From the NCBI RefSeq assembly GCF_004661485.1, contig NZ_PQVH01000012.1, positions 62,001-126,000 of the forward strand: a DNA stretch of 64,000 bases, given 5' to 3'. This DNA is from Methylotenera oryzisoli (lineage in GTDB: Bacteria; Pseudomonadota; Gammaproteobacteria; Burkholderiales; Methylophilaceae). The translations under genes were made by a program, and so were the position numbers. Below, one piece after another: positions 1 to 64,000 of this stretch (position 1 is its first letter; the number at the start of each line of letters is the position of its first letter). The notes under the pieces are model-generated. The model ran no database searches. It had not been told where the DNA came from and saw only the letters and a list, made by a program, of their open reading frames with translations.

Positions 1-278
1 GCTTTTGCCGCATTGAGCGTAGGACTACCTTCTACTGCTTTTGCAATCAGGCTATCTAACTGTGGGTCATGATAGATTTTCCACCAATCCTCTTTAGGCC
101 AGGCAATATGTGCAGCAGCAGTAATCGCCTTGCCTGTGTTCAGACTTTCTGGCTTTACTAGCTCAGCTTGCGGCGAGATACCGGACATACTTACACATCC
201 AGCTAACAAAATCAGGCTAAAGCCTAAGCCTAATTTAGACAGAGATTTAGATACAACCGCAAGCTTTGGTGTGGTCAT
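1..278 (-). CDS. NodT-family outer-membrane efflux lipoprotein (5' part only)
   Basis: This reverse-strand gene is cut by the window edge; only the first 92 codons are present. The start is the ATG at 278. The protein opens with a lipoprotein signal whose lipobox is LLAGC (Cys28), followed by 'WPKEDWWKIYHDPQLDSLI', the usual beginning of TolC-like outer-membrane channels of the NodT/OprM type. Such proteins form the outer-membrane exit of tripartite RND or EmrAB-type drug pumps. The MarR gene directly upstream on the same strand fits a marR-nodT-emrA-emrB type operon, the remainder of which would lie left of the window. I cannot see which pump it serves. Confidence 0.8.
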   Translation of the reverse strand, partial: MTTPKLAVVSKSLSKLGLGFSLILLAGCVSMSGISPQAELVKPESLNTGKAITAAAHIAWPKEDWWKIYHDPQLDSLIAKAVEGSPTLNAAK

Positions 279-324
279 CACTTTGTTGATTGTGCTATTA
301 GATATTAGAAATGTAAATTTCAAT

Positions 325-344
325 TTTGTTTGGTTCCTAACTAA
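325..344. promoter_or_regulatory. Candidate MarR operator upstream of the NodT gene
   Basis: The 20-bp pseudo-palindrome TTTGTTTGGTTCCTAACTAA has 9-bp arms (325-333 and 336-344) around a 2-bp centre, with 7 of 9 positions complementary. It lies 47 nt upstream of the NodT start and shares its GGTTCCT core with the site in front of the marR gene (881-900). MarR dimers usually bind imperfect palindromes of this size. Confidence 0.45.
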
Positions 345-363
345 TTAGGCAAAAAAAATATCG

Positions 364-867
364 CTACTTCATTAGATCTACATTGGCTGCCAATGATTTT
401 AAGCTATTAAGCATTGCCGCTCGTTCGGTATCGCCTAGCACCGTCATTAAGGCATGCACCTTTTGATGGTAATCCGGCATCACATCATCCAGTTTTTGCT
501 GCCCTGCTGGTGTAAGTTTAATTAAAAATTTGCGGCGGTCTACGCTATCCATAAAGCGCGAAATTAGCCCTTCGCGCTCCAGATTATCAATAAATCCTGT
601 CATTGTGGCTTTGGTCACCCCCACCTTTTCAGCAAGCTCGGATGGCGAAGAAGTTAAATCATCCTGCCGCATTAGCAATACTAGTATCCACCAACGCCCT
701 TGCAGCAAACCGTGCTGGCCAAGCAACTTATCCAAAGCATCAGAAATATCCGAACATGCACGCAACAAGTTGGCAAAGTCAGAAATGGCGTGCGTATCCG
801 CATCTGGATAGCGTTCCGCAAATTTTTCCAAACTTTTGATTGTCGGTAAATCTTTAAGTAGCAACAT
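364..867 (-). CDS. MarR-family transcriptional regulator
   Basis: A 167-residue winged-helix regulator. The core is typical: 'QHGLLQGRWWILVLLM' leads into the recognition region 'SPSELAEKVGVTKATMTGF', followed by the wing with 'LISRFMDSVDRRKFLIKLT' (the DxR wing motif). MarR proteins bind DNA as dimers and are usually released by small phenolic or drug-like ligands. It is the first gene of a reverse-strand pair with the NodT efflux gene, 85 nt apart, so it probably represses that pump and itself. Two operator-like sites support this. The start at 867 is an ATG; the DNA-binding domain is complete. Confidence 0.85.
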   Translation of the reverse strand: MLLLKDLPTIKSLEKFAERYPDADTHAISDFANLLRACSDISDALDKLLGQHGLLQGRWWILVLLMRQDDLTSSPSELAEKVGVTKATMTGFIDNLEREGLISRFMDSVDRRKFLIKLTPAGQQKLDDVMPDYHQKVHALMTVLGDTERAAMLNSLKSLAANVDLMK

Positions 868-880
868 AGTACGGACAATG

Positions 881-900
881 ATATTAAGGAACCATACTAC
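881..900. promoter_or_regulatory. Candidate MarR operator at the marR promoter
   Basis: On the reverse strand GTAGTATGGTTCCTTAATAT matches the site at 325-344 at about 14 of 20 positions, centred on GGTTCC. It sits 14 nt upstream of the marR start codon. A second inverted repeat, AGTACGG (868-874) with CCATACT (892-898), overlaps it. Position and similarity suggest autorepression. Confidence 0.45.
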
Positions 901-1166
901 ATGTCAAGCATAATTTAAAAAATCAAAAAGTGCTGAATCATCTAAATTGCCAGCGCAGAAAACGGACAAGATGAGAGGAGAGATGAAGAATGAGCTCGAT
1001 AAGGCTAGACAAAGGCTAAAACAAGCTTGACTTAGCCATAAATGCCGAACATGAGGCAGGCATACGCTTAGCACTTTAGCATTACTATCAACAACCTCTG
1101 GCAAGTGAGTACTTACCGTTACAAAAATGGCTGACGCCATACCACAGCATAAAAATCAGGGCTGGC
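901..1166. other. Gene-free stretch between marR and the Gcr gene
   Basis: No supported gene. A 78-codon reverse-strand frame at 904-1140 has no recognisable domain and no good ribosome-binding site. I see no convincing terminator for the upstream Gcr-family gene here. Confidence 0.5.
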
Positions 1167-3200
1167 TTAACCTGCCTGCGTCGGCTCTTTTGGTGGCAAA
1201 TTCTCAGGCGGCAAATCTTTAGGTGGCAAAATAAATTCTATCGGGTGCTGATTTAAGCGGCTAGCTAGATTTTTTAGCAATAAACGCCAGTCATTAAAAC
1301 GCACCTTTCTCGACTTCATAGCGACATACAGTGCCAAACTAAAGCTCACCATCAAGTTACCTAGGCCAATCAGCGCAAGCCCTAGTGCAGCACAAGCAAC
1401 CACTTGCCAAGTCAGCATAAAGTCTAAACTAAAGCTGGCAAAGCCCACAAACGCAGAAGAAAACGAAATATGCCGGATATCAATCGGCAACCCCAACAGC
1501 ACTCCGACTGAGCCCATGCCGCCCAACAAGCAGCCGAAGTAAAAATTACCGGCCAACGCACCTAGGTTATGCTCTACATAATGCGCTACCCGCGCTAAAC
1601 GCTCTACTCCCAAAAGCCGCTGCAACCAGCGCACTGCCTTCAGGCGCTGTGGAATCTTGTTATAAATAGCCAAGTTATCGTGATAACCTGAAATTAAACC
1701 AGCTAAAAACAAGCAGACACCGGCGATTCCCGCATAAAAGAATGCGCCGCTGGTCACAGGATGAATGTCACGCAGCAATTGATGCGCTTTCTCAGGCGTT
1801 ACAAAGTGCTGCCCGGATAAATAAAACACAGCCCAAGACAGCAGCATTGCCATCGGGATCGCCACCACTACATTACCAAATATAGCTACGGCCTGACTAC
1901 GCATGGTATTGGTCACAGTAGTCACTAAATTATGCATGTCTTTGGTTTTGCCATCCGAGGCATTATCAATCGTGGCAGCAATCGCGGCGGCAGTCATTGC
2001 AGGCTGCTTAGTCGCCACCGTGAAGTGAAAGATGTGAATCAACATAAAGCCGATACCATAATTCAAACTAAAGAAAATAGCCTCTGCCAATGGTGCAAAA
2101 TGCTGCTTGGCTAACACCAGCTTAAACATTGCCATTAGCGCAATAATGACGCCCGCACCCATAGCCGAACGCATAAGTGCAAAATACTCACTGCGGTTTT
2201 CTGTGATGTAATGCTCGCCGGCACGACTTGCATTTTCGGTGACACGAACCGCCATCACCTCTACGCTCTCCTGCCAGTACTCATGTAAATCATTCTTATG
2301 GCACTCGCTGTATACCAAATCCTTGAACAAGGGCACGATTACCGTATCTGCAGATTGCTTATGCTGAAAGCAATGCAAAATCGTCAACAACTCTTCTAAC
2401 CGCGCAATTTGCTTCAAAATACGTTGGAGCAACTGGGTTAAATGTATGCTGGTGCCGGTGAGTGCACTATTCCTACGTACCTTTGCCACAATCGCCTTAC
2501 ATTGATCCAGCATCACCAATATATGCTTGATATCAACATGCGACTCATCTACATCCTGCGCCCCCATAAACTCTGCGAGCTCAGCCTGTTGCATAATAAA
2601 GGGGGAACTATGCTGCTCAAGCTCAGGGTAGTTTTTCAGCAACTCTGGCTCTAGTCCTAATGCCGCCGTGCGGTAAGAAAGCACCTGCGCAGCAGCAAAC
2701 AAGTTTTGCTGACAAGACAAACTAAGCGCCTCATCGGCCAAATCAAAGCGCATGACGCCTATCAGCTGCGCCCAAACACTATCAGGTACAGCATTGACCC
2801 ATATTTCATCGGTTGTTTTTGTAAAGAATATTGAAAACAAATCAAGCAGATAAGCACCATCAACCGCCTCAGGCAAAATTTTGTGCGAGATGCGTCTACG
2901 CATTTCAGCAAAGAAACCGGTAAATACTGAGTGACGTGCAATCAAAAACAATGACAAGGGATTGTAAGCACTTAACAACTGTAAAATGGCATCTCTCAGC
3001 TGACTGGCTTTTACTCCATCGGTACTCACCAAATAACAAAGTGCCTGTATGGATTTAATCGCACCATCCGTTTGCTCAGGCTTTAGCGGGCGAATCTGCG
3101 CCAATAAATCTGCAATCAATTTGGGGGCATCGGCATGACGTGCATGCTGCTCAAATGCCTGCTCCATCAAATTGGTATGGCTAATCACCGGATGACTCAT
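1167..3200 (-). CDS. 'Site-specific recombinase' Gcr family (PF10136) membrane protein
   Basis: A 677-residue protein of the family annotated as Gcr/SpecificRecomb (COG4389), found mainly in Betaproteobacteria such as Neisseria. The N-terminal half (about 1-340) is soluble and helical. The C-terminal half carries several hydrophobic segments, for example around 'GAGVIIALMAMFKLVLA' and 'LMLTWQVVACAALGLALIG', with the family-typical 'IHIFHFTVATKQPAMTAA'. I see no tyrosine or serine recombinase catalytic pattern, so the recombinase name is doubtful; the visible architecture is that of an integral inner-membrane protein. A proline-rich tail repeats PP(K/E)xLPPE. It is monocistronic, and its real function is unknown. 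Confidence 0.8.
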   Translation of the reverse strand: MSHPVISHTNLMEQAFEQHARHADAPKLIADLLAQIRPLKPEQTDGAIKSIQALCYLVSTDGVKASQLRDAILQLLSAYNPLSLFLIARHSVFTGFFAEMRRRISHKILPEAVDGAYLLDLFSIFFTKTTDEIWVNAVPDSVWAQLIGVMRFDLADEALSLSCQQNLFAAAQVLSYRTAALGLEPELLKNYPELEQHSSPFIMQQAELAEFMGAQDVDESHVDIKHILVMLDQCKAIVAKVRRNSALTGTSIHLTQLLQRILKQIARLEELLTILHCFQHKQSADTVIVPLFKDLVYSECHKNDLHEYWQESVEVMAVRVTENASRAGEHYITENRSEYFALMRSAMGAGVIIALMAMFKLVLAKQHFAPLAEAIFFSLNYGIGFMLIHIFHFTVATKQPAMTAAAIAATIDNASDGKTKDMHNLVTTVTNTMRSQAVAIFGNVVVAIPMAMLLSWAVFYLSGQHFVTPEKAHQLLRDIHPVTSGAFFYAGIAGVCLFLAGLISGYHDNLAIYNKIPQRLKAVRWLQRLLGVERLARVAHYVEHNLGALAGNFYFGCLLGGMGSVGVLLGLPIDIRHISFSSAFVGFASFSLDFMLTWQVVACAALGLALIGLGNLMVSFSLALYVAMKSRKVRFNDWRLLLKNLASRLNQHPIEFILPPKDLPPENLPPKEPTQAG

Positions 3201-3521
3201 ATTTAAAATGGCTCCATGTAAAACAAGACAGTGCTATTCAATCAGAAATGTGCAAGTAAGGTTTAGTGTACACATTATAAAGTTAAGCCATATGCATGCA
3301 TTATCTAAAATGCGCTTCTAGCATCACTTAATTCAGCATAACCTAATGCAGAGAATTTATCTAAAAAGTATGGTTTAGGAGACAAACGCCTCAGCATAAA
3401 ATTCAATACTATCCAAATTTTAGTGCGTAAATGTAATGTGAGTGTGCACTAGGGCGCACAAAGCAACAAACAGAATGACTAGCGGAGAGAGAGGCTAAGC
3501 AATACGACTCAAGCTTTAGAA
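3201..3521. other. Intergenic region upstream of the Gcr gene
   Basis: About 320 bases without a gene. On the reverse strand a TATAAT hexamer (complement of 3274-3279) could be the -10 of the Gcr promoter, but no convincing -35 lies 16-18 nt upstream. A short ATGCATGCAT palindrome lies at about 3293-3302. Nothing else stands out. Confidence 0.4.
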
Positions 3522-3544
3522 ACGTCTGCCAGCTTGGCAGACGT
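3522..3544 (-). terminator. Hairpin downstream of suhB
   Basis: Perfect 10-bp arms ACGTCTGCCA and TGGCAGACGT enclose a GCT loop, 22 nt past the suhB stop codon. On the suhB strand the stem is followed by TTTCTAAAG, a weak U-tract, so termination efficiency is uncertain. Confidence 0.6.
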
Positions 3545-3565
3545 AATTGACCACAACAAATAAAC

Positions 3566-4378
3566 TTAAGCGTTTTTAGGCGTTTTAAGCGCCGGGGTTA
3601 GATGCGGATTTAAAACCTGCAACATTTGTGCAAACACTTTTGGATTAGCCGCGACAATATTACCGGTTTCTAACCAGCTTTCATTACCTTCAAAATCACC
3701 TACGATACCGCCAGCTTCCTGCACAATTAAGCCACCTGCAGCAATATCCCAAGCAGATAAATTGATTTCAAAGAAACCATCTACCCAACCCACTGCTACA
3801 TAAGCTAAATCCAACGCAGCTGAACCTGGGCGGCGAATCCCGGTTGTCTTTTTAATCATGTCTTTAAACATGCCTAAATAGCTATCCAAGTGCGTAAAGT
3901 CGCGGTATGGGAAGCCAGTGGCAATCAATGAGTCTTGCAACTTGCTACGGTTAGTCACACGAATACGCTTGTCGTTTAAAAATGCGCCGCGACCTTTGGT
4001 TGCGGTAAACAAATCATTACGCACGGGGTCGTAAATCACAGCTTGCGTCAGCACACCCTTTTGCTGCAAAGCAATCGAGATACAATATTGCGGGAAGCCA
4101 TGCAAGAAGTTAGTCGTGCCATCTAATGGATCAATAATCCAGATATTATCGGCTTCGTGGTTATCATGACCACTTTCCTCGCCCCAAAAACCATGGTCTG
4201 GATAAGCATCTTTCAAAATATCAATAATTGCCTGCTCGGCTGACCTGTCTACGTCACTGACAAAGTCATTGTAAGTTTTAGTTTGAATGGCAATCGCACC
4301 CACATCTTGTGAGGCTCGGTTAATAATACGTCCCGCTTCACGGGCGGCTTTTACTGCAATAGATAGCATTGGATGCAT
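3566..4378 (-). CDS. suhB: Inositol-1-monophosphatase family protein SuhB
   Basis: A 270-residue Mg2+-dependent phosphatase, the usual length for SuhB. The metal-site motifs are present: GEE in 'GFWGEESG', the '[12 protein letters not shown]' signature (DPLDGT) and the C-terminal '[17 protein letters not shown]'. SuhB hydrolyses inositol phosphates and in E. coli also joins the rRNA antitermination complex with NusA. It is transcribed away from trmJ, with 132 nt between the start codons. In many Proteobacteria suhB lies next to trmJ and the isc genes, as here. The ATG at 4378 gives the expected N-terminus [16 protein letters not shown]. Confidence 0.95.
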
Positions 4379-4510
4379 GACTAGATTTTCTTAAAGAGCT
4401 GATAAAATGCTATTTTAACTTTTATCGACCTTAATACCAAATTGTTAATATCAATTAAGGGCAATTAAGGTTCGCTAAGTAAATAATTTTTAACAAATTA
4501 GGTCAGTCAA

Positions 4511-5254
4511 GTGGATAAACAAAACATTTTCAATAACATCCGTGTCGTTTTATGCCAAACCAGTCATCCTGGCAATATTGGGTCAACCGCACGCGCCATG
4601 AAAACCATGGGCCTAAGTGACCTATACTTGGTGAATCCATTGCACTTCCCTGACCCACAAGCCACCTCACTCGCTACCGGTGCAGCTGATTTACTAGAGT
4701 CAGCCACCGTTTGCAGCAGCCTGCAAGAAGCCCTCACCGGCTGCGCATTGGCGATTGGCATGAGCGCACGTAAAAGACAAATCTCGCATGAGTTGGTAAA
4801 CGTACGCGAAGCCGCGCATCGTGCGGCCTCTCTCGCACAAAACCAACCGATTGCCCTGGTATTTGGCACAGAAATGAGCGGTCTCTCCAATGCAGAGCTA
4901 GATTGCTGCCAACTGCTCGCAATGATTCCTGCCAACCCAGAATACTCATCACTCAACCTTGCTGCCGCAGTACAAGTCATGACTTATGAGGTTCGCATGG
5001 CGATATTGGAAGGCAAGCTGGACGCTGCCGACAACCAGCCAGAGCTAGCCACCAACGAAGCGCTCGAAGGTTTTTATGCACACTTGGAAGATACACTGAT
5101 TAAAATTGGCTACCTCAACCCCACTGCACCTAAAAAACTTAGCGAACGCATACGCCGCATCTATGCGCGTGCAAAGCTAGAAAAAGAAGAGGTCAACTTG
5201 CTCAGGGGCATACTTACCTTATCGGTTACGCCCAAAAAGCATCAAAAATATTAA
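4511..5254 (+). CDS. trmJ: tRNA (Cm32/Um32) methyltransferase TrmJ
   Basis: A 247-residue SPOUT-class RNA methyltransferase that 2'-O-methylates position 32 of tRNAs using S-adenosylmethionine. Family signatures are 'TSHPGNIGSTARAMKTMGL' near the N-terminus, 'ALVFGTEMSGLSN' in the knot region and 'IPANPEYSSLNLAAAVQVM' close to the cofactor pocket. The start is a GTG at 4511; an AGG eight bases upstream is a modest ribosome site, and the alignment of the NIRVVL segment with family N-termini supports it. It leads the forward-strand group that continues into cysE and the isc genes, the same neighbour relation as in E. coli. Confidence 0.95.
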   Translation: MDKQNIFNNIRVVLCQTSHPGNIGSTARAMKTMGLSDLYLVNPLHFPDPQATSLATGAADLLESATVCSSLQEALTGCALAIGMSARKRQISHELVNVREAAHRAASLAQNQPIALVFGTEMSGLSNAELDCCQLLAMIPANPEYSSLNLAAAVQVMTYEVRMAILEGKLDAADNQPELATNEALEGFYAHLEDTLIKIGYLNPTAPKKLSERIRRIYARAKLEKEEVNLLRGILTLSVTPKKHQKY

Positions 5255-5380
5255 ACAAAACAGTGCTAATAATTAGTTGTTAACAAAGGCTTTATATTGA
5301 ATTTATAGAACTTTTCTTCATCACTATTTTCTTATCAAAATAGTTCTATCAAGTTTTATCCTTCATCTGGAGAATCTTTG

Positions 5381-6433
5381 ATGCGCAAACCGATACTTAG
5401 CCTTGGCCTCATTCTCACACTGGGTTGTGTTTTTGGCCATCACTTCGCCGTTGCTGCACCGCCGGATAGCTTGGTGTATGCGCTCAAATCTACAGTGGTA
5501 AAAATTCGTGTCGTCTTGCCTGATGGCCGCTATGGCGTAGGCTCAGGCGTAGTGGTAGCGAAAGATCAGGTAGTAACTAATTGCCATGTCATCGCAAATG
5601 CCTATGCAATTAACATTATTAAGTTTGGCGAAAGTCATCGTGCCACCAGCCTCAAAGCAGATTGGGAACACGATCTTTGCATTGCCGGGTTTGATGGCCT
5701 AGACACCACAGTTGCAACGCTGGGGGAAAGCACTAACCTGCAATACGAACAATCTGTTTTCACCATCAGCTTCCCCAATAACTCACCCAGACCGCTTACC
5801 ACCTACGGCGCGGTGAAAGCGCTATACCCCATGGATGATAGCGTCATCATTCGCTCATCCAACGACTTTAGGCTAGGCGCCAGCGGTGGGGCAATGTTTA
5901 GCGACGACGGCAAACTGGTGGGTATCATTACCCTAAAGTCCCCGGGGCGCAATGCGTTTTACTACAACATGCCAGTAGAGTGGATAAAAAACCTACTAAA
6001 ACAACCCGAAATCAGCCTTAATACTAAAGGCGAATCACCTTTTTGGGACGCACCTGAAGAAAAGCGCCCATATTTCATGCGTGTGATTCAACCGTACCAA
6101 ACTCAAGACTGGGCAACATTAAAAAAACTGTCTACAGAATGGGTGCTAGCAGAACCATCCACCAGCGAAGCGATAAACTATTTAGCCATTGCTGAGTACA
6201 ACCTGAAAGAAACAAAAAATGCCGAGCAGCATTTCACTCAGCTATACGCACAAAACAAACATCATTCCAGTGCATTACTCTATTTAGGCATGATTGCCGC
6301 AGAATCCGGCAATAAAGATGAAGCGATCAAAACAGCAACACTGCTTGATCAATTGGACAAAGACGCAGCAATGCAATTAAATGAGAAGCTTGGCATTAAA
6401 ACCAGTGGCGACTGCTCAGTCAGCCAGTGCTAA
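5381..6433 (+). CDS. Exported trypsin-like serine protease with C-terminal helical repeats
   Basis: A 350-residue protein with a Sec signal peptide (hydrophobic SLGLILTLGCVFG, cleavage likely after AVA) and an S1C/trypsin-like domain. The catalytic triad is visible: His69 in TNCHVIA, Asp98 in WEHDLCI and Ser168 in GASGGAMF. No PDZ domain follows; instead the last 120 residues (from about 230) look like TPR-type helices ('YLAIAEYNLKETKNAEQHF', 'ALLYLGMIAAESGNKDEAI'). The ATG at 5381 is preferred over the adjacent TTG because GGAG lies 8 nt upstream. It is likely periplasmic. It is not an obvious DegP, and its substrate is unknown. It lies between trmJ and cysE. Confidence 0.8.
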   Translation: MRKPILSLGLILTLGCVFGHHFAVAAPPDSLVYALKSTVVKIRVVLPDGRYGVGSGVVVAKDQVVTNCHVIANAYAINIIKFGESHRATSLKADWEHDLCIAGFDGLDTTVATLGESTNLQYEQSVFTISFPNNSPRPLTTYGAVKALYPMDDSVIIRSSNDFRLGASGGAMFSDDGKLVGIITLKSPGRNAFYYNMPVEWIKNLLKQPEISLNTKGESPFWDAPEEKRPYFMRVIQPYQTQDWATLKKLSTEWVLAEPSTSEAINYLAIAEYNLKETKNAEQHFTQLYAQNKHHSSALLYLGMIAAESGNKDEAIKTATLLDQLDKDAAMQLNEKLGIKTSGDCSVSQC

Positions 6434-6530
6434 TTGGCTAATCTTAATAGTGTGCTCTGAGTACTAAGGTGCACAGTTTGCTCATGCGCATCTCCATCTA
6501 TCCATGCCTGCACCCAGTGCCCTAGTAAAT

Positions 6531-6559
6531 TAGTCAACCATTGTTGTTTATGGCATAAT
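6531..6559 (+). promoter_or_regulatory. Possible promoter for cysE
   Basis: TAGTCA (6531-6536) and CATAAT (6554-6559) are separated by 17 nt, about 31 nt upstream of the cysE start. The hexamers are imperfect matches to sigma-70 consensus. Confidence 0.35.
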
Positions 6560-6590
6560 TACGCCCTATCTAAAACCAACGCCCAACCAC

Positions 6591-7340
6591 ATGTTTGACC
6601 ACATAAAAGAAGATATTTCTATTGTTTTCGAGCGCGACCCTGCTGCGCGCACACATTGGGAAATTTTAACCACCTACCCTGGCGTACATGCATTATTGAT
6701 GCATCGTTTAAGCCACTGGTTATGGAAAGCCAACTTTTTCTGGCTAGGTCGCTTCTGTTCGCACATTGGGCGCTGGTTTACCGGTATTGAAATCCACCCG
6801 GGGGCCACGATAGGCCGCCGTGTTTTTATTGACCACGGCATGGGTGTCGTGATTGGGGAAACCGCTATTATTGGTAACGACTGCACCCTGTACCATGGTG
6901 TGACGCTAGGCGGCACCTCATGGAATAAAGGCAAACGCCACCCCACCCTAGAGTCTGGTGTAGTGATTGGTGCTGGGGCCAAAGTATTAGGGCCTATCAC
7001 CATTGGTGAAGGCGCAAAAATCGGCTCGAATGCGGTTGTGGTAAAAGATGTGCCTGCTAATGCAACAGCGGTAGGCATTCCTGCACGTATTCTGGAAGAA
7101 GAAAAATCCAAGAAGCGCGAAGAAACTGCACAAAAGATTGGATTTGCCGCCTATGCGGTGGGTAATGACGAAAATGACCCAATGATTAAGGCGATACATT
7201 CATTACTAGACCATGCGGCAAAACAAGACCACGCAATTACTGAGTTGCAAGCGCAATTAGCACGCCTAAATACCGATGAACGTAGCGATACTGAAGTGGC
7301 TGAAGCGTTTAAGGTGCCGACAACAAACCAGAAACCATAG
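6591..7340 (+). CDS. cysE: Serine O-acetyltransferase CysE
   Basis: A 249-residue enzyme making O-acetylserine from serine and acetyl-CoA, the committed step of cysteine synthesis. The N-terminal helical part ('[20 protein letters not shown]') is followed by a left-handed beta-helix of hexapeptide repeats: '[19 protein letters not shown]', '[19 protein letters not shown]', '[15 protein letters not shown]'. The active-site Asp-His pair lies in FIDHGMG and the second His in YHGVTLGG. It is shorter than E. coli CysE (273), as usual for the form that sits beside isc genes. Placement before iscR couples cysteine supply to the cysteine desulfurases, as in the Azotobacter isc region. No clear ribosome-binding site is visible. 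Confidence 0.95.
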
Positions 7341-7420
7341 CTTGAAACTAGCAAACCAGAGACTACAAGCAACTATTCCAAGTTTTAACCAAGCCAGGCA
7401 AGGCTAAACCAACGCGCATA

Positions 7421-7453
7421 ATAGTTGACTAAAATTGTAAGGAATTATACAAT
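7421..7453 (+). promoter_or_regulatory. iscR promoter with an IscR type-1-like box
   Basis: TTGACT (7425-7430) and TACAAT (7448-7453), 17 nt apart, form a good sigma-70 promoter 37 nt upstream of iscR. The segment from 7421, ATAGTTGACT followed by AAAATTGTAAGGAATTAT, resembles the [2Fe-2S]-IscR type-1 site; its left half (ATAGTTGACT) is strong and its right half (GTAAGGAATTAT) is degenerate. This fits the known autorepression of isc operons when Fe-S supply is adequate. Confidence 0.6.
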
Positions 7454-7490
7454 TCACGCATCCATGATACTTAAACATATTTAGAACACT

Positions 7491-7997
7491 ATGCGATTAA
7501 CCACTAAAGGTCGATTTGCTGTTACGGCAATGTTGGATCTAGCGATCAATGAAACAAAAGACGCACTCGAAGCCAAGCCAGTCACGCTAGCTGGCATCAG
7601 TGAGCGACAAGACATATCACTTTCATACTTAGAGCAGTTATTTAGCCGCTTGCGCAGACAAGGTTTAGTCAAAAGTATTCGTGGACCGGGCGGCGGCTAT
7701 AACTTAGCAAAAAGCCACACTGAAATTTCAGTGGCTGAGATTATCAATGCTGTGGATGAACAAATTGATGCAACACAATGCGGTGGCCATGAAAACTGCC
7801 GTGATGAAGGTCGATGCATGACACATGACTTATGGTCGGCATTAAACACCAAAATTTTAGAGTATTTAGCAGGCATCACCCTTGCTGACATGGTAGCGTC
7901 GCAAAAAAGTGGTCAAAAAGTATTAATCACTCCTCGCAACTGCACAGCAGCACATGACAAAGCCGTTGCCATTAATACTGCAGCGATTGCTAACTAG
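7491..7997 (+). CDS. iscR: Rrf2-family Fe-S sensor IscR
   Basis: A 168-residue transcription factor. The N-terminal winged helix starts [18 protein letters not shown] and contains the recognition stretch '[19 protein letters not shown]' and the '[13 protein letters not shown]' wing. The [2Fe-2S] ligands are all present: Cys97, Cys103, Cys109 and His112 (C-X5-C-X5-C-X2-H), matching E. coli C92/C98/C104/H107. Holo-IscR represses its own operon. It is followed after 22 nt by a cysteine desulfurase gene, and a matching box lies at its promoter. Confidence 0.96.
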
Positions 7998-8019
7998 ACG
8001 ATCTGATTAAGTTTAAGCG

Positions 8020-9165
8020 ATGTCCAGCATTTATCTAGATCATAACGCGACTACAGCGCTAGACCAGCGCGTGTTAGAAAGCATGTTGCCTTGGATGCAG
8101 AGGCAAAGCGGCAATCCTACAAGCCGCCATGTGTTTGGCAGATCCTCGCGTGACGCCATTGAGCATGCCAGAACGCAAGTAGCTGAAGCTTGTGGTGCAT
8201 ATGCCTCACAAGTGATTTTTACCGCATCTGGCACGGAAGCGAATAACTTTGCAGTCAAGGGCATAGCAGGCAGCCAAGCGGGCAGCCAGATTTTACATAG
8301 TGCGATTGAACACCCTTGTGTATCTCGCCCAGCTAAAGCAATGCAGCAAACAGGATGGTTAAGCAATGCCATCGGGGTGGATGAACATGGCGTACTGTCA
8401 GTTGCACAACTACAGCAACACTTGCAAACACAGACCAGTGTCGTCTCGGTGATGCTCGCCAACAATGAAACTGGCGTCATTCAAAATATTGCCGAGATTG
8501 CTGAACTTACGCGTAAAGCTGGTGCTTTTATGCATACAGATGCAGTGCAGGGCTTAGGCAAAATGCCGGTGAGCTTTACAGATTTAAACGTGCATGCCAT
8601 GACGGTCTCAAGCCATAAAATTCATGGGCCACAAGGCGCAGCAGCGCTAATTTTAGATAAGCGCGTGGATATTCAGCCGCTGTTACATGGCGGAGGCCAA
8701 GAGCGTGGTTTACGTAGCGGTACAGAAAATGTGGCAGCCATTGTTGGCTTTGGTGCTGCATGTGAGCTGGCAGTCGCCAATTTGGCGCATTTTGCAAGCC
8801 ATACGCAAATGCTACGCGACACGTTTGAGCTAGGCTTAAAATCGCTGAATGTAACGATATTTAGCCAGCACACGACACGTATACCCAATACTAGCTTCTT
8901 TGCATTAGATGGCATTGAAGGCGAGACTTTGGTGACAGCATTAGACCGTAAAGGGTTTGCCGTAGCGAGCGGTTCGGCATGCTCAAGTGACAGTACAGAA
9001 CCTAGCCATGTATTACTGGCAATGGGCATTAAGCCAGACTTAGCGCGTGGTGCAGTACGTGTCAGCTTTGGTGCTCACAATACTTTATTGCAGGTAGCCG
9101 ACTTTTTAACTGCGCTTAAGAATGAAATTTTGAGATTAAAACAGCTCACTGGTGTGGCAGCTTAA
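8020..9165 (+). CDS. Second cysteine desulfurase (NifS/IscS-like) between iscR and iscS
   Basis: A 381-residue PLP enzyme of class V aminotransferase fold that removes sulfur from cysteine. Visible residues are His98 in IEHPC, the PLP lysine Lys200 in SSHKIHGPQG, and the active-site Cys321 in ASGSACSS, followed by EPSHVLLAMG. The HGGGQERGLRSGTEN loop is typical of group I NifS/IscS enzymes. It is clearly different from the iscS that follows (55 nt downstream), so the cluster carries two desulfurases in tandem. It is called IscS2 or NifS-like in related genomes. It may feed a different acceptor (tRNA thiolation, molybdenum cofactor) or the same IscU; the sequence does not say which. Confidence 0.9.
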   Translation: MSSIYLDHNATTALDQRVLESMLPWMQRQSGNPTSRHVFGRSSRDAIEHARTQVAEACGAYASQVIFTASGTEANNFAVKGIAGSQAGSQILHSAIEHPCVSRPAKAMQQTGWLSNAIGVDEHGVLSVAQLQQHLQTQTSVVSVMLANNETGVIQNIAEIAELTRKAGAFMHTDAVQGLGKMPVSFTDLNVHAMTVSSHKIHGPQGAAALILDKRVDIQPLLHGGGQERGLRSGTENVAAIVGFGAACELAVANLAHFASHTQMLRDTFELGLKSLNVTIFSQHTTRIPNTSFFALDGIEGETLVTALDRKGFAVASGSACSSDSTEPSHVLLAMGIKPDLARGAVRVSFGAHNTLLQVADFLTALKNEILRLKQLTGVAA

Positions 9166-9220
9166 GCCGCCAACATCAACACTGAATATATATAACGTAA
9201 CTGGTAAGGATAATTAAGAA

Positions 9221-10474
9221 ATGTCAGCATCAATTGAAATGCAAGTATTGAAAGGCTCAGGAGATGACCTTCATCCAATTTATTTGGATTACTCAGCCAC
9301 TACGCCTGTAGATCCTCGCGTTGCCGCAAAAATGATTCCGTACATTACAGAGCATTTTGGCAACCCTGCTTCACGTAGCCACCCCTACGGCTGGACAGCA
9401 GAAAAAGCAGTAGAAAACGCACGTGAAGAAGTGGCCAAATTAGTAGGCGCAGACCCACGTGAAATCGTATGGACCTCAGGCGCCACTGAATCTAACAACC
9501 TTGCCATTAAAGGTGCTGCTAATTTTTACTCAGCCAAAGGTAAACATATTATTACCGTGACCACTGAACACAAAGCAGTGATTGATACCGTGCGTGAGCT
9601 TGAGCGTCAAGGTTTTGAAGCAACTTACCTAGACCCAGAGCCAAGCGGCTTATTGGATTTAGAAAAATTCAAGGCGGCTATCCGCCCTGACACAGTGTTG
9701 GCTTCTGTGATGTTTGTGAACAACGAAATCGGTGTGATTCAGGACATTACTGCGATTGGCAATATCTGCCGCGAAAATGGCGTGATTTTCCATGTGGATG
9801 CGGCACAAGCCACCGGTAAAGTGCATATTGATCTAGAAAAGCTACCTGTAGATTTAATGAGCTTTAGTGCACATAAAACCTACGGCCCTAAAGGTGTTGG
9901 CGCATTGTACGTACGTCGTAAACCACGTATCCGCATTGAGGCGCAAATGCACGGTGGCGGTCATGAGCGCGGCATGCGCTCAGGCACATTGGCTACACAC
10001 CAAATTGTTGGCATGGGTGAAGCGTTCCGCATCGCACGTGAAGAGATGGATGAAGAAAACGTACGCATCCGCCGCTTACGCGACAAGTTACTGCATGGCT
10101 TGCAAGACATTGAAGAAGTGTACGTTAATGGTGATTTAGAGCAACGTGTACCGCACAATCTGAACATCAGCTTTAATTATGTTGAGGGCGAATCACTCAT
10201 CATGGCAGTAAAAGGCATTGCGGTATCAAGCGGCTCAGCGTGTACATCAGCCAGCTTGGAGCCTAGCTATGTATTGCGCGCACTTGGCCGTAGCGACGAA
10301 TTAGCACACAGCTCAATCCGCTTCTCAATTGGCCGCTTCACTACTGATGCAGATGTTGATTACACCATCAGTTTAATGAAGGGGAAAATTGATAAATTAA
10401 GAGAGCTCTCACCTCTTTGGGAAATGTTTAAAGATGGTGTAGATTTATCAAAAGTAGAATGGGCAGCACATTAA
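9221..10474 (+). CDS. iscS: Cysteine desulfurase IscS
   Basis: A 417-residue PLP-dependent desulfurase that hands persulfide sulfur to IscU. His117 (TTEHKAV), Lys219 ([11 protein letters not shown]) and the mobile-loop Cys340 ([21 protein letters not shown] region) are present. The C-terminus ends SKVEWAAH, the acidic IscU/frataxin-contacting tail typical of true IscS. Compared with E. coli IscS (404) it has about 15 extra N-terminal residues before [16 protein letters not shown] nine bases before the ATG at 9221 supports this longer start; an internal ATG at 9239 is an alternative. It is followed by a 190-nt gap holding a large hairpin before iscU. Confidence 0.96.
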
Positions 10475-10497
10475 ACATTGATATTTGCATCTTGATG

Positions 10498-10547
10498 ATG
10501 CGATTAGTGTATTCACCTATCAATAACAAACGAATACACTCTCGCAT
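10498..10547 (+). other. Large stem-loop between iscS and iscU
   Basis: The outer stem ATGCGA/TCGCAT (10498-10503, 10542-10547) and the inner stem AGTGTATTC/GAATACACT (10506-10514, 10532-10540) are separated by a 2-nt/1-nt internal bulge, with a 17-nt A-rich loop. There is no U-tract after it, so it is more likely an RNA-processing or stability element than an intrinsic terminator. Confidence 0.65.
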
Positions 10548-10664
10548 GGTCAAAATTACAGATAGGCATTTAACTTAGTTGCATTATTAGATGTACTGGA
10601 AAGCGTAGCAATACTTGCTAACAATTACGTAAAAGGCTTTCTAGTACATAACAGGAGAACGAAA

Positions 10665-11060
10665 ATGGCATATTCAGACAAAGTATTAGATCACTACGAG
10701 AACCCGCGTAATGTTGGTTCTTTAGATAAAAATGATCCACAAGTGGGGACTGGCATGGTGGGTGCACCAGCTTGTGGCGATGTGATGAAGCTGATGATCA
10801 AAGTAAATGACAGCGGCATTATTGAAGATGCTAAGTTCAAAACTTATGGCTGCGGCTCTGCAATTGCCTCTAGTTCATTAGTGACTGAATGGCTAAAAGG
10901 CAGAACCATTGAAGAAGCGTACGCAATTAAGAACTCTGAAATTGCAGAAGAGCTTGCATTACCGCCAGTAAAAATTCACTGCTCAGTATTGGCTGAAGAT
11001 GCAATTAAAGCAGCTGTGGCGGATATTAAAGCCAAACAAGCTGCAAAAGAAGCCGCTTAA
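10665..11060 (+). CDS. iscU: Fe-S cluster scaffold IscU
   Basis: A 131-residue scaffold on which [2Fe-2S] and [4Fe-4S] clusters are built. All ligands are present: Cys37 and Asp39 in GAPACGDV, Cys63 in YGCGSA and Cys106 in KIHCSV. The HscA-recognition motif LPPVK is at 99-103. Length and N-terminus (MAYSDKVLDHYENPRNVG) are standard. AGGAG lies upstream of the ATG. The C-terminal tail KAKQAAKEAA is slightly longer than in E. coli. It acts between IscS and the HscA/HscB chaperones encoded downstream. Confidence 0.97.
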   Translation: MAYSDKVLDHYENPRNVGSLDKNDPQVGTGMVGAPACGDVMKLMIKVNDSGIIEDAKFKTYGCGSAIASSSLVTEWLKGRTIEEAYAIKNSEIAEELALPPVKIHCSVLAEDAIKAAVADIKAKQAAKEAA

Positions 11061-11233
11061 GCTCACATACACGAGAAGCGAATCCGGAGCATTAATCTGA
11101 TTATTGTTCTGGACAACTAGGTTAAGCTTAGCCAAGCGTTACTTCTGCTCATGACGCCGCCAAAAGCGCGCTAAGAAAGCTAGCGCTGCTTTGTAGTATA
11201 AAATAGCAGTCTAAAAGGATTAAACAAAGAACT

Positions 11234-11557
11234 ATGGCAATTACACTCACAGAAACTGCGGCCAGCCGCGTTGAAAAATTTCTTGCGAATCGCGGTAAAG
11301 GCGTAGGTCTGCGCTTGGGCGTTAAAACCACAGGCTGTTCAGGCATGGCTTATACCCTAGAGTTTGTCGATGAGATGCAGCCAGAAGATGTTGCGTTTGA
11401 GAGCCATGGCGTTAAAGTGATTATTGACCCTAAAAGCTTGGTTTACCTTGATGGTACTGAGTTAGACTTCACCAAAGAAGGTCTGAACGAAGGCTTTAAA
11501 TTTAACAACCCTAACGTTAAAGATGAATGCGGTTGCGGTGAAAGCTTCACTGTTTAA
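11234..11557 (+). CDS. iscA: A-type Fe-S carrier IscA
   Basis: A 107-residue A-type carrier that receives clusters from IscU and passes them to apoproteins. The three conserved cysteines are Cys35 (TTGCSGMAY), Cys99 and Cys101 (DECGCGESF). Length equals that of E. coli IscA. The 173-nt gap from iscU is longer than usual in isc operons and contains TATAAA (about 11203-11208), so an internal promoter is possible, but no -35 is clear. AAGGA precedes the ATG. hscB follows 11 nt after the stop. Confidence 0.96.
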
Positions 11558-11568
11558 TTTTGATACAC

Positions 11569-12099
11569 ATGCAGAGCACGCCACCCAATCACTTTGAACT
11601 ATTCTCTATTGCAGAACAGTTTAATCTCGATTTAAGTACGCTAGAAAGTAACTATCGCAAAATTCAGTCTGCGGCCCATCCGGATCGATTTATCACCGCA
11701 ACCGCCGCAGAAAGACTATCTGCCATGCATCTGGCAACCTCTGCCAATGAAGCATATTCCGTATTAAAAAGTCCGGTCAAGCGCGCTAAGTACATGTTGG
11801 AGCAACATGGCATCAATGCCATTGCCGATACCAACACTGCTATGCCGATGGATTTTTTAATGCAGCAGATGGAGTGGCGTGAACGCATTGAAGATGCAAA
11901 AATGGCACGCGATATCCCTGAGCTAGATAATATTGCTGATGAATTAGCGACCGAAGCTAAAGCATTGATTGGTGACCTATGTGAGTTATTCGATATTAAA
12001 CAAGACCTAGCCGCGGCAACCGAAATTACACGCAAACTCATTTTTATCGATAAAGTTTGTGCAGACATCGACCAAGTCATTGAACAGTTAGATCATTAG
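11569..12099 (+). CDS. hscB: J-type co-chaperone HscB
   Basis: A 176-residue co-chaperone that brings IscU to HscA and stimulates its ATPase. The N-terminal J domain contains the HPD tripeptide at 37-39 (SAAHPDRF); the C-terminal three-helix part (about 95-176) is the IscU-binding domain. I place the start at the ATG at 11569 (MQSTPPNHFELFSI) rather than a TTG three codons upstream, because HscB proteins begin a few residues before the FxLF element. It is coupled to iscA (11 nt) and precedes hscA by 34 nt. Confidence 0.95.
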   Translation: MQSTPPNHFELFSIAEQFNLDLSTLESNYRKIQSAAHPDRFITATAAERLSAMHLATSANEAYSVLKSPVKRAKYMLEQHGINAIADTNTAMPMDFLMQQMEWRERIEDAKMARDIPELDNIADELATEAKALIGDLCELFDIKQDLAAATEITRKLIFIDKVCADIDQVIEQLDH

Positions 12100-12133
12100 C
12101 GTAGCAATTAACAGATAAGCAACTCGTAAACTT

Positions 12134-14029
12134 ATGGCATTACTCCAAATTTCAGAACCAGGCATGAGTGCCGCACCTCATCAGCACAGACTTGCTGTAG
12201 GCATAGACTTAGGTACCACCAACTCACTAATTGCAACTGTGCGCAGCGGTATGAGCACCGTACTGCAAGATGACTTTGGCCATGCATTATTGCCCTCAGT
12301 GGTACGCTATATGCCTAATGGCGACATCGTGGTTGGCCATGAGGCGCAAGCACACCAAAGTGAAGACCCGGTTAACACTGTTATTTCAGTCAAACGCTTT
12401 ATGGGCCGTAATTTAAACGACATCACTAATAAGGCGCATATCCCGTATCGATTTGTTGAAGGCGCAGATGCGGCTACAACACGCAGCTTGCAGCTGCAAA
12501 CCCGTGCTGGCCTTAAAACACCGGTTGAAATCTCCGCTGAGATTCTTAAAACACTAAAAGCCCGTGCTGAAAAATCACTGGGGGGTGAGCTAGTGGGTGC
12601 GGTCATTACAGTGCCGGCCTATTTTGATGATGCTCAACGCCAAGCAACAAAAGATGCAGCGCGTTTAGCTGGTTTAAATGTATTACGCTTACTCAATGAG
12701 CCCACAGCCGCCGCAGTAGCTTATGGCTTAGATAACGCAGCAGAAGGTACCTTTGTTATTTATGACTTAGGTGGCGGCACATTTGATGTGTCTATCCTAC
12801 GATTATCTAAAGGCGTGTTTGAGGTACTTGCCACCAATGGTGACGCAGCATTAGGCGGCGACGACTTCGACCACCGCATTTACTGCTGGGTGCTAGATCA
12901 AGTGCGTGCCGCGACCGACAACTTCGCCCCACTGACAGAAGAAGACACCAGACTACTGCTCACCAAGGCACGTCAGGCAAAAGAATGGCTCACCGATAAT
13001 TTTGAGGCTCAAATTGTCTGTCGATTAGGTAATGGCATCTTGGTCGATGTTACCTTGACTGCACCGCAGCTTGTCGAGGTCACCGAACATTTGGTCAGCA
13101 AAACCTTATCACCAACACGTAAAGCCATGCGCGATGCCAAACTCAGCATTGAAGATATTAATGGTGTGGTGTTAGTAGGTGGCGCTACCCGTATGCCACA
13201 CATTCGGCATGCAGTACAAGAATACTTTCAACAAGAACCCCTCACTAACTTAGACCCGGACAAAGTGGTAGCACTCGGCGCCGCGATTCAAGCCAATATC
13301 CTTGCTGGCAATAAGAGCGATGACGACCTATTATTGCTGGATGTTACCCCGCTATCGCTAGGTCTGGAAACCATGGGCGGCTTGGTAGAAAAAGTCATCC
13401 ACCGCAACAGCACATTACCCATCGCACGTGCACAGGAGTTCACCACTTACAAAGATGGGCAAACCGCCATGAGCGTGCACGTAGTACAGGGTGAACGTGA
13501 CTTAGTGAGTGACTGCCGCTCCCTCGCCCGCTTTGAGCTACGCGGCATACCACCAATGGCTGCTGGTGCAGCTAGAATTCGCGTGACATTCACAGTAGAT
13601 GCCGACGGCTTACTCTCAGTATCAGCACGCGAACAAAGCACAGGTATTGAAGCGCACATCGCAGTGAAACCATCTTACGGCCTCACCGAAGACGAAATCA
13701 CTAACATGCTGAAAGCCTCTTTCAACAGTGCAGAGGAAGATAAAAAAGCACGTATGCTGGCAGAAGCAAGGGTAGATGCCGGCGCCATTATCGGCTCCAT
13801 TAGCGCAGCGTTAGCTGCTGACGGCAACCTGATTAGCCCAGAAGAAGTGAAAGCGATTGAAGCCGAAATTCAGAAACTGCAGCAACTGGCTGCAGCCGAA
13901 GACGCAACGGCAATTCATCAAGCGGTAGATGCACTTAACCATGCAACTGAGGCATTTGCCGCAGCGCGTATGGACGCAAGCGTAAGCCGTGCTTTAGCTG
14001 GTAAACATTTAGAAAACCTAGATTTATAA
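12134..14029 (+). CDS. hscA: Fe-S specialised Hsp70 chaperone HscA
   Basis: A 631-residue Hsp70 of the HscA branch that binds the LPPVK motif of IscU and drives cluster release. The ATPase domain starts with '[15 protein letters not shown]' and includes '[14 protein letters not shown]' and '[17 protein letters not shown]'; the substrate domain begins near '[18 protein letters not shown]'. It lacks the long C-terminal lid tail and EEVD-like end of DnaK. It follows hscB and precedes fdx, the standard order. Confidence 0.97.
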
Positions 14030-14154
14030 TCTGGGATTTATAACTTTAAAAACAGTGTGGTACTAACAAACCATTAAGCGCATGCGCGACCAATACAGGT
14101 AGCGAGATGGCTTTAAGGCTGAAGTTGGCACTACAGTATTATTGAGAAACCGAT

Positions 14155-14496
14155 ATGCCACAAATTATTATCCTGCCTCACGTAGAACTTTGCCCGGATG
14201 GCGCAGCTATTGAAGCACAAACTGGTGAGTCTATTTGCGATGTCTTGTTGAATAACGATATTGATATTGATCATGCTTGCGACAAAGCCTGTGCATGTAC
14301 CACGTGCCATGTGATTGTGCGTGAAGGCTTTAAATCACTGAGTGACTCAACCGAGCAAGAAGATGATTTACTGGATAAAGCCTGGGGCTTAGAACCAAAC
14401 TCCAGACTCTCATGCCAAGCCGTTGTGGGTACAGAAGACTTAGTCGTAGAAATTCCAAAATACAGTATCAACATGGCAAAAGAAGGCCATCGCTAA
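14155..14496 (+). CDS. fdx: Isc-type [2Fe-2S] ferredoxin
   Basis: A 113-residue adrenodoxin-type ferredoxin that supplies electrons for cluster assembly on IscU. Ligands are Cys42, Cys48, Cys51 (ACDKACACTTC; C-X5-C-X2-C) and Cys87 (LSCQAV). The N-terminus 'MPQIIILPHVELCPDGA' matches Isc Fdx proteins. It is the last gene of the cluster; iscX, present after fdx in E. coli, is not found here, and a strong terminator follows 47 nt after the stop. Confidence 0.96.
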   Translation: MPQIIILPHVELCPDGAAIEAQTGESICDVLLNNDIDIDHACDKACACTTCHVIVREGFKSLSDSTEQEDDLLDKAWGLEPNSRLSCQAVVGTEDLVVEIPKYSINMAKEGHR

Positions 14497-14543
14497 GAAA
14501 AATACAAAGGTAGCATTGCGTCACAAACAAATGCTCCACCAGT

Positions 14544-14574
14544 AAAAAAGCCACCTTTAGCAGGTGGCTTTTTT
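14544..14574. terminator. Bidirectional intrinsic terminator after fdx
   Basis: Perfect 13-bp arms AAAAAAGCCACCT and AGGTGGCTTTTTT enclose a TTAGC loop. There are U-runs on both strands, so it serves fdx (+) and the carbonic anhydrase operon (-), whose stop codon is 23 nt away. Confidence 0.93.
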
Positions 14575-14596
14575 ACTGCGGGCTTACAAATGGTTA

Positions 14597-15241
14597 TTAA
14601 CCAATGTAAGTTTCTTCTAGGAAGTTCACTTTGCCTGTTGTCAGGTCATAAATAGAACCTACTATCGCAATCTGCCGCGCTTCAATCATATCGTTCACGA
14701 TATCACTTTGGCGGATAATGGTATCAATCTGGTGCTTTACATTCAGCACATTGATTTTCTCAACAAAGTCCGGGTTTTTAGAAGTTCTCTCTTCTTTATT
14801 TAACACCGTTTTTTCATGGCGAATTGATGGCTTAATAAAGTTGATAATTTCACCGATATGGCCATCTTTAAAGTCATCGCACGCTGCTTTTACTGCGCCA
14901 CAGCTGCTATGCCCCATCACCACAATTAGCTTACTACCTAAGTATTTAGAGCTAAACTCCAAGCTGCCAATCGCTTTATCTGACGCAATATTACCAGCTA
15001 AGCGCACACTAAAAATATCGCCCAACGCCTGATCAAATAACAACTCTACTGGCGCGCGTGAATCACTACAGCTCAGAAAAGATGCGAAAGGATGCTGTTT
15101 GTCTCTAGTAATATTCAGCAAGCTTTGAAAGTCTTTATCGTGTGAGTAGTTATTCGTAAAACGAAGATTACCTTCCACTAAAATATCTAAAGCCTCTCTC
15201 GGTGACATTTGATCGCGGTTAAGTAATGGATGTTTATACAT
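14597..15241 (-). CDS. Beta-class carbonic anhydrase
   Basis: A 214-residue enzyme interconverting CO2 and bicarbonate. The zinc site is visible: Cys58, Asp60 and Arg62 in FLSCSDSRAPVE, and His111 and Cys114 in VMGHSSCGAV. The substrate stretch 'LGDIFSVRLAGN' is typical. The SulP transporter gene lies 48 nt upstream on the same strand, so transport and hydration of inorganic carbon are probably coupled. No signal peptide is seen, so the enzyme is cytoplasmic. An intrinsic terminator follows the gene. Confidence 0.95.
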   Translation of the reverse strand: MYKHPLLNRDQMSPREALDILVEGNLRFTNNYSHDKDFQSLLNITRDKQHPFASFLSCSDSRAPVELLFDQALGDIFSVRLAGNIASDKAIGSLEFSSKYLGSKLIVVMGHSSCGAVKAACDDFKDGHIGEIINFIKPSIRHEKTVLNKEERTSKNPDFVEKINVLNVKHQIDTIIRQSDIVNDMIEARQIAIVGSIYDLTTGKVNFLEETYIG

Positions 15242-15289
15242 GCTTAATTCCTATTTTAATAATAATGAGCAAACTTCTAATTCAGTTGA

Positions 15290-16843
15290 TTAATATTTAG
15301 GTTGAATAAATTTAATCGTTTCCACTTCAATATTCTTTAATTTTGCATGAAGCGGGTAATCACGGATATATTCTACAACATCGTATGCAATTGATTTGCA
15401 ATTAGAACAATCGATAATCACCTTTGCATTGCCAGGAATCACTTCCAGCACCTTTAAGATACTCGCTTTATTAAAGAATGAAATCTCTTCAGCCAACACA
15501 ATATGATGTACCTCACGGCCGTCCTCTGTTGTTGTGGTTTCTTTCATATAGTGCGAGTTACGGTAACTATGGTGCAAGGTATAAAACACACCCACCACCA
15601 ACCCAATCGCAATACCTGTTAATAAATCCGTCAACAAAATAGCTACTACCGTCGCAATAAATGGCGCAAATTGCTCCCAGCCTAGCTTATACATATGTGC
15701 AAACAACGATGGCTTTGCTAACTTATAACCGACCATAATCAAGATAGCAGCCAAGCTGGCTAAAGGTATCATATTTAGAAGGCCTGCAATGGTCACCGCA
15801 CTCAACAATAACCAAATACCGTGCAAAATCGCTGACAATTTAGTTTTAGCACCAAACGTGATATTAGCAGAGCTACGCACAATCACCTGCGTAATCGGTA
15901 GGCCGCCAATCAGCCCCGACAGCAAATTACCAATACCTTGTGCTTTAAGCTCCTGATTCGTAGGGGTAACACGTTTTAGTGGGTCTAGCTTATCCGTAGC
16001 CTCCACGCATAATAGCGTTTCCAAGCTTGCCACAATCGCCATGACCACTGCGACCTTATAAACTTCAATATTGCTGATTTGTGAAAAGTCAGGCGTTGTA
16101 AACTGCCCTATTAAGTCGCCCACACTATGTGCTACCGGCAGTTGCACAATCTGATTATCTGCTAAAGAGAAATTGAGAATACCGTTTTGGAACAGCCAGT
16201 TAAACAAAATACCAACCAACACCACCACAATCGGCCCTTGTAGCAACTCAAATGCGCGGTGTTTCTTCGATAGTGTTGTATCCCACAATACCAATATCAG
16301 CATAGACACTGCTGCAATTAATAGCGCCCCCGGTGTTAACAAAGCCCAAGCATCAGCTAGCGCTGAGAAGGTATTGCTTCCGTCTGCCTGTACAAAAGAT
16401 TCGCTACCTTGATAATCAAAGTCATAACCCAGCGCATGCGGTATTTGCTTCAGCACAATTAACAAACCAATACCAGTTAACATACCCTTGATGACAGACG
16501 ATGGCACAAAGTACGCAATAAACCCAGCCTTAAAATAGCCTAACAAGAACTGAATCACCCCAGCCATCACAACAGCGAGTAAAAATGCCTGAAATGAGCC
16601 TAGGGTGCCGATTGCAGTTAGCACGATGACCGCCAGCCCGGCTGCCGGACCACTCACACCTAGCTGAGAACCGCTAAACATCCCGACCACTATGCCGCCA
16701 ACGATACCGGCAATCACGCCAGAAAATAAGGGGGCACCTGATGCAAGTGCAATACCTAAACATAAAGGCAGCGCGACAAAAAACACCACAATACTTGCAG
16801 GCAAATCATTTTTAACTTCACTAAACCATGTAGCTATTTTCAT
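15290..16843 (-). CDS. SulP-family anion (probably bicarbonate) transporter
   Basis: A 517-residue membrane transporter. The N-terminal part holds about 12 hydrophobic segments, beginning 'DLPASIVVFFVALPLCLGIA', with the SulP signature region 'GLLSGLIGGLPITQVIVRSS'. A C-terminal STAS domain covers about 440-517 ('KVIIDCSNCKSIAYDVV'). SulP proteins carry sulfate, bicarbonate, chloride or other anions; pairing with a carbonic anhydrase gene makes bicarbonate most likely (BicA-like role), but this is inference. It is the middle gene of the reverse-strand set: small exported protein, SulP, carbonic anhydrase. Confidence 0.92.
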   Translation of the reverse strand: MKIATWFSEVKNDLPASIVVFFVALPLCLGIALASGAPLFSGVIAGIVGGIVVGMFSGSQLGVSGPAAGLAVIVLTAIGTLGSFQAFLLAVVMAGVIQFLLGYFKAGFIAYFVPSSVIKGMLTGIGLLIVLKQIPHALGYDFDYQGSESFVQADGSNTFSALADAWALLTPGALLIAAVSMLILVLWDTTLSKKHRAFELLQGPIVVVLVGILFNWLFQNGILNFSLADNQIVQLPVAHSVGDLIGQFTTPDFSQISNIEVYKVAVVMAIVASLETLLCVEATDKLDPLKRVTPTNQELKAQGIGNLLSGLIGGLPITQVIVRSSANITFGAKTKLSAILHGIWLLLSAVTIAGLLNMIPLASLAAILIMVGYKLAKPSLFAHMYKLGWEQFAPFIATVVAILLTDLLTGIAIGLVVGVFYTLHHSYRNSHYMKETTTTEDGREVHHIVLAEEISFFNKASILKVLEVIPGNAKVIIDCSNCKSIAYDVVEYIRDYPLHAKLKNIEVETIKFIQPKY

Positions 16844-16882
16844 TATTACTATCTCTACAATATTATTTCTGAGCCGAGGATG

Positions 16883-16914
16883 AAGGCTATGTCACTGACT
16901 AGTGACATAGCCTT
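16883..16914 (-). other. Perfect 14-bp stem-loop between the small exported gene and SulP
   Basis: The arms AAGGCTATGTCACT (16883-16896) and AGTGACATAGCCTT (16901-16914) are exactly complementary around a GACT loop. It lies 13 nt past the small gene's stop and 40 nt before SulP. A run of Ts does not follow on the transcribed strand, so it may be a partial terminator or an mRNA-stability element. Confidence 0.7.
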
Positions 16915-16927
16915 AATTTAGTTAACG

Positions 16928-17134
16928 CTATCTGACCTTGCTTTCCATGTAAGGTCTAGAACCTAGAAACTTAGTTTTGAGTACGTCATGCTTATCTGAC
17001 TTATTCTCTTTAGCCACCTCTGCTTTAGTGTCTTTGGCTGGCTCGGCCTTTTCTTTCTCCACGTCCTGTTTTTCACTGGCATACGCACTGAGTGCAAACA
17101 TCAAACCGAGCAACCATACTGACAATACTTTCAT
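16928..17134 (-). CDS. Small exported lysine/glutamate-rich protein
   Basis: A 68-residue product. A signal peptide (MKVLSVWLLGLMFALSAYA) with an AYA cleavage site is followed by a charged, low-complexity segment rich in Lys, Glu, Asp and Ala, and a short conserved-looking end 'FLGSRPYMESKVR'. AGGAG lies just upstream of the ATG, which supports a real gene. I do not recognise the family. It precedes the SulP/carbonic anhydrase genes on the same strand and is divergent from the LuxR-type regulator. Confidence 0.65.
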   Translation of the reverse strand: MKVLSVWLLGLMFALSAYASEKQDVEKEKAEPAKDTKAEVAKENKSDKHDVLKTKFLGSRPYMESKVR

Positions 17135-17254
17135 TCTTTTCTCCTAATCTATCTTTCTAAGTGTTGTATCTGAAACTGGACAACATTGATTCATTAACAA
17201 CGAAAGCCATTGTATAGAGAGAGATTGCAACAAAAGTCTACCGATATAGGTATA

Positions 17255-17268
17255 TCAGTATATACTGA
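17255..17268. promoter_or_regulatory. Perfect 14-bp palindrome upstream of the LuxR-type gene
   Basis: TCAGTATATACTGA is its own reverse complement, 31 nt upstream of the proposed start. It overlaps a second dyad, GATATA-GG-TATATC (17243-17256). Both lie in the divergent intergenic region and are likely binding sites for a dimeric regulator, possibly the adjacent LuxR-type protein. Confidence 0.5.
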
Positions 17269-17299
17269 ACGGCATATACAACCTTCACGTACCTATACA

Positions 17300-18031
17300 A
17301 TGGAAAGCGCTAGAGAGTTTCGATTAAGTAACCGCGAATCGCAGGCAAAAGAAGCCCAAGTCAGGCTATTTAATGGCTTGGGTGCCGCGCTGTTTGAAGA
17401 TGGCTGGAAAACAGATTCACCACAATATTTTTTAGATTTAATTGCAGCATACATTGCGGCAGAACATGGCATTATCGCAACGGAGTCAGCAGGAAAGCTC
17501 AATATCGTTGCAACTAAAGGGCAAACGTTACCGCAAGGTACGCGTGTGCCAATGTTGGGTATTTTTGCCACACTGTTAAAATATCCGGTTAAGTTTAAGG
17601 CGCACCATTACCAGGGCAGCATGTTCTGGACTTACACACCTAGCGACATTGATCAGGAATACCTCATCCCTATTGCTATCGGCCAACAGTCTGCAGGTCT
17701 AATCGCACTATCGGGTCAGAATTTACAACTCACCCCACATGAACTTATCACGCTGCAATCAATCAGTGGCATTCTAGGCTTAGCACTTAAGCAAGCATCG
17801 ACTATGAGCACAGAAGATAAAGACCTCACCGTCATTGAGCGACTCACCCCCAGAGAGCGCGAAGTATTCGCCTTACTACCATCAGGGTTGAGCAATCGGG
17901 AATTAGCTGCAAAACTGGGAATTTCAGCCGGGACCGTTAAAATTCATGTGGAAAGGGTTTTAAGCAAACTCAATTTACGCGATAGAACCCAAGCCGCGGT
18001 TAAGGCTTACGAGCTTGGTTATAGAGCCTAA
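17300..18031 (+). CDS. LuxR-type regulator with GAF-like sensor domain
   Basis: A 243-residue protein counted from the ATG at 17300. Residues of about 25-165 look like a GAF domain; the C-terminus is a LuxR/NarL helix-turn-helix: 'LTPREREVFALLPSGLSNRE', then 'LGISAGTVKIHVERVLSKL'. There is no receiver domain and no typical acyl-homoserine-lactone domain. A TTG-initiated extension from 17210 is possible but would place the promoter-like palindromes inside the gene, so I prefer the ATG, although no clear ribosome site is seen. A hybrid kinase gene follows 13 nt later, then a response regulator, suggesting one signalling operon. The target genes are unknown. Confidence 0.8.
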   Translation: MESAREFRLSNRESQAKEAQVRLFNGLGAALFEDGWKTDSPQYFLDLIAAYIAAEHGIIATESAGKLNIVATKGQTLPQGTRVPMLGIFATLLKYPVKFKAHHYQGSMFWTYTPSDIDQEYLIPIAIGQQSAGLIALSGQNLQLTPHELITLQSISGILGLALKQASTMSTEDKDLTVIERLTPREREVFALLPSGLSNRELAAKLGISAGTVKIHVERVLSKLNLRDRTQAAVKAYELGYRA

Positions 18032-18044
18032 TGAACAGATTAGC

Positions 18045-20018
18045 ATGATGAATATTCAGATAAAACTAAACGCATACATACAGCAGTTACGAGCACCGTC
18101 ATCTATTTGGCAAGATCTGCCATTACGGATCAAGGGGCCAATCGTGATTGCATTGCCGCTCACCATTTTGCTGCTATCCCTACTCTCCCTATATTTGCAC
18201 GAAAAACAAGCGGCTATACTCGAGAATAAACTAAGAGTCGCCCTGCAAAACCAGCGGGATATTCAAGCGGTGCATACCCAGTTGGTAGAGGCCTCTACTG
18301 GCGTACGTGACTACTTACTAACTGGTGAAAAGTCTTTTCTCACCATTTATTTTCAAGCCAATAAAAAACTAGCCTCCACCCTTAGCAAGCTGGAAGATGA
18401 GTTGGAAGATGAAGAACAAATAGCAAGACTCAGCCGTATCAAGCCGCTGGTCAACCAAAATCTGGCAGACTTAGCAGAGCTAGTCAGTAGCAACCTAGAA
18501 ATTGATAGCACTGCACTGGTAAAGCAATTTAGTGTGCAGGGTAAGACCTTAAACAACTTGCGCACGCTAATAGAAGAAATGAGTACGCGTGAGGCAAAAT
18601 TGGTCGCAGATGACCAAAAGCAAGTGAACTATGAAAGGCAACGCAATATCAACCTCACCATTATTTCGGCATTGGCAGGTATTTTAGGTACGCTAGCCAG
18701 CGCGTGGGTTTTTTCCAGAACCATCGTCAAGCGAGTGCAGTTAATCCGTGACAGCGCCGCACACTTAGCTAGGGGTGAAGCGCTTGCACTCCCCTCCATC
18801 AGCCAAGATGAACTTGGCCAATTGGCGCATGAGCTTGACCAAGCCGCTCAGCTACTCACCAACAGTATGTATGAAGCAAACTTGGCAAAACTGCAGGCAC
18901 AGGAAGCCAATGCAGAAAAAAGCATTTTCTTATCAAGAACTAGCCACGAGCTAAGAACCCCGCTAAATGCAATTTTAGGTTTTGCACACCTGCTGGAAAC
19001 AGACTTAACCGACATTAAGCAAAAGGAAAGTCTGTCTATGATTTCTGCCGCCGGTAAGCATCTGCTCAAACTGATTGATCAGGTATTGGATATTGCCAGG
19101 ATTGAATCTGGAGATATGCAGATTGATATTCAGGCATGTGATATCTCTGCACTGCTAGATGAAGCCACACATTTTATGCATCCGCTTGCCAAGGCACGGG
19201 ACATTCAGATTAAAACCTACTATCCGCCGCACCTCACCATTGCCACAGATAGGCAAAGGCTGCTGCAAATCGTGCTTAACTTGATTTCTAACGCACTGAA
19301 ATATGGCCCAGCTCATGCCAAAGTGTATGTTCAGGCTTACATAAAAGATGACAAAGTCATCATCGAAGTGGCAGATGAAGGCAAAGGCATCCCAAAATCT
19401 ATGCATCATCGCGTTTTCACACCGTTTGAACGCTTAGGCGCAGAAAATACAAAGGTAGAGGGCGTTGGTCTAGGTTTGGCACTCAGCAACCAAATGATGG
19501 CAGCACTTGGTGGTGAAATTCATATCGCGAGTGATAAGAGCTTATTCCAACTCACCCTGCCCTACAAGCAGCTTGCAGAAACGCCAGAACCCGCGATTGA
19601 TGCGCCGTCTACCTTAAATAGCATCTCATTGCGGCATCAGGCCAAAATTCTATATGTAGAAGACAACCCTAGTAACCGAGCGCTTATCGAAGCAATTATT
19701 GCCAGAAATGCCAACTTCCACTTATATGCCGTTAGTACCATTCAAGAGGCTAGGAGTTTCTTGGTAAAATCGACCCCAGATATTGCCTTAATTGACTTGA
19801 ATCTGCCGGATGGCTCCGGTGTGAACTTAGTCGAGCATATCCAAAACAACGCCCATCATGCACATATCCCTATCCTGATTCTGTCAGCAGATGCAACGCC
19901 CGCAAGTATTGGTAGACTAAAGCGTATGGGGGTATATGAGTACTTTACTAAACCCTTGGATATTGCAGCATTTAACCAAACACTCAATAAACTACTCAAC
20001 TCGATTGAAAAGAAATGA
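18045..20018 (+). CDS. Hybrid sensor histidine kinase with C-terminal receiver domain
   Basis: A 657-residue inner-membrane kinase. Order: TM1 (about 31-51), a periplasmic CHASE3-like helical domain (about 55-200), TM2 (about 203-224), HAMP (about 225-280), HisKA with phospho-acceptor His301 (SRTSHELRTPLNAILGF), HATPase with 'LNLISNALKYG', 'ADEGKGIP' and 'GVGLGLALSN', and a receiver domain with 'ILYVEDNPSNR' and 'IALIDLNLPDGSG'. The start at the ATG pair 18045/18048 is preferred over a TTG inside the luxR-type gene. Its stop overlaps the next response-regulator start by 4 nt (ATGA). CHASE3 gives no clear ligand clue. Confidence 0.9.
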   Translation: MMNIQIKLNAYIQQLRAPSSIWQDLPLRIKGPIVIALPLTILLLSLLSLYLHEKQAAILENKLRVALQNQRDIQAVHTQLVEASTGVRDYLLTGEKSFLTIYFQANKKLASTLSKLEDELEDEEQIARLSRIKPLVNQNLADLAELVSSNLEIDSTALVKQFSVQGKTLNNLRTLIEEMSTREAKLVADDQKQVNYERQRNINLTIISALAGILGTLASAWVFSRTIVKRVQLIRDSAAHLARGEALALPSISQDELGQLAHELDQAAQLLTNSMYEANLAKLQAQEANAEKSIFLSRTSHELRTPLNAILGFAHLLETDLTDIKQKESLSMISAAGKHLLKLIDQVLDIARIESGDMQIDIQACDISALLDEATHFMHPLAKARDIQIKTYYPPHLTIATDRQRLLQIVLNLISNALKYGPAHAKVYVQAYIKDDKVIIEVADEGKGIPKSMHHRVFTPFERLGAENTKVEGVGLGLALSNQMMAALGGEIHIASDKSLFQLTLPYKQLAETPEPAIDAPSTLNSISLRHQAKILYVEDNPSNRALIEAIIARNANFHLYAVSTIQEARSFLVKSTPDIALIDLNLPDGSGVNLVEHIQNNAHHAHIPILILSADATPASIGRLKRMGVYEYFTKPLDIAAFNQTLNKLLNSIEKK

Positions 20019-20473
20019 ACGAAAAGCTAATTCTTAACGCTAAGATTCTCATCATTGATGACTCTGATGCTAATTTACGCCTACTCGAAGAGCTACTGGC
20101 AAGAGAGGGCTTCACCCAAGTGCTCAGCACGACAGATCCAACACGTTCTATGGATTTATTTAACGCCCTGCAGCCCGATATTATTTTGTTAGACCTCATG
20201 ATGCCAGAGCTAGATGGTTACGCAGTACTAGAGCAGCTATCCAAGCGCATCACGCCGGATGAATATCTTCCTGTATTGGTACTCACGGCAGACAGCACGA
20301 TTACCGCCAGAAGGAAAGCGCTATCACTGGGCGCTAAAGACTTCCTCACTAAGCCGTTTGACTCCATTGAAGCCATGCTAAGGGTATGGAACTTACTAGA
20401 AACGCGCATGCTGTTTCGCGCGTTAAAAGCACACAATCCACAACTCACAATGCCTAAGCACTCTATTAAATAA
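20015..20473 (+). CDS. Single-domain response regulator
   Basis: A 152-residue CheY-like receiver with no output domain. The acidic pair is in ILIIDDSDAN, the phospho-acceptor is Asp60 (IILLDLMMPELDG), the switch Thr is in LTADST and the lysine is Lys113 (FLTKPFD). It starts inside the last codons of the hybrid kinase (4-nt overlap), so the two are translationally coupled and it is probably the kinase's phosphorelay partner. A strong terminator follows 26 nt after the stop. Confidence 0.9.
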   Translation: MNEKLILNAKILIIDDSDANLRLLEELLAREGFTQVLSTTDPTRSMDLFNALQPDIILLDLMMPELDGYAVLEQLSKRITPDEYLPVLVLTADSTITARRKALSLGAKDFLTKPFDSIEAMLRVWNLLETRMLFRALKAHNPQLTMPKHSIK

Positions 20474-20498
20474 CAATAAAAGCACAAATCACACTCCC

Positions 20499-20530
20499 AT
20501 AAAAAAACCCGCGTAAGCGGGTTTTTTTAT
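20499..20530. terminator. Bidirectional intrinsic terminator
   Basis: ATAAAAAAACCCGC and GCGGGTTTTTTTAT form perfect 14-bp arms around a GTAA loop. There are U-runs on both strands, ending the signalling operon (+) and the porin gene (-). Confidence 0.95.
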
Positions 20531-20551
20531 ATAAATACAGTGAAGTATCAA

Positions 20552-22069
20552 TTAGAAGTTAAATTGAGCACGGGCTGTAATTGCTTTCTCATTATCCTTC
20601 AATTTACTCTCAATCATGATTGGCGTATCAAAGTTGGTCTGAACAAAGTTAAGCATAAAACGTGTATTTGGGTTAGGTACAAAGTTCAAACCAACAGTCC
20701 AAGCACCTGCCTCAAACGTATTAGTTTTACTCGTTGTATTGATTCGCGAGACGCCGTTTTGTGTACCGCCACCAGCAGCAGCAAAGTTTGAGTTATTAAA
20801 ATCGCTGGCATCAATATGTGCATAACGTAAACCTAACTGCCAAGTGCCGCCACCTTTACCCAAATCAAAGTTATTAGTTGGTTTAACACCTTTGAAAACA
20901 CCATCTTTGTAAAAGTCAGCAAACTTCTCGCCAGTAATGTTCCATAAAGTTGATACATACCATGCATCTATATTGTTATTAAAATCAGCTGTCGGACTTA
21001 AATCACCTTTGAAACTATTACGCATCCACTCACTCACGACCTTGACTGGACCTAACGCAACAGCGCCCTCAAGAGCAAAACGCTGACGCTCAATAGCGTT
21101 GCTAGTATTTGCCACTGAGCCAACATTTGGTAATGCTAAAAAGTTCACACCACGTGCTTCTGTTCTAAACTGGTTACTACCCGCTACCCACCATGTTGAA
21201 GCACTGCTTGAAGCTGAGTTAGCCTTTGAGAACTCGGTATCTGCGTATCCAACACCTAAATGGTATACAGCATCTTTATTACCCATCAGTTCTGCAAAGT
21301 TTACCGTTGCATTTAATTGAACCTCAGGTTTGCTTACTCGGCTATCAACATCATTACTATTTTTGTTACCTTCACCGTTAATAACGGAGACAGCATAAGT
21401 CAAGCCGTCTTTTGGAATACCCCAAACCATTAAACCGCGGTCTTCATAACTACCTAAACTATCATGTAAGCTACGCTCTAAAAAGTCCAAAGTATTAGAG
21501 CTCATTTTACGCTCCATGCTAATTGGCGCTTTAAATTGACCTACAGTCACTTGCAATGGACGCCAGTAGTTTACATTCACCCACGCCTGATCAAGCGTTG
21601 CGCCAGTATTACCAGCAGTTTGACCAGCAAAGTCGCCTGATAACTGGAATGTGTAATGATCCATAATCTGACCGCTTAAAACTAAGCGAGCGCGGCGAAT
21701 ATCGAATGTATCAGATTCATTAGCAGAGCTATTAGATGCCAACTTATCATTGCCACTGTGATCAAAGTTGCGGTAGTCAGCGTGAATGCGGCCACCCAAA
21801 GCAACGCTGACTGATTTATCTTCGTTCTCAAAACGCAGACCGTCTTTATTCACTACATTAATTTGTTTTTTTGACTTTGCTTCAGCCGCATCACGTTCAC
21901 CACTGCGGCCTTTAGTTAGCAATGCGCCTTCTTCTTCAGTTAACACGCCTTTTGCAACTAACGCATTCACAATATCGATAGTAGAATCTGCAGATGCCTG
22001 TTGCGCAACACCTAACATTAATGCACCTGTGATACTCGCAGCTACCAAGCTACGTAATTTGTAGTTCAT
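20552..22069 (-). CDS. OprP/OprO-type phosphate-selective porin
   Basis: A 505-residue outer-membrane protein. The signal peptide (MNYKLRSLVAASITGALM, then AQQASA cleavage) precedes a short helical N-terminal region ('VNALVAKGVLTEEEGALL') and a beta-barrel of the PF07396 family, ending in the terminal aromatic signature AQFNF. Early barrel strands include 'SVALGGRIHADYRNFDH' and 'RRARLVLSGQIMDHYTFQL'. Homologues carry phosphate or polyphosphate across the outer membrane under phosphate limitation. A Pho box upstream and the Pit and Pst genes about 3-5 kb away support that role, although some family members are general anion porins. Confidence 0.88.
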   Translation of the reverse strand: MNYKLRSLVAASITGALMLGVAQQASADSTIDIVNALVAKGVLTEEEGALLTKGRSGERDAAEAKSKKQINVVNKDGLRFENEDKSVSVALGGRIHADYRNFDHSGNDKLASNSSANESDTFDIRRARLVLSGQIMDHYTFQLSGDFAGQTAGNTGATLDQAWVNVNYWRPLQVTVGQFKAPISMERKMSSNTLDFLERSLHDSLGSYEDRGLMVWGIPKDGLTYAVSVINGEGNKNSNDVDSRVSKPEVQLNATVNFAELMGNKDAVYHLGVGYADTEFSKANSASSSASTWWVAGSNQFRTEARGVNFLALPNVGSVANTSNAIERQRFALEGAVALGPVKVVSEWMRNSFKGDLSPTADFNNNIDAWYVSTLWNITGEKFADFYKDGVFKGVKPTNNFDLGKGGGTWQLGLRYAHIDASDFNNSNFAAAGGGTQNGVSRINTTSKTNTFEAGAWTVGLNFVPNPNTRFMLNFVQTNFDTPIMIESKLKDNEKAITARAQFNF

Positions 22070-22139
22070 TTACATTCCCTCTATTAATTTAATAATTATT
22101 TACTGCGTTTTTCGACAGAGGGGATTTTGCGGTAGCTGT

Positions 22140-22157
22140 ATTACAGTTTCATGACAG
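22140..22157 (-). promoter_or_regulatory. Pho box upstream of the porin gene
   Basis: On the reverse strand CTGTCATGAAACTGTAAT matches the PhoB consensus CTGTCAT-N4-CTGTCAY with the correct 11-bp period: the first half-site is perfect and the second has one mismatch. CAAAAT, 10 nt downstream, could be the -10. The box lies about 70 nt upstream of the start codon. Confidence 0.75.
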
Positions 22158-22206
22158 ATCAAACTTTATAAAAATTAATTTTATTTCCGTTGTATTTTTA
22201 CAACAA

Positions 22207-22242
22207 AAAAGCCGTCACTAGTATTCACTAGCAACGGCTTTT
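22207..22242 (-). terminator. Intrinsic terminator after lysS
   Basis: On the reverse strand AAAAGCCGTTGCTAGT pairs with ACTAGTGACGGCTTTT around a GAAT loop, with a two-base imperfection in the stem, followed by TTTG. It lies 27 nt after the lysS stop codon. Confidence 0.85.
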
Positions 22243-22268
22243 CTATCGCAAGCAATGCTGATTAAGGC

Positions 22269-23819
22269 TTAAGCTTCTGGACGCATATGCGGGAACAAAA
22301 TCACATCGCGGATACTTGCACTGTCCGTAATCATCATCACCAAGCGGTCAATACCAATCCCACAACCGCCAGTCGGTGGCATGCCGTACTCTAGTGCACG
22401 GATAAAGTCTGCATCGTAGTACATCGCTTCAGCGTCACCCGCTTCTTTTGCTTTCATTTGTGCATGGAAGCGCGCCGCTTGATCTTCAGCATCGTTTAAT
22501 TCGCTAAAGCCGTTCGCAATCTCACGTCCTGTCACAAACAATTCAAAACGCTCAGTGATTTCAGGGTTAGCGTCTGATGCACGCGCTAACGGTGAAACTT
22601 CTACTGGGTAATCAATAATGTAGGTAGGTTCCCACAATTGGCTCTCTGCAGTTTCTTCAAACAAGGCCAATTGCAATGCACCTAAGCCTGCATGGTCAAA
22701 TGGTTTAGTACCAAATTTCAGTATCTCTGCACGCAAGAAGGCAGCATCGTTCAACTGCTCCAACGTATATTGCGGTGCATATTTTTGAATCGCACCTACA
22801 ATGGTCAAGCGTTGGAATGGCTTGCTTAAATCTAACTCACGGCCTTGATATTGCAACACGGCTGAACCTGTCGCCGCAATCGCCGCAGTGCGAATACAGC
22901 GCTCGGTAAAGTCCATCAACCATAGGTAGTCGGTATAAGCCGCATAAAACTCCATCATGGTAAATTCTGGGTTATGGCGTACGCTCAAACCCTCGTTACG
23001 GAAATTACGATTCACCTCAAACACACGCTCAAAACCACCAACAACTAAGCGCTTCAAATACAACTCAGGAGCAATACGCATATACATTTGCATATCGAGC
23101 GCGTTGTGATGCGTAATAAACGGCTTAGCTGACGCACCACCCGGAATCGGGTGCAGCATTGGTGTTTCTACTTCTAAAAACTGATTCTCCAGCATAAAAC
23201 TGCGAATCGCTGATACAACCTTACTACGCGCAATAAAGGTAGCACGGGTTTCTTCAGACACCATCAAATCTACATAGCGTTGACGATACTTAACCTCTTG
23301 GTCTTGCAAGCCATGAAACTTTTCAGGCAATGGGCGCAATGATTTAGTCAACAAACGCAGCTCAGACACCTTGACTGAAAGCTCGCCCGTTTTGGTTTTA
23401 AACAACACCCCTTTAGCCGCAATAATGTCGCCCAAGTCCCAGTGTTTAAACGCCTCGTAAACAGCCTCACTGTTTTCATCAGTGAAATTATCTTTAGAAA
23501 CAAATAGTTGAATACGACCCGTACTGTCTTGCACCGTGGCAAAACTGGCCTTACCCATGACACGTTTTAACATCATGCGGCCTGCAATACTGACGTGCAC
23601 GGCGCGAGGTTGCAGTATTTCATTATCAAACCCACCAAACTCAGCATGTAGCGCTACAGCCTGATGCTCTGGTTTAAAGTCATTCGGGAAAGCAACTGAG
23701 CCAGTTTGCTTGGCGTTTTCACGAATCAACTTTAATTTTTCGCGGCGCTCAGCAATCACATGATTTTCATCCACTGCAATCACTTCATTATTTTGTTCAT
23801 TATTTTGCACGTTACTCAC
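22269..23819 (-). CDS. lysS: Lysyl-tRNA synthetase (class II)
   Basis: A 516-residue class IIb synthetase. The N-terminal OB-fold anticodon domain contains '[19 protein letters not shown]'. The catalytic domain shows motif 2 '[20 protein letters not shown]' and motif 3 '[16 protein letters not shown]'. It charges tRNA-Lys in the cytoplasm. Its start follows the prfB stop by 1 nt, the same prfB-lysS operon as in E. coli. An Asn/Glu-rich N-terminus ([12 protein letters not shown]) precedes the domain. A terminator follows. Confidence 0.97.
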
Positions 23820-23820
23820 A

Positions 23821-24925
23821 CTACACTCCCTGCTTCAAACTTTCGGTAATAAATGGGTCAAGATCGCCGTCAAGCACGCCTTGCGTATTGCCAATTTCCA
23901 CACCAGTACGTAAATCTTTAATACGTGACTGGTCTAACACATAAGACCTGATTTGATGACCCCAACCAATATCTGTTTTGGCATCTTCAAGTGCTTGTTT
24001 TTCTTGATTACGCTTATTCAACTCTAAATTATAAAGTGCACCCTTCAGCATATTCATCGCTTCTTCTCGATTGCGATGTTGCGAACGATCGTTTTGACAC
24101 TGCACCACGGTATTGGTTGGAATATGCGTAATACGTACCGCAGAGTCGGTCTTATTAATATGCTGCCCACCCGCACCGCTTGCACGATAAGTATCAACAC
24201 GTAAATCCGCAGGGTTAATGTCGATTTGAATCGAGTCATCCACCTCAGGGAATATCTGCACACTGGCAAAACTGGTATGGCGCTTGGCGTTGGAATCGAA
24301 TGGAGACTTACGCACTAAACGATGCACGCCATTTTCTGTGCGTAAAGTACCGTAGGCATAATCGCCAGACACTTTAATTGATGCACCTTTAATACCGGCA
24401 ACATCGCCTTCAGACTCTTCTAGCACCTCAACCTTAAAGCCCTTACGCTCGCAATAACGTAAATACATACGAAGCAGCATATTCGCCCAGTCCTGCGCTT
24501 CGGTACCACCGCTACCTGATTGAAACTCGATAAAACAGTTCGCAGAATCCAGTTCGCCAGAGAACATACGCCTGAACTCCATCTCGGCGATTTCTTTTTC
24601 TAGCGCCAAAGAGTCATGCTCAACACTCACTAAAGTATCGTCATCATTTTCTTCTCGCGCCATCTCAAACAACTCTTGCGCATCTTTTAGCCCTGCCTGC
24701 ACATGGGTGAGCGTGTTTACTACCAATTCAAGCGCACGCTTTTCTTTGCCTAGGGCCTGGCTTTTAGCGTTGTCATCCCAAATCTTGGGGTCTTCCAGTA
24801 AGCCATTAACCTCTTCTAAACGCTGACTCTTAGACTCAAAGTCAAAGATACCCCCGAAGAGCTAGGTTACGCTCGCCTAAATCGCCTAAGCGATTAGCAA
24901 TAATATTGAGTTGTTCTGCTTCCAT
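23821..24925 (-). CDS. prfB: Peptide chain release factor 2, made by programmed +1 frameshift
   Basis: RF2 reads UGA and UAA stop codons. The gene begins at the ATG at 24925: 27 codons ([10 protein letters not shown]...LALRGYL) end in an in-frame TGA (complement of 24842-24844). A +1 shift at CTT-TGA-C continues in the frame ending at 23821, giving about 367 residues (E. coli 365). The continuing protein contains the SPF recognition motif (VRKSPFDSN) and the GGQ catalytic motif ([16 protein letters not shown]). The split frame is the normal RF2 self-regulation device, not a mutation. A plain gene caller would start it falsely at an internal codon near 24726. Confidence 0.96.
24842..24855 (-). 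promoter_or_regulatory. Programmed frameshift site in prfB
   Basis: On the reverse strand GGGGGTATCTTTGA holds the stimulatory Shine-Dalgarno-like GGGGG three nt upstream of the slippery CTT followed by TGA, and the next base is C. This matches the E. coli RF2 site AGGGGGTATCTTTGAC apart from the leading A. Low RF2 lets the ribosome shift and restores synthesis. Confidence 0.95.
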
Positions 24926-25312
24926 AATGCTTACGTGTTGCTAAAAAACGCCATTATACAGCAAAGGCTTATCCCGCCATATTGCCGGATTTAAGTCGCG
25001 TCAACCAACAACATTCATGTCTAATTAACTAATATCCTATGCCGCAGAAAATACTCACAACCTGCGCGTTAAAATCCTGCTTAAACACACGGTACTCATT
25101 AGCTACCCGAGCTTTTTACCCTGCATATATAGATTAAATGCCAGATGAAAGCATTTCATCACGTAAAGTAATCAATTTCCGTGATTGAAAAAAGTTCCAT
25201 TAAAACCATATAAATACTCGCAGATTTTGGCCTAGACGGTTAAACTTGCGATATTCAAGAATTTTTAATCTAAAAGTAACAAAACAGTAATAAATAAGGG
25301 AGTTAAAAAACT
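24926..25312. other. Divergent intergenic region between prfB and the DUF47-pit pair
   Basis: This 387-base region has no gene. On the reverse strand a TATAAT (complement of 24953-24958) is a likely -10 for prfB, about 28 nt from its start; a matching -35 is not obvious. Towards the DUF47 gene a GGGAG ribosome site is seen at about 25299-25303. I find no Pho box here, unlike the pstS and porin upstream regions. Confidence 0.5.
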
Positions 25313-25969
25313 ATGGCAAATGCTGCACTTGGTCGATTAATGGCTGCAATTTCACCTCGTAATGACAATTACTTCGTACTTTTCAACAGCCTAGCAGACT
25401 GTGCTGTCAAAGGCTCAAAAGTACTTGCCATGATGGCTGCAGTAAGAGATAGCGAAAAGTTCGATGAACATTTTGCTGAGATTAGAAAAATCGAATCTGA
25501 AGCAGATGAATATACAAAAGAAATTTTACTCTCCCTACATAAAACATTTATTACACCATTTGACCGTCGTGAAATTCGTGAACTAGCAATGGCATTAGAT
25601 GACATCATCGACTACATGGAAGCCATTCCACAAAGTGCAAAAATATACGGTCACACCGCGTTTACACCTGAAATGGTAGCGCTAGGCCAAATTCTGCTAC
25701 GCGCATCTGAAAAAGTACGTGAAGCGGTAAGCATGCTGTCAGACATGAAAAACTCTAGCCGCATCCTACAAACTTGTGAAGAAATTAGCAGCATCGAAGG
25801 CGAAGCTGATCACGTGATGCGATCAGGCATGCATCGCTTATTTGCTGAAGAAGGCGATGCCCGCACCTTAATCCGCTCAAAAGAACTCTACGATTTATTT
25901 GAAGAAGCAGTTGATAGCTGTGAAGACGTTGCAGATGTAATCCATGGCGTTGTACTTGAGCGCATCTAA
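25313..25969 (+). CDS. DUF47 / PhoU-like accessory protein of the Pit transporter
   Basis: A 218-residue all-helical protein of the PhoU-like DUF47 family (PF01865). Recognisable stretches are 'SPRNDNYFVLFNSLADCAVK', 'HKTFITPFDRREIRELA' and the C-terminal 'ELYDLFEEAVDSCEDVADVI', which contains the (E/D)xxxD metal-binding type repeat. Members are nearly always encoded just before a Pit permease and are thought to regulate it. Here pit starts 10 nt after the stop, so the two are co-translated. Confidence 0.92.
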   Translation: MANAALGRLMAAISPRNDNYFVLFNSLADCAVKGSKVLAMMAAVRDSEKFDEHFAEIRKIESEADEYTKEILLSLHKTFITPFDRREIRELAMALDDIIDYMEAIPQSAKIYGHTAFTPEMVALGQILLRASEKVREAVSMLSDMKNSSRILQTCEEISSIEGEADHVMRSGMHRLFAEEGDARTLIRSKELYDLFEEAVDSCEDVADVIHGVVLERI

Positions 25970-25979
25970 GGGGTAAACA

Positions 25980-26981
25980 ATGGATCACGCAATTCTCATC
26001 ATGGCGTTTCTCGTGGTGGTTGCCCTCATATTTGACTTTATGAACGGTTTCCATGACGCAGCTAACTCTATTGCACTCATGGTTTCAACGCGCTTACTCA
26101 CACCACAGGCCGCGGTAGTATGGGCAGCATTTTTTAACTTCATTGCATTCCTGTTCTTTGGTCTACATGTCGCTGACACCGTGGGCAAAGGCATTATTGA
26201 TCCCAACATCGTCAACAATGCGGTGATATTTGGTGCACTGATTGGTGCAATTGCATGGAACATCATCACTTGGTGGTTCGGCATTCCGTCATCATCATCA
26301 CATGCACTCATTGGCGGCTTACTCGGTGCAGGCGTAGCGCATGCAGGGACTCAAGGCATCATTCTCGGGACCAAACTCATTACTACTGGTGTTGCCATTG
26401 TGCTGTCGCCACTATTTGGTATGCTGCTGGCCATGCTGCTCTCAGTTGCTGTGCTATGGCTGTTTCAAAGGTCGTCACCATACAAAACAGAGAACCGTTT
26501 TAATAAGATGCAATTTATTTCATCTTCTCTATTTAGCTTAGGTCACGGCGCTAACGATGCACAAAAAACCATGGGTATTATCACCGTGCTGCTATTTGCA
26601 AACGGCTACCTACACGGCGATTTTCATGTGCCATTTTGGGTAGTGATTTCATGCCAGCTAGCGATGGGCTTAGGTACATTGATGGGTGGATGGCGTATTG
26701 TGCGCACCATGGGCATGGGCATCACTAAAGTACGCCCAACCGGCGCATTCTGTGCACAAACCTCTGGTTCTATCGCATTGTTCTTAGCCACATCATTTGG
26801 TATTCCGGTTTCAACCACACATACCATCACGGGTGCAATTGTAGGCGTAGGCGTATCTCGCCGTGCTTCTGCAGTGCGTTGGGGCCTTGCATCAAGGATC
26901 GTCTGGGCATGGGTACTCACCATTCCATGCGCTGGTTTAATGGCAGCAATTGGCTACCATTTAGGCCGCAGCTTTATGTAA
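25980..26981 (+). CDS. pit: Low-affinity inorganic phosphate transporter Pit
   Basis: A 333-residue permease of the PiT family. The duplicated signature is visible as 'FDFMNGFHDAANSIALMVST' near the N-terminus and 'SSLFSLGHGANDAQKTMGI' in the second half. Both contain the conserved GxNDA or GxHDAAN core. About ten membrane segments are predicted by eye. It moves metal-phosphate with protons. It forms a two-gene operon with the DUF47 gene and ends at a strong terminator before pstS. Confidence 0.93.
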   Translation: MDHAILIMAFLVVVALIFDFMNGFHDAANSIALMVSTRLLTPQAAVVWAAFFNFIAFLFFGLHVADTVGKGIIDPNIVNNAVIFGALIGAIAWNIITWWFGIPSSSSHALIGGLLGAGVAHAGTQGIILGTKLITTGVAIVLSPLFGMLLAMLLSVAVLWLFQRSSPYKTENRFNKMQFISSSLFSLGHGANDAQKTMGIITVLLFANGYLHGDFHVPFWVVISCQLAMGLGTLMGGWRIVRTMGMGITKVRPTGAFCAQTSGSIALFLATSFGIPVSTTHTITGAIVGVGVSRRASAVRWGLASRIVWAWVLTIPCAGLMAAIGYHLGRSFM

Positions 26982-26996
26982 TTATTAGCAAATCGT

Positions 26997-27025
26997 AAAA
27001 AAGGGCTCACTTAGAGCCCTTTTTT
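26997..27025 (+). terminator. Intrinsic terminator after pit
   Basis: Perfect 12-bp arms AAAAAAGGGCTC and GAGCCCTTTTTT enclose an ACTTA loop. It isolates the DUF47-pit operon from the Pho-controlled pst operon. Confidence 0.95.
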
Positions 27026-27052
27026 ATTTAATCAGTTTTACTAATTTATTTT

Positions 27053-27086
27053 TTGTCATTATATTGTCACATTAGCTTCATATGAT
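27053..27086 (+). promoter_or_regulatory. Pho-dependent promoter of pstS
   Basis: TTGTCAT-TATA-TTGTCAC (27053-27070) is a near-perfect Pho box: two 7-bp half-sites exactly 11 bp apart. Ten nt downstream TATGAT (27081-27086) serves as the -10, the standard PhoB promoter geometry in which the box replaces the -35. It lies 39 nt upstream of pstS. Confidence 0.92.
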
Positions 27087-27125
27087 ACGTACAGTTCAAC
27101 AACTGACTACTCTAAGGAGCAACAA

Positions 27126-28127
27126 ATGCAATACCAGTTTACTAAATATTCAACAATAGCTAGTTTGGTTACATCATTATTTGCATTACCAAACTTTGCT
27201 GTAGCAGCCGATAAAATCATTAAGATTGACGGCTCAAGCACGGTATACCCAATTACTGAAGCGGTTGCGGAAGAATTTCAAAAATCAACAAAAACCAAAG
27301 TAACCGTGGGCATTTCAGGCACAGGTGGCGGCTTTAAAAAGTTCTGCCGCGGTGAAACCGATGTGCAAAATGCTTCACGTCCTATTCTGCAAAAAGAAAT
27401 CGATGCATGTAAAGAAGCTGGTGTGCAGTTTATTGAGTTGCCAGTCGCTTATGACGCGTTAACTGTGGTAATTAACCCAAGTAACGATTTTGCTAAAAAA
27501 ATGACTACGGCAGAACTTAAAAAGTTGTGGGAACCAGCTGCACAAGGTAAAGTAAAAACTTGGAATCAAGTAAACCCAGCATGGCCAAACACACCAGTTA
27601 AACTGTTTGGTCCAGGTGCTGACTCAGGTACTTTTGACTATTTTACTGAAGCAATTGTTGGTAAAGCAAAATCAAGCCGCGGTGACTTTACTGCATCAGA
27701 AGATGATAACGTCTTAGTTAAAGGTGTTGTTGGTGACAAAGGTGGCCTTGCTTACTTCGGTTATGCTTACTATGAAGAGAATCAAGACAAATTAACAGCG
27801 GTTTCAATTGTTGATAAACCAGGCAAACCAGGTGTATTGCCTTCAAAAGCAACAATTGAAGACGGTACTTATCAACCATTAGCACGCCCTATCTTCATCT
27901 ACGTTAATGCAACAGCAGCAGCGTTCAAGCCAGAAGTTAAAGCCTTTGTTAACTACTACCTTGAAAATAGCAAACCGCTGATTGAAGAAGTAAAATACGT
28001 TGCGTTACCTGCTAAAGAGCAAAAAGCAGTGATTACTCACTGGAAAGCACTTAAACCAGGTACTGGCTTTGGTGGTAAACCTGAAGTTGGTGTAAAAATT
28101 GAAGAATTGCTAACGCGTATTAAGTAG
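27126..28127 (+). CDS. pstS: Periplasmic phosphate-binding protein PstS
   Basis: A 333-residue binding protein. The signal peptide ends near NFAVA-ADK. Phosphate-contacting segments include '[18 protein letters not shown]', '[18 protein letters not shown]' and '[17 protein letters not shown]', the last with the conserved SGT. It delivers phosphate to PstC/PstA. A clear Pho promoter, a good ribosome site (AAGGAG) and a downstream stem-loop that probably reduces read-through fit the high PstS level needed. Confidence 0.97.
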
Positions 28128-28138
28128 TATGTTTAACT

Positions 28139-28189
28139 GACACTTGTTTGAAAGCACATAAATCGCTGCTTTTCTTACAAGTGTCTTTT
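28139..28189 (+). terminator. Attenuator-like stem-loop between pstS and pstC
   Basis: GACACTTGT (28139-28147) pairs with ACAAGTGTC (28177-28185), and an inner stem AAAGCA/TGCTTT sits within; TTTTA follows at once. This looks like a partial terminator that lets pstS mRNA outnumber pstCAB mRNA. Confidence 0.75.
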
Positions 28190-28221
28190 ACCAATCATGA
28201 TAACAAGCTGGTATATATAAC

Positions 28222-29169
28222 GTGAATACGGCAACCCAAGTGTTAAATAAATCATTGACCCCTCAAATTAGTGCTCGCTTATCAAAAAACTTCACTCGCC
28301 ACCTAAAAGAGCGTGTGATTGAGTTTATTTTGATGCTGGCTGCTTTGTCTGCAGTATTAACAACAGCTGCCATTATTGGCATTTTGCTCTATGAGTCTTA
28401 CGGTTTCTTTGAATATGTCTCTTTGTCAGACTTTTTAACCGATACGGTCTGGACGCCACTATTTGAAAATCCACGTTATGGTATCTTGCCTTTAGTTTCC
28501 GGCACATTAACCGTGACAGGCGTGGCATTGCTGATTGCGGTGCCGATTGGCACAATTAGCGCCATTTACCTGTCTGAGTTTGCATCGCACCGTGTACGTG
28601 AAACAGTAAAACCAGTACTAGAGTTGCTCGCTGGCGTACCAACCATTGTGTTTGGTTTTTTTGCGTTACTGTTTATTACCCCGCTATTACAAAAAATCAT
28701 GCCAGAGTTACCAACCTTTAACATGCTGAGCTCAGGCATTGTAATTGGCATTATGATTATCCCTTACATTGCCTCCCTGTCAGAGGATGCAATGCGCGCA
28801 GTGCCTATGAGCATGCGCGAAGGCTCTTATGCAATGGGTGCAACACGTTTTCAAACTGCGATTAGAGTAGTAACGCCAGCCGCCGTTTCAGGCATTGTGG
28901 CTGCTTATATTTTAGGGATATCTCGCGCCATCGGTGAAACCATGGTAGTAGCGATCGCAGCAGGTCAGCAGCCTAACCTGACATTTAACCCAATGGATGC
29001 CGCGGCTACGATTACTGCTTACATTGTGCAAGTTGCGATGGGTGATTTACCACATGGCAGCATCGGTTATCAAAGCATCTTTGCTGCAGGCCTGGTGCTG
29101 ATGTTGATGACACTAACGCTCAACATTATCGGCCACATCACACGCAAGAAATATAGCGAGAGATACTAA
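28222..29169 (+). CDS. pstC: Phosphate ABC transporter permease PstC
   Basis: A 315-residue inner-membrane permease. About six membrane helices follow a cytoplasmic N-terminus; the ABC-permease loop is seen around 'EDAMRAVPMSMREGSYAMGA' and 'SRAIGETMVVAIAAG'. It pairs with PstA and PstB. The start is a GTG at 28222 without a strong ribosome site; no better ATG exists before the first membrane helix. The pstA start follows the stop by 1 nt. Confidence 0.95.
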   Translation: MNTATQVLNKSLTPQISARLSKNFTRHLKERVIEFILMLAALSAVLTTAAIIGILLYESYGFFEYVSLSDFLTDTVWTPLFENPRYGILPLVSGTLTVTGVALLIAVPIGTISAIYLSEFASHRVRETVKPVLELLAGVPTIVFGFFALLFITPLLQKIMPELPTFNMLSSGIVIGIMIIPYIASLSEDAMRAVPMSMREGSYAMGATRFQTAIRVVTPAAVSGIVAAYILGISRAIGETMVVAIAAGQQPNLTFNPMDAAATITAYIVQVAMGDLPHGSIGYQSIFAAGLVLMLMTLTLNIIGHITRKKYSERY

Positions 29170-29170
29170 A

Positions 29171-30118
29171 ATGAACAACCCATCTGCAAATCACATCAAT
29201 AAAAATTTAGACGAAGTGCGTGCCATGATTCATCGGCACAAACTCAATGACTATATATTTTCCATCATTGGCTTACTGTGCCTGATGGTTGGTCTGGTGA
29301 CGTTATTAACCCTGTTTATTGACTTAATCATTCAAGGCTATCCTAAGTTATTGTCTTTAAGCTTTTATACCGACTTTCCATCACGTCGCGCTGCTAGTGC
29401 AGGCTTACTCTCAGCGCTAGTAGGCTCATCGCTGGTGATGTTGGTCACGTTTATCTCAGCAGTACCGGTGGGCGTCATGGCAGCCATTTATCTAGAAGAG
29501 TACGCCCCTAAAAACTGGTTTTCAGACCTTATCGAGATTAACGTTTCTAACTTAGCCGCTGTACCTTCTATTATTTACGGTTTGTTAGCACTGGGCTTAT
29601 TTGTTTACATTTTAGATCTTGGTCAAAGCATCGTGACTGCAGGTCTGACATTAGGCTTGTTGATACTGCCGGTGGTGATTGTTGCAACACGTGAATCAAT
29701 CCGCAGCATCCCGATTGCGATTCGCGAGGCGGCTTATGCTGTTGGCGCAACCAAATGGCAAGTAGTGTATGACCATGTGATTAAATACTCTTTCGGTGGC
29801 ATTCTCACCGGCGTAATTATCGGCATGGCACGTGCCATCGGTGAAACTGCACCTATCATTACCATTGGCGCATTGACCTTCATCGCATTCTTACCGCCAT
29901 CTCCAGTGACGACCAGCGCACCATTCCTTAACTTTGAATGGCTATCATCTGGCTTCACGGTATTACCGATTCAAATGTTTAGCTGGTTATCTCGCCCAAG
30001 CGAGGCATTCCATGTGAACGCTGCAGCAGCTGGCGTGATCATCATTTTAGTAACCCTGATCATGAACGGTTTTGCCATCAGAATGCGTTACAAAATGCGT
30101 AAAAACATTAAATGGTAA
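29171..30118 (+). CDS. pstA: Phosphate ABC transporter permease PstA
   Basis: A 315-residue permease partner of PstC. An N-terminal cytoplasmic stretch (about 40 residues) precedes the first helix 'IIGLLCLMVGLVTLLTLFI'. The ABC loop reads 'ATRESIRSIPIAIREAAYAV' and is followed by 'GMARAIGETAPIITIGA'. It immediately follows pstC and precedes pstB by 46 nt. Confidence 0.95.
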   Translation: MNNPSANHINKNLDEVRAMIHRHKLNDYIFSIIGLLCLMVGLVTLLTLFIDLIIQGYPKLLSLSFYTDFPSRRAASAGLLSALVGSSLVMLVTFISAVPVGVMAAIYLEEYAPKNWFSDLIEINVSNLAAVPSIIYGLLALGLFVYILDLGQSIVTAGLTLGLLILPVVIVATRESIRSIPIAIREAAYAVGATKWQVVYDHVIKYSFGGILTGVIIGMARAIGETAPIITIGALTFIAFLPPSPVTTSAPFLNFEWLSSGFTVLPIQMFSWLSRPSEAFHVNAAAAGVIIILVTLIMNGFAIRMRYKMRKNIKW

Positions 30119-30164
30119 TTCACGGCTTATCTCTATATATCTATCAACAGGAATCTAAATTCTC

Positions 30165-30944
30165 ATGATGACGACAACTACACCAGTAAAAGCTGAAGCA
30201 CGTAATCTCAGTTTTTTTTATAACGGTGGCCACAACGCAGTTAAGAATGTTTCAATGCCTTTGTATGAAAATAAAATCACGGCATTGATCGGGCCTTCTG
30301 GCTGCGGTAAATCTACATTTTTACGCTGCTTTAATCGCATGCATGATTTGTACCCAGGTAACAAATACGACGGGCAGATTATTATGCATCCGGATGACAC
30401 AAACATTTTAGAAAAAAATGTAGACCCGATTGAAGTACGCATGCGTATTAGCATGGTATTTCAGAAACCGAATCCATTTCCAAAATCAATTTACGAAAAC
30501 GTAGCTTACGGTTTACGTGTACGTGGCGAAAAAAACCGTCGCGTTGTAGATGATAAGGTAGAAGAAGCATTAAAAGGTGCTGCGCTTTGGAATGAGGTAA
30601 AAGACCGTCTGCAAGACTTGGCTTTTAATTTATCTGGCGGTCAGCAACAACGTTTATGTATCGCACGTGCCTTGGCAACCGACCCTGAAATCATGCTGTT
30701 TGACGAGCCTACATCAGCGCTTGACCCAATTGCCACAGCAAATATTGAAGAACTGATGAGTGAGTTACGCAATAAGCTCACGATTCTGGTAGTGACTCAT
30801 AACATGCAGCAAGCAGCCCGGGTTTCTGACTACACAGCTTATATGTACTTAGGTGAGCTGATTGAGCATGGTGAGACTGATCGTATTTTCACCCGCCCTT
30901 CACGTAAAGAAACTGAAGATTACATTACAGGTAAGTTTGGTTAA
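30165..30944 (+). CDS. pstB: Phosphate ABC transporter ATPase PstB
   Basis: A 259-residue ABC ATPase. The Walker A motif is [19 protein letters not shown], the signature is [16 protein letters not shown], and Walker B is [13 protein letters not shown] with the H-loop in [12 protein letters not shown]. This is the standard length and sequence of PstB. It is the last gene of pstSCAB: no phoU follows, and phoB/phoR are not in the window. An AGGA ribosome site and an ATG doublet mark the start. Confidence 0.97.
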
Positions 30945-30973
30945 TACTTAGCCTTAGCTGTTAGCTACTTGAT

Positions 30974-31014
30974 CCAAACAATAAAAGCCAACACTGTTGG
31001 CTTTTATTGTTTGG
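30974..31014. terminator. Long intrinsic terminator after pstB
   Basis: A perfect 19-bp stem: CCAAACAATAAAAGCCAAC pairs with GTTGGCTTTTATTGTTTGG around ACT. It carries internal T-runs in both directions and lies 29 nt after the pstB stop. Confidence 0.9.
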
Positions 31015-31152
31015 AGGAGCTGATAGGCTAAATTATGCTGATGCAACCATGGTGGCTGCAGTGCTAAATAGCACCAAGCATCCTTCAGAAAGCTATGTTG
31101 ATAGCGCGGCTAATGATAAAACACTAGGCGAAAATCAACATAGCAAATTACC

Positions 31153-33759
31153 CTAGCCTTTTAAGCTTTTACTTACTAACTCGAACACATCATTCGATAG
31201 GTTTGGCGTATTCATAATTGCTTGCAAAGCATCTTGCATCTGCGTTTGCAGTACTGGTGTATAGCGCTTCCATTCACGCAAAGGCGTTACCAAGCGTGAC
31301 GCAATTTGCGGATTAATCGCATTTAACTCAATAATGGCATCTCTTAAAATAGCATAACCTTGCCCGCTAGGATGGTGGAACTGCACAGGGTTATTAAGCG
31401 CAAAGGCTGAGTAAAGTGAACGCACGCGATTTGGGTTTTTAATATTAAACTCATGATGCTGACGCAGTTTTGCAAAGTCATCAAAAATAGCTGGCCTATT
31501 CGCCATCGCTTGTAACGTAAACCATTTATCGACCACTAACTGATACGCTTTAAAACGCTCATAGAAGTCAGCAAACACTAACTCACGTTCAGGCTGCGTG
31601 CTGTCTGACAAGCAAGCCAGCGCCGCAACACGGTCAGTCATATTATTAGCGCCATCATAGTGCGCTTTGGCTCTAGCGGCACAGCCCTTACCATTGGTCA
31701 CTGTAAGTAGTTCAAGCGCAACATTTTGCAATGCCCTACGCCCCATGGCTGCTGGTGACACTGAGAACGTACCCGTGTTTGCATTATCATCATATAAGCG
31801 TGCTAAGGCATCTTTATGTGCACGTTTAATACTTTTAAGAATATGCGTACGCGCTTGATCTATCGCTGCCGGGTCGATCACGGTTTGGGTTTGTGCAATC
31901 ACTGCGATTGTCGGCAAGGTGAGCGCTCTTGCTAACAGCGCTTTATCGCCTACGCCCGCGATCGCTTGTTCAATGATGATGCCAAAATCATCCACAAATT
32001 GCGAGATATCAGCGGTGGCGTCAGCCATCACTCGCTCAATATTGCGTAGTGCAAGGGTCTGGCCAGACTCCCATTTATTGAAGCCATCTGTGTCCTTCAA
32101 CTGCAGTAGACGCAGATCATCATCACTCAAGTCTGTTGTTAGTTTTACAGGTGCAGAAAAACCACGCAAGATAGAAGGCACCGGGCGTGACGGCACATGA
32201 TCAAAAGTGAAGCTTTGTTCACGCGCGGTCATTTCAAGTATCTGGGTTGCATGTGTTTCATTACCCAACGCATCTAGCAGCCCGACCGCAACCGGGATAT
32301 GCAACGGTTTTTTATCGGCTTGGCCAGCGGTATCAGGTTGCGATTGCGTTAAGCTTAAAGTGTATTGCTGTTGCGCTGCATTATATTGACCAGAAGCTTT
32401 TAATGTAGGAGTCCCTGCCTGTTTATACCACAAGAAAAATTGTGACATATCCCGCCCAGAGGCATCTGCCATGCACTGTACAAAATCATTGCAAGTAACG
32501 GCATGCCCGTCGTAACGCTCAAAATATAAGTCAGCTGCTTTACGATAAGTTTCTTGGCCCAGCAAAGTATGCTGCATACGAATTAGCTCGGCGCCTTTTT
32601 CATACACAGTCGTAGTATAGAAGTTACTGATCTCGATAAAGTTATCAGGCTGCACGGCATGTGCTAAAGGACTCGCATCTTCTGAGAACTGCAGACGTCG
32701 CAACTGATCCACATCATCAATCCGCTTCACCGCGCGCGAGCTCATATCTGCGCTAAACTCTTGGTCCCTGAATACGGTTAAGCCTTCTTTAAGCGATAGT
32801 TGAAACCAATCGCGGCAGGTAACACGATTGCCTGTCCAGTTATGGAAGTACTCATGGCCGATAACAGCCTCAACACTGTCAAAGTCCGTATCAGTCGCAG
32901 TTTCCTGGTGAGCTAGTACTAACTTCGTGTTAAAAATATTGAGTGATGTGTTTTCCATCGCCCCCATATTAAAATCACTCACAGCGACAATATTAAACAA
33001 ATCGAGTTGATATTCACGGCCGTATTTTTCTTCATCCCACTTCATGGCTTTTTTAAGTGACTGCATGGCATGATCGCACTGCTGCTCATCACCGGCACGC
33101 ACGTAAATATGCAAAGCTACCTGACGTCCAGACATGGTTTGGAACGAGTCTTCTATGCGAACCAAATTACCAGCCACCAGTGCAAACAGGTAACAAGGCT
33201 TAGGAAATGGGTCATTCCAGGCGGTAAAATGACGCCCATGAGCAAGATCACCAGTATCTACTAGATTGCCGTTAGATAGGAGCACAGGGTACTTGTGTTT
33301 ATCTGCCTCAATACGTACTGAGAAGGTACTCAACACGTCTGGCCTGTCTTGGAAGTAAGTAATACGACGGAAGCCTTCTGCCTCACATTGGGTGCAATAA
33401 CTGCCTTGGGACTTATACAAACCCTCTAGCGCGGTGTTGGATGCAGGATCAATCTCTGAGGTAATGGTCAGAGTGAATTTTTCACCGGCATCCTTGATGG
33501 TCATTTCATGCGCAGTAATGGTATAGCCATCAAAGCGAATACCATCCATCTCTACGGCAGTCACGACTTGGTCTTGCCCGTTTAACACCAGGTCGCCTGA
33601 AGTAGCGTCTGCTGTTTTAATATATTGCACTTCTGATTTCACAATTGTTTTATCTTCAAACAATGTAAATGAGAGGTTTACATGCCCCACCCGATAAGGT
33701 GCAGGCGTATAGTCTTTTAGATAGATGGTCTTGGGGGTTACGTTAGATTCTATTTCCAT
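31153..33759 (-). CDS. pepN: Aminopeptidase N (M1 family)
   Basis: An 868-residue cytoplasmic metallo-aminopeptidase that trims N-terminal residues from peptides. The exopeptidase motif GAMEN is in 'DFNMGAMENTSLN'; the zinc motif HEXXH is in 'VIGHEYFHNWTGNRV', with the third ligand Glu in 'SLKEGLTVFRDQEFS'. Length matches E. coli PepN (870). It is probably a single-gene transcript; a -10-like TATACT and an inverted repeat precede it. Confidence 0.96.
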   Translation of the reverse strand: MEIESNVTPKTIYLKDYTPAPYRVGHVNLSFTLFEDKTIVKSEVQYIKTADATSGDLVLNGQDQVVTAVEMDGIRFDGYTITAHEMTIKDAGEKFTLTITSEIDPASNTALEGLYKSQGSYCTQCEAEGFRRITYFQDRPDVLSTFSVRIEADKHKYPVLLSNGNLVDTGDLAHGRHFTAWNDPFPKPCYLFALVAGNLVRIEDSFQTMSGRQVALHIYVRAGDEQQCDHAMQSLKKAMKWDEEKYGREYQLDLFNIVAVSDFNMGAMENTSLNIFNTKLVLAHQETATDTDFDSVEAVIGHEYFHNWTGNRVTCRDWFQLSLKEGLTVFRDQEFSADMSSRAVKRIDDVDQLRRLQFSEDASPLAHAVQPDNFIEISNFYTTTVYEKGAELIRMQHTLLGQETYRKAADLYFERYDGHAVTCNDFVQCMADASGRDMSQFFLWYKQAGTPTLKASGQYNAAQQQYTLSLTQSQPDTAGQADKKPLHIPVAVGLLDALGNETHATQILEMTAREQSFTFDHVPSRPVPSILRGFSAPVKLTTDLSDDDLRLLQLKDTDGFNKWESGQTLALRNIERVMADATADISQFVDDFGIIIEQAIAGVGDKALLARALTLPTIAVIAQTQTVIDPAAIDQARTHILKSIKRAHKDALARLYDDNANTGTFSVSPAAMGRRALQNVALELLTVTNGKGCAARAKAHYDGANNMTDRVAALACLSDSTQPERELVFADFYERFKAYQLVVDKWFTLQAMANRPAIFDDFAKLRQHHEFNIKNPNRVRSLYSAFALNNPVQFHHPSGQGYAILRDAIIELNAINPQIASRLVTPLREWKRYTPVLQTQMQDALQAIMNTPNLSNDVFELVSKSLKG

Positions 33760-33761
33760 AA

Positions 33762-33794
33762 TTAAGCAATGACTTTATTAACTGTATTGCTTAA
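33762..33794. promoter_or_regulatory. Inverted repeat at the pepN transcription start region
   Basis: TTAAGCAAT (33762-33770) and ATTGCTTAA (33786-33794) are perfect 9-bp arms with 15 nt between them, ending 3 nt from the pepN start codon. A -10-like TATACT (complement of 33796-33801) is adjacent. It could be an operator or a 5'-UTR hairpin. Confidence 0.4.
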
Positions 33795-33908
33795 CAGTAT
33801 AAAAGAGATTGCGTTCTTAGCATCCGCTTTCATCAATTCTTGATAGAAAATAACGCATATTTCCACACATAGCTGTAGCCAGTTCCGCCACAATGGGTAC
33901 CGTAGCAA

Positions 33909-35099
33909 TCAGGCAATTGACACATACGCGCCATTAACAGCTGGCCGCGCATTAATTAACGCCGCATAAAATTGCACCATGCGCTCAGCCTGTATAGATG
34001 CCGTCCATTTAGCAAGCACGTAAGACCTAGCCCGCAGCCCAAGTTCAAAGCGCTCTTCTGGGTACATTAACAAATGTTTAACCTTGTCAGAAAACCCATC
34101 AACATGATCTGGTGCAATCAAGGCACCTTGCCCATCTACCAATATTGAAGCTGTACCAAGCTCGGCTATCGCAACCACTGGTGTGCCTTGTGCCATCGCC
34201 TCGAGCAACACCAAACCCTGTGTTTCACTTTTTGAGGCGAACACAAACACATCAGCTGCCTGATAGCAGGCATTAAGTTCCAGCTCACGATCAAGATATC
34301 CAATAAACTGTACATTATGTGCAAGCCCCAACGCCTGAGTTAAGCGATGCAGGCTGGCTTCAGCAGGACCTTCGCCAGTGATCACCAGCAGCACATCCGG
34401 CACATCTTGCACCAATACTTTTAGCATTTCCAGTAAGAAGGCAATATTCTTCTCAAATGCAACACGGCCCACATACAGTAGCATTGGGCGCTCTAAAGGT
34501 ATCTCATACTTTTGTCTGAACGCTTTACCATCAGCGCCTTTAAAGCTCTGCATTTGCAAACCAGTAGGCACCACTTCTGCATTCACATTAACGCCGTATC
34601 CGCGCAAAACATCCAGCATGGGCTGTGATGGTGCCACGATGCCATCAACGGCATTGCATTGGCGTTTGGAGATCATTCTGGCAACACCACGCGCCATTGG
34701 CTTAGGAATCCACGGTAAATAATGATGTAAGTAATCTTCAAAAAACGTATGGTAAGTTTCTACACAAGGGACATTTAACTCGCGCGCCAATTTCAACCCT
34801 ACATAATGTGCAACAAACGGGGTGTGGATATGTACTAAGTCATACCCTTCTCGGCGTAGATCCGGCAAGCGCTGCAGCACCTCTCCATACTTCATGAGTT
34901 TATCTTCTGGGTCAAAATAAATGCTACGCGCCGGAATACGCTTAATCCATGACTCGTCTTCGGTAGCGACACCATAATCTGGTGCAATTAAATGCACTTC
35001 ATGCCCTAAGCCTTGCATCTGCTCGACAAAAGTTCTAATCGAAGTTGAAACGCCATTAATACGTGGGAAATATACATCAGATATAAATAGTATTTTCAT
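33909..35099 (-). CDS. GT4 glycosyltransferase, probable diacylglycerol glycosyltransferase
   Basis: A 396-residue GT-B fold enzyme. The N-terminal acceptor domain begins KILFISDVYFPRINGVSTS (NGV at 15-17); the donor domain contains GRVAFEKN (211-218) and the EX7E motif within SKSETQGLVLLEAMAQGTPV (Glu292, Glu300). The SETQGL form is typical of GT4 enzymes that glycosylate diacylglycerol (MGS type) and of relatives such as MgtA and SQD2, so a membrane glycolipid product is likely but unproven. The upstream Pho-type promoter indicates expression under phosphate limitation. It is divergent from a phospholipase C gene that could supply diacylglycerol. Confidence 0.82.
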   Translation of the reverse strand: MKILFISDVYFPRINGVSTSIRTFVEQMQGLGHEVHLIAPDYGVATEDESWIKRIPARSIYFDPEDKLMKYGEVLQRLPDLRREGYDLVHIHTPFVAHYVGLKLARELNVPCVETYHTFFEDYLHHYLPWIPKPMARGVARMISKRQCNAVDGIVAPSQPMLDVLRGYGVNVNAEVVPTGLQMQSFKGADGKAFRQKYEIPLERPMLLYVGRVAFEKNIAFLLEMLKVLVQDVPDVLLVITGEGPAEASLHRLTQALGLAHNVQFIGYLDRELELNACYQAADVFVFASKSETQGLVLLEAMAQGTPVVAIAELGTASILVDGQGALIAPDHVDGFSDKVKHLLMYPEERFELGLRARSYVLAKWTASIQAERMVQFYAALINARPAVNGAYVSIA

Positions 35100-35144
35100 G
35101 CGCGCTGTTCACCCATCTGTTAATAAATTCAATCCGTTATTAAC

Positions 35145-35178
35145 AATATAAACACGCTATATGACAGTTTAATGAAAG
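35145..35178 (-). promoter_or_regulatory. Pho-dependent promoter of the glycosyltransferase gene
   Basis: On the reverse strand CTTTCAT-TAAA-CTGTCAT (complement of 35161-35178) differs from the Pho box by one base, with exact 11-bp spacing. Ten nt downstream lies the -10 TATATT (complement of 35145-35150), the same geometry as at pstS. The start codon is 45 nt further on. Confidence 0.85.
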
Positions 35179-35247
35179 AAAAACCTCATAACACCAACAC
35201 AACAACTCAAGTCACTATCGGCACTGACGGTAAGCTTTTTCCATAAA

Positions 35248-35281
35248 ACATCATCGTATTGTCATTTTTATTTAATATCAC
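35248..35281 (+). promoter_or_regulatory. Weaker Pho-type promoter of the phospholipase C gene
   Basis: ACATCAT-CGTA-TTGTCAT (35248-35265) has a good second half-site and a partial first one (TCAT conserved) at the correct 11-bp period. TATCAC (35276-35281) follows after 10 nt. The transcript would begin only a few bases before the GTG/ATG start codons. Confidence 0.5.
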
Positions 35282-35299
35282 ACTGGCACAGTGGCTCGC

Positions 35300-36145
35300 A
35301 TGCAAGTACCTAAGATAATCAAACAGTATTACTGGTGGTTGCCATGCTGCATATACTCAGCTGATGCAAATGCGTGGGGGCTGATGACTCACCTCTACTT
35401 TGCACAATCACTGTTATGGGCTATGCCGTTACTAGACCCTAAGCTACAAACTGCGATTAAGAAGTTTCCAGACTTAGTGATGGCTGGTGCATGCATTCCT
35501 GATCTGGCGCTAGTGAGCCAACCGTTTAACAATACCCACGCATGGAAAAGTGCACATCAGCTACTTGATGTAGCAAAGTCTGATGAGGAAATGGCGATTG
35601 CTATTGGTTACGCTAGCCACTTATATATTGATGTGATTGCGCATCATCATTTCGTGCCTGCGCATGAGGCCATGTGGTTTAAAAGCACAATGTTTACCCA
35701 TATCACTTCAGAGTGGGCAATGGATGCTTATCTAATGCCACTCATTAAAACCTCGCCACATCAGCTGTTGAGCGAACATCACTTTGCTATCACCCGATTC
35801 GTCAGTACTCATTTTAATTGTGCTGAAGACATCACGAGCGCTGCGATTAAACGCCTAGCATTGGGAGACGCCCTATTAAGACGGATGAGAATACCGCAGC
35901 TGATTCACAGATTTGCACGTGTGCTTGATCGTGGCCTAGGCCAGAACTTTGTGTATTACATCTCAAAAACGCAACTTGCGCTAGCGGATATCGGTAAAGT
36001 ATTGGACGGGAATCAACCCGTATTTGATGCTGAATTAAAGAATATCAGTATGGAGCAACTAGAACAATGGCGTGAACAGTGCCTAAACCATTTGCAGCAC
36101 ATGCACCCACAGCCTGTGCAGTATTTCACCCACCCCAAACACTAA
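35300..36145 (+). CDS. Zinc-dependent phospholipase C family protein (PF00882)
   Basis: A 281-residue protein from the ATG at 35300; a GTG at 35291 is an alternative, and neither has a clear ribosome site. In numbering from the GTG, the short N-terminal hydrophobic stretch ends in A-N-A before Trp29, so cleavage would leave Trp at the N-terminus, as in Bacillus phospholipase C where Trp1 binds zinc. Further family-type ligands are His34 (GLMTHLYFAQ), Asp71 (ACIPDLAL), His83/His89, His110 and Asp114 (YASHLYIDVIAHHH) and Glu141 (TSEWAMD). Expected action: hydrolysis of phospholipids to diacylglycerol and a phosphorylated head group. Its Pho-type promoter and divergent glycosyltransferase neighbour suggest lipid turnover during phosphate starvation. 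Confidence 0.78.
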   Translation: MQVPKIIKQYYWWLPCCIYSADANAWGLMTHLYFAQSLLWAMPLLDPKLQTAIKKFPDLVMAGACIPDLALVSQPFNNTHAWKSAHQLLDVAKSDEEMAIAIGYASHLYIDVIAHHHFVPAHEAMWFKSTMFTHITSEWAMDAYLMPLIKTSPHQLLSEHHFAITRFVSTHFNCAEDITSAAIKRLALGDALLRRMRIPQLIHRFARVLDRGLGQNFVYYISKTQLALADIGKVLDGNQPVFDAELKNISMEQLEQWREQCLNHLQHMHPQPVQYFTHPKH

Positions 36146-36215
36146 TGACTGCACAGCTAAAGATTTAGAGTCAGTGAGTTAGCATAACGTATGCCTAACA
36201 CCGCTCCATCGTTAT

Positions 36216-36755
36216 TTATACAATTAAAAAAGACAAAGCTGCTATCGACGCACCAATCAGCGCACCTGCCAGCACATCACTTGGGTAGTGCAAACCCAGT
36301 ACCACACGCGACAGCGCTACCATCACGGTAAACGGCACGAGTACAAACGCCAGCTGCGGGTAATAACTCAAAGCTACCATGCTAAACACCACTGCATGCA
36401 AAGTGTGTCCAGACGGAAAGCTAAATTTATCGAGAGGTTTACCTGTTAACCATATATCTTGCCTCACTTCGTAAGGGCGTGGTCGCAGGGTTTTACCTTT
36501 TAACCATTTATAAAACAAAGTACCAGACAGTCCAGCTAACCCCATATGTAATACCGGCAACATACCATCACTGCCATTCACTAGCAGCACCGTAGCCATT
36601 AGCACATACCAAAATACGCCATCACCCAGCCTACTCGCTAACCTAAAGCTATCACGTACCAAGCGATAGCGGCTGGTGTGGTTCACCGCAACGCAAACAT
36701 TGCTATCAAACTGATGCATACGGTGCAAATATAAACGTGTTCTAGATGTCATCAT
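36216..36755 (-). CDS. PAP2-family membrane phosphatase
   Basis: A 179-residue integral membrane protein with the three-part phosphatase signature: 'LKGKTLRPRPYE' (KX6RP), 'FPSGHTLHAV' (PSGH) and 'SRVVLGLHYPSDVLAG' (SRX5HX3D). Family members dephosphorylate phosphatidate, phosphatidylglycerophosphate, undecaprenyl pyrophosphate or lipid A. GGAGG upstream favours the second of two adjacent ATGs (36752). It is convergent with the phospholipase C gene. A degenerate Pho-like triple repeat upstream hints that it may share phosphate control; if so it could make diacylglycerol from phosphatidate for the nearby glycosyltransferase. Confidence 0.88.
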   Translation of the reverse strand: MMTSRTRLYLHRMHQFDSNVCVAVNHTSRYRLVRDSFRLASRLGDGVFWYVLMATVLLVNGSDGMLPVLHMGLAGLSGTLFYKWLKGKTLRPRPYEVRQDIWLTGKPLDKFSFPSGHTLHAVVFSMVALSYYPQLAFVLVPFTVMVALSRVVLGLHYPSDVLAGALIGASIAALSFLIV

Positions 36756-36801
36756 CCACCTCCAATATTTACTTAAAGTGGAGCTAGCTTGTCACTGCAA
36801 T

Positions 36802-36830
36802 GTGAACAATTGATGAAAAAGAGATGAAGC
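36802..36830 (-). promoter_or_regulatory. Degenerate Pho-like triple repeat upstream of the PAP2 gene
   Basis: On the reverse strand GCTTCAT-CTCT-TTTTCAT-CAAT-TGTTCAC gives three TCAT/TCAC half-sites spaced exactly 11 bp. The G of the TGTCA core is missing from each, and no good -10 lies 10 nt downstream, so this is tentative. Confidence 0.3.
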
Positions 36831-36923
36831 TTTGTTGAATTGAACACGCTAGGCAATTGAGTGTTCAACGCAGCAAATTTATTGAAACATGCAGGCAATC
36901 CGAGTTGCTGCAAATGTCTTTAG

Positions 36924-36956
36924 TAGGGTAATGCAGTGCTACACCACATTACCCTA
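36924..36956 (-). terminator. Probable hairpin terminator after glmM
   Basis: TAGGGTAATG and CATTACCCTA form 10-bp perfect arms with a 13-nt loop, 15 nt after the glmM stop. The following U-tract is poor. Confidence 0.45.
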
Positions 36957-36970
36957 ACTTTTAAGTGCTA

Positions 36971-38326
36971 CTAAGATGCAACCTGCTTGACTACATCTGC
37001 AATGTTTTGTGCTAACGCGGTGACCTGTGATTGATTTTCACCTTCAACCATCACACGGATTTTTGGCTCAGTACCAGAGGCTCTCAGCAACACACGTCCC
37101 GAGTCTTTAAGCTCGGCTTCAGCCGTTGCAACCGCTGCCTGAATCAAGGTATTGCTCAAATCAATCTTATGCTTGGTGGTGACGTTAATTAACACCTGCG
37201 GGTAAAGTGTTAAGTCCGCTCCTAGCTCACTTAAAGTTTTACCAGTCTGTATCACTGCATGCAACACTTGCAAAGCAGCAATAATGCCATCACCACTACT
37301 ATGCTTGTCCAGCGTTAAAATATGACCAGAGTTTTCTCCGCCCAATTGCCAATTATTTTGATTCAATAACTCCAGCACATAGCGATCACCTACCTTGGCA
37401 CGAGCAAAAGGAATATTCATCGCAGCAAGCTTATGTTCTAACGCTAAATTGGTCATCAGTGTCCCCGCGACACCGCCGTGTAAAACACCCGTCTGCTGAC
37501 GGGCAGCTGCGATAATATAAAGCAGTTGGTCACCGTCTAGCAATCGGCCGGTATGATCAACCATCATCACACGGTCGCCATCCCCATCGAAAGCGATGCC
37601 TAAATCTGCCTGATGCTCCACCACCGCTTTTTGTAATGCTTGCGGATGTGTAGAGCCAACTTGTTCATTGATGTTTAAACCATCCGGATGGTTACCAATC
37701 ACCACAATCTCAGCGCCTAACTCATGAAACACTGGTGGCGCTACATGATAGGTGGCACCGTGTGCGCAATCCAACACAATTTTCAACCCACGCAAATCTA
37801 AATGATTAGGGAAAGTACTTTTACAGAACTCAACATAACGCCCTGCTGCATCATCAATACGGCGCGCTTTACCTAACTTTGCAGACTCCATTACCTGCAT
37901 CGGCTCATCAAGTGCAGCTTCAATCGCATGTTCAACTTCATCTGGCAATTTAGTGCCTAAGCTGGAGAAGAATTTAATGCCGTTATCATAATAAGGGTTA
38001 TGAGACGCAGAAATCACAATACCTGCCTGTGCCCGCAATGCACGCGTCAAATAAGCAACTGCAGGTGTTGGCATCGGGCCTGTCAGCAAAACATCCACCC
38101 CCGCAGCTGACAAGCCAGCTTCTAACGCCGCTTCTAACATATAGCCAGAAATACGTGTATCTTTACCAATCAATACCGCTGGGTGTGCGCCTTTCGCTAA
38201 GTGACTATCAATACTGGTCAGCACTCGCCCTGCCGCATAACCTAAACGCATTACAAACTCAGGGGTAATTGGTGCATCCCCTACGCGTCCGCGAATTCCA
38301 TCTGTACCAAAGTATTTTTTACTCAT
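36971..38326 (-). CDS. glmM: Phosphoglucosamine mutase GlmM
   Basis: A 451-residue enzyme converting glucosamine-6-phosphate to glucosamine-1-phosphate for peptidoglycan and LPS. The N-terminus '[20 protein letters not shown]' is the family hallmark. The active-site phosphoserine lies in '[15 protein letters not shown]', the Mg2+ loop is '[13 protein letters not shown]' and the substrate loop is '[16 protein letters not shown]'. It lies downstream of folP, as in the E. coli ftsH-folP-glmM order, with a 63-nt gap. Confidence 0.97.
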
Positions 38327-38389
38327 TCATATTTCTTTCAAGCGTTGAATTACAATTTTATGTTGGCTGATAACTCGCCCAGTAGCAAG

Positions 38390-39226
38390 TTAGGCGGGCA
38401 GTACAGCGGTCACGACCTTTAGCGCATCTACCGTAGCTTTAACGTCATGCACACGCACAATTTTTGCACCCTTCATGGCTGATATAACCGATGCCGCCAA
38501 TCCTGCGTGCAAGCGCTGCTGTTCATCACCCCCAGCAATCTTACCCAATACAGATTTGCGAGATAAACCAACCAATAAAGGCCCAAGTTCACCAATCTCA
38601 CCCAAATGCTGTATTAACGCAATATTATGCGCTGTTGTTTTACCAAAACCAAAGCCGGGGTCTAATACGATGCGTTCTTTTGCAATACCAGCCGACATTA
38701 CGACTTGCATACGCTCGATTAAAAACTGCTTTACTTCGGCGACTACATCTTGATAACTAGGTGCAAGCTGCATCGTTTGCGGCATGCCCTGCATATGCAT
38801 CAAACAAACACCAGCATTGCTATTCGCAACAATTTCAACGGCGTGCTTTTCTTGCAACGCACGTATATCATTCACAATATCGACACCTGCAAAAATCGCT
38901 TGGCGCATGACTTCAGGCTTATAGGTATCGATAGAAAGCGGCACTGTGGACACAGCACTTAAAGCCTCAATCACAGGGATCACGCGTCTTAACTCTTCAT
39001 CTAGACTCACAGGCTCAGCACCGGGTCTAGTGGACTCGCCACCGATGTCTAAAATATCGGCACCTTGAGCAATCAGTTCTAAGCCATGCGCTACTGCTAA
39101 ATCAGTGCTAGTGTACTTGCCACCATCAGAAAATGAATCAGGCGTCACATTAACGATACCCATGACATGGGGGCGACTTAAGTTAAGTTGATATTTACCG
39201 CAATTAAATTGATATTGAGTTTGCAT
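38390..39226 (-). CDS. folP: Dihydropteroate synthase FolP
   Basis: A 278-residue folate-pathway enzyme joining p-aminobenzoate to the pterin pyrophosphate, the sulfonamide target. Motifs are 'GIVNVTPDSFSDGGKY', 'ADILDIGGESTRPGAEPV', 'PLSIDTYKPEV', 'IVLDPGFGFGKT' and the C-terminal 'VRVHDVKATVDAL'. Between ftsH and folP there is a strong terminator, so it probably has its own promoter, unlike in E. coli where the two can be co-transcribed. Confidence 0.97.
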   Translation of the reverse strand: MQTQYQFNCGKYQLNLSRPHVMGIVNVTPDSFSDGGKYTSTDLAVAHGLELIAQGADILDIGGESTRPGAEPVSLDEELRRVIPVIEALSAVSTVPLSIDTYKPEVMRQAIFAGVDIVNDIRALQEKHAVEIVANSNAGVCLMHMQGMPQTMQLAPSYQDVVAEVKQFLIERMQVVMSAGIAKERIVLDPGFGFGKTTAHNIALIQHLGEIGELGPLLVGLSRKSVLGKIAGGDEQQRLHAGLAASVISAMKGAKIVRVHDVKATVDALKVVTAVLPA

Positions 39227-39337
39227 ATGTTAATTATACTAAATCCGACTAAAAGTCGTTAGGAAGTAAAGTCCTCTCTTAAGGTTGCGCATGCGCACTC
39301 ATCAAAACACCTGTGGTCGTGCATGATTTTTGGCAAT

Positions 39338-39367
39338 AAAAAAGGCTAGTTCGCGCTAGCCTTTTTA
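39338..39367. terminator. Bidirectional intrinsic terminator between ftsH and folP
   Basis: AAAAAGGCTAG (39339-39349) and CTAGCCTTTTT (39356-39366) form a perfect 11-bp stem around TTCGCG, with U-runs both ways. On the reverse strand it lies just past the ftsH stop. Confidence 0.93.
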
Positions 39368-39388
39368 AAATAAAACAACCTAATCAAG

Positions 39389-41287
39389 TTAAGTATTGGC
39401 AGAGTGCTGCGGCTCACCCGTTGCTGCTGGGCTTGAGCCTGAGCTTGATGAGCCAGACGCTGGCGGCACCTGCGCCTGTCTAGGCTTAGGCTCACGCACA
39501 GGCTTACCAGCCATGATGTCATTAATCTGCTCAGCATCAATGGTTTCGTACTCAAGTAAAGCAGCTGTCATTGCCTCAACTTTGTCGCGGTTATTTTCCA
39601 GCAAACGGCGAGCGATCGCATATTGCTCATCTAAAATGCGACGAATTTCAGCATCTACTTTTTGCTGGGTTGCTTCCGAAACCGTTTTAGAGCTCATGCT
39701 GCCAAAGAAAGAGTCCTGCTCATTACCGGTGTACACCATCGTACCCATAGCATCACTCATACCATAACGTGTCACCATGTCACGCGCTAATTTTGTCGCA
39801 CGTTCAAAGTCATTTGATGCACCGGTTGACATCTGATGCATAAAGATTTCTTCCGCAATACGGCCACCGAACAAAATAGAAATCTCTTCCAGCATCTTGT
39901 CTTTGTAGTTACTGATGCGATCAAACTCAGGCAACTGCCAGGTTAAGCCTAATGCCCAGCCACGCGGCATAATCGTTACTTTATGCACAGGGTCCGCTTT
40001 TGGTAGCAACTTCGCAACTACGGCATGGCCAGATTCATGGTATGCAGTATTACGACGCTCATCTTCACGCATCACCATGGATTTACGCTCAGGACCCATG
40101 AAAATCTTATCTTTAGCATCTTCAAAATCCTGCATATCCACAGTGCGCTTGTTACGGCGTGCTGCAAACAATGCCGACTCGTTCACCAGGTTTGCTAAAT
40201 CTGCACCACTGAAACCTGGCGTACCACGTGCCAAGATATCCGCTTTTACATCCGGGTCAATCGGCACTTTACGCATATGCACTAATAAAATCTGCTCGCG
40301 ACCTTTAATATCAGGCAAACCTACCATCACTTGTCGATCGAAACGACCTGGACGTAACAACGCTTTATCTAACACATCTGCACGGTTAGTCGCCGCAATC
40401 ACAATCACACCTGAGTTAGCTTCAAAGCCATCCATCTCCACTAACATCTGGTTAAGTGTTTGTTCGCGCTCATCGTTACCGCCGCCAGTACCAGCACCAC
40501 GGCTACGACCCACCGCGTCAATTTCATCGATAAAAATAATGCAAGGTGCATTCTTTTTAGCGTTTTCAAACATATCGCGTACACGTGATGCACCAACCCC
40601 CACAAACATCTCTACAAAGTCAGAACCTGAAATTGTAAAAAACGGAACCTTAGCCTCACCAGCGATTGCACGTGCCAACAAAGTTTTACCTGTGCCTGGC
40701 GGGCCCACCATTAATACACCACGTGGAATACGTCCACCCAATTTCTGGAACTTAGATGGGTCACGCAAAAATTCTACTAATTCAGAGACTTCTTCTTTAG
40801 CTTCGTCGCAACCGGCCACATCAGCAAAAGTAGTATGGTTGTTACCTTCGTCTAACTGACGCGCCTTACTTTTACCAAATGAGAATGGACCGCCACCTTT
40901 ACCGCCACCTTGCATCTGACGCATAAAGAAAATCCACACACCGATCAATAAAATCATGGGGAACCATGAGACAAAGATACTCATGAGCAATGATTGCTCT
41001 TCTTCTGGTTTTGACTCTACAGCTACGTTATATTTAAGTAAATCAGACACTAACCATGGGTCAGAAGGTGCATACGTATTAAACTTCTTACCATCTTGAG
41101 TTGTACCATGCAGCACTCGACCATCAATCTGCACCTTGGCAATACGACCGCCCTTAACATCTTGAATAAATTGCGAATATACGATTTGGTTGTCCGCATT
41201 ACCCTTAACGCCGGACAAGTTAAATACCGCCACAAGTATCATGCCGATTGCTATCCAAATAGCGACATTCTTAAACACGTTGTTCAA
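39389..41287 (-). CDS. ftsH: Membrane AAA+ zinc metalloprotease FtsH
   Basis: A 632-residue inner-membrane protease that degrades misassembled membrane proteins and regulators. Order: TM1 ([15 protein letters not shown]), a periplasmic domain, TM2 ([20 protein letters not shown]), AAA domain with Walker A '[11 protein letters not shown]', Walker B '[11 protein letters not shown]' and the SRH region '[20 protein letters not shown]', then the protease with HESGH. The start is probably TTG at 41287 ([11 protein letters not shown]): AAGGA lies 7 nt upstream and the N-terminus then matches relatives; three further TTG codons upstream are less likely. The C-terminal tail is Gln/Pro/Ser-rich. It lies downstream of rlmE. 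Confidence 0.95.
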
Positions 41288-41369
41288 AATCTTTTCCTTT
41301 ATCAACAACAATCACGCTTAAAGTTTCTTAAGCATTTTAGATCTTACGAAAGCAGTTTAACCCAATTTT

Positions 41370-41990
41370 TTAAGGTTTACGACCTATTCCTAGCAAATAA
41401 ACTTCACTGCTTCTATCGCGTGACGCCTTAGGCTTACGCGTCACTACTTTATCAAACATCTGACGCATATTTTGCAAGATCTCCTCGAAGCCAGCTCCGA
41501 TAAATACCTTGACCAGAAAGTTTCCACTTGGTTTCAACCATTCTTTACTAAAATCCAGCGCTAGCTCTGTTAAATAAGCAGCACCGGCTTGGTCAACATC
41601 TTTTACTCCACTGATATTGGGGGCCATATCTGCAATTACAAGGTCTACTTGCACATTATTTAATGTTTGTTCCAGTAACTTAAGTACTGAATCTTCACGA
41701 AAGTCGCCTTGTAGAAAAGTGACTCCTCCAATAGGCGCCATCTCTAAAATATCAAGTGCAATGACTTTACCTTGGCCTTTTAAACGTTGCACCGCCACTT
41801 GCGACCAACTACCTGGTGCCGAGCCTAAGTCGACGACAGTCATGCCGGGCTTGATGAGCTTATCTTTATCGTCAATTTCCATTAACTTATATGCGGCACG
41901 CGCACGATAACCATCTTTTTGTGCGAGTTTTACATAAGGGTCGTTTAAATGCTCTTGCATCCAAGCTTTACTAGTACGTGTAGGTTTCAT
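41370..41990 (-). CDS. rlmE: 23S rRNA 2'-O-methyltransferase RlmE (FtsJ)
   Basis: A 206-residue SAM-dependent enzyme that methylates U2552 of 23S rRNA. Seen are 'YKLMEIDDKDKLIKPGMTVV', the SAM loop 'VDLGSAPGSWSQVA', 'DLVIADMAPNISGV' and 'FLVKVFIGAGFEE'; the K-D-K-E tetrad is implied by these motifs. It precedes ftsH on the reverse strand by 82 nt and is divergent from yhbY, the usual arrangement. Confidence 0.96.
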   Translation of the reverse strand: MKPTRTSKAWMQEHLNDPYVKLAQKDGYRARAAYKLMEIDDKDKLIKPGMTVVDLGSAPGSWSQVAVQRLKGQGKVIALDILEMAPIGGVTFLQGDFREDSVLKLLEQTLNNVQVDLVIADMAPNISGVKDVDQAGAAYLTELALDFSKEWLKPSGNFLVKVFIGAGFEEILQNMRQMFDKVVTRKPKASRDRSSEVYLLGIGRKP

Positions 41991-42062
41991 CGTTGATACT
42001 TTGCCATCAAATAAACATTGCTTCGTGTTAAAATAGTTAACTAATTAATTCTGTTAAAAAAT

Positions 42063-42371
42063 ATGAAACTAAGTACTAAACAAATCGCACACCTACGAGG
42101 CCTTGCTCATAGCTTAAACCCAGTTGTCATGATAGGCAACAATGGTTTAACGGAAAATGTAGTTAAAGAAATCGAGCTTAACTTAAACGTCCATGAACTC
42201 ATTAAAGTACAGGTAGCAGGTGATAACCGCGTGGCACGCAAAGCCATGTTTGAAGAAATCTGCAAACTTACTAATGCTATTGCAGTACATCACATTGGAA
42301 AACAATTGGTGTTTTACAGAGCGAGCAGCACCGTAAAAGAAAGTGCCAAGGTAATCATTCCTAAACTTTAA
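42063..42371 (+). CDS. yhbY: CRM-domain RNA-binding protein YhbY
   Basis: A 102-residue protein consisting of one CRM domain that binds pre-50S ribosomal particles. Family elements are 'LRGLAHSLNPVVMIGNNGLT', including the GxxG-type loop, and the C-terminal 'HHIGKQLVFYRAS'. It is divergent from rlmE. It is a single-gene unit ended by a hairpin terminator. Confidence 0.94.
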   Translation: MKLSTKQIAHLRGLAHSLNPVVMIGNNGLTENVVKEIELNLNVHELIKVQVAGDNRVARKAMFEEICKLTNAIAVHHIGKQLVFYRASSTVKESAKVIIPKL

Positions 42372-42376
42372 AAAAC

Positions 42377-42407
42377 ATTCGGCCTGCGTTTAACCACCAG
42401 GCCGAAT
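42377..42407. terminator. Bidirectional terminator between yhbY and the DUF4149 gene
   Basis: ATTCGGCCTG (42377-42386) and CAGGCCGAAT (42398-42407) form a perfect 10-bp GC-rich stem; the reverse strand has a GTTTTTTAAAG tail. Confidence 0.85.
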
Positions 42408-42434
42408 TATTAATATTTACTTGGTGATTTAAAA

Positions 42435-42872
42435 CTAACGCGCTTTTAGCACCATTACCACTGCGAGCGCGCATTCAAACACATAAGCTAAACTGGCAAC
42501 CCCATGCCAGTTTCTAAACCTGTCTGCAAATACACTTTGCATCACATCAGCAGGAAAGGCTTGTGACTTCAACCCTTCTAAAATTGGCTGAATGCCAAAA
42601 TGACCAGCCAACACTAATAGCAGCATGACAAAAACAGCCCAAAAGAACGCTTGCTTTAAGGCTGCAGTACCAAACTGCGCTAAACGATGAATCAATAGAT
42701 AAAATGCACTGGCAAAGCCAATGTAAGTCACTACGTTAAATAGCTTACCGGCAAGGCTACCCGCTAACTGCTTATCTTGTAACGCATCAAACAGTACATA
42801 CGCACTTACCCCAGTGCTCCACAATGCACCGGCCCACAACGCAATCAAAATCAAAGATAGTCGGGAAGCCAT
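42435..42872 (-). CDS. DUF4149 membrane protein
   Basis: A 145-residue integral membrane protein with about four hydrophobic helices (for example 'LILIALWAGALWSTGVSAYV' and 'AFFWAVFVMLLLVLAGHFG'). It matches the DUF4149 family, commonly found beside greA in Betaproteobacteria. The ATG at 42872 (MASRLSL) is favoured because AAGG lies 8 nt upstream; two upstream start codons are too close to it. It is co-transcribed with greA (14 nt gap). Function unknown. Confidence 0.8.
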   Translation of the reverse strand: MASRLSLILIALWAGALWSTGVSAYVLFDALQDKQLAGSLAGKLFNVVTYIGFASAFYLLIHRLAQFGTAALKQAFFWAVFVMLLLVLAGHFGIQPILEGLKSQAFPADVMQSVFADRFRNWHGVASLAYVFECALAVVMVLKAR

Positions 42873-42886
42873 TGTCATCACCTTAA

Positions 42887-43369
42887 TTAGATATACAGCA
42901 CATCAAGCACTTCATACTCTTTAACGCCACCTGGTGCTGAAACTTCAGCAATATCGCCAGCAGACTTACCAATCAAGCCACGCGCAATTGGTGAGCTTAC
43001 AGAAATCTTGCCATTTTTAATATCGGCTTCATCTTCACCCACGATCTGATAGGTTTTATTGTCACCAGAATCCAAATCCTCAATATTCACAGTGGCACCA
43101 AATACCACACGACCTTCTGCATTTAATGTTTGCGGGTCAATAATTTGCAAGTTCGACAGTTTGGCCTCTAGCTCAGCAATGCGGCCTTCAATAAAACTTT
43201 GACGCTCTTTTGCTGATTCGTACTCGGCATTTTCAGATAAATCACCTTGCGCACGCGCTTCAGCAATTGCCTGAATAATATTAGGACGATCAACACCACG
43301 CAAACGCTGTAATTCCTCTTTTAACAATTCTGCACCACGAACAGTTACTGGAAATTGACTCAATGCCAT
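42887..43369 (-). CDS. greA: Transcription elongation factor GreA
   Basis: A 160-residue factor that rescues backtracked RNA polymerase by stimulating transcript cleavage. The N-terminal coiled coil contains '[19 protein letters not shown]', whose acidic tip residues (D, E) are needed for activity. The C-terminal domain shows '[18 protein letters not shown]'. It lies downstream of carB but beyond a terminator. The DUF4149 gene follows. Confidence 0.96.
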
Positions 43370-43384
43370 ACTACACCCTCAAAT

Positions 43385-43418
43385 AAAAAAGAAACCACAC
43401 TCACACGAGCGTGGTTTC
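43385..43418 (-). terminator. Intrinsic terminator between carB and greA
   Basis: On the reverse strand GAAACCACGCTC pairs with GAGTGTGGTTTC (one G-U pair) around GTGT, followed by TTTTTT. It lies 41 nt after the carB stop and 15 nt before the greA start, so greA needs read-through or another promoter. Confidence 0.88.
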
Positions 43419-43459
43419 GGAAGTAAAATTAATATTAAGTAAACTAGCTTTAGTTTATT

Positions 43460-46400
43460 TTAGCTTAATTGTTTATGCAAGTTCTGCAGTGACTCTACTT
43501 GAATCTCTTGCATATGCGCCATACCAATACATGCAGCTTTAGCACCTGCAATGGTTGTGTAGTAAGTCACTTTATTTTGCAATGCTGAGCGGCGAATCTC
43601 GTAGGAGTCTGCCACCGCACGCTTATCTTCAGTCACATTCACAATAAAGCTAATGTCATCATTTTTAATCATATCAACGATATGCGGACGGCCTTCAGCC
43701 ACTTTATTCACAGCCTGTACTTTCAAGCCATGCTCAGTTAATGCTGCTGCAGTGCCTTTAGTTGCAACCAACTCGAACCCAAGTTGATGCAGTTGCTGCC
43801 CGATTTCCACTACTTTCAAATAGTCTTCTTTACGTACACTAATAAAAGCACGGCCACCTGCAGGCAGCTTGGTAGAAGCACCTAGTTGTGATTTTAAGAA
43901 CGCCTCTGCAAAAGTACTACCTACGCCCATCACCTCACCAGTTGATTTCATTTCAGGACCTAAAATGGTATCCACACCTGGGAACTTGATAAATGGGAAT
44001 ACCGCTTCTTTTACTGAGTAGAACGGCGGAATGATTTCGCGCGTTACATTTTGTGATGCAAGCGTTTGTCCCGCCATACAGCGTGCAGCAACTTTAGCTA
44101 GCTGCAAACCGCAAGCTTTAGACACGAAAGGCACAGTACGTGATGCACGTGGATTCACCTCCAACACATAAACAGTTTCGCCCTGAATCGCAAACTGTAC
44201 ATTCATTAAACCAACCACACCCAAGGCTTTTGCCATTTGTTTGGTTTGTACGCGCAACTCATCTTGTAGTGCAGTCGATAAGCTATATGGCGGCAGTGAA
44301 CATGCTGAGTCACCAGAGTGTACACCAGCCTGTTCAACGTGCTCCATGATGCCGCCAATAATGACTTCTTCACCATCAGATAATGCGTCTACATCGACTT
44401 CCAGCGCATCATTCAAGAAACGGTCCAGCAATACTGGTGATTCATTAGAAACTTTAACAGCTTCACGCATATAGCGCTCAAGCTGGCTTTGCTCTTGTAC
44501 GATTTCCATCGCACGACCGCCCAATACATAACTAGGACGTACCACTAATGGGTAACCAATTTCCAATGCCAAGCGAATAGCCTCTTCCGGCGTTCTTGCA
44601 GTGCGGTTTGGTGGTTGTTTCAAGCCTAGCTCTTGCAACATTTTCTGGAAACGTTCGCGGTCTTCTGCTTTGTCAATCGCGTCTGGTGTCGTGCCGATAA
44701 TTGGCACACCGGCTTTTTCTAAATCACGCGCTAATTTAAGCGGCGTTTGGCCACCGTATTGCACAATCACCCCTACTGGTTTTTCCAATGCAACGATTTC
44801 CAATACATCTTCCAGCGTTACCGGTTCAAAATACAAACGATCTGATGTATCGTAATCGGTAGAAACTGTTTCAGGGTTACAGTTCACCATAATGGTTTCG
44901 TAACCATCTTCACGCATTGCAAACGCAGCGTGCACACAGCAGTAATCAAACTCAATACCTTGGCCAATACGATTCGGCCCGCCACCCAATACCATGATTT
45001 TCTTTTTGTTGGTTGGCGCTGCCTCGCACTCTTCTTCATAAGTTGAGTACATATAGGCAGTATTAGTTGAAAACTCCGCAGCACAAGTATCTACACGCTT
45101 GTACACAGGGCGTACGCTTAGCGCCTGACGATAAGCACGCACAGCGTGCTGATCAGTATCTAGCAGTTTAGCCAGACGTCTGTCAGAAAAACCACGACGT
45201 TTTAGTTGCAACAAGGCGGCTTTATCTAAATCTGCAATATGCTTGCCTTTTAACGCCTGCTCACGGTCGATAATATCTTTTAACTGCACTAAGAACCATG
45301 GGTCGATTTTGGAAATATTAAATACTTCATCAACACTCAAGCCCATTCTGAATGCATCACCTACGTACCAAATACGCTCAGGGCCCGGCACACCAATTTC
45401 TTTGGTGATGGTGTCTAGATCTGTGGTTTTTTCGTCCAAACCGTCTACGCCGACTTCAAGGCCACGCAATGCTTTTTGGAATGACTCTTGGAATGTGCGG
45501 CCAATCGCCATCACCTCACCAACAGATTTCATTTGCGTAGTTAAACGAGAGTCCGCCTGCGGGAACTTCTCGAAGGCAAAGCGAGGAATCTTGGTCACAA
45601 CGTAATCAATACTTGGCTCAAATGATGCTGGTGTTGCACCACCGGTAATTTCGTTACGTAGCTCATCTAATGTAAAGCCTACCGCCAATTTAGCGGCTAC
45701 CTTAGCAATCGGGAAACCTGTCGCTTTTGAAGCCAGCGCAGATGAACGTGATACGCGCGGATTCATCTCAATCACAATCATACGGCCATCATCTGGGTTA
45801 ATTGCAAACTGTACGTTTGAACCACCAGTATCAACACCGATTTCACGCAGTACCGCCAATGAGGCGTTACGCATAATTTGGTATTCTTTATCGGTCAGCG
45901 TTTGTGCTGGCGCCACAGTGATAGAGTCACCGGTATGCACGCCCATCGGGTCTAAGTTTTCAATTGAACAGATAATGATGCAGTTATCAGCTGAGTCACG
46001 CACCACTTCCATCTCGTACTCTTTCCAGCCGAGTAGCGATTCTTCAATCAACAATTCATTAGTCGGTGATGCATCTAAACCACGCTCACAAATAGTGATG
46101 AACTCTTCACGATTATAAGCAATACCGCCACCGCTACCGCCCATGGTAAATGATGGACGAATAATCGCTGGGTAACCAATGCTAGCTTGCACCTGCAAGG
46201 CTTCTTCCATGCTATGTGCAATGGCAGAGCGTGCTGAACCCAAACCGATTTTGGTCATGGCTTCTTTAAATTTTTGGCGATCCTCTGCTTTATCAATCGC
46301 TTCTTTTGACGCACCAATTAACTCAACGTTAAATTTGGCAAGTACACCGTGCTTATCTAGATCTAAAGCGCAATTTAATGCAGTCTGTCCACCCATGGTA

Positions 46401-46663
46401 GGCAGCAAGGCATCTGGACGCTCTTTTTCAATAATCTTTTCAACCACTTGCCAAGTAACTGGCTCGATATAGGTCGCATCGGCCATTTCCGGGTCAGTCA
46501 TAATCGTTGCGGGATTAGAGTTAACCAAAATAACACGATAACCCTCTTCACGCAGCGCTTTACATGCCTGCGCACCTGAATAGTCGAACTCACAAGCCTG
46601 GCCAATTACAATTGGACCTGCACCGATGATAAGAATTGATTTTATGTCTGTACGTTTTGCCAT
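43460..46663 (-). CDS. carB: Carbamoyl-phosphate synthase large subunit CarB
   Basis: A 1067-residue duplicated ATP-grasp enzyme making carbamoyl phosphate for arginine and pyrimidine synthesis. The N-terminus '[20 protein letters not shown]' and the repeat '[20 protein letters not shown]' mark the two halves; both halves contain a PSxxxGG(x)G-type ATP loop ('[16 protein letters not shown]', '[14 protein letters not shown]'). The C-terminal MGS-like regulatory domain (about 940-1067) would bind UMP/ornithine. It lies 107 nt after carA. Confidence 0.97.
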
Positions 46664-46770
46664 TAGATTTACTTTTTAACGAATTTATCTTGCATCTATA
46701 CACGCAAATCTGCGTGATGATTCATATCCAAGCCATCTTCAACAAAAACAGATAGCCGGATGAATTCCAT

Positions 46771-47910
46771 TTACTGTGCCCGCATTAAGTCTATAAACTT
46801 ATCGAACAGATAACTCATTTCAGTTGGACCAGGGCTCGCCTCTGGGTGACCTTGGAAACTAAATGCAGGCTTATCTGTACGCGCCATTCCTTGCAAGCTA
46901 CCATCAAATAACGACACATGCGTCACTTTGACATTTGCAGGTAAAGTAGCGGCATCTGCTGCAAAGCCATGGTTTTGGCTGGTAATGTAAACACGTTTTG
47001 TTTCAACATCTTGCACAGGATGGTTTGCCCCATGATGACCAAATTTCATTTTAAGCGTCTTAGCACCAGAAGCAAGCGCCAACAACTGATGCCCCAAACA
47101 GATACCAAAAGTAGGGATACCTTTATCTACAATGGTTTTAATTGCAGAAACTGCATAATCACACGGCTCCGGGTCACCTGGGCCGTTTGATAAAAACACA
47201 CCATCTGGATTAAGCGCTAACGCCTCTTCTGCTGTTGCCTGTGCAGGCAGCACAGTCACTTTACAGCCGCGTGAAACCAGCATACGCAGAATGTTACGTT
47301 TTACACCGTAGTCAAACGCAACCACATGAAATTGTTCTTTTGGCGCTTGAGTAAAACCTTGGCCCAACGCCCACTCACCTTCTGTGAACTGGTAAGGTTT
47401 TTCACAACTCACCACTTTGGCTAAATCCATGCCAGCCAAACCTGGGAAACCAGCGATTGCATGCGTTGCTAATGACAGTGCCGTTGCTTCATCAACTTCA
47501 CCAGCAACGATGACACCGGTTTGCGCGCCTTTTTCACGCAAGATTCTTGTTAATTTACGTGTATCGATATCAGCAATCGCTACTACATTGTTAGCGACTA
47601 AGTACTCAGACAAAGATTGGGTGTTTCTAAAGTTACTATGTGTTAGCGGCAAATCCCTAATCACCAAACCGCTGGCATATACTTTGCCAGACTCTACATC
47701 TTCATTATTAACACCGTAGTTGCCGATGTGCGGATAAGTCAACGTTACAATTTGTTTGGTATAAGATGGGTCTGTCAATATTTCTTGGTAGCCTGTCATC
47801 GAAGTGTTAAACACGACTTCAGCTACAGCATGCCCAGAAGCTCCGATTGACATGCCACGAAACACGGTTCCATCTGCTAGTACAAGTATGGCGGGCAGGT
47901 TTTGTGACAC
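46771..47910 (-). CDS. carA: Carbamoyl-phosphate synthase small subunit CarA
   Basis: A 379-residue glutaminase subunit supplying ammonia to CarB. The N-terminal CPSase_sm domain contains '[19 protein letters not shown]'; the class I amidotransferase triad is in '[15 protein letters not shown]' (Cys) and '[11 protein letters not shown]' (His, Glu). The start is a GTG at 47910 with GAGGAG six nt upstream. It is the first gene of the carAB pair; a hairpin upstream separates it from dapB/DUF2238. Confidence 0.97.
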
Positions 47911-47998
47911 AATAACTCCTCGGTTTTACGATAATTAAAATTTACGACATTAAAAACTTCTAATCTTTAGTCCATCATGAACAGATGGCAGATGTGCA

Positions 47999-48031
47999 AA
48001 ACGGGAGGAGCTGTATATACTCTTCCCGTTT
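47999..48031 (-). terminator. Hairpin between the DUF2238 gene and carA
   Basis: On the reverse strand AAACGGGAAGAG pairs with CTCCTCCCGTTT (one mismatch) around a TATATACAG loop, followed by T and GCAC. It lies about 44 nt after the DUF2238 stop and about 90 nt before carA. It is a terminator-like structure or a leader element of carAB. Confidence 0.55.
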
Positions 48032-48074
48032 CAGAATTAACGAATTATAGCGAAAAAAAACCGACTAATCAATG

Positions 48075-48692
48075 TCAACGTGACACATTGATTATCTGCC
48101 GATCATGAAATGTGGATAAAAATGCTTGCGCAGTCACCGCACCCACCAACGCCATCAACATATCCCACTGCGTATCCCATATATCGCCTTGTGTGCCTAA
48201 AAAAGCGTCTGCAGCGCCGCCCTCATAGGCCGCCACCCACCATTCGATAAACTCATAAACCGCACTAATGCTGAGACAAATACAACTCACAATAAAGAAC
48301 AGCCAACGACCCGGCACTAAAGGGGATTTTTTTAACAAGATTTCACGCGCCACCATCGCAGGTACAAATCCCTGCGCAAAGTGCCCAAGCCTATCGTAAT
48401 AATTGCGAGATAGCTCATAAGCATCACGCAACCAATTAAACCAAGGCACTTCGGCATAAGTGTAATGCCCGCCGACCATCAAAATGAGTGCGTGAATTAA
48501 TATCAGCACATACACTAGCGGAGTGAAAACAAAATAACGGTAAGTAACAACCAGTATAGGCAACACAATCACTACGGGCGCCACTTCTAGTGCCCAGGTT
48601 AATCTATCAACCGGGTCTATTGCAGACCAAACAAACACAGCACTGAGTATGCTGAGTAGAACTATATAGAAGTGACGGTGAGCTCGCACCAT
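48075..48692 (-). CDS. DUF2238 (YjdF-like) inner-membrane protein
   Basis: A 205-residue membrane protein with about five to six hydrophobic helices. Characteristic stretches are 'YDRLGHFAQGFVPAMVAREI' and 'GTQGDIWDTQWDMLMALVGA', conserved in the DUF2238 family of unknown function. Start at the ATG 48692; a TTG two codons earlier is less likely. It starts 9 nt after the dapB stop on the same strand, so it is probably co-transcribed with dapB. Confidence 0.85.
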   Translation of the reverse strand: MVRAHRHFYIVLLSILSAVFVWSAIDPVDRLTWALEVAPVVIVLPILVVTYRYFVFTPLVYVLILIHALILMVGGHYTYAEVPWFNWLRDAYELSRNYYDRLGHFAQGFVPAMVAREILLKKSPLVPGRWLFFIVSCICLSISAVYEFIEWWVAAYEGGAADAFLGTQGDIWDTQWDMLMALVGAVTAQAFLSTFHDRQIINVSR

Positions 48693-48701
48693 TGACAATG
48701 A

Positions 48702-49511
48702 CTAACGCAAACCCAATACATCTCGCATATCATACAAGCCAGATGTTTTATCTGCCAAATACTTCGCAGCACGCAATGCACCAAGCGCAAAAGTAGCTCG
48801 ACTGCTCGCTTTATGCGTAAGCTCCACACGCTCACCAATACCAGCAAGCACCACGGTATGGTCACCCACCACATCACCGCCACGCATTGTTGCAAAACCG
48901 ATCTTACCGGCTTCACGCTCTCCGGTCACACCCTCACGCGCGTAGACTGCACAATCCTTTAAGTCTTGGCCTAAACCGTGCGCTGCAGCCTCACCCAAGC
49001 GCAAAGCGGTGCCAGATGGCGCATCCACTTTATGTCGATGATGCATCTCCACCACTTCAATATCGTAACCTTCATTTAACACGCGGGCTGCCTGCTCAAC
49101 CAGATTAATCAGCAACGTCACACCAACACTCATGTTCGGCGCAAATACAATTGCTATATTCTTTGCAGCAGCTTCAATAGCTTGCTTTTCTTCTACAGAG
49201 AAACCGGTAGTGCCAATAATCATTTTCACCTGATGCTTTTGGCATGCCGCTAAATAAGTCATGCTCGCCTCTGGCCTTGTAAAGTCAACCAGTACGTCAG
49301 CACCCTTGAGTGCAACATCAATATCTGAAACCACTTTCACACCAGACACGCGGCCAAATTGCTCACCCGCATCACGGCCTAAATGAATATTATCAGCACG
49401 GTCTAGCGCACTATGCAACACCAACTCAACGTCCGCAAACACACCTTCCAACAAAGCATGCCCCATACGGCCTGAACAACCAGCAATTACAACTTTTAAT
49501 GGATTCACCAT
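48702..49511 (-). CDS. dapB: 4-hydroxy-tetrahydrodipicolinate reductase DapB
   Basis: A 269-residue enzyme of lysine and diaminopimelate synthesis. The NAD(P)H-binding start is 'VVIAGCSGRMGHALLEG'; the catalytic region is 'VEMHHRHKVDAPSGTALRLG'; the tetramerisation end includes 'TFALGALRAAKYLADKTSGL'. It lies downstream of bamE (40 nt) and upstream of the DUF2238 gene; carAB then follow, the conserved dapB-carA-carB order. Confidence 0.97.
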   Translation of the reverse strand: MVNPLKVVIAGCSGRMGHALLEGVFADVELVLHSALDRADNIHLGRDAGEQFGRVSGVKVVSDIDVALKGADVLVDFTRPEASMTYLAACQKHQVKMIIGTTGFSVEEKQAIEAAAKNIAIVFAPNMSVGVTLLINLVEQAARVLNEGYDIEVVEMHHRHKVDAPSGTALRLGEAAAHGLGQDLKDCAVYAREGVTGEREAGKIGFATMRGGDVVGDHTVVLAGIGERVELTHKASSRATFALGALRAAKYLADKTSGLYDMRDVLGLR

Positions 49512-49551
49512 ATCAAAAACCTATCAATTTCTACTAATTACTTTTAAGAGA

Positions 49552-50535
49552 TTAAAAACCAATCTTTTCTAACATACGATCAAAAAAGCTAGGCTCACTC
49601 TCTGGCGGCAAGTCTTGAGGTATCGGCGCAACCTTGTTACCGACACGCGGCGCAGCAACAGCAGTTACTGCTTCAGGCTCAACCTCTTCAGGCAATGAGC
49701 GCAGCTTGCGATCAAACACCATACCCGATGCCGATTCATAAAGCGTAGCATTCACCGGCTGGTCACTAGGCATAACAACTGGAGCTGCAACTTCAGCCAC
49801 AGGCGCCTTGATCACCTCAGGCTCAACCGGAACCGCCGCTGGTGGAGGGCTAACTTCCGTAACCGCAGCAGCGGGCGCAACAATGGCAACTGGGGCGGCA
49901 GCATCTACTGCTGAAGCAGCAGGCACTTCAAGTGGCACTGCCAGCATAGATGGCGCAGCATCTACATCTGATGCTGCATGTGGCTCAGCAACGACAACAT
50001 CAGCCTTAGGCTCAACAACTTTAGTTTCCGGTATTTTTTTAACGTCAGTTTTTACAGGAGATTCTTTAGCCGGGGTAGCCTCGTCTTTTTCCCAGAACTT
50101 CAACTTATTCATTAAGCTTTTTTCTTCTGGCTTTTTATAAGGCTCAACCAAGCGGGTTCCGGTATTTGCACGCTCATCTTCAGGCGCGGCAGTTCCTGCA
50201 GGAATCACGTCACCACGTACCGTTTTCAATAGATCCTTTTCAAAATCTAGAATCACACGGCGCTGTTCAGTTACTTTGCCAGCCTCACGCATTTGATACA
50301 CGTAGTCCCAACGATTGCCATGGAAACTATCTTGAATCAGGGGCGTGCCCATAATAAAGCGCACTTGGGATTTGGTCATACCAGGGCGCAGCTGTAATAG
50401 CATTTTAGAAGTGACCACATTACCCTGCTGGACATCTAGCTTGTATGGTTTAATGCTGGGAACTGCCGTGCCGCATGCGGAACAGAGCAAAACCAGCAAA
50501 ACAACTAGATAACGTAAAGTAGAAAAATAACGCAT
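49552..50535 (-). CDS. bamE: BamE-like outer-membrane assembly lipoprotein with long Ala/Pro/Val-rich extension
   Basis: A 327-residue lipoprotein. The lipobox is LLCSAC (Cys21). Residues of about 29-115 are the SmpA/OmlA fold: 'IKPYKLDVQQGNVV', 'LLQLRPGMTKSQVRFIMGTP' and 'GNRWDYVYQM'. BamE stabilises the BamA/BamD complex. The rest (about 115-327) is a Lys-rich then Ala/Pro/Val/Glu-rich low-complexity stretch ending 'PSFFDRMLEKIGF'. Family members are usually near 110-160 residues, so the extension is unusual; it may span towards or bind peptidoglycan. It is divergent from fur, the common arrangement. Confidence 0.88.
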   Translation of the reverse strand: MRYFSTLRYLVVLLVLLCSACGTAVPSIKPYKLDVQQGNVVTSKMLLQLRPGMTKSQVRFIMGTPLIQDSFHGNRWDYVYQMREAGKVTEQRRVILDFEKDLLKTVRGDVIPAGTAAPEDERANTGTRLVEPYKKPEEKSLMNKLKFWEKDEATPAKESPVKTDVKKIPETKVVEPKADVVVAEPHAASDVDAAPSMLAVPLEVPAASAVDAAAPVAIVAPAAAVTEVSPPPAAVPVEPEVIKAPVAEVAAPVVMPSDQPVNATLYESASGMVFDRKLRSLPEEVEPEAVTAVAAPRVGNKVAPIPQDLPPESEPSFFDRMLEKIGF

Positions 50536-50625
50536 ATCATGACTTTAATTTGAATTGGCGTTAATATACCACGTAGCGACTGAAGCCAAAACATCCACCT
50601 TATTAATTGTGAATATTCCAAAATC

Positions 50626-51051
50626 ATGCAAGATCAAAAAGATTTAAAAAATGCCGGGCTAAAAGCCACCTTACCACGACTTAAGGTGTTAAACCTGTTT
50701 GAAAACAGCAAAGACCGACACTTATCTGCCGAAGATATCTACAAGATTATGATTAATGCTGGTGAGGATGTCGGCTTGGCTACGGTATATCGCGTACTCA
50801 CACAATTTGAGCAAGCCGGACTATTGATCAGACACCACTTTGAAAGTGGCAAAGCAGTATTTGAGCTTAACAGCGGCGGACACCACGATCACATTGTCTG
50901 TATTAAATGTGGTCGCGTTGAGGAGTTTTATGATCCGGAAATCGAAAAAAGGCAAGAAAGCGCTGCGGCAAAATTAGGCTTTACCATGCAAGACCACTCA
51001 CTGACCATTTACGGCGTTTGCACTAAACAACCCTGTGAGAGCAAAGACTAA
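50626..51051 (+). CDS. fur: Ferric uptake regulator Fur
   Basis: A 141-residue metal-dependent repressor. The winged helix contains 'LKATLPRLKVLNLFE' and 'DVGLATVYRVLTQFEQAGLL'; the metal and dimer domain has 'GGHHDHIVCIKCGRVEEFYD', including the HHDH motif and a CxxC zinc pair. It controls iron genes and probably indirectly the isc cluster. The divergent bamE neighbour is typical. I see no Fur box in the 90-nt intergenic region. Confidence 0.95.
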   Translation: MQDQKDLKNAGLKATLPRLKVLNLFENSKDRHLSAEDIYKIMINAGEDVGLATVYRVLTQFEQAGLLIRHHFESGKAVFELNSGGHHDHIVCIKCGRVEEFYDPEIEKRQESAAAKLGFTMQDHSLTIYGVCTKQPCESKD

Positions 51052-51088
51052 AAAGACGCCTTTATTACAGCCAACCTGCAAGTTAAAC

Positions 51089-52741
51089 TTACCCTAACAA
51101 CATTTCTTTCGCATGTTGCCTTGTCGTTTCGGTAAGTTCTATACCGCCCAACATGCGCGCAACCTCCTCAATACGACTGGTAGCACTTAATGCTGCAATA
51201 GTACTTAAGGTTTGGCCATTCACTTGCGACTTACTTACCCGCAAATGATGCTTACCAAGTGCAGCCACCTGCGGCAAGTGTGTAATTACTAACACTTGTC
51301 GCTGCTCACCCAGCTGCTTCAGCAAGTTACCCACGACTTCCGCTACGCCACCACCAATACCAACATCAACTTCATCAAAAATCATAGTTGGAATACTGCC
51401 CTGCTGTGCGGTAACGACGCGAATCGCCAAACTGATGCGAGACAACTCACCGCCAGAAGCCACCTTACTTAAAGCGCGTGGTGCAACGCCAGCGTGTCCG
51501 GCCACCAAAAACTCAACTTGCTCCAACCCGTTAACACTCGGCGCAACAGGCGTTAACGCTACAGAGAACTGACCGCCACTTAAAGATAAGCGCTGCATTT
51601 CAGCAGTGATCTTTTGATGCAATATCGCAGCAGCGGCAGTCCTGCCTGCACTTAAACTTTCAGCTAACTTTGTATATTCACTAAATGCCAAACGCTCTTG
51701 CTCAGCAAGCGCACCATCGTCCGCAAAATTAGACAGCTCAGCCATTCTCGACTGCCAACCCTGAAGCAATGCGGGTAAATCCTCTACCCGCGACCTGTAC
51801 TTACGAGCAGCAGCATGTATAGACTGTATTCTTGCATCCACCTCACTCAAACGTGCGGGATCCAGCTCCATACGCTGAATGTAGCGATTTAAAGAGCGGC
51901 TCGCTTCTTGCAGTTGAATTACGCCAGAATCAAGCGACTCAGAAACTTCGGCTAAACTGGCATCGTATGTCTGCATGTTTTGCAGGTGATGCTGCACTTG
52001 TGCTAATAAATTCAGCGCAGATAACTCCCCCTCGCTCAGCAGATCCAAGCAAGTTTCTCCGCTGGTAATTAAACTGGCTCCATTTGACAGCAGCAAATGC
52101 TCATGCTGTAGCGCTTCCCACTCTTGCGAATCAAACGCTAGTGCCGAGAGCTCACGTACGTTATCTCGCAATATTGCCAACTCATCGGCATAGGCTTCAG
52201 CATTTTTTTCCAACTCCAAGCGCAAGCCATGCAAGTGATACCAGCGCTTGTAATGTTCGGACACATTTTTTGCCACTTCTAATAAGCCGCCAAATTCATC
52301 TAAAACTTGACGCTGTGTAGCTGACTTAAGCAATGAGTGATGTGCATTCTGACTATAAATATCTACCAAAAACTCGCCCAGATCTTTAAGCTGCTGCATG
52401 GTTGCTGGGCTGCCATTAATAAAGGCGCGTGAGCGACCATCTGCGTAGATAACACGACGCAGCAGCAGTTCAGGCTCATCCTGTGCAATTTCCTGCTCAG
52501 CCAGCCAGCTTAGCGCCTCAACATTATTGGCCAATGAAAAACATGCACTAATCTCGGCTTTATCGCAGCCGGCACGCGTAATACCGCCTTCGCCACGCGC
52601 GCCCAGGGCCAGAGACAATGCGTCAATCAGAATAGATTTACCTGCGCCAGTTTCGCCCGTCAACACCGTAAACCCAGACTGAAAATCCAAGTCAAGCTGA
52701 TCAACAATGACGAAATCGCGAATTGAAAGTGTTTGTAGCAT
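51089..52741 (-). CDS. recN: DNA repair protein RecN
   Basis: A 550-residue SMC-like ATPase for double-strand break repair. Walker A is 'VLTGETGAGKSILIDALSLA'; the middle (about 150-370) is a coiled coil; the signature is 'LSKVASGGELSRISLAIRVV' and Walker B is 'IPTMIFDEVDVGIGG'. It is convergent with fur (37 nt) and lies 192 nt downstream of nadK. No LexA box was recognised. Confidence 0.96.
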   Translation of the reverse strand: MLQTLSIRDFVIVDQLDLDFQSGFTVLTGETGAGKSILIDALSLALGARGEGGITRAGCDKAEISACFSLANNVEALSWLAEQEIAQDEPELLLRRVIYADGRSRAFINGSPATMQQLKDLGEFLVDIYSQNAHHSLLKSATQRQVLDEFGGLLEVAKNVSEHYKRWYHLHGLRLELEKNAEAYADELAILRDNVRELSALAFDSQEWEALQHEHLLLSNGASLITSGETCLDLLSEGELSALNLLAQVQHHLQNMQTYDASLAEVSESLDSGVIQLQEASRSLNRYIQRMELDPARLSEVDARIQSIHAAARKYRSRVEDLPALLQGWQSRMAELSNFADDGALAEQERLAFSEYTKLAESLSAGRTAAAAILHQKITAEMQRLSLSGGQFSVALTPVAPSVNGLEQVEFLVAGHAGVAPRALSKVASGGELSRISLAIRVVTAQQGSIPTMIFDEVDVGIGGGVAEVVGNLLKQLGEQRQVLVITHLPQVAALGKHHLRVSKSQVNGQTLSTIAALSATSRIEEVARMLGGIELTETTRQHAKEMLLG

Positions 52742-52933
52742 AATTCAATTAGTCCATTTTATTGCCATATCAAAATGACAAGGCTTAGAGCAGTGCAGTA
52801 GATTGAGAACAGCGCATATATCACGAATACAACAAGATCATTCAACTGTTGCTGTAGTCCATCGCACACCGCTATTGCATGACATTTGTCTGAGAGACAT
52901 GACACCAGCAAGTCTATGGAAACTAAGTAGTCA

Positions 52934-53803
52934 TCAACCCCAGTTGAGTTTATTTCTGAGCATATCAAAGTAGCAGTACTCTACAGGATGTAACAGTGAG
53001 ATTGTTTTCTCTGCACGGCGTACTACAATTTTATCGCCCACTTCCAAACCTAGTTGGAACTGACCATCAAAGCTTAATTGCGCCTCATCAAAATGCACCA
53101 CGGTAACCACGATATTGCTTGCACTATTCACCGCGATTGGGCGGTTACTCAGCGTATGCGGACAGATTGGCACCAGTGAGATTGCTTCTAAATTAGGGTG
53201 TAAAATCGGGCCGCCTGCAGACAAGGCATAAGCGGTGGCGCCAGTTGGTGTGCTGACAATCAGGCCATCACTGCGCTGCTTGTAAACAAACTTGCCATCG
53301 ATTTCGATTTCCAGCTCAATCAAGCGCAAGCCACTTTTAATCACCACATCATTCAAGGCATGGCTACTATAAATAATCTGATTATCTCTCACTACATCGG
53401 TAGATAACAGCATGCGCGGCTCTTTAATGGAGTCTCCCGCAAGGATACGGTCAATCTCAACCAACATATCTTCTGCGCGCAAATCGGTTAAAAAACCAAA
53501 ACGGCCGCGATTGATGCCCACCAAAGGAACATCAGCGTCGATTAAGCTACGAGCAACGCTGAGCATGGTGCCATCGCCGCCCATCACGATTGCAAGATCG
53601 GCAACCTGACCGATTTCGCCTATCGCCAGTGTTTGGTAGTCGGCAAGCTGAGCATGGTGTGCGGTATTTTCCTCAATCCACACCTCGTAGTTTTTAGCGG
53701 ATAGATGTCGAGCTAAATCAGCTAAATCTGCCTGCATCAACTGTAAAGCCGATACATTCATATATTTGCCAATAAGCGCTATTTTTTTAAAGTTTGTCTG
53801 CAC
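52934..53803 (-). CDS. nadK: NAD kinase
   Basis: A 289-residue enzyme phosphorylating NAD to NADP. It shows the GGDGT motif in 'LAIVMGGDGTMLSVARSL', the NE/D-type segment 'SSHALNDVVIKSG' and the glycine-rich 'SDGLIVSTPTGATAYALSAG'. Length is normal. It is divergent from the YejM-like gene and, with hrcA and recN nearby, keeps a common neighbourhood (hrcA/nadK/recN) with one extra gene inserted. Confidence 0.96.
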   Translation of the reverse strand: MQTNFKKIALIGKYMNVSALQLMQADLADLARHLSAKNYEVWIEENTAHHAQLADYQTLAIGEIGQVADLAIVMGGDGTMLSVARSLIDADVPLVGINRGRFGFLTDLRAEDMLVEIDRILAGDSIKEPRMLLSTDVVRDNQIIYSSHALNDVVIKSGLRLIELEIEIDGKFVYKQRSDGLIVSTPTGATAYALSAGGPILHPNLEAISLVPICPHTLSNRPIAVNSASNIVVTVVHFDEAQLSFDGQFQLGLEVGDKIVVRRAEKTISLLHPVEYCYFDMLRNKLNWG

Positions 53804-54046
53804 GGCAGAATTAAAACATAGTCATGAAATCTTAGCAAAGCGAAAACAATACATAGCATGCAATAAATATCATCCACCCCTACATTTTTTGCGTCATAAT
53901 AGCCTGTTAGCCGCATAGCAACATGCCAAGACTAGTGAATTAAACATAGTAAACAATAAGTTAGCCAAATAAACCATAAGAAAACCGTACTGGCGTATTT
54001 TTTGCTTATACACCCCAATCTAACATTATCTAATAACAAAATATAT

Positions 54047-55936
54047 ATGACGGCTTCAAATCAAACCAACATACTGAAAACATATTTCTTACTCACTTAC
54101 GTTGCAGTGCTATTTCTCGTTTCTGACTCAATGCCTGTCACAAGCATTTTTCAGGATGGCTTATTGCCTTTTGGCTTTATGCTCATTACATGGCTGCTGT
54201 ATGGCTTATATTACTTGTTGCCAGCCATTGCCATTACCGCGCTGGTCAGATTCTGCAGTAAAAACACCAGCGCCGTGTACATCACGGCGATTATTATGGG
54301 TGGCATTACTACGTTGCTGATGTATGCTAACGCTAAGCTATTTTCGCTTTATGGCATGTTCTTTAATGGATTCATTTTCAATCTGGTCAGTACACCCGGT
54401 GGTATTGAGTCTTTAGGTGGCAGTAGTGCCTCTGATTTAGGCTTTGCATTGATTACCTTGGGCTTTATCAGCTTGCAAGGTGCCATGTTATGGTTAGCAC
54501 ACCGTCTGTACGTAAAAAAAGCAGCACCACAGCTATCATTCAAGTTTCTACCTGCCACCGCACTCATTGCCACAGTACTGGTGCATATGGGCTTTGCGTT
54601 AGACAGTTACACCACAAATCAATTAAACGTAGTTGCACAGGCTATTCCCTTTTACCAAACTGTATCGGCTAGAGGTTTCTTTAAAAGCCTTGGATTTACC
54701 ACGCAGCGCGAAGCCAAGATTAAACTAAAGGGCAAACTCAATTACCCACTTAACCCAATCCAATTCAAGCAACCTGCCAAGCCATACAATATTATTTGGC
54801 TCACTTCTGAATCCTGGCGCGCAGATACTCTCAACGAAAAAATCATGCCTAACAGCTGGGAGTTTGCAAAAGGCGCGGCTAGATTCACACGCAACTATAG
54901 CACCGGCAATGGTACACGCATGGGCGTATTTGGCATGTTTACCGCCATGCCTGGAAACTATTGGTTTCCCTTTTTAGAAGAGCGTCGCGGTGCTGCGATT
55001 ATTGATGTGTTGGAGCAACAGCAGTACCAAATGAGCTTTTATACCAGCGCCAAATTTTCTTACCCAGAATTTGATAAGACTATTTTTGCACACGTTCCAA
55101 CCAGTCAGTTGCACGATAACAACAAAGGCGCGAGCGGCTGGGAAAATGACCGTAACAATGTCACAAGTCTGCTGTCATTTATTGATAACAGAGACAAAAC
55201 CAAACCATTCTTCACTTTTATGTTTTTTGAGTCACCGCACGCGCGCTATTACTTCCCGCCTGAAAGTGTCATTGCAACGCCATACCGTGACGACCTTAAT
55301 TACGCGACCTTAAGTAAAACGGCATTACGTAACGACATTGTCCCGATTAAAAATCGCTATATCAACTCTGTGCATCACTTAGATATGCAATACGGCCGTA
55401 TCTTTGACTACCTCAAACAACACCAGCTATTAGATAACACCATTGTTATCCTAGTTGGCGATCACGGCGAAGAGTTTATGGAGCATGGCTTCTGGGGGCA
55501 TAATTCAACTTTTGTAGACCAACAGGTACGCACGCCACTCGTTATTTACAAACCAAACTCAGCGCCACTAGTGAGTGACCAAATGACCAGTCATATGGAT
55601 ATCGTACCCACCATCATGCCATTACTGGGTGTTAGCAACCCAAGCAGTGATTACGCGACCGGCTACAACTTGCTGGCTGGCGAAAAACGTAACCATACTT
55701 ATGTCTCAGATTGGGATAAAGTCACTTACGTGGATGATGAAGTTAAAATCACCCAGCCTGTGAATGCAAAAAGCTTTGCCCTCATGACGGCTAGCCGAGG
55801 GGATGACACAGCACTTCCTCATGCTGAACGTAAAACCCTATTGCAAACAAAACAGCCTGCCATGCTGCAACTCGTGCAAGACTTAAGCAAGTTCTTCAAG
55901 AAAAAAGATGCTAAAACACCAGCACCGCCCCGATAA
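54047..55936 (+). CDS. Inner-membrane sulfatase-fold protein (YejM/LtaS-like)
   Basis: A 629-residue protein with about five N-terminal membrane helices (residues 1-190) and a periplasmic sulfatase-fold domain (about 240-580). Domain motifs: 'NIIWLTSESWRADTLN' (first metal region), 'NYSTGNGTRMGVFGMFTAMP' and 'VILVGDHGEEFMEHGFWGH' (second metal region). The layout matches YejM/PbgA-type lipid regulators and LTA-synthase-like phosphoglycerol transferases; I cannot tell enzyme from pseudo-enzyme. I use the ATG at 54047, since the TTG-started extension adds residues unlike a membrane start. It lies next to hrcA and not far from LPS core genes. Confidence 0.78.
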   Translation: MTASNQTNILKTYFLLTYVAVLFLVSDSMPVTSIFQDGLLPFGFMLITWLLYGLYYLLPAIAITALVRFCSKNTSAVYITAIIMGGITTLLMYANAKLFSLYGMFFNGFIFNLVSTPGGIESLGGSSASDLGFALITLGFISLQGAMLWLAHRLYVKKAAPQLSFKFLPATALIATVLVHMGFALDSYTTNQLNVVAQAIPFYQTVSARGFFKSLGFTTQREAKIKLKGKLNYPLNPIQFKQPAKPYNIIWLTSESWRADTLNEKIMPNSWEFAKGAARFTRNYSTGNGTRMGVFGMFTAMPGNYWFPFLEERRGAAIIDVLEQQQYQMSFYTSAKFSYPEFDKTIFAHVPTSQLHDNNKGASGWENDRNNVTSLLSFIDNRDKTKPFFTFMFFESPHARYYFPPESVIATPYRDDLNYATLSKTALRNDIVPIKNRYINSVHHLDMQYGRIFDYLKQHQLLDNTIVILVGDHGEEFMEHGFWGHNSTFVDQQVRTPLVIYKPNSAPLVSDQMTSHMDIVPTIMPLLGVSNPSSDYATGYNLLAGEKRNHTYVSDWDKVTYVDDEVKITQPVNAKSFALMTASRGDDTALPHAERKTLLQTKQPAMLQLVQDLSKFFKKKDAKTPAPPR

Positions 55937-55973
55937 CATTGCCTTATCAGGCTAACTAACCGATAATTTGCGC

Positions 55974-56996
55974 ATGAGCTCCAGTATAGACAAACGTGCG
56001 CAAATTTTACTCAAAACCCTGGTTGAGCATTACATCAGTGATGGTCAACCTATTGGGTCTCGTACCTTATTGCAACACTCAGGCCTAGATGTCAGCCCTG
56101 CAACCATTCGCAATGTCATGAGCGATTTAGAGCAGCTCGGGTTCATCGCAAGCCCCCATACTTCAGCAGGCCGCATTCCTACACAAAAGGGCTATCGTTT
56201 ATTTGTAGATTCACTGCTTACTGTGAAGCCACTAGACTCTCAAATCGTACATCAGCTTAAAAGTGGCTTAACATCGCCCAATCCAAGCGAGCTGATTACC
56301 AATGCGGCCGATATGCTCTCGCAACTCACCCAGTTTGCTGGTGTAGTCATGACGCCCAAACACAAGCGCATTGCATTTAAACATCTAGAGTTTTTAACGC
56401 TTTCCGATAAAAGAATACTCGTCATTATTGTTACCAGTGATGGCAACGTACAAAACCGCATTATTCTCACCGAAAAAGCATTCAGCACCAGTGAACTGAC
56501 ACAAGCAGGTAACTACTTTAACGCGCACTTTTCCGGACATACGTTTGAAGAAGTGAAACAAAAGCTGCATGCAGAGCTCCAGCAGATGCAAAATGATATG
56601 AATCAACTGATGTCAGCGGCACTAGAGGCAAGTAGCAAAAAGGGAGATGAGGATGGTGTGGTGATTGCAGGAGAGCGCAATTTACTACAAGTAGATGACC
56701 TCTCCACCAACGTTGCAAGCTTACGCAAATTATTTGAAATTTTTGAACGCCGCACTAGCCTGATGCAGTTATTGGACAACAGCCAACGTGCAGATGGTAT
56801 ACAAATCTTCATCGGTGGCGAAAGTGGTTACTTACCCCTAGACGAATGTAGCATGATTACCGCACCGTACGAAGCAGATGGGCAGGTTGTGGGTACACTA
56901 GGCGTGATTGGCCCTACGCGCATGGCATATGAACGCGTGATTCCTATTGTAGACATCACCGCCAAACTACTGTCAAATGCACTTTCATCCAACTAG
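55974..56996 (+). CDS. hrcA: Heat-inducible transcription repressor HrcA
   Basis: A 340-residue repressor of class I heat-shock genes that binds CIRCE elements. The N-terminal winged helix holds '[20 protein letters not shown]' and '[18 protein letters not shown]'; the rest is the GAF-like dimerisation region, for example '[19 protein letters not shown]'. The ATG at 55974 is preferred to the TTG two codons before. No CIRCE sequence (TTAGCACTC-N9-GAGTGCTAA) was seen in the window; hemH follows 52 nt later. Confidence 0.95.
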
Positions 56997-57048
56997 CGTG
57001 TCGCATACAAAGCATTAACACAACCATTTACACTAAAAGACTGGCAAC

Positions 57049-58152
57049 ATGGCATATTACAACTCCGAACCAAAATACGAGCACGGCGACCAACTGAAAG
57101 TAGGGATTCTACTGGCAAACCTTGGCACGCCAGACGCACCCACAGCACAAGCATTGCGTCCTTATCTACGTCAGTTTTTAAGTGACCGCCGTATCGTAGA
57201 AATTCCGCGCCTAGTTTGGTGGTTTATTTTAAACTGCATTATTTTGGCCATCAGGCCTAAAAAATCCGCTGAGAAATACGCAAGCGTGTGGACCAGTGAG
57301 GGCTCACCTTTGCTAGTTCATGCAAAAAAGCAAACGCTGCTATTACGCGGCTTTTTAGCACAAAAAATCCAGTCACCGTTTACCGTGGAGTTAGGGATGA
57401 GCTACGGCAACCCTTCTATGGAAAGCGCCATACAGAAACTAAAAGCACAGCACTGCGACCGCATACTGGTATTTCCTCTTTACCCACAGTACGCAGCGAG
57501 TAGCACCGCCAGTGCATTAGATGCAGTTTGGCGTGTACTACTTAAAACCCGCAACATGCCGGCGATCCGCACCATCAAGCACTATCATGACCACCCCGCT
57601 TACATTGAGGCGTTGGCACAAAGTGTACGTGAACACTGGCGCATCAATGGCAAGCCCAATAAATTAGTCATGAGCTTTCATGGCGTACCTAAGTTTCATT
57701 TACTCAAAGGCGACATGTACCACTGCGAATGTCACAAAACCGCACGACTGCTCGCAAATGCATTGAGCCTTAATCAAGACGAGTACACCATCGCATTCCA
57801 GTCAAGATTCGGTAAGCAAGAGTGGCTAAAACCATACTTAGCCAATTTATTAGAATCTTTAGGCAAAGCCAAGGTCAGTCGTATTGATGTTATCTGCCCT
57901 GGTTTTTCCAGTGACTGCTTAGAAACACTGGAAGAAATCGCCATGGAAGGCAAGCATATATTCCAAAGCAACGGTGGTGGCGAATACCACTATATCCCAG
58001 CCCTCAACGAAAATGAGGCATGGATACACGCGATGACTACGATCGCACTGGAAAACCTACACGGCTGGGTGAGTGCTGATTGGGATGCGGACACAGCCAA
58101 AAAAGAAGCAGAAATGACAAAATTAAGGGCTCAAGGTTTAGCCAACAATTAA
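57049..58152 (+). CDS. hemH: Ferrochelatase HemH
   Basis: A 367-residue enzyme inserting Fe2+ into protoporphyrin IX, the last step of heme synthesis. The family start is 'VGILLANLGTPDAPTAQALR'; the catalytic His lies in 'LVMSFHGVPKFH', and the C-terminal signature reads 'DVICPGFSSDCLETLEEIA' with the catalytic Glu in the last part. Length is normal for Betaproteobacteria. It is co-directional with hrcA. Confidence 0.96.
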   Translation: MAYYNSEPKYEHGDQLKVGILLANLGTPDAPTAQALRPYLRQFLSDRRIVEIPRLVWWFILNCIILAIRPKKSAEKYASVWTSEGSPLLVHAKKQTLLLRGFLAQKIQSPFTVELGMSYGNPSMESAIQKLKAQHCDRILVFPLYPQYAASSTASALDAVWRVLLKTRNMPAIRTIKHYHDHPAYIEALAQSVREHWRINGKPNKLVMSFHGVPKFHLLKGDMYHCECHKTARLLANALSLNQDEYTIAFQSRFGKQEWLKPYLANLLESLGKAKVSRIDVICPGFSSDCLETLEEIAMEGKHIFQSNGGGEYHYIPALNENEAWIHAMTTIALENLHGWVSADWDADTAKKEAEMTKLRAQGLANN

Positions 58153-58153
58153 T

Positions 58154-58173
58154 AAGCGTTATACTGAACGCTT
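58154..58173 (+). terminator. Weak hairpin after hemH
   Basis: AAGCGTT (58154-58160) and AACGCTT (58167-58173) form a 7-bp stem with an ATACTG loop directly after the hemH stop; no real U-tract follows. Confidence 0.3.
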
Positions 58174-58231
58174 TACAACTTCAAAAACGCTGCTTATTTT
58201 TGTGGCGTAATAATGATTTAGGTACTGAGCA

Positions 58232-59221
58232 ATGATTGTAATTACTGGCGGCGCTGGCATGATAGGCTCTATCATCGCATGGCATCTAAATACCAAACTT
58301 CAGCGTGATGATTTAGTCATCGTAGACCACATCACGCACGAAGAACAATGGCAAAATCTGGCGCATCGCCATTATGCGCATTATCTTGATAAAGATCAGC
58401 TTATGCCTTGGCTAGAAGGCCGCACCGACATTGAAGCCGTTATTCACATGGGCGCGATTAGCGCGACTACTGAGCGCGACTTTAATAAATTGGTCGAGAC
58501 AAACATCCAGTACTCCCAAAACTTATGGACATGGTGTGCCAGCCAACAAGTGCCGTTTTTCTATGCAAGCTCAGCCGCGACATATGGTGACGGCAACCTA
58601 GGCTATGATGATGCCAGCATAGATAATCTGAGACCACTCAACGGTTACGGCTATTCCAAACACTTTTTTGACCAATGGGCATTGCGTCAAGTGAGTAAAA
58701 ACCTACCCACACCACCGTCATGGGCTGGCTTCAAGTTTTTTAATGTGTATGGCCCCAACGAATACCATAAAGAGCGCATGGCGAGCGTGGCCTTTCATAC
58801 CTTTAACCAATTCAGTGCAACTGGTACTATGAAGCTGTTTAAAGGTACTAAGGCTGGGGTTGAAGACGGCATGCAAATGCGCGATTTTGTCTATGTCAAA
58901 GATGCTGCCGCGGTAGTGAATCACTTTGTGACTTCGGCCTTATCTAAAAAAGACGTGCCTAATGGTATATATAACATCGGCACAGGCCATGCTAGAAGCT
59001 TTAAAGATTTAGCCACCAGTGTCATGCAAGGCATGCAACGTGAGCCACACATTACCTATGTGGATATGCCTCAAGACTTACAGGGTAAATATCAATACTT
59101 TACCGAGGCAGTGATGCATAAGTTAGCAAGCACCGGTTACACCCAACCCTTCCACAGCCTTGAGGATGGTGTGCGCGACTACGTACAGAACTACTTAATG
59201 CAAGAGGATAAATACTGCTAA
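58232..59221 (+). CDS. hldD: ADP-L-glycero-D-manno-heptose 6-epimerase HldD
   Basis: A 329-residue NADP-dependent SDR epimerase that makes ADP-L-glycero-D-manno-heptose for the LPS core. The Rossmann start is 'MIVITGGAGMIGSIIAWHLN', the catalytic YxxxK is 'NGYGYSKHFFD' and the conserved 'FFNVYGPNEYHKERMASVAF' is present. Its stop overlaps the gmhA start by one base, so the two are translationally coupled. Confidence 0.97.
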   Translation: MIVITGGAGMIGSIIAWHLNTKLQRDDLVIVDHITHEEQWQNLAHRHYAHYLDKDQLMPWLEGRTDIEAVIHMGAISATTERDFNKLVETNIQYSQNLWTWCASQQVPFFYASSAATYGDGNLGYDDASIDNLRPLNGYGYSKHFFDQWALRQVSKNLPTPPSWAGFKFFNVYGPNEYHKERMASVAFHTFNQFSATGTMKLFKGTKAGVEDGMQMRDFVYVKDAAAVVNHFVTSALSKKDVPNGIYNIGTGHARSFKDLATSVMQGMQREPHITYVDMPQDLQGKYQYFTEAVMHKLASTGYTQPFHSLEDGVRDYVQNYLMQEDKYC

Positions 59222-59784
59222 TGAAGTATGTTAACTACCTAAAAGACGAACACGCCGCCCATATGGCGATGTTTAATGCACTGGAGCCACTGTTTCCACT
59301 CATCAGCGATGTCGGTATCGCTATGCAAAACGCCATTAAAAATGGTGGGAAAATTTTACTGATGGGCAATGGCGGTAGCGCCGCCGATAGCCAGCACATT
59401 GCAGCCGAAATTGTGGGCAGATTTAAAAAAGAACGCAAAGGTATGCCGGCAATCGCGCTCACAACAGACACCTCCATCCTCACCTCTGTTGGTAACGACT
59501 ATGGCTACCACTATATTTTTGCAAGGCAGATTGAAGCATTATGCCGGCCGGAAGACCTAGTAATCGGGCTTACCACCAGCGGCAATAGTGCAAATGTAGT
59601 AAGTGCAATTGAGGCCGCTAATGCGATTGGTGCCACAACGGTAGGCTTAACCGGCGGCACAGGTGGCAAACTGAATGAGCTATGTACATACAATATAGTG
59701 ATTCCATCCAGCGTAACCGCGCGAATCCAAGAAGCGCATATTTTTGTCGGGCATTCTCTCTGCGAAATTTTAGAGTCTGCTTAA
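59221..59784 (+). CDS. gmhA: Sedoheptulose-7-phosphate isomerase GmhA
   Basis: A 187-residue SIS-domain enzyme starting heptose synthesis by isomerising sedoheptulose-7-phosphate. Seen are 'LLMGNGGSAADSQHIAAEIV', 'LTTSGNSANVVSAIEAA' and the C-terminal 'AHIFVGHSLCEILES', which carries the zinc-binding Glu/His type residues. The ATG overlaps the hldD stop by one base. REP-like hairpins separate it from hldE. Confidence 0.96.
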   Translation: MKYVNYLKDEHAAHMAMFNALEPLFPLISDVGIAMQNAIKNGGKILLMGNGGSAADSQHIAAEIVGRFKKERKGMPAIALTTDTSILTSVGNDYGYHYIFARQIEALCRPEDLVIGLTTSGNSANVVSAIEAANAIGATTVGLTGGTGGKLNELCTYNIVIPSSVTARIQEAHIFVGHSLCEILESA

Positions 59785-59790
59785 AGTGAT

Positions 59791-59853
59791 GGATTGAGAC
59801 TAGTGCGCTCAATCCTCGTCTCTAACACATCAAATGCCGATTTTCGTCGGCAT
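59791..59853. repeat. Pair of REP-like hairpins between gmhA and hldE
   Basis: The first hairpin is GGATTGAG/CTCAATCC (59791-59798, 59808-59815). The second is ATGCCGA/TCGGCAT with loop TTTTCG (59834-59840, 59847-59853). The reverse strand of the second reads GTCATGCCGACGAAAATCGG, a form typical of dispersed extragenic palindromes in Proteobacteria. No other copy was noticed in this window. Confidence 0.5.
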
Positions 59854-59897
59854 GACAAAATGCATATCATATTCTTAGATGTATAATCTCTTCCACC

Positions 59898-61358
59898 ATG
59901 ACCCAGCAAAAACTTCTAGACACAGTTAAACATTTTGGCAACTTCAGTGAACACGCACTTGTGATTGGTGATGTCATGCTCGACCGCTATTTAATGGGCG
60001 AAGTGAACCGCATCTCTCCAGAGGCACCCGTACCCGTTGTACTCATCAAATCACAACAGGACAGAGCCGGCGGTGCTGCAAATGTTGCAGCAAACTTGTC
60101 ACAGCTTGGCATCAATACGCGAGTTATTGGCTGTGTAGGCACCGATATCGAAGCCGACATTCTGGTTAACTTAATGACAGCTACCAATATTAATGTTGAG
60201 CATGTGATTCGCTCCAAGCAACGCCCTACCGTAGCTAAAACGCGTATTTTGGGCGGGCATCAGCAAATGATGCGGCTAGATCAGGAAGACAACACAACCT
60301 TTAGTGCAGAAGAAAACGCACAGCTATTAGACGCAATCAATGCAGAAATTGCACGCAAGCCAGCCGTAGTCATTTTATCTGACTATGCAAAAGGCCTACT
60401 AAGTACAGAGATTTGCCAGCAGTTGATTGCACAATGTCATACACACGGCATCACCGTGTTGGTTGACCCTAAAGGCCATGATTACTCTAAATACCGAGGT
60501 GCGACTGCCCTAACCCCTAATAAAAAAGAAACGGCTGAAGCTTGCGGTACATCCATCCATGATGCCAGTCTAATTGAGAAAGCCACAACGCTTAAGAACA
60601 CGCTAAACCTAGAGTTTTTGGTGGTGACACGCGGCGAAGAAGGCATTTCACTGATTGATGCAGATAGCCACTTATTACCGGCTACCGCCAAACAAGTGTT
60701 TGATGTATCTGGTGCGGGCGACACTGTGATTGCCACGCTGGCTGCTGGCTTAATCCACGAGCTTAGCCCATTAGAGGCACTGCAGCTTGCCAATATTGCA
60801 GCAGGTGTAGTGGTTGGCAAAGTAGGTACAGTACCGATTAACCGCGATGAGCTAATTGAGGCGCTAGCCAGTGAGCAGTCTTCTGAGCAAGCGCATAAAG
60901 TATGTGACTTGCCTCACCTCATGCAAAAAGTAGAGGCTTGGAAAAAAGCCGCGCAAAAAATCGTGTTCACTAACGGTTGTTTTGATTTACTGCATGCTGG
61001 CCATGTAACTTATTTAGAAGCGGCAAAAAAACGTGGGGACAAACTGATTTTAGGCTTAAACACCGACCGCTCTGTCAGCGCACTGAAGGGACCAACCCGC
61101 CCAGTGGTGCATGAAAATGATCGCGCACGCGTACTTGCGGCGCTGGAGTCCGTGGACGCCGTTATTTTGTTCGATGAAGACACACCCCTGAATTTAATTA
61201 ACGCAGTGAAACCCGCTGTCATTGCCAAGGGCAGTGACTATACAGCAGACCAAGTAGTGGGCGGCAAAGAAGTAGAGTCATGGGGCGGTGAGATTGCGTT
61301 AATTGACTTAGTGGCAGGACGCAGCACCAGCAACATCATTAAAAAACTTGAGAGTTAA
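59898..61358 (+). CDS. hldE: Bifunctional heptose kinase / adenylyltransferase HldE
   Basis: A 486-residue fusion. Residues of about 1-325 are a PfkB-type kinase ('ALVIGDVMLDRYLMGEV', 'DVSGAGDTVIATLAAGL' with the catalytic Asp) that phosphorylates heptose-7-phosphate. Residues of about 350-486 are a nucleotidyltransferase with 'VFTNGCFDLLHAGHVTYLE' (HxGH) that adds AMP. The fused form is the one found in E. coli; many other bacteria have separate genes. A -10-like TATAAT at 59882-59887 sits close to the start. waaF follows 12 nt after the stop. Confidence 0.97.
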   Translation: MTQQKLLDTVKHFGNFSEHALVIGDVMLDRYLMGEVNRISPEAPVPVVLIKSQQDRAGGAANVAANLSQLGINTRVIGCVGTDIEADILVNLMTATNINVEHVIRSKQRPTVAKTRILGGHQQMMRLDQEDNTTFSAEENAQLLDAINAEIARKPAVVILSDYAKGLLSTEICQQLIAQCHTHGITVLVDPKGHDYSKYRGATALTPNKKETAEACGTSIHDASLIEKATTLKNTLNLEFLVVTRGEEGISLIDADSHLLPATAKQVFDVSGAGDTVIATLAAGLIHELSPLEALQLANIAAGVVVGKVGTVPINRDELIEALASEQSSEQAHKVCDLPHLMQKVEAWKKAAQKIVFTNGCFDLLHAGHVTYLEAAKKRGDKLILGLNTDRSVSALKGPTRPVVHENDRARVLAALESVDAVILFDEDTPLNLINAVKPAVIAKGSDYTADQVVGGKEVESWGGEIALIDLVAGRSTSNIIKKLES

Positions 61359-61370
61359 TACTGTACTAAA

Positions 61371-62408
61371 ATGTCAGCTGAAAAAATCTTGATTCTCGGC
61401 CCATCCTGGGTGGGCGACATGGTGCTTGCACACAGCCTATTTCAAACGCTTAAAACCCAACGCCCTAATGCCATTATTGATGTAGCCGCGCCAGCATGGA
61501 CACTACCATTAATCGCGCGCATGCCTGAAATTAACCGTGGCATTGCATTACCATTCAAGCATGGTCAGTTAGCGTTACTAGACCGCGTAAAGTTTGGCCT
61601 ATCCCTTAAAGAACAAGGCTATACCCAGTCGATCACCCTGGTTAACTCGTTAAAGTCAGCAATTTTACCTTTGGCTGCAGGCATTCCACAGCGTACCGGT
61701 TTTTTGGGCGAATGCCGTTATGGTTTACTCAATGACATCCGTCCACTAGATAAAGCCAAACTACCACGCACCGTGGATAGATTTGTCGCTTTAAGCGCAG
61801 ATAAAAATCAAGCACCGATGGAGAACAACGCCAGCATTCCTAATCCGCGTCTGATCGCTGACCATAACAATGCACTGCAGGCTTTGTCTAAACTAGGACA
61901 GAATGCACCCACGACAAAGGTGCTGGGGCTATGCCCGGGTGCAGAATACGGCGAGGCAAAACGATGGCCAGCCGAATATTATGCAGAGGTCGCCAATGCG
62001 GCATTAAGCCACGGCTGGCAGGTATGGTTGTTTGGCTCAGATAAAGATCTGCCTGTCACTCAAGAAATCAATCAGCTTACAAGCAACCGCTGCCTGGATT
62101 TAGGCGGCAAAACAAAATTGGGTGACGCCATTGATTTAATGTCGCTTTGCGACACGGTCATCAGCAACGATTCAGGTTTAATGCACGTTGCTGCAGCGCT
62201 AGATAAAAAAGTGATTGCGATTTATGGCTCAAGCGACCCGCACCATACCCCGCCTATGCACCCAGAAGCAGTAGTCGCATATTTGGGGCTAAGCTGTAGC
62301 CCCTGCTTTAAACGCGTGTGCCCGTTAACTGGGCCTGATGCACATCTTGCCTGTTTAAAACGGCTGACACCGCCATCCATTATTCAAGATATTAAATTTT
62401 TAGCGTAG
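61371..62408 (+). CDS. waaF: ADP-heptose:LPS heptosyltransferase II WaaF
   Basis: A 345-residue GT9 glycosyltransferase that adds the second heptose to the LPS inner core. It has 'ILILGPSWVGDMVLAHSLFQ' at the N-terminus, 'LGLCPGAEYGEAKRWPAEYY' for the donor site, 'VISNDSGLMHVAAALD' and 'IAIYGSSDPHHTPP'. It uses the ADP-heptose made by the three preceding genes. Next gene follows after 4 nt. Confidence 0.96.
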   Translation: MSAEKILILGPSWVGDMVLAHSLFQTLKTQRPNAIIDVAAPAWTLPLIARMPEINRGIALPFKHGQLALLDRVKFGLSLKEQGYTQSITLVNSLKSAILPLAAGIPQRTGFLGECRYGLLNDIRPLDKAKLPRTVDRFVALSADKNQAPMENNASIPNPRLIADHNNALQALSKLGQNAPTTKVLGLCPGAEYGEAKRWPAEYYAEVANAALSHGWQVWLFGSDKDLPVTQEINQLTSNRCLDLGGKTKLGDAIDLMSLCDTVISNDSGLMHVAAALDKKVIAIYGSSDPHHTPPMHPEAVVAYLGLSCSPCFKRVCPLTGPDAHLACLKRLTPPSIIQDIKFLA

Positions 62409-62412
62409 CAAA

Positions 62413-63978
62413 ATGCAAAAGATTACAGCGGTCATTCAACAATTAAGTGATAAAAAATTCATTTTATTGATGTCGTTTTTAGCGGTCATCACGGCTTGGC
62501 GCATCCTGTACATTCAGCATGGCTGGATCAACGTAGACTCTTTGCTCTATTTTGAGTCTGCCAGGTTATTTTCGATCGGTGAGTTTAAACAAGGGGTTGC
62601 AGTATTTAACTGGCCGCTGTACTCGCTATTGATTAGCGCAGTGCATAGCATCACAGGACTCAGTATCCACACCTCAGCGCAAGTGCTGGATGTTGTATTT
62701 TTTGCGATTAGCACTTTTAGCTTCAGCTATCTGATTAAACTGGCTGGTGGCAACAAATTAACCATCGCTTGCGGTGTATTTCTGCTACTAAGCACACCTT
62801 ATATTGTTGGTGATGTGTTGCCCATGCTACTTCGTGATCAAGGCTTTTGGGCAGCTTTATTAACCAGCTTGGTATTTTTTGTGCAGTATTATCGTATCCA
62901 GAAAATCAGCGACGCCTTGCTCTGGCAGGTATTAACCATCGTTGCCATGCTGTTCAGAATTGAAGGCATTACCTTTCTAATCGGCCTACCATTCATCTTA
63001 TGGCTACGCCACGACCTAAGCTTTAAACAAAAGCTTAGGCAGTACTTATTAATCAACAGTATATCTATACTAGCGGCGCTATGTATGCTGGCGATGCTAC
63101 TACTGTCATCTTCAGTCACGCTTAGTGATTTTGGCCGCATCAAAGAGGTTATATCTCTGGCATCGGATGTTTCTCATGCATTTAACCTCAAAGCGGCGAT
63201 GATGGGGAATGTGCTTGGCGGCTACTTTGAAGACTATGGCCTCATGGCTTTAGTCGCTGGCCTGCTCAGCATTTTGCTATTAAAAGTTGCCAGCATCATC
63301 AGCTGGCCAGTGATTGCACTTTACGTGCTCAATCGCAATACATGTCATCGCACTCAACAAGACTCAGCAAGACTACCATTGCAAGCCGACACACGTATTA
63401 TTTTTTACGGTGTGGGTGCGATTACGATCATCAACGCCAGCGCCAGCATGGCTAGGGTGTTTGTATTGTCCAATCGATATATTGTCACCATAGGATTTAT
63501 CGCACTAATTTTTGCTGCGTTTTGCCTTGCATCGCTTATTAACAAACTGCGTACCAATGCATTTAATCGCCCATGGCAAAGGTGGCTTACCATCGCCTTA
63601 ATCGTTATTTTTAGCGCATCCTATATCAAGAACACCTTGCCTAAAAAGGCAGGTTACACTTTTGAGAAAGACGCGGTTGCTTATGTAAAGCAAAAAAATA
63701 TTACGAACGATAGAATATTCTTCGTGACAGACAAAACTGTTTTTTATGCAGGGGCTAACTTTAATGGCCGCCACTCGGACCACTGGCAACTTACGCTGGA
63801 TGCAATCAAAAATGGCTCTATCTATCACTATGACTACTTGATGCTTTATGCTGAAGCCGATGAAAACACGCATGAGCAACAAAAGATAATCAGTGAGCAA
63901 TTAAGCCAGTATCGACTAGAAAAAGAGTTTTACGGCGTTAATCAAAAAAAGAAGATTATGCTTTATGTTAAGCAGTAA
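62413..63978 (+). CDS. GT-C type membrane glycosyltransferase-like protein
   Basis: A 521-residue protein with about ten to eleven membrane helices over the first 400 residues and a short soluble C-terminal domain. The first periplasmic loop carries an Asp in 'GWINVDSLLYFESARLF', typical of GT-C enzymes of the PMT/ArnT type that use lipid-linked sugars. I do not recognise a precise family. It starts 4 nt after waaF, so it is probably in the same operon and may modify LPS or another envelope glycan. The start is the ATG at 62413 (MQKITAVIQQLS). Confidence 0.7.
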   Translation: MQKITAVIQQLSDKKFILLMSFLAVITAWRILYIQHGWINVDSLLYFESARLFSIGEFKQGVAVFNWPLYSLLISAVHSITGLSIHTSAQVLDVVFFAISTFSFSYLIKLAGGNKLTIACGVFLLLSTPYIVGDVLPMLLRDQGFWAALLTSLVFFVQYYRIQKISDALLWQVLTIVAMLFRIEGITFLIGLPFILWLRHDLSFKQKLRQYLLINSISILAALCMLAMLLLSSSVTLSDFGRIKEVISLASDVSHAFNLKAAMMGNVLGGYFEDYGLMALVAGLLSILLLKVASIISWPVIALYVLNRNTCHRTQQDSARLPLQADTRIIFYGVGAITIINASASMARVFVLSNRYIVTIGFIALIFAAFCLASLINKLRTNAFNRPWQRWLTIALIVIFSASYIKNTLPKKAGYTFEKDAVAYVKQKNITNDRIFFVTDKTVFYAGANFNGRHSDHWQLTLDAIKNGSIYHYDYLMLYAEADENTHEQQKIISEQLSQYRLEKEFYGVNQKKKIMLYVKQ

Positions 63979-64000
63979 CAGGCCTTCAAGACCATGAACA

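Follow-up and report, generated by a model that had tools for sequence, protein, structure and literature searches.

The window analysed here, a stretch of 64,000 nucleotides from Methylotenera oryzisoli, carries a gene for a glycosyltransferase (GT), a zinc-dependent phospholipase C gene (ZnPLC) divergent from it, a lipid phosphatase gene of the PAP2 superfamily, the pst genes and a porin gene, together with the regulatory sites collected in Table 1.

Table 1. Genes and candidate regulatory sites of the window, with positions counted from its first nucleotide.
Feature	Position	Strand	Basis and remarks
Pho box of the Porin_O_P gene (20552-22069), CTGTCAT GAAA CTGTAAT	22140..22157	-	one mismatch, matrix 12.1
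pstS promoter (yardstick), TTGTCAT TATA TTGTCAC-N10-TATGAT	27053..27086	+	pattern, matrix
pstS, two permease genes, pstB	27126..30944	+	domain profiles
GT4 glycosyltransferase (GT), 396 aa, Agt-like, probable diacylglycerol glycosyltransferase	33909..35099	-	domain and NCBIfam profiles, genomic context
-10 element TATATT, 10 nt past the Pho box	35145..35150	-	sequence, footprint
Pho box of the GT promoter, CTTTCAT TAAA CTGTCAT	35161..35178	-	pattern match, footprint, pstS-trained matrix
Degenerate Pho half-site array toward ZnPLC, ATCAT-N6-GTCAT-N6-TTAAT	35250..35276	+	half-site pattern
Zn-dependent phospholipase C (ZnPLC, PF00882)	35300..36145	+	PF00882 profile; start in the ORF list, GTG 35291
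PAP2-superfamily lipid phosphatase, 179 aa	36216..36755	-	domain profiles; convergent with ZnPLC
PAP2 Pho site, TTCAT-N6-TTCAT-N6-TTCAC-N10-CAAGCT	36786..36828	-	matrix 5.8, conservation; half-sites 36828-36802

Read on the minus strand from 35178 to 35145, the region upstream of the GT has the form CTTTCAT-TAAA-CTGTCAT-N10-TATATT, the stretch between the box and TATATT being ATAGCGTGTT, and a further 45 nt intervene before the GT start codon (35099). The box is a pair of 7-bp direct repeats separated by 4 nt (11-bp period), and departs from CTGTCATN4CTGTCAT at one position. The original prediction had described a near-consensus Pho box with a single mismatch on the reverse strand, a TATATT exactly 10 nt after it and a geometry equal to that of the pstS promoter; all three statements hold, the pstS promoter having the same 10-nt spacing. 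With classical Pho promoters of the pstS and phoB type, the GT promoter shares the two half-sites, the 11-bp period and the -10 element at 10 nt; it differs in its first half-site, which reads TTCAT and not GTCAT, and has otherwise nothing unusual. When a sigma-70 -35 element was looked for at the GT promoter none was found, and a sigma-70 promoter at this site was rejected. A promoter serving the divergent gene alone was also considered and rejected.

A search of the genome by pattern revealed how rare this arrangement is. CTKTCATN4CTGTCAT occurs a single time in the whole 2.66-Mb Methylotenera genome, and KTCATN6GTCAYN10TANNNT has exactly four matches, which lie in front of phoB, ppk, pstS and the GT. 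About 0.4 matches to the full pattern are expected per genome, a value obtained as the product of 17.3 boxes under a Markov model and approximately 0.025 for TANNNT, while 20 Mb of simulated Markov sequence did not contain the full pattern once; a chance origin of the GT site was rejected. With one mismatch allowed, the full 32-nt pattern matched the genome 25 times against 18 for the reversed control, which is near chance. Weaker matches were therefore judged by conservation only, being used where they were intergenic and the site was conserved in relatives.

The original prediction had proposed a scan with a PhoB matrix trained on the pstS site. Such a matrix, trained on the pstS promoters of relatives only (38 regions), gave the GT site the second-highest score of the window (19.7), after pstS (34.5) and before the porin gene (12.1), PAP2 (5.8) and the next candidate (1.8). 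In the genome as a whole, these values for pstS, the GT and the porin gene stand beside those for phoB (28.4), ppk (21.4), phoU (18.2), olsB (15.6) and alkaline phosphatase (6.4), so that sites similar to that of the GT are found at pstS, phoB, ppk, phoU and alkaline phosphatase. Upstream of 80 GT orthologs the median score was 12.5, compared with -10.8 for reversed sequences. Among the Methylophilaceae orthologs (64-93% protein identity) the upstream consensus is TTCAT-N6-GTCAY-N10-TANNNT, with variable surrounding bases; in 54 distinct GT-ZnPLC intergenic regions this pattern is exact in 45 and present with at most two mismatches in all 54, and its reversed version is exact in 0/54. PhoB is encoded in the genome (TIGR02154, 349 bits against a cut-off of 296). 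Because the pattern is both rare in the genome and conserved in 45/54 regions against 0/54 in the control, the GT promoter is very likely under PhoB control, and the sequence supports this strongly.

What the GT makes is suggested by its neighbours. Its best NCBIfam model is NF049988, alpha-monoglucosyldiacylglycerol synthase (2.7e-41, residues 1-382), and the score of 142 bits falls so far short of the curated cut-off of 400 bits that this name cannot be claimed from that model; the second-best is GlcNAc-phosphatidylglycerol synthase (121 bits), models for EPS enzymes score too, and among solved structures, searches by sequence and by profile returned general GT4 enzymes only. Of the 399 Burkholderiales genomes compared, 106 have a GT ortholog; outside Methylophilaceae, a gene for a PlcP-like metallophosphoesterase directly adjoins the ortholog in 10 of 17 loci (L182-L198). 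On the basis of this neighbourhood, the GT is probably the Agt-type GT4 enzyme of plcP loci and would most likely replace phospholipids with sugar lipids. Clusters of plcP and agt are established in marine bacteria (PMC4796936) and in P. aeruginosa (PMC8528852), where both genes have Pho boxes and the products are MGDG and GADG. A glycosyltransferase had originally been thought no routine Pho target. This premise is wrong, since the Agt glycosyltransferases of PlcP-Agt remodelling are known Pho targets (PMC4796936, PMC8528852) and the GT orthologs adjoin PlcP-like genes; the Pho promoter itself, and the idea that the site is informative about the role of the gene, stand.

The divergent gene belongs to a different family of phospholipases. 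ZnPLC scores 77.6 bits with PF00882, above the curated cut-off of 26.8, and its N-terminus resembles a signal peptide ending in A-N-A, followed by W (35375). The 34 aligned members likewise have a short hydrophobic N-terminal stretch, mostly ending in D-A-N-A and followed by W-G. Counting this W as residue 1, W1, H6, D43, H55, H82, D86, H90/H92, H109 and E113 are invariant in the 34, which gives the ligand pattern W1, H6, D43, H55, H82xxxD86, H90/H92, H109xxxE113. The superfamily also includes S1 nuclease, in which zinc is coordinated by the Trp that begins the mature chain (PMC5201275). These features fit an exported active enzyme with a predicted phospholipase C activity. Two ZnPLC models are all-helical (mean pLDDT 75 and 77); Foldseek found for them no significant match to a PLC/P1-type structure, and the comparison with SmNuc1, an S1/P1-type nuclease, is at noise level for models of moderate confidence (E ~1.3, TM 0.25), so it was left out of the evidence for the fold. 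ZnPLC therefore shares with the PF00882 and S1-P1 nuclease superfamily the profile match, the N-terminal Trp and the ligand pattern; it differs in that its subfamily is tied to a Pho-controlled GT and in having no relative that could be found among solved structures, whether by sequence or by profile. Among the 74 loci with enough DNA, 68 have the gene in divergent orientation no more than 2.5 kb from the GT. On its strand, most relatives have 3-4 intact TCAY half-sites with an 11-bp period, and an exact set of three in tandem is present in 38 of 55 regions and, for the reversed control, in none. The window's own array is degenerate and scores 1.8 with the pstS-trained matrix.

PlcP, by contrast, had no match in the M. 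oryzisoli genome at E<=1e-20, whose PF00149 members comprise ApaH, LpxH and two further proteins that do not resemble PlcP. Among 120 Methylophilaceae genomes, the GT is present in 102, PlcP in 23 (all with the GT) and ZnPLC in 78 (77 with the GT). The GT-bearing genomes have ZnPLC only in 76 cases, PlcP only in 22, both in 1 and neither in 3, and 17 of the 18 genomes without the GT have neither. Outside the family the loose cut-off of 1e-40 picks up paralogs, a broad group with about 50% identity that would put PlcP in 201 of the 399 genomes of the order, and the strict value of E<=1e-100, chosen after seeing the score gap, was therefore used. With these thresholds, the 106 GT-bearing genomes of the order comprise 44 with ZnPLC only, 47 with PlcP only, none with both and 15 with neither (outside Methylophilaceae 35, 41, 0 and 15, respectively); the GT is absent in 11 of 55 ZnPLC genomes. 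Both states occur in different genomes of one genus (g171), and on a tree of 61 GT proteins the ZnPLC/PlcP label needs 8 changes. A phylogenetically strict independent-pairs test on supported branches always pointed toward exchange (mean 5.4 opposite, 0 same), with a borderline median p of ~0.06. In the PlcP-type Methylophilaceae (L242-L245), plcP has the same exact Pho promoter. The simplest reading of these distributions is a non-orthologous replacement, in which an unrelated exported ZnPLC seems to have displaced PlcP. Transcripts of plcP have been assigned to Methylotenera (PMC9239053), and PlcP was found in 1 of 15 sampled Methylotenera genomes (G034); carriage by a minority, or a difference in naming, would reconcile both. 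In two genera with genomes of 1.2-1.4 Mb (g4 and g6; L246-L253, L256-L258), olsB lies directly 3' of plcP with PAP2 and the GT nearby, and in two other genomes (G473, G451) olsB is near the ZnPLC-GT pair.

Other lipid genes carry comparable sites. PAP2 is present in 66 of 74 loci around the GT, and its Pho pattern recurs at one mismatch in 51 of 63 relatives and in no controls; the same comparison for glmM, the gene next to PAP2, gave no conserved Pho site in relatives. The half-site arrays at ZnPLC and PAP2, both conserved, are additions to the original prediction. In 57 of 80 relatives pstB also lies within the fetched GT locus. Elsewhere in the genome, olsB and olsA are adjacent (L146 1501-3032; L166 235-1086), with scores below their NCBIfam cut-offs (184 against 320 and 124 against 300 bits), and the Pho site before olsB is conserved in 30/30 relatives (0-2 mismatches, against 4-6 in the control). 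This arrangement is like that of known Pho-controlled ornithine-lipid synthesis (olsBA), a function that we predict for these genes in Methylophilaceae. Given the conserved Pho sites at olsB and at the lipid genes beside the GT, the predicted regulon would include two phosphate-free lipid routes.

Several further genes and Pho-like sites were observed. The phosphate-selective porin O/P homolog (window 20552-22157, minus strand) lacks TANNNT at the usual distance from its box, where the sequence is the GCAAAA-AT region. Just 5' of pstS, at 25313-26981 on the plus strand, lie a TIGR00153 (PhoU-like) gene and a gene for a PitA-like phosphate transporter. The phoU gene (L159) is not part of the pst operon but stands elsewhere, behind a Pho-like site of its own. 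Another Pho-like site (matrix 13.3) is intergenic and lies some 120 nt 5' of a DUF1924 gene (L149 928-1377, minus strand). An ORF of 48 codons with a ribosome-binding site (L156 1416-1270, minus strand; MYTYQQYDDVALDVVLDADQVIRFIFTAVFVVAVFVVPTAVAIQFFMV) is preceded by a strong Pho-like site (G000:C15:21580-21611) whose matrix score of 21.5 exceeds that of the GT site; the ORF may encode a small membrane protein that belongs to the Pho regulon.

Taken together, these results are best read as a Pho-controlled lipid remodelling system in which ZnPLC takes the place of PlcP and feeds the GT, with PAP2 and olsBA switched on alongside; we give this reading a probability of roughly 70%. The sequences themselves show that the promoter exists and is conserved, that the genes next to the GT and their Pho sites are conserved with it, that PlcP is missing and that the two phospholipases hardly ever occur together; from this we infer PhoB binding, the enzyme activities, the lipid products and the compartment. 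Phosphate scarcity would activate PhoB, whose gene has a promoter of the same type, and PhoB would occupy the two direct half-sites of the GT promoter, standing in for a -35 element and directing a transcription start about 40 nt 5' of the GT start codon. The divergent exported ZnPLC and PAP2 would be switched on simultaneously from their own Pho sites, ZnPLC converting membrane phospholipids, and PAP2 phosphatidate, into diacylglycerol; the phosphate-containing head groups thus freed would pass to alkaline phosphatase and Pst, the GT would turn diacylglycerol into a phosphate-free glycolipid, and olsBA would produce ornithine lipid in parallel. For diacylglycerol made outside to reach a cytosolic GT, such a route relies on fast diacylglycerol flip-flop.

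PlcH and PlcN of Pseudomonas are Pho-controlled secreted phospholipases that attack external phospholipids, and ZnPLC could similarly be a scavenger that does not feed the GT, the latter still being under Pho control. Its export signal and its Pho sites would suit this role equally, and alkaline phosphatase and a phosphate-type porin belong to the same predicted regulon; however, neither the alternation of ZnPLC with PlcP in GT-bearing genomes nor its regular divergent placement beside the GT would be expected of a scavenger, and we regard this explanation as unlikely. It is more doubtful still that the substrate of the GT is a surface polysaccharide, LPS or another lipid such as phosphatidylglycerol, and that the Pho switch alters the cell surface: GT4 enzymes are diverse, and the scores of the GlcNAc-phosphatidylglycerol synthase and EPS models are in keeping with such a role, but polysaccharide genes are absent beside the GT, its constant partners are a phospholipase C of either kind and PAP2, its orthologs adjoin PlcP-like genes, and olsB is predicted to be co-regulated. 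A very improbable alternative is that the conserved sequence is a plain housekeeping promoter or serves another OmpR-type regulator: while the first half-site of the relatives is usually TTCAT and their -10 elements vary, the site is found by a matrix trained on pstS, its full geometry occurs in the genome nowhere but at phoB, ppk, pstS and the GT, and its -10 element has the 10-nt spacing without a sigma-70 -35.

If remodelling with ZnPLC in place of PlcP is the correct reading, its consequences extend beyond this locus. Genomic and metagenomic surveys take the PlcP gene as their marker of phosphorus-driven lipid remodelling. Should ZnPLC do the job of PlcP in most Methylophilaceae (78/120, against 23/120 for PlcP), surveys of plcP would undercount remodelling, and the undercount would affect abundant freshwater methylotrophs and other Burkholderiales. 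We lean slightly toward a more general view, in which diacylglycerol for Pho-controlled remodelling in Burkholderiales is supplied by either PlcP or an exported ZnPLC of the PF00882 family, the two being interchangeable and repeatedly swapped around an Agt-like GT, and in which the ZnPLC form would shift phospholipid breakdown to the periplasmic side. The swap would also make it possible to test cleanly whether that side can supply diacylglycerol. A literature search that covered few subscription papers returned none linking PF00882 to lipid remodelling.

PlcP-Agt remodelling has been described in Phaeobacter, SAR11, Agrobacterium, P. aeruginosa (PA3219/PA3218/PA0842) and Methylosinus (PMC4796936, PMC8528852, PMC9239053), and the module described here resembles it in several respects: (i) a Pho-box-controlled GT4 gene stands beside a phospholipase gene; (ii) in related families the GT orthologs adjoin a PlcP-like gene; and (iii) Pho boxes precede the genes of the module, namely the GT, ZnPLC and PAP2, and plcP in relatives. 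However, the M. oryzisoli genome is without PlcP, and a non-homologous exported ZnPLC (PF00882), of predicted activity, together with PAP2, occupies its place. Judged from gene content and promoters, the module would thus work like PlcP-Agt and yet is not a member of that system, because the defining PlcP is missing.
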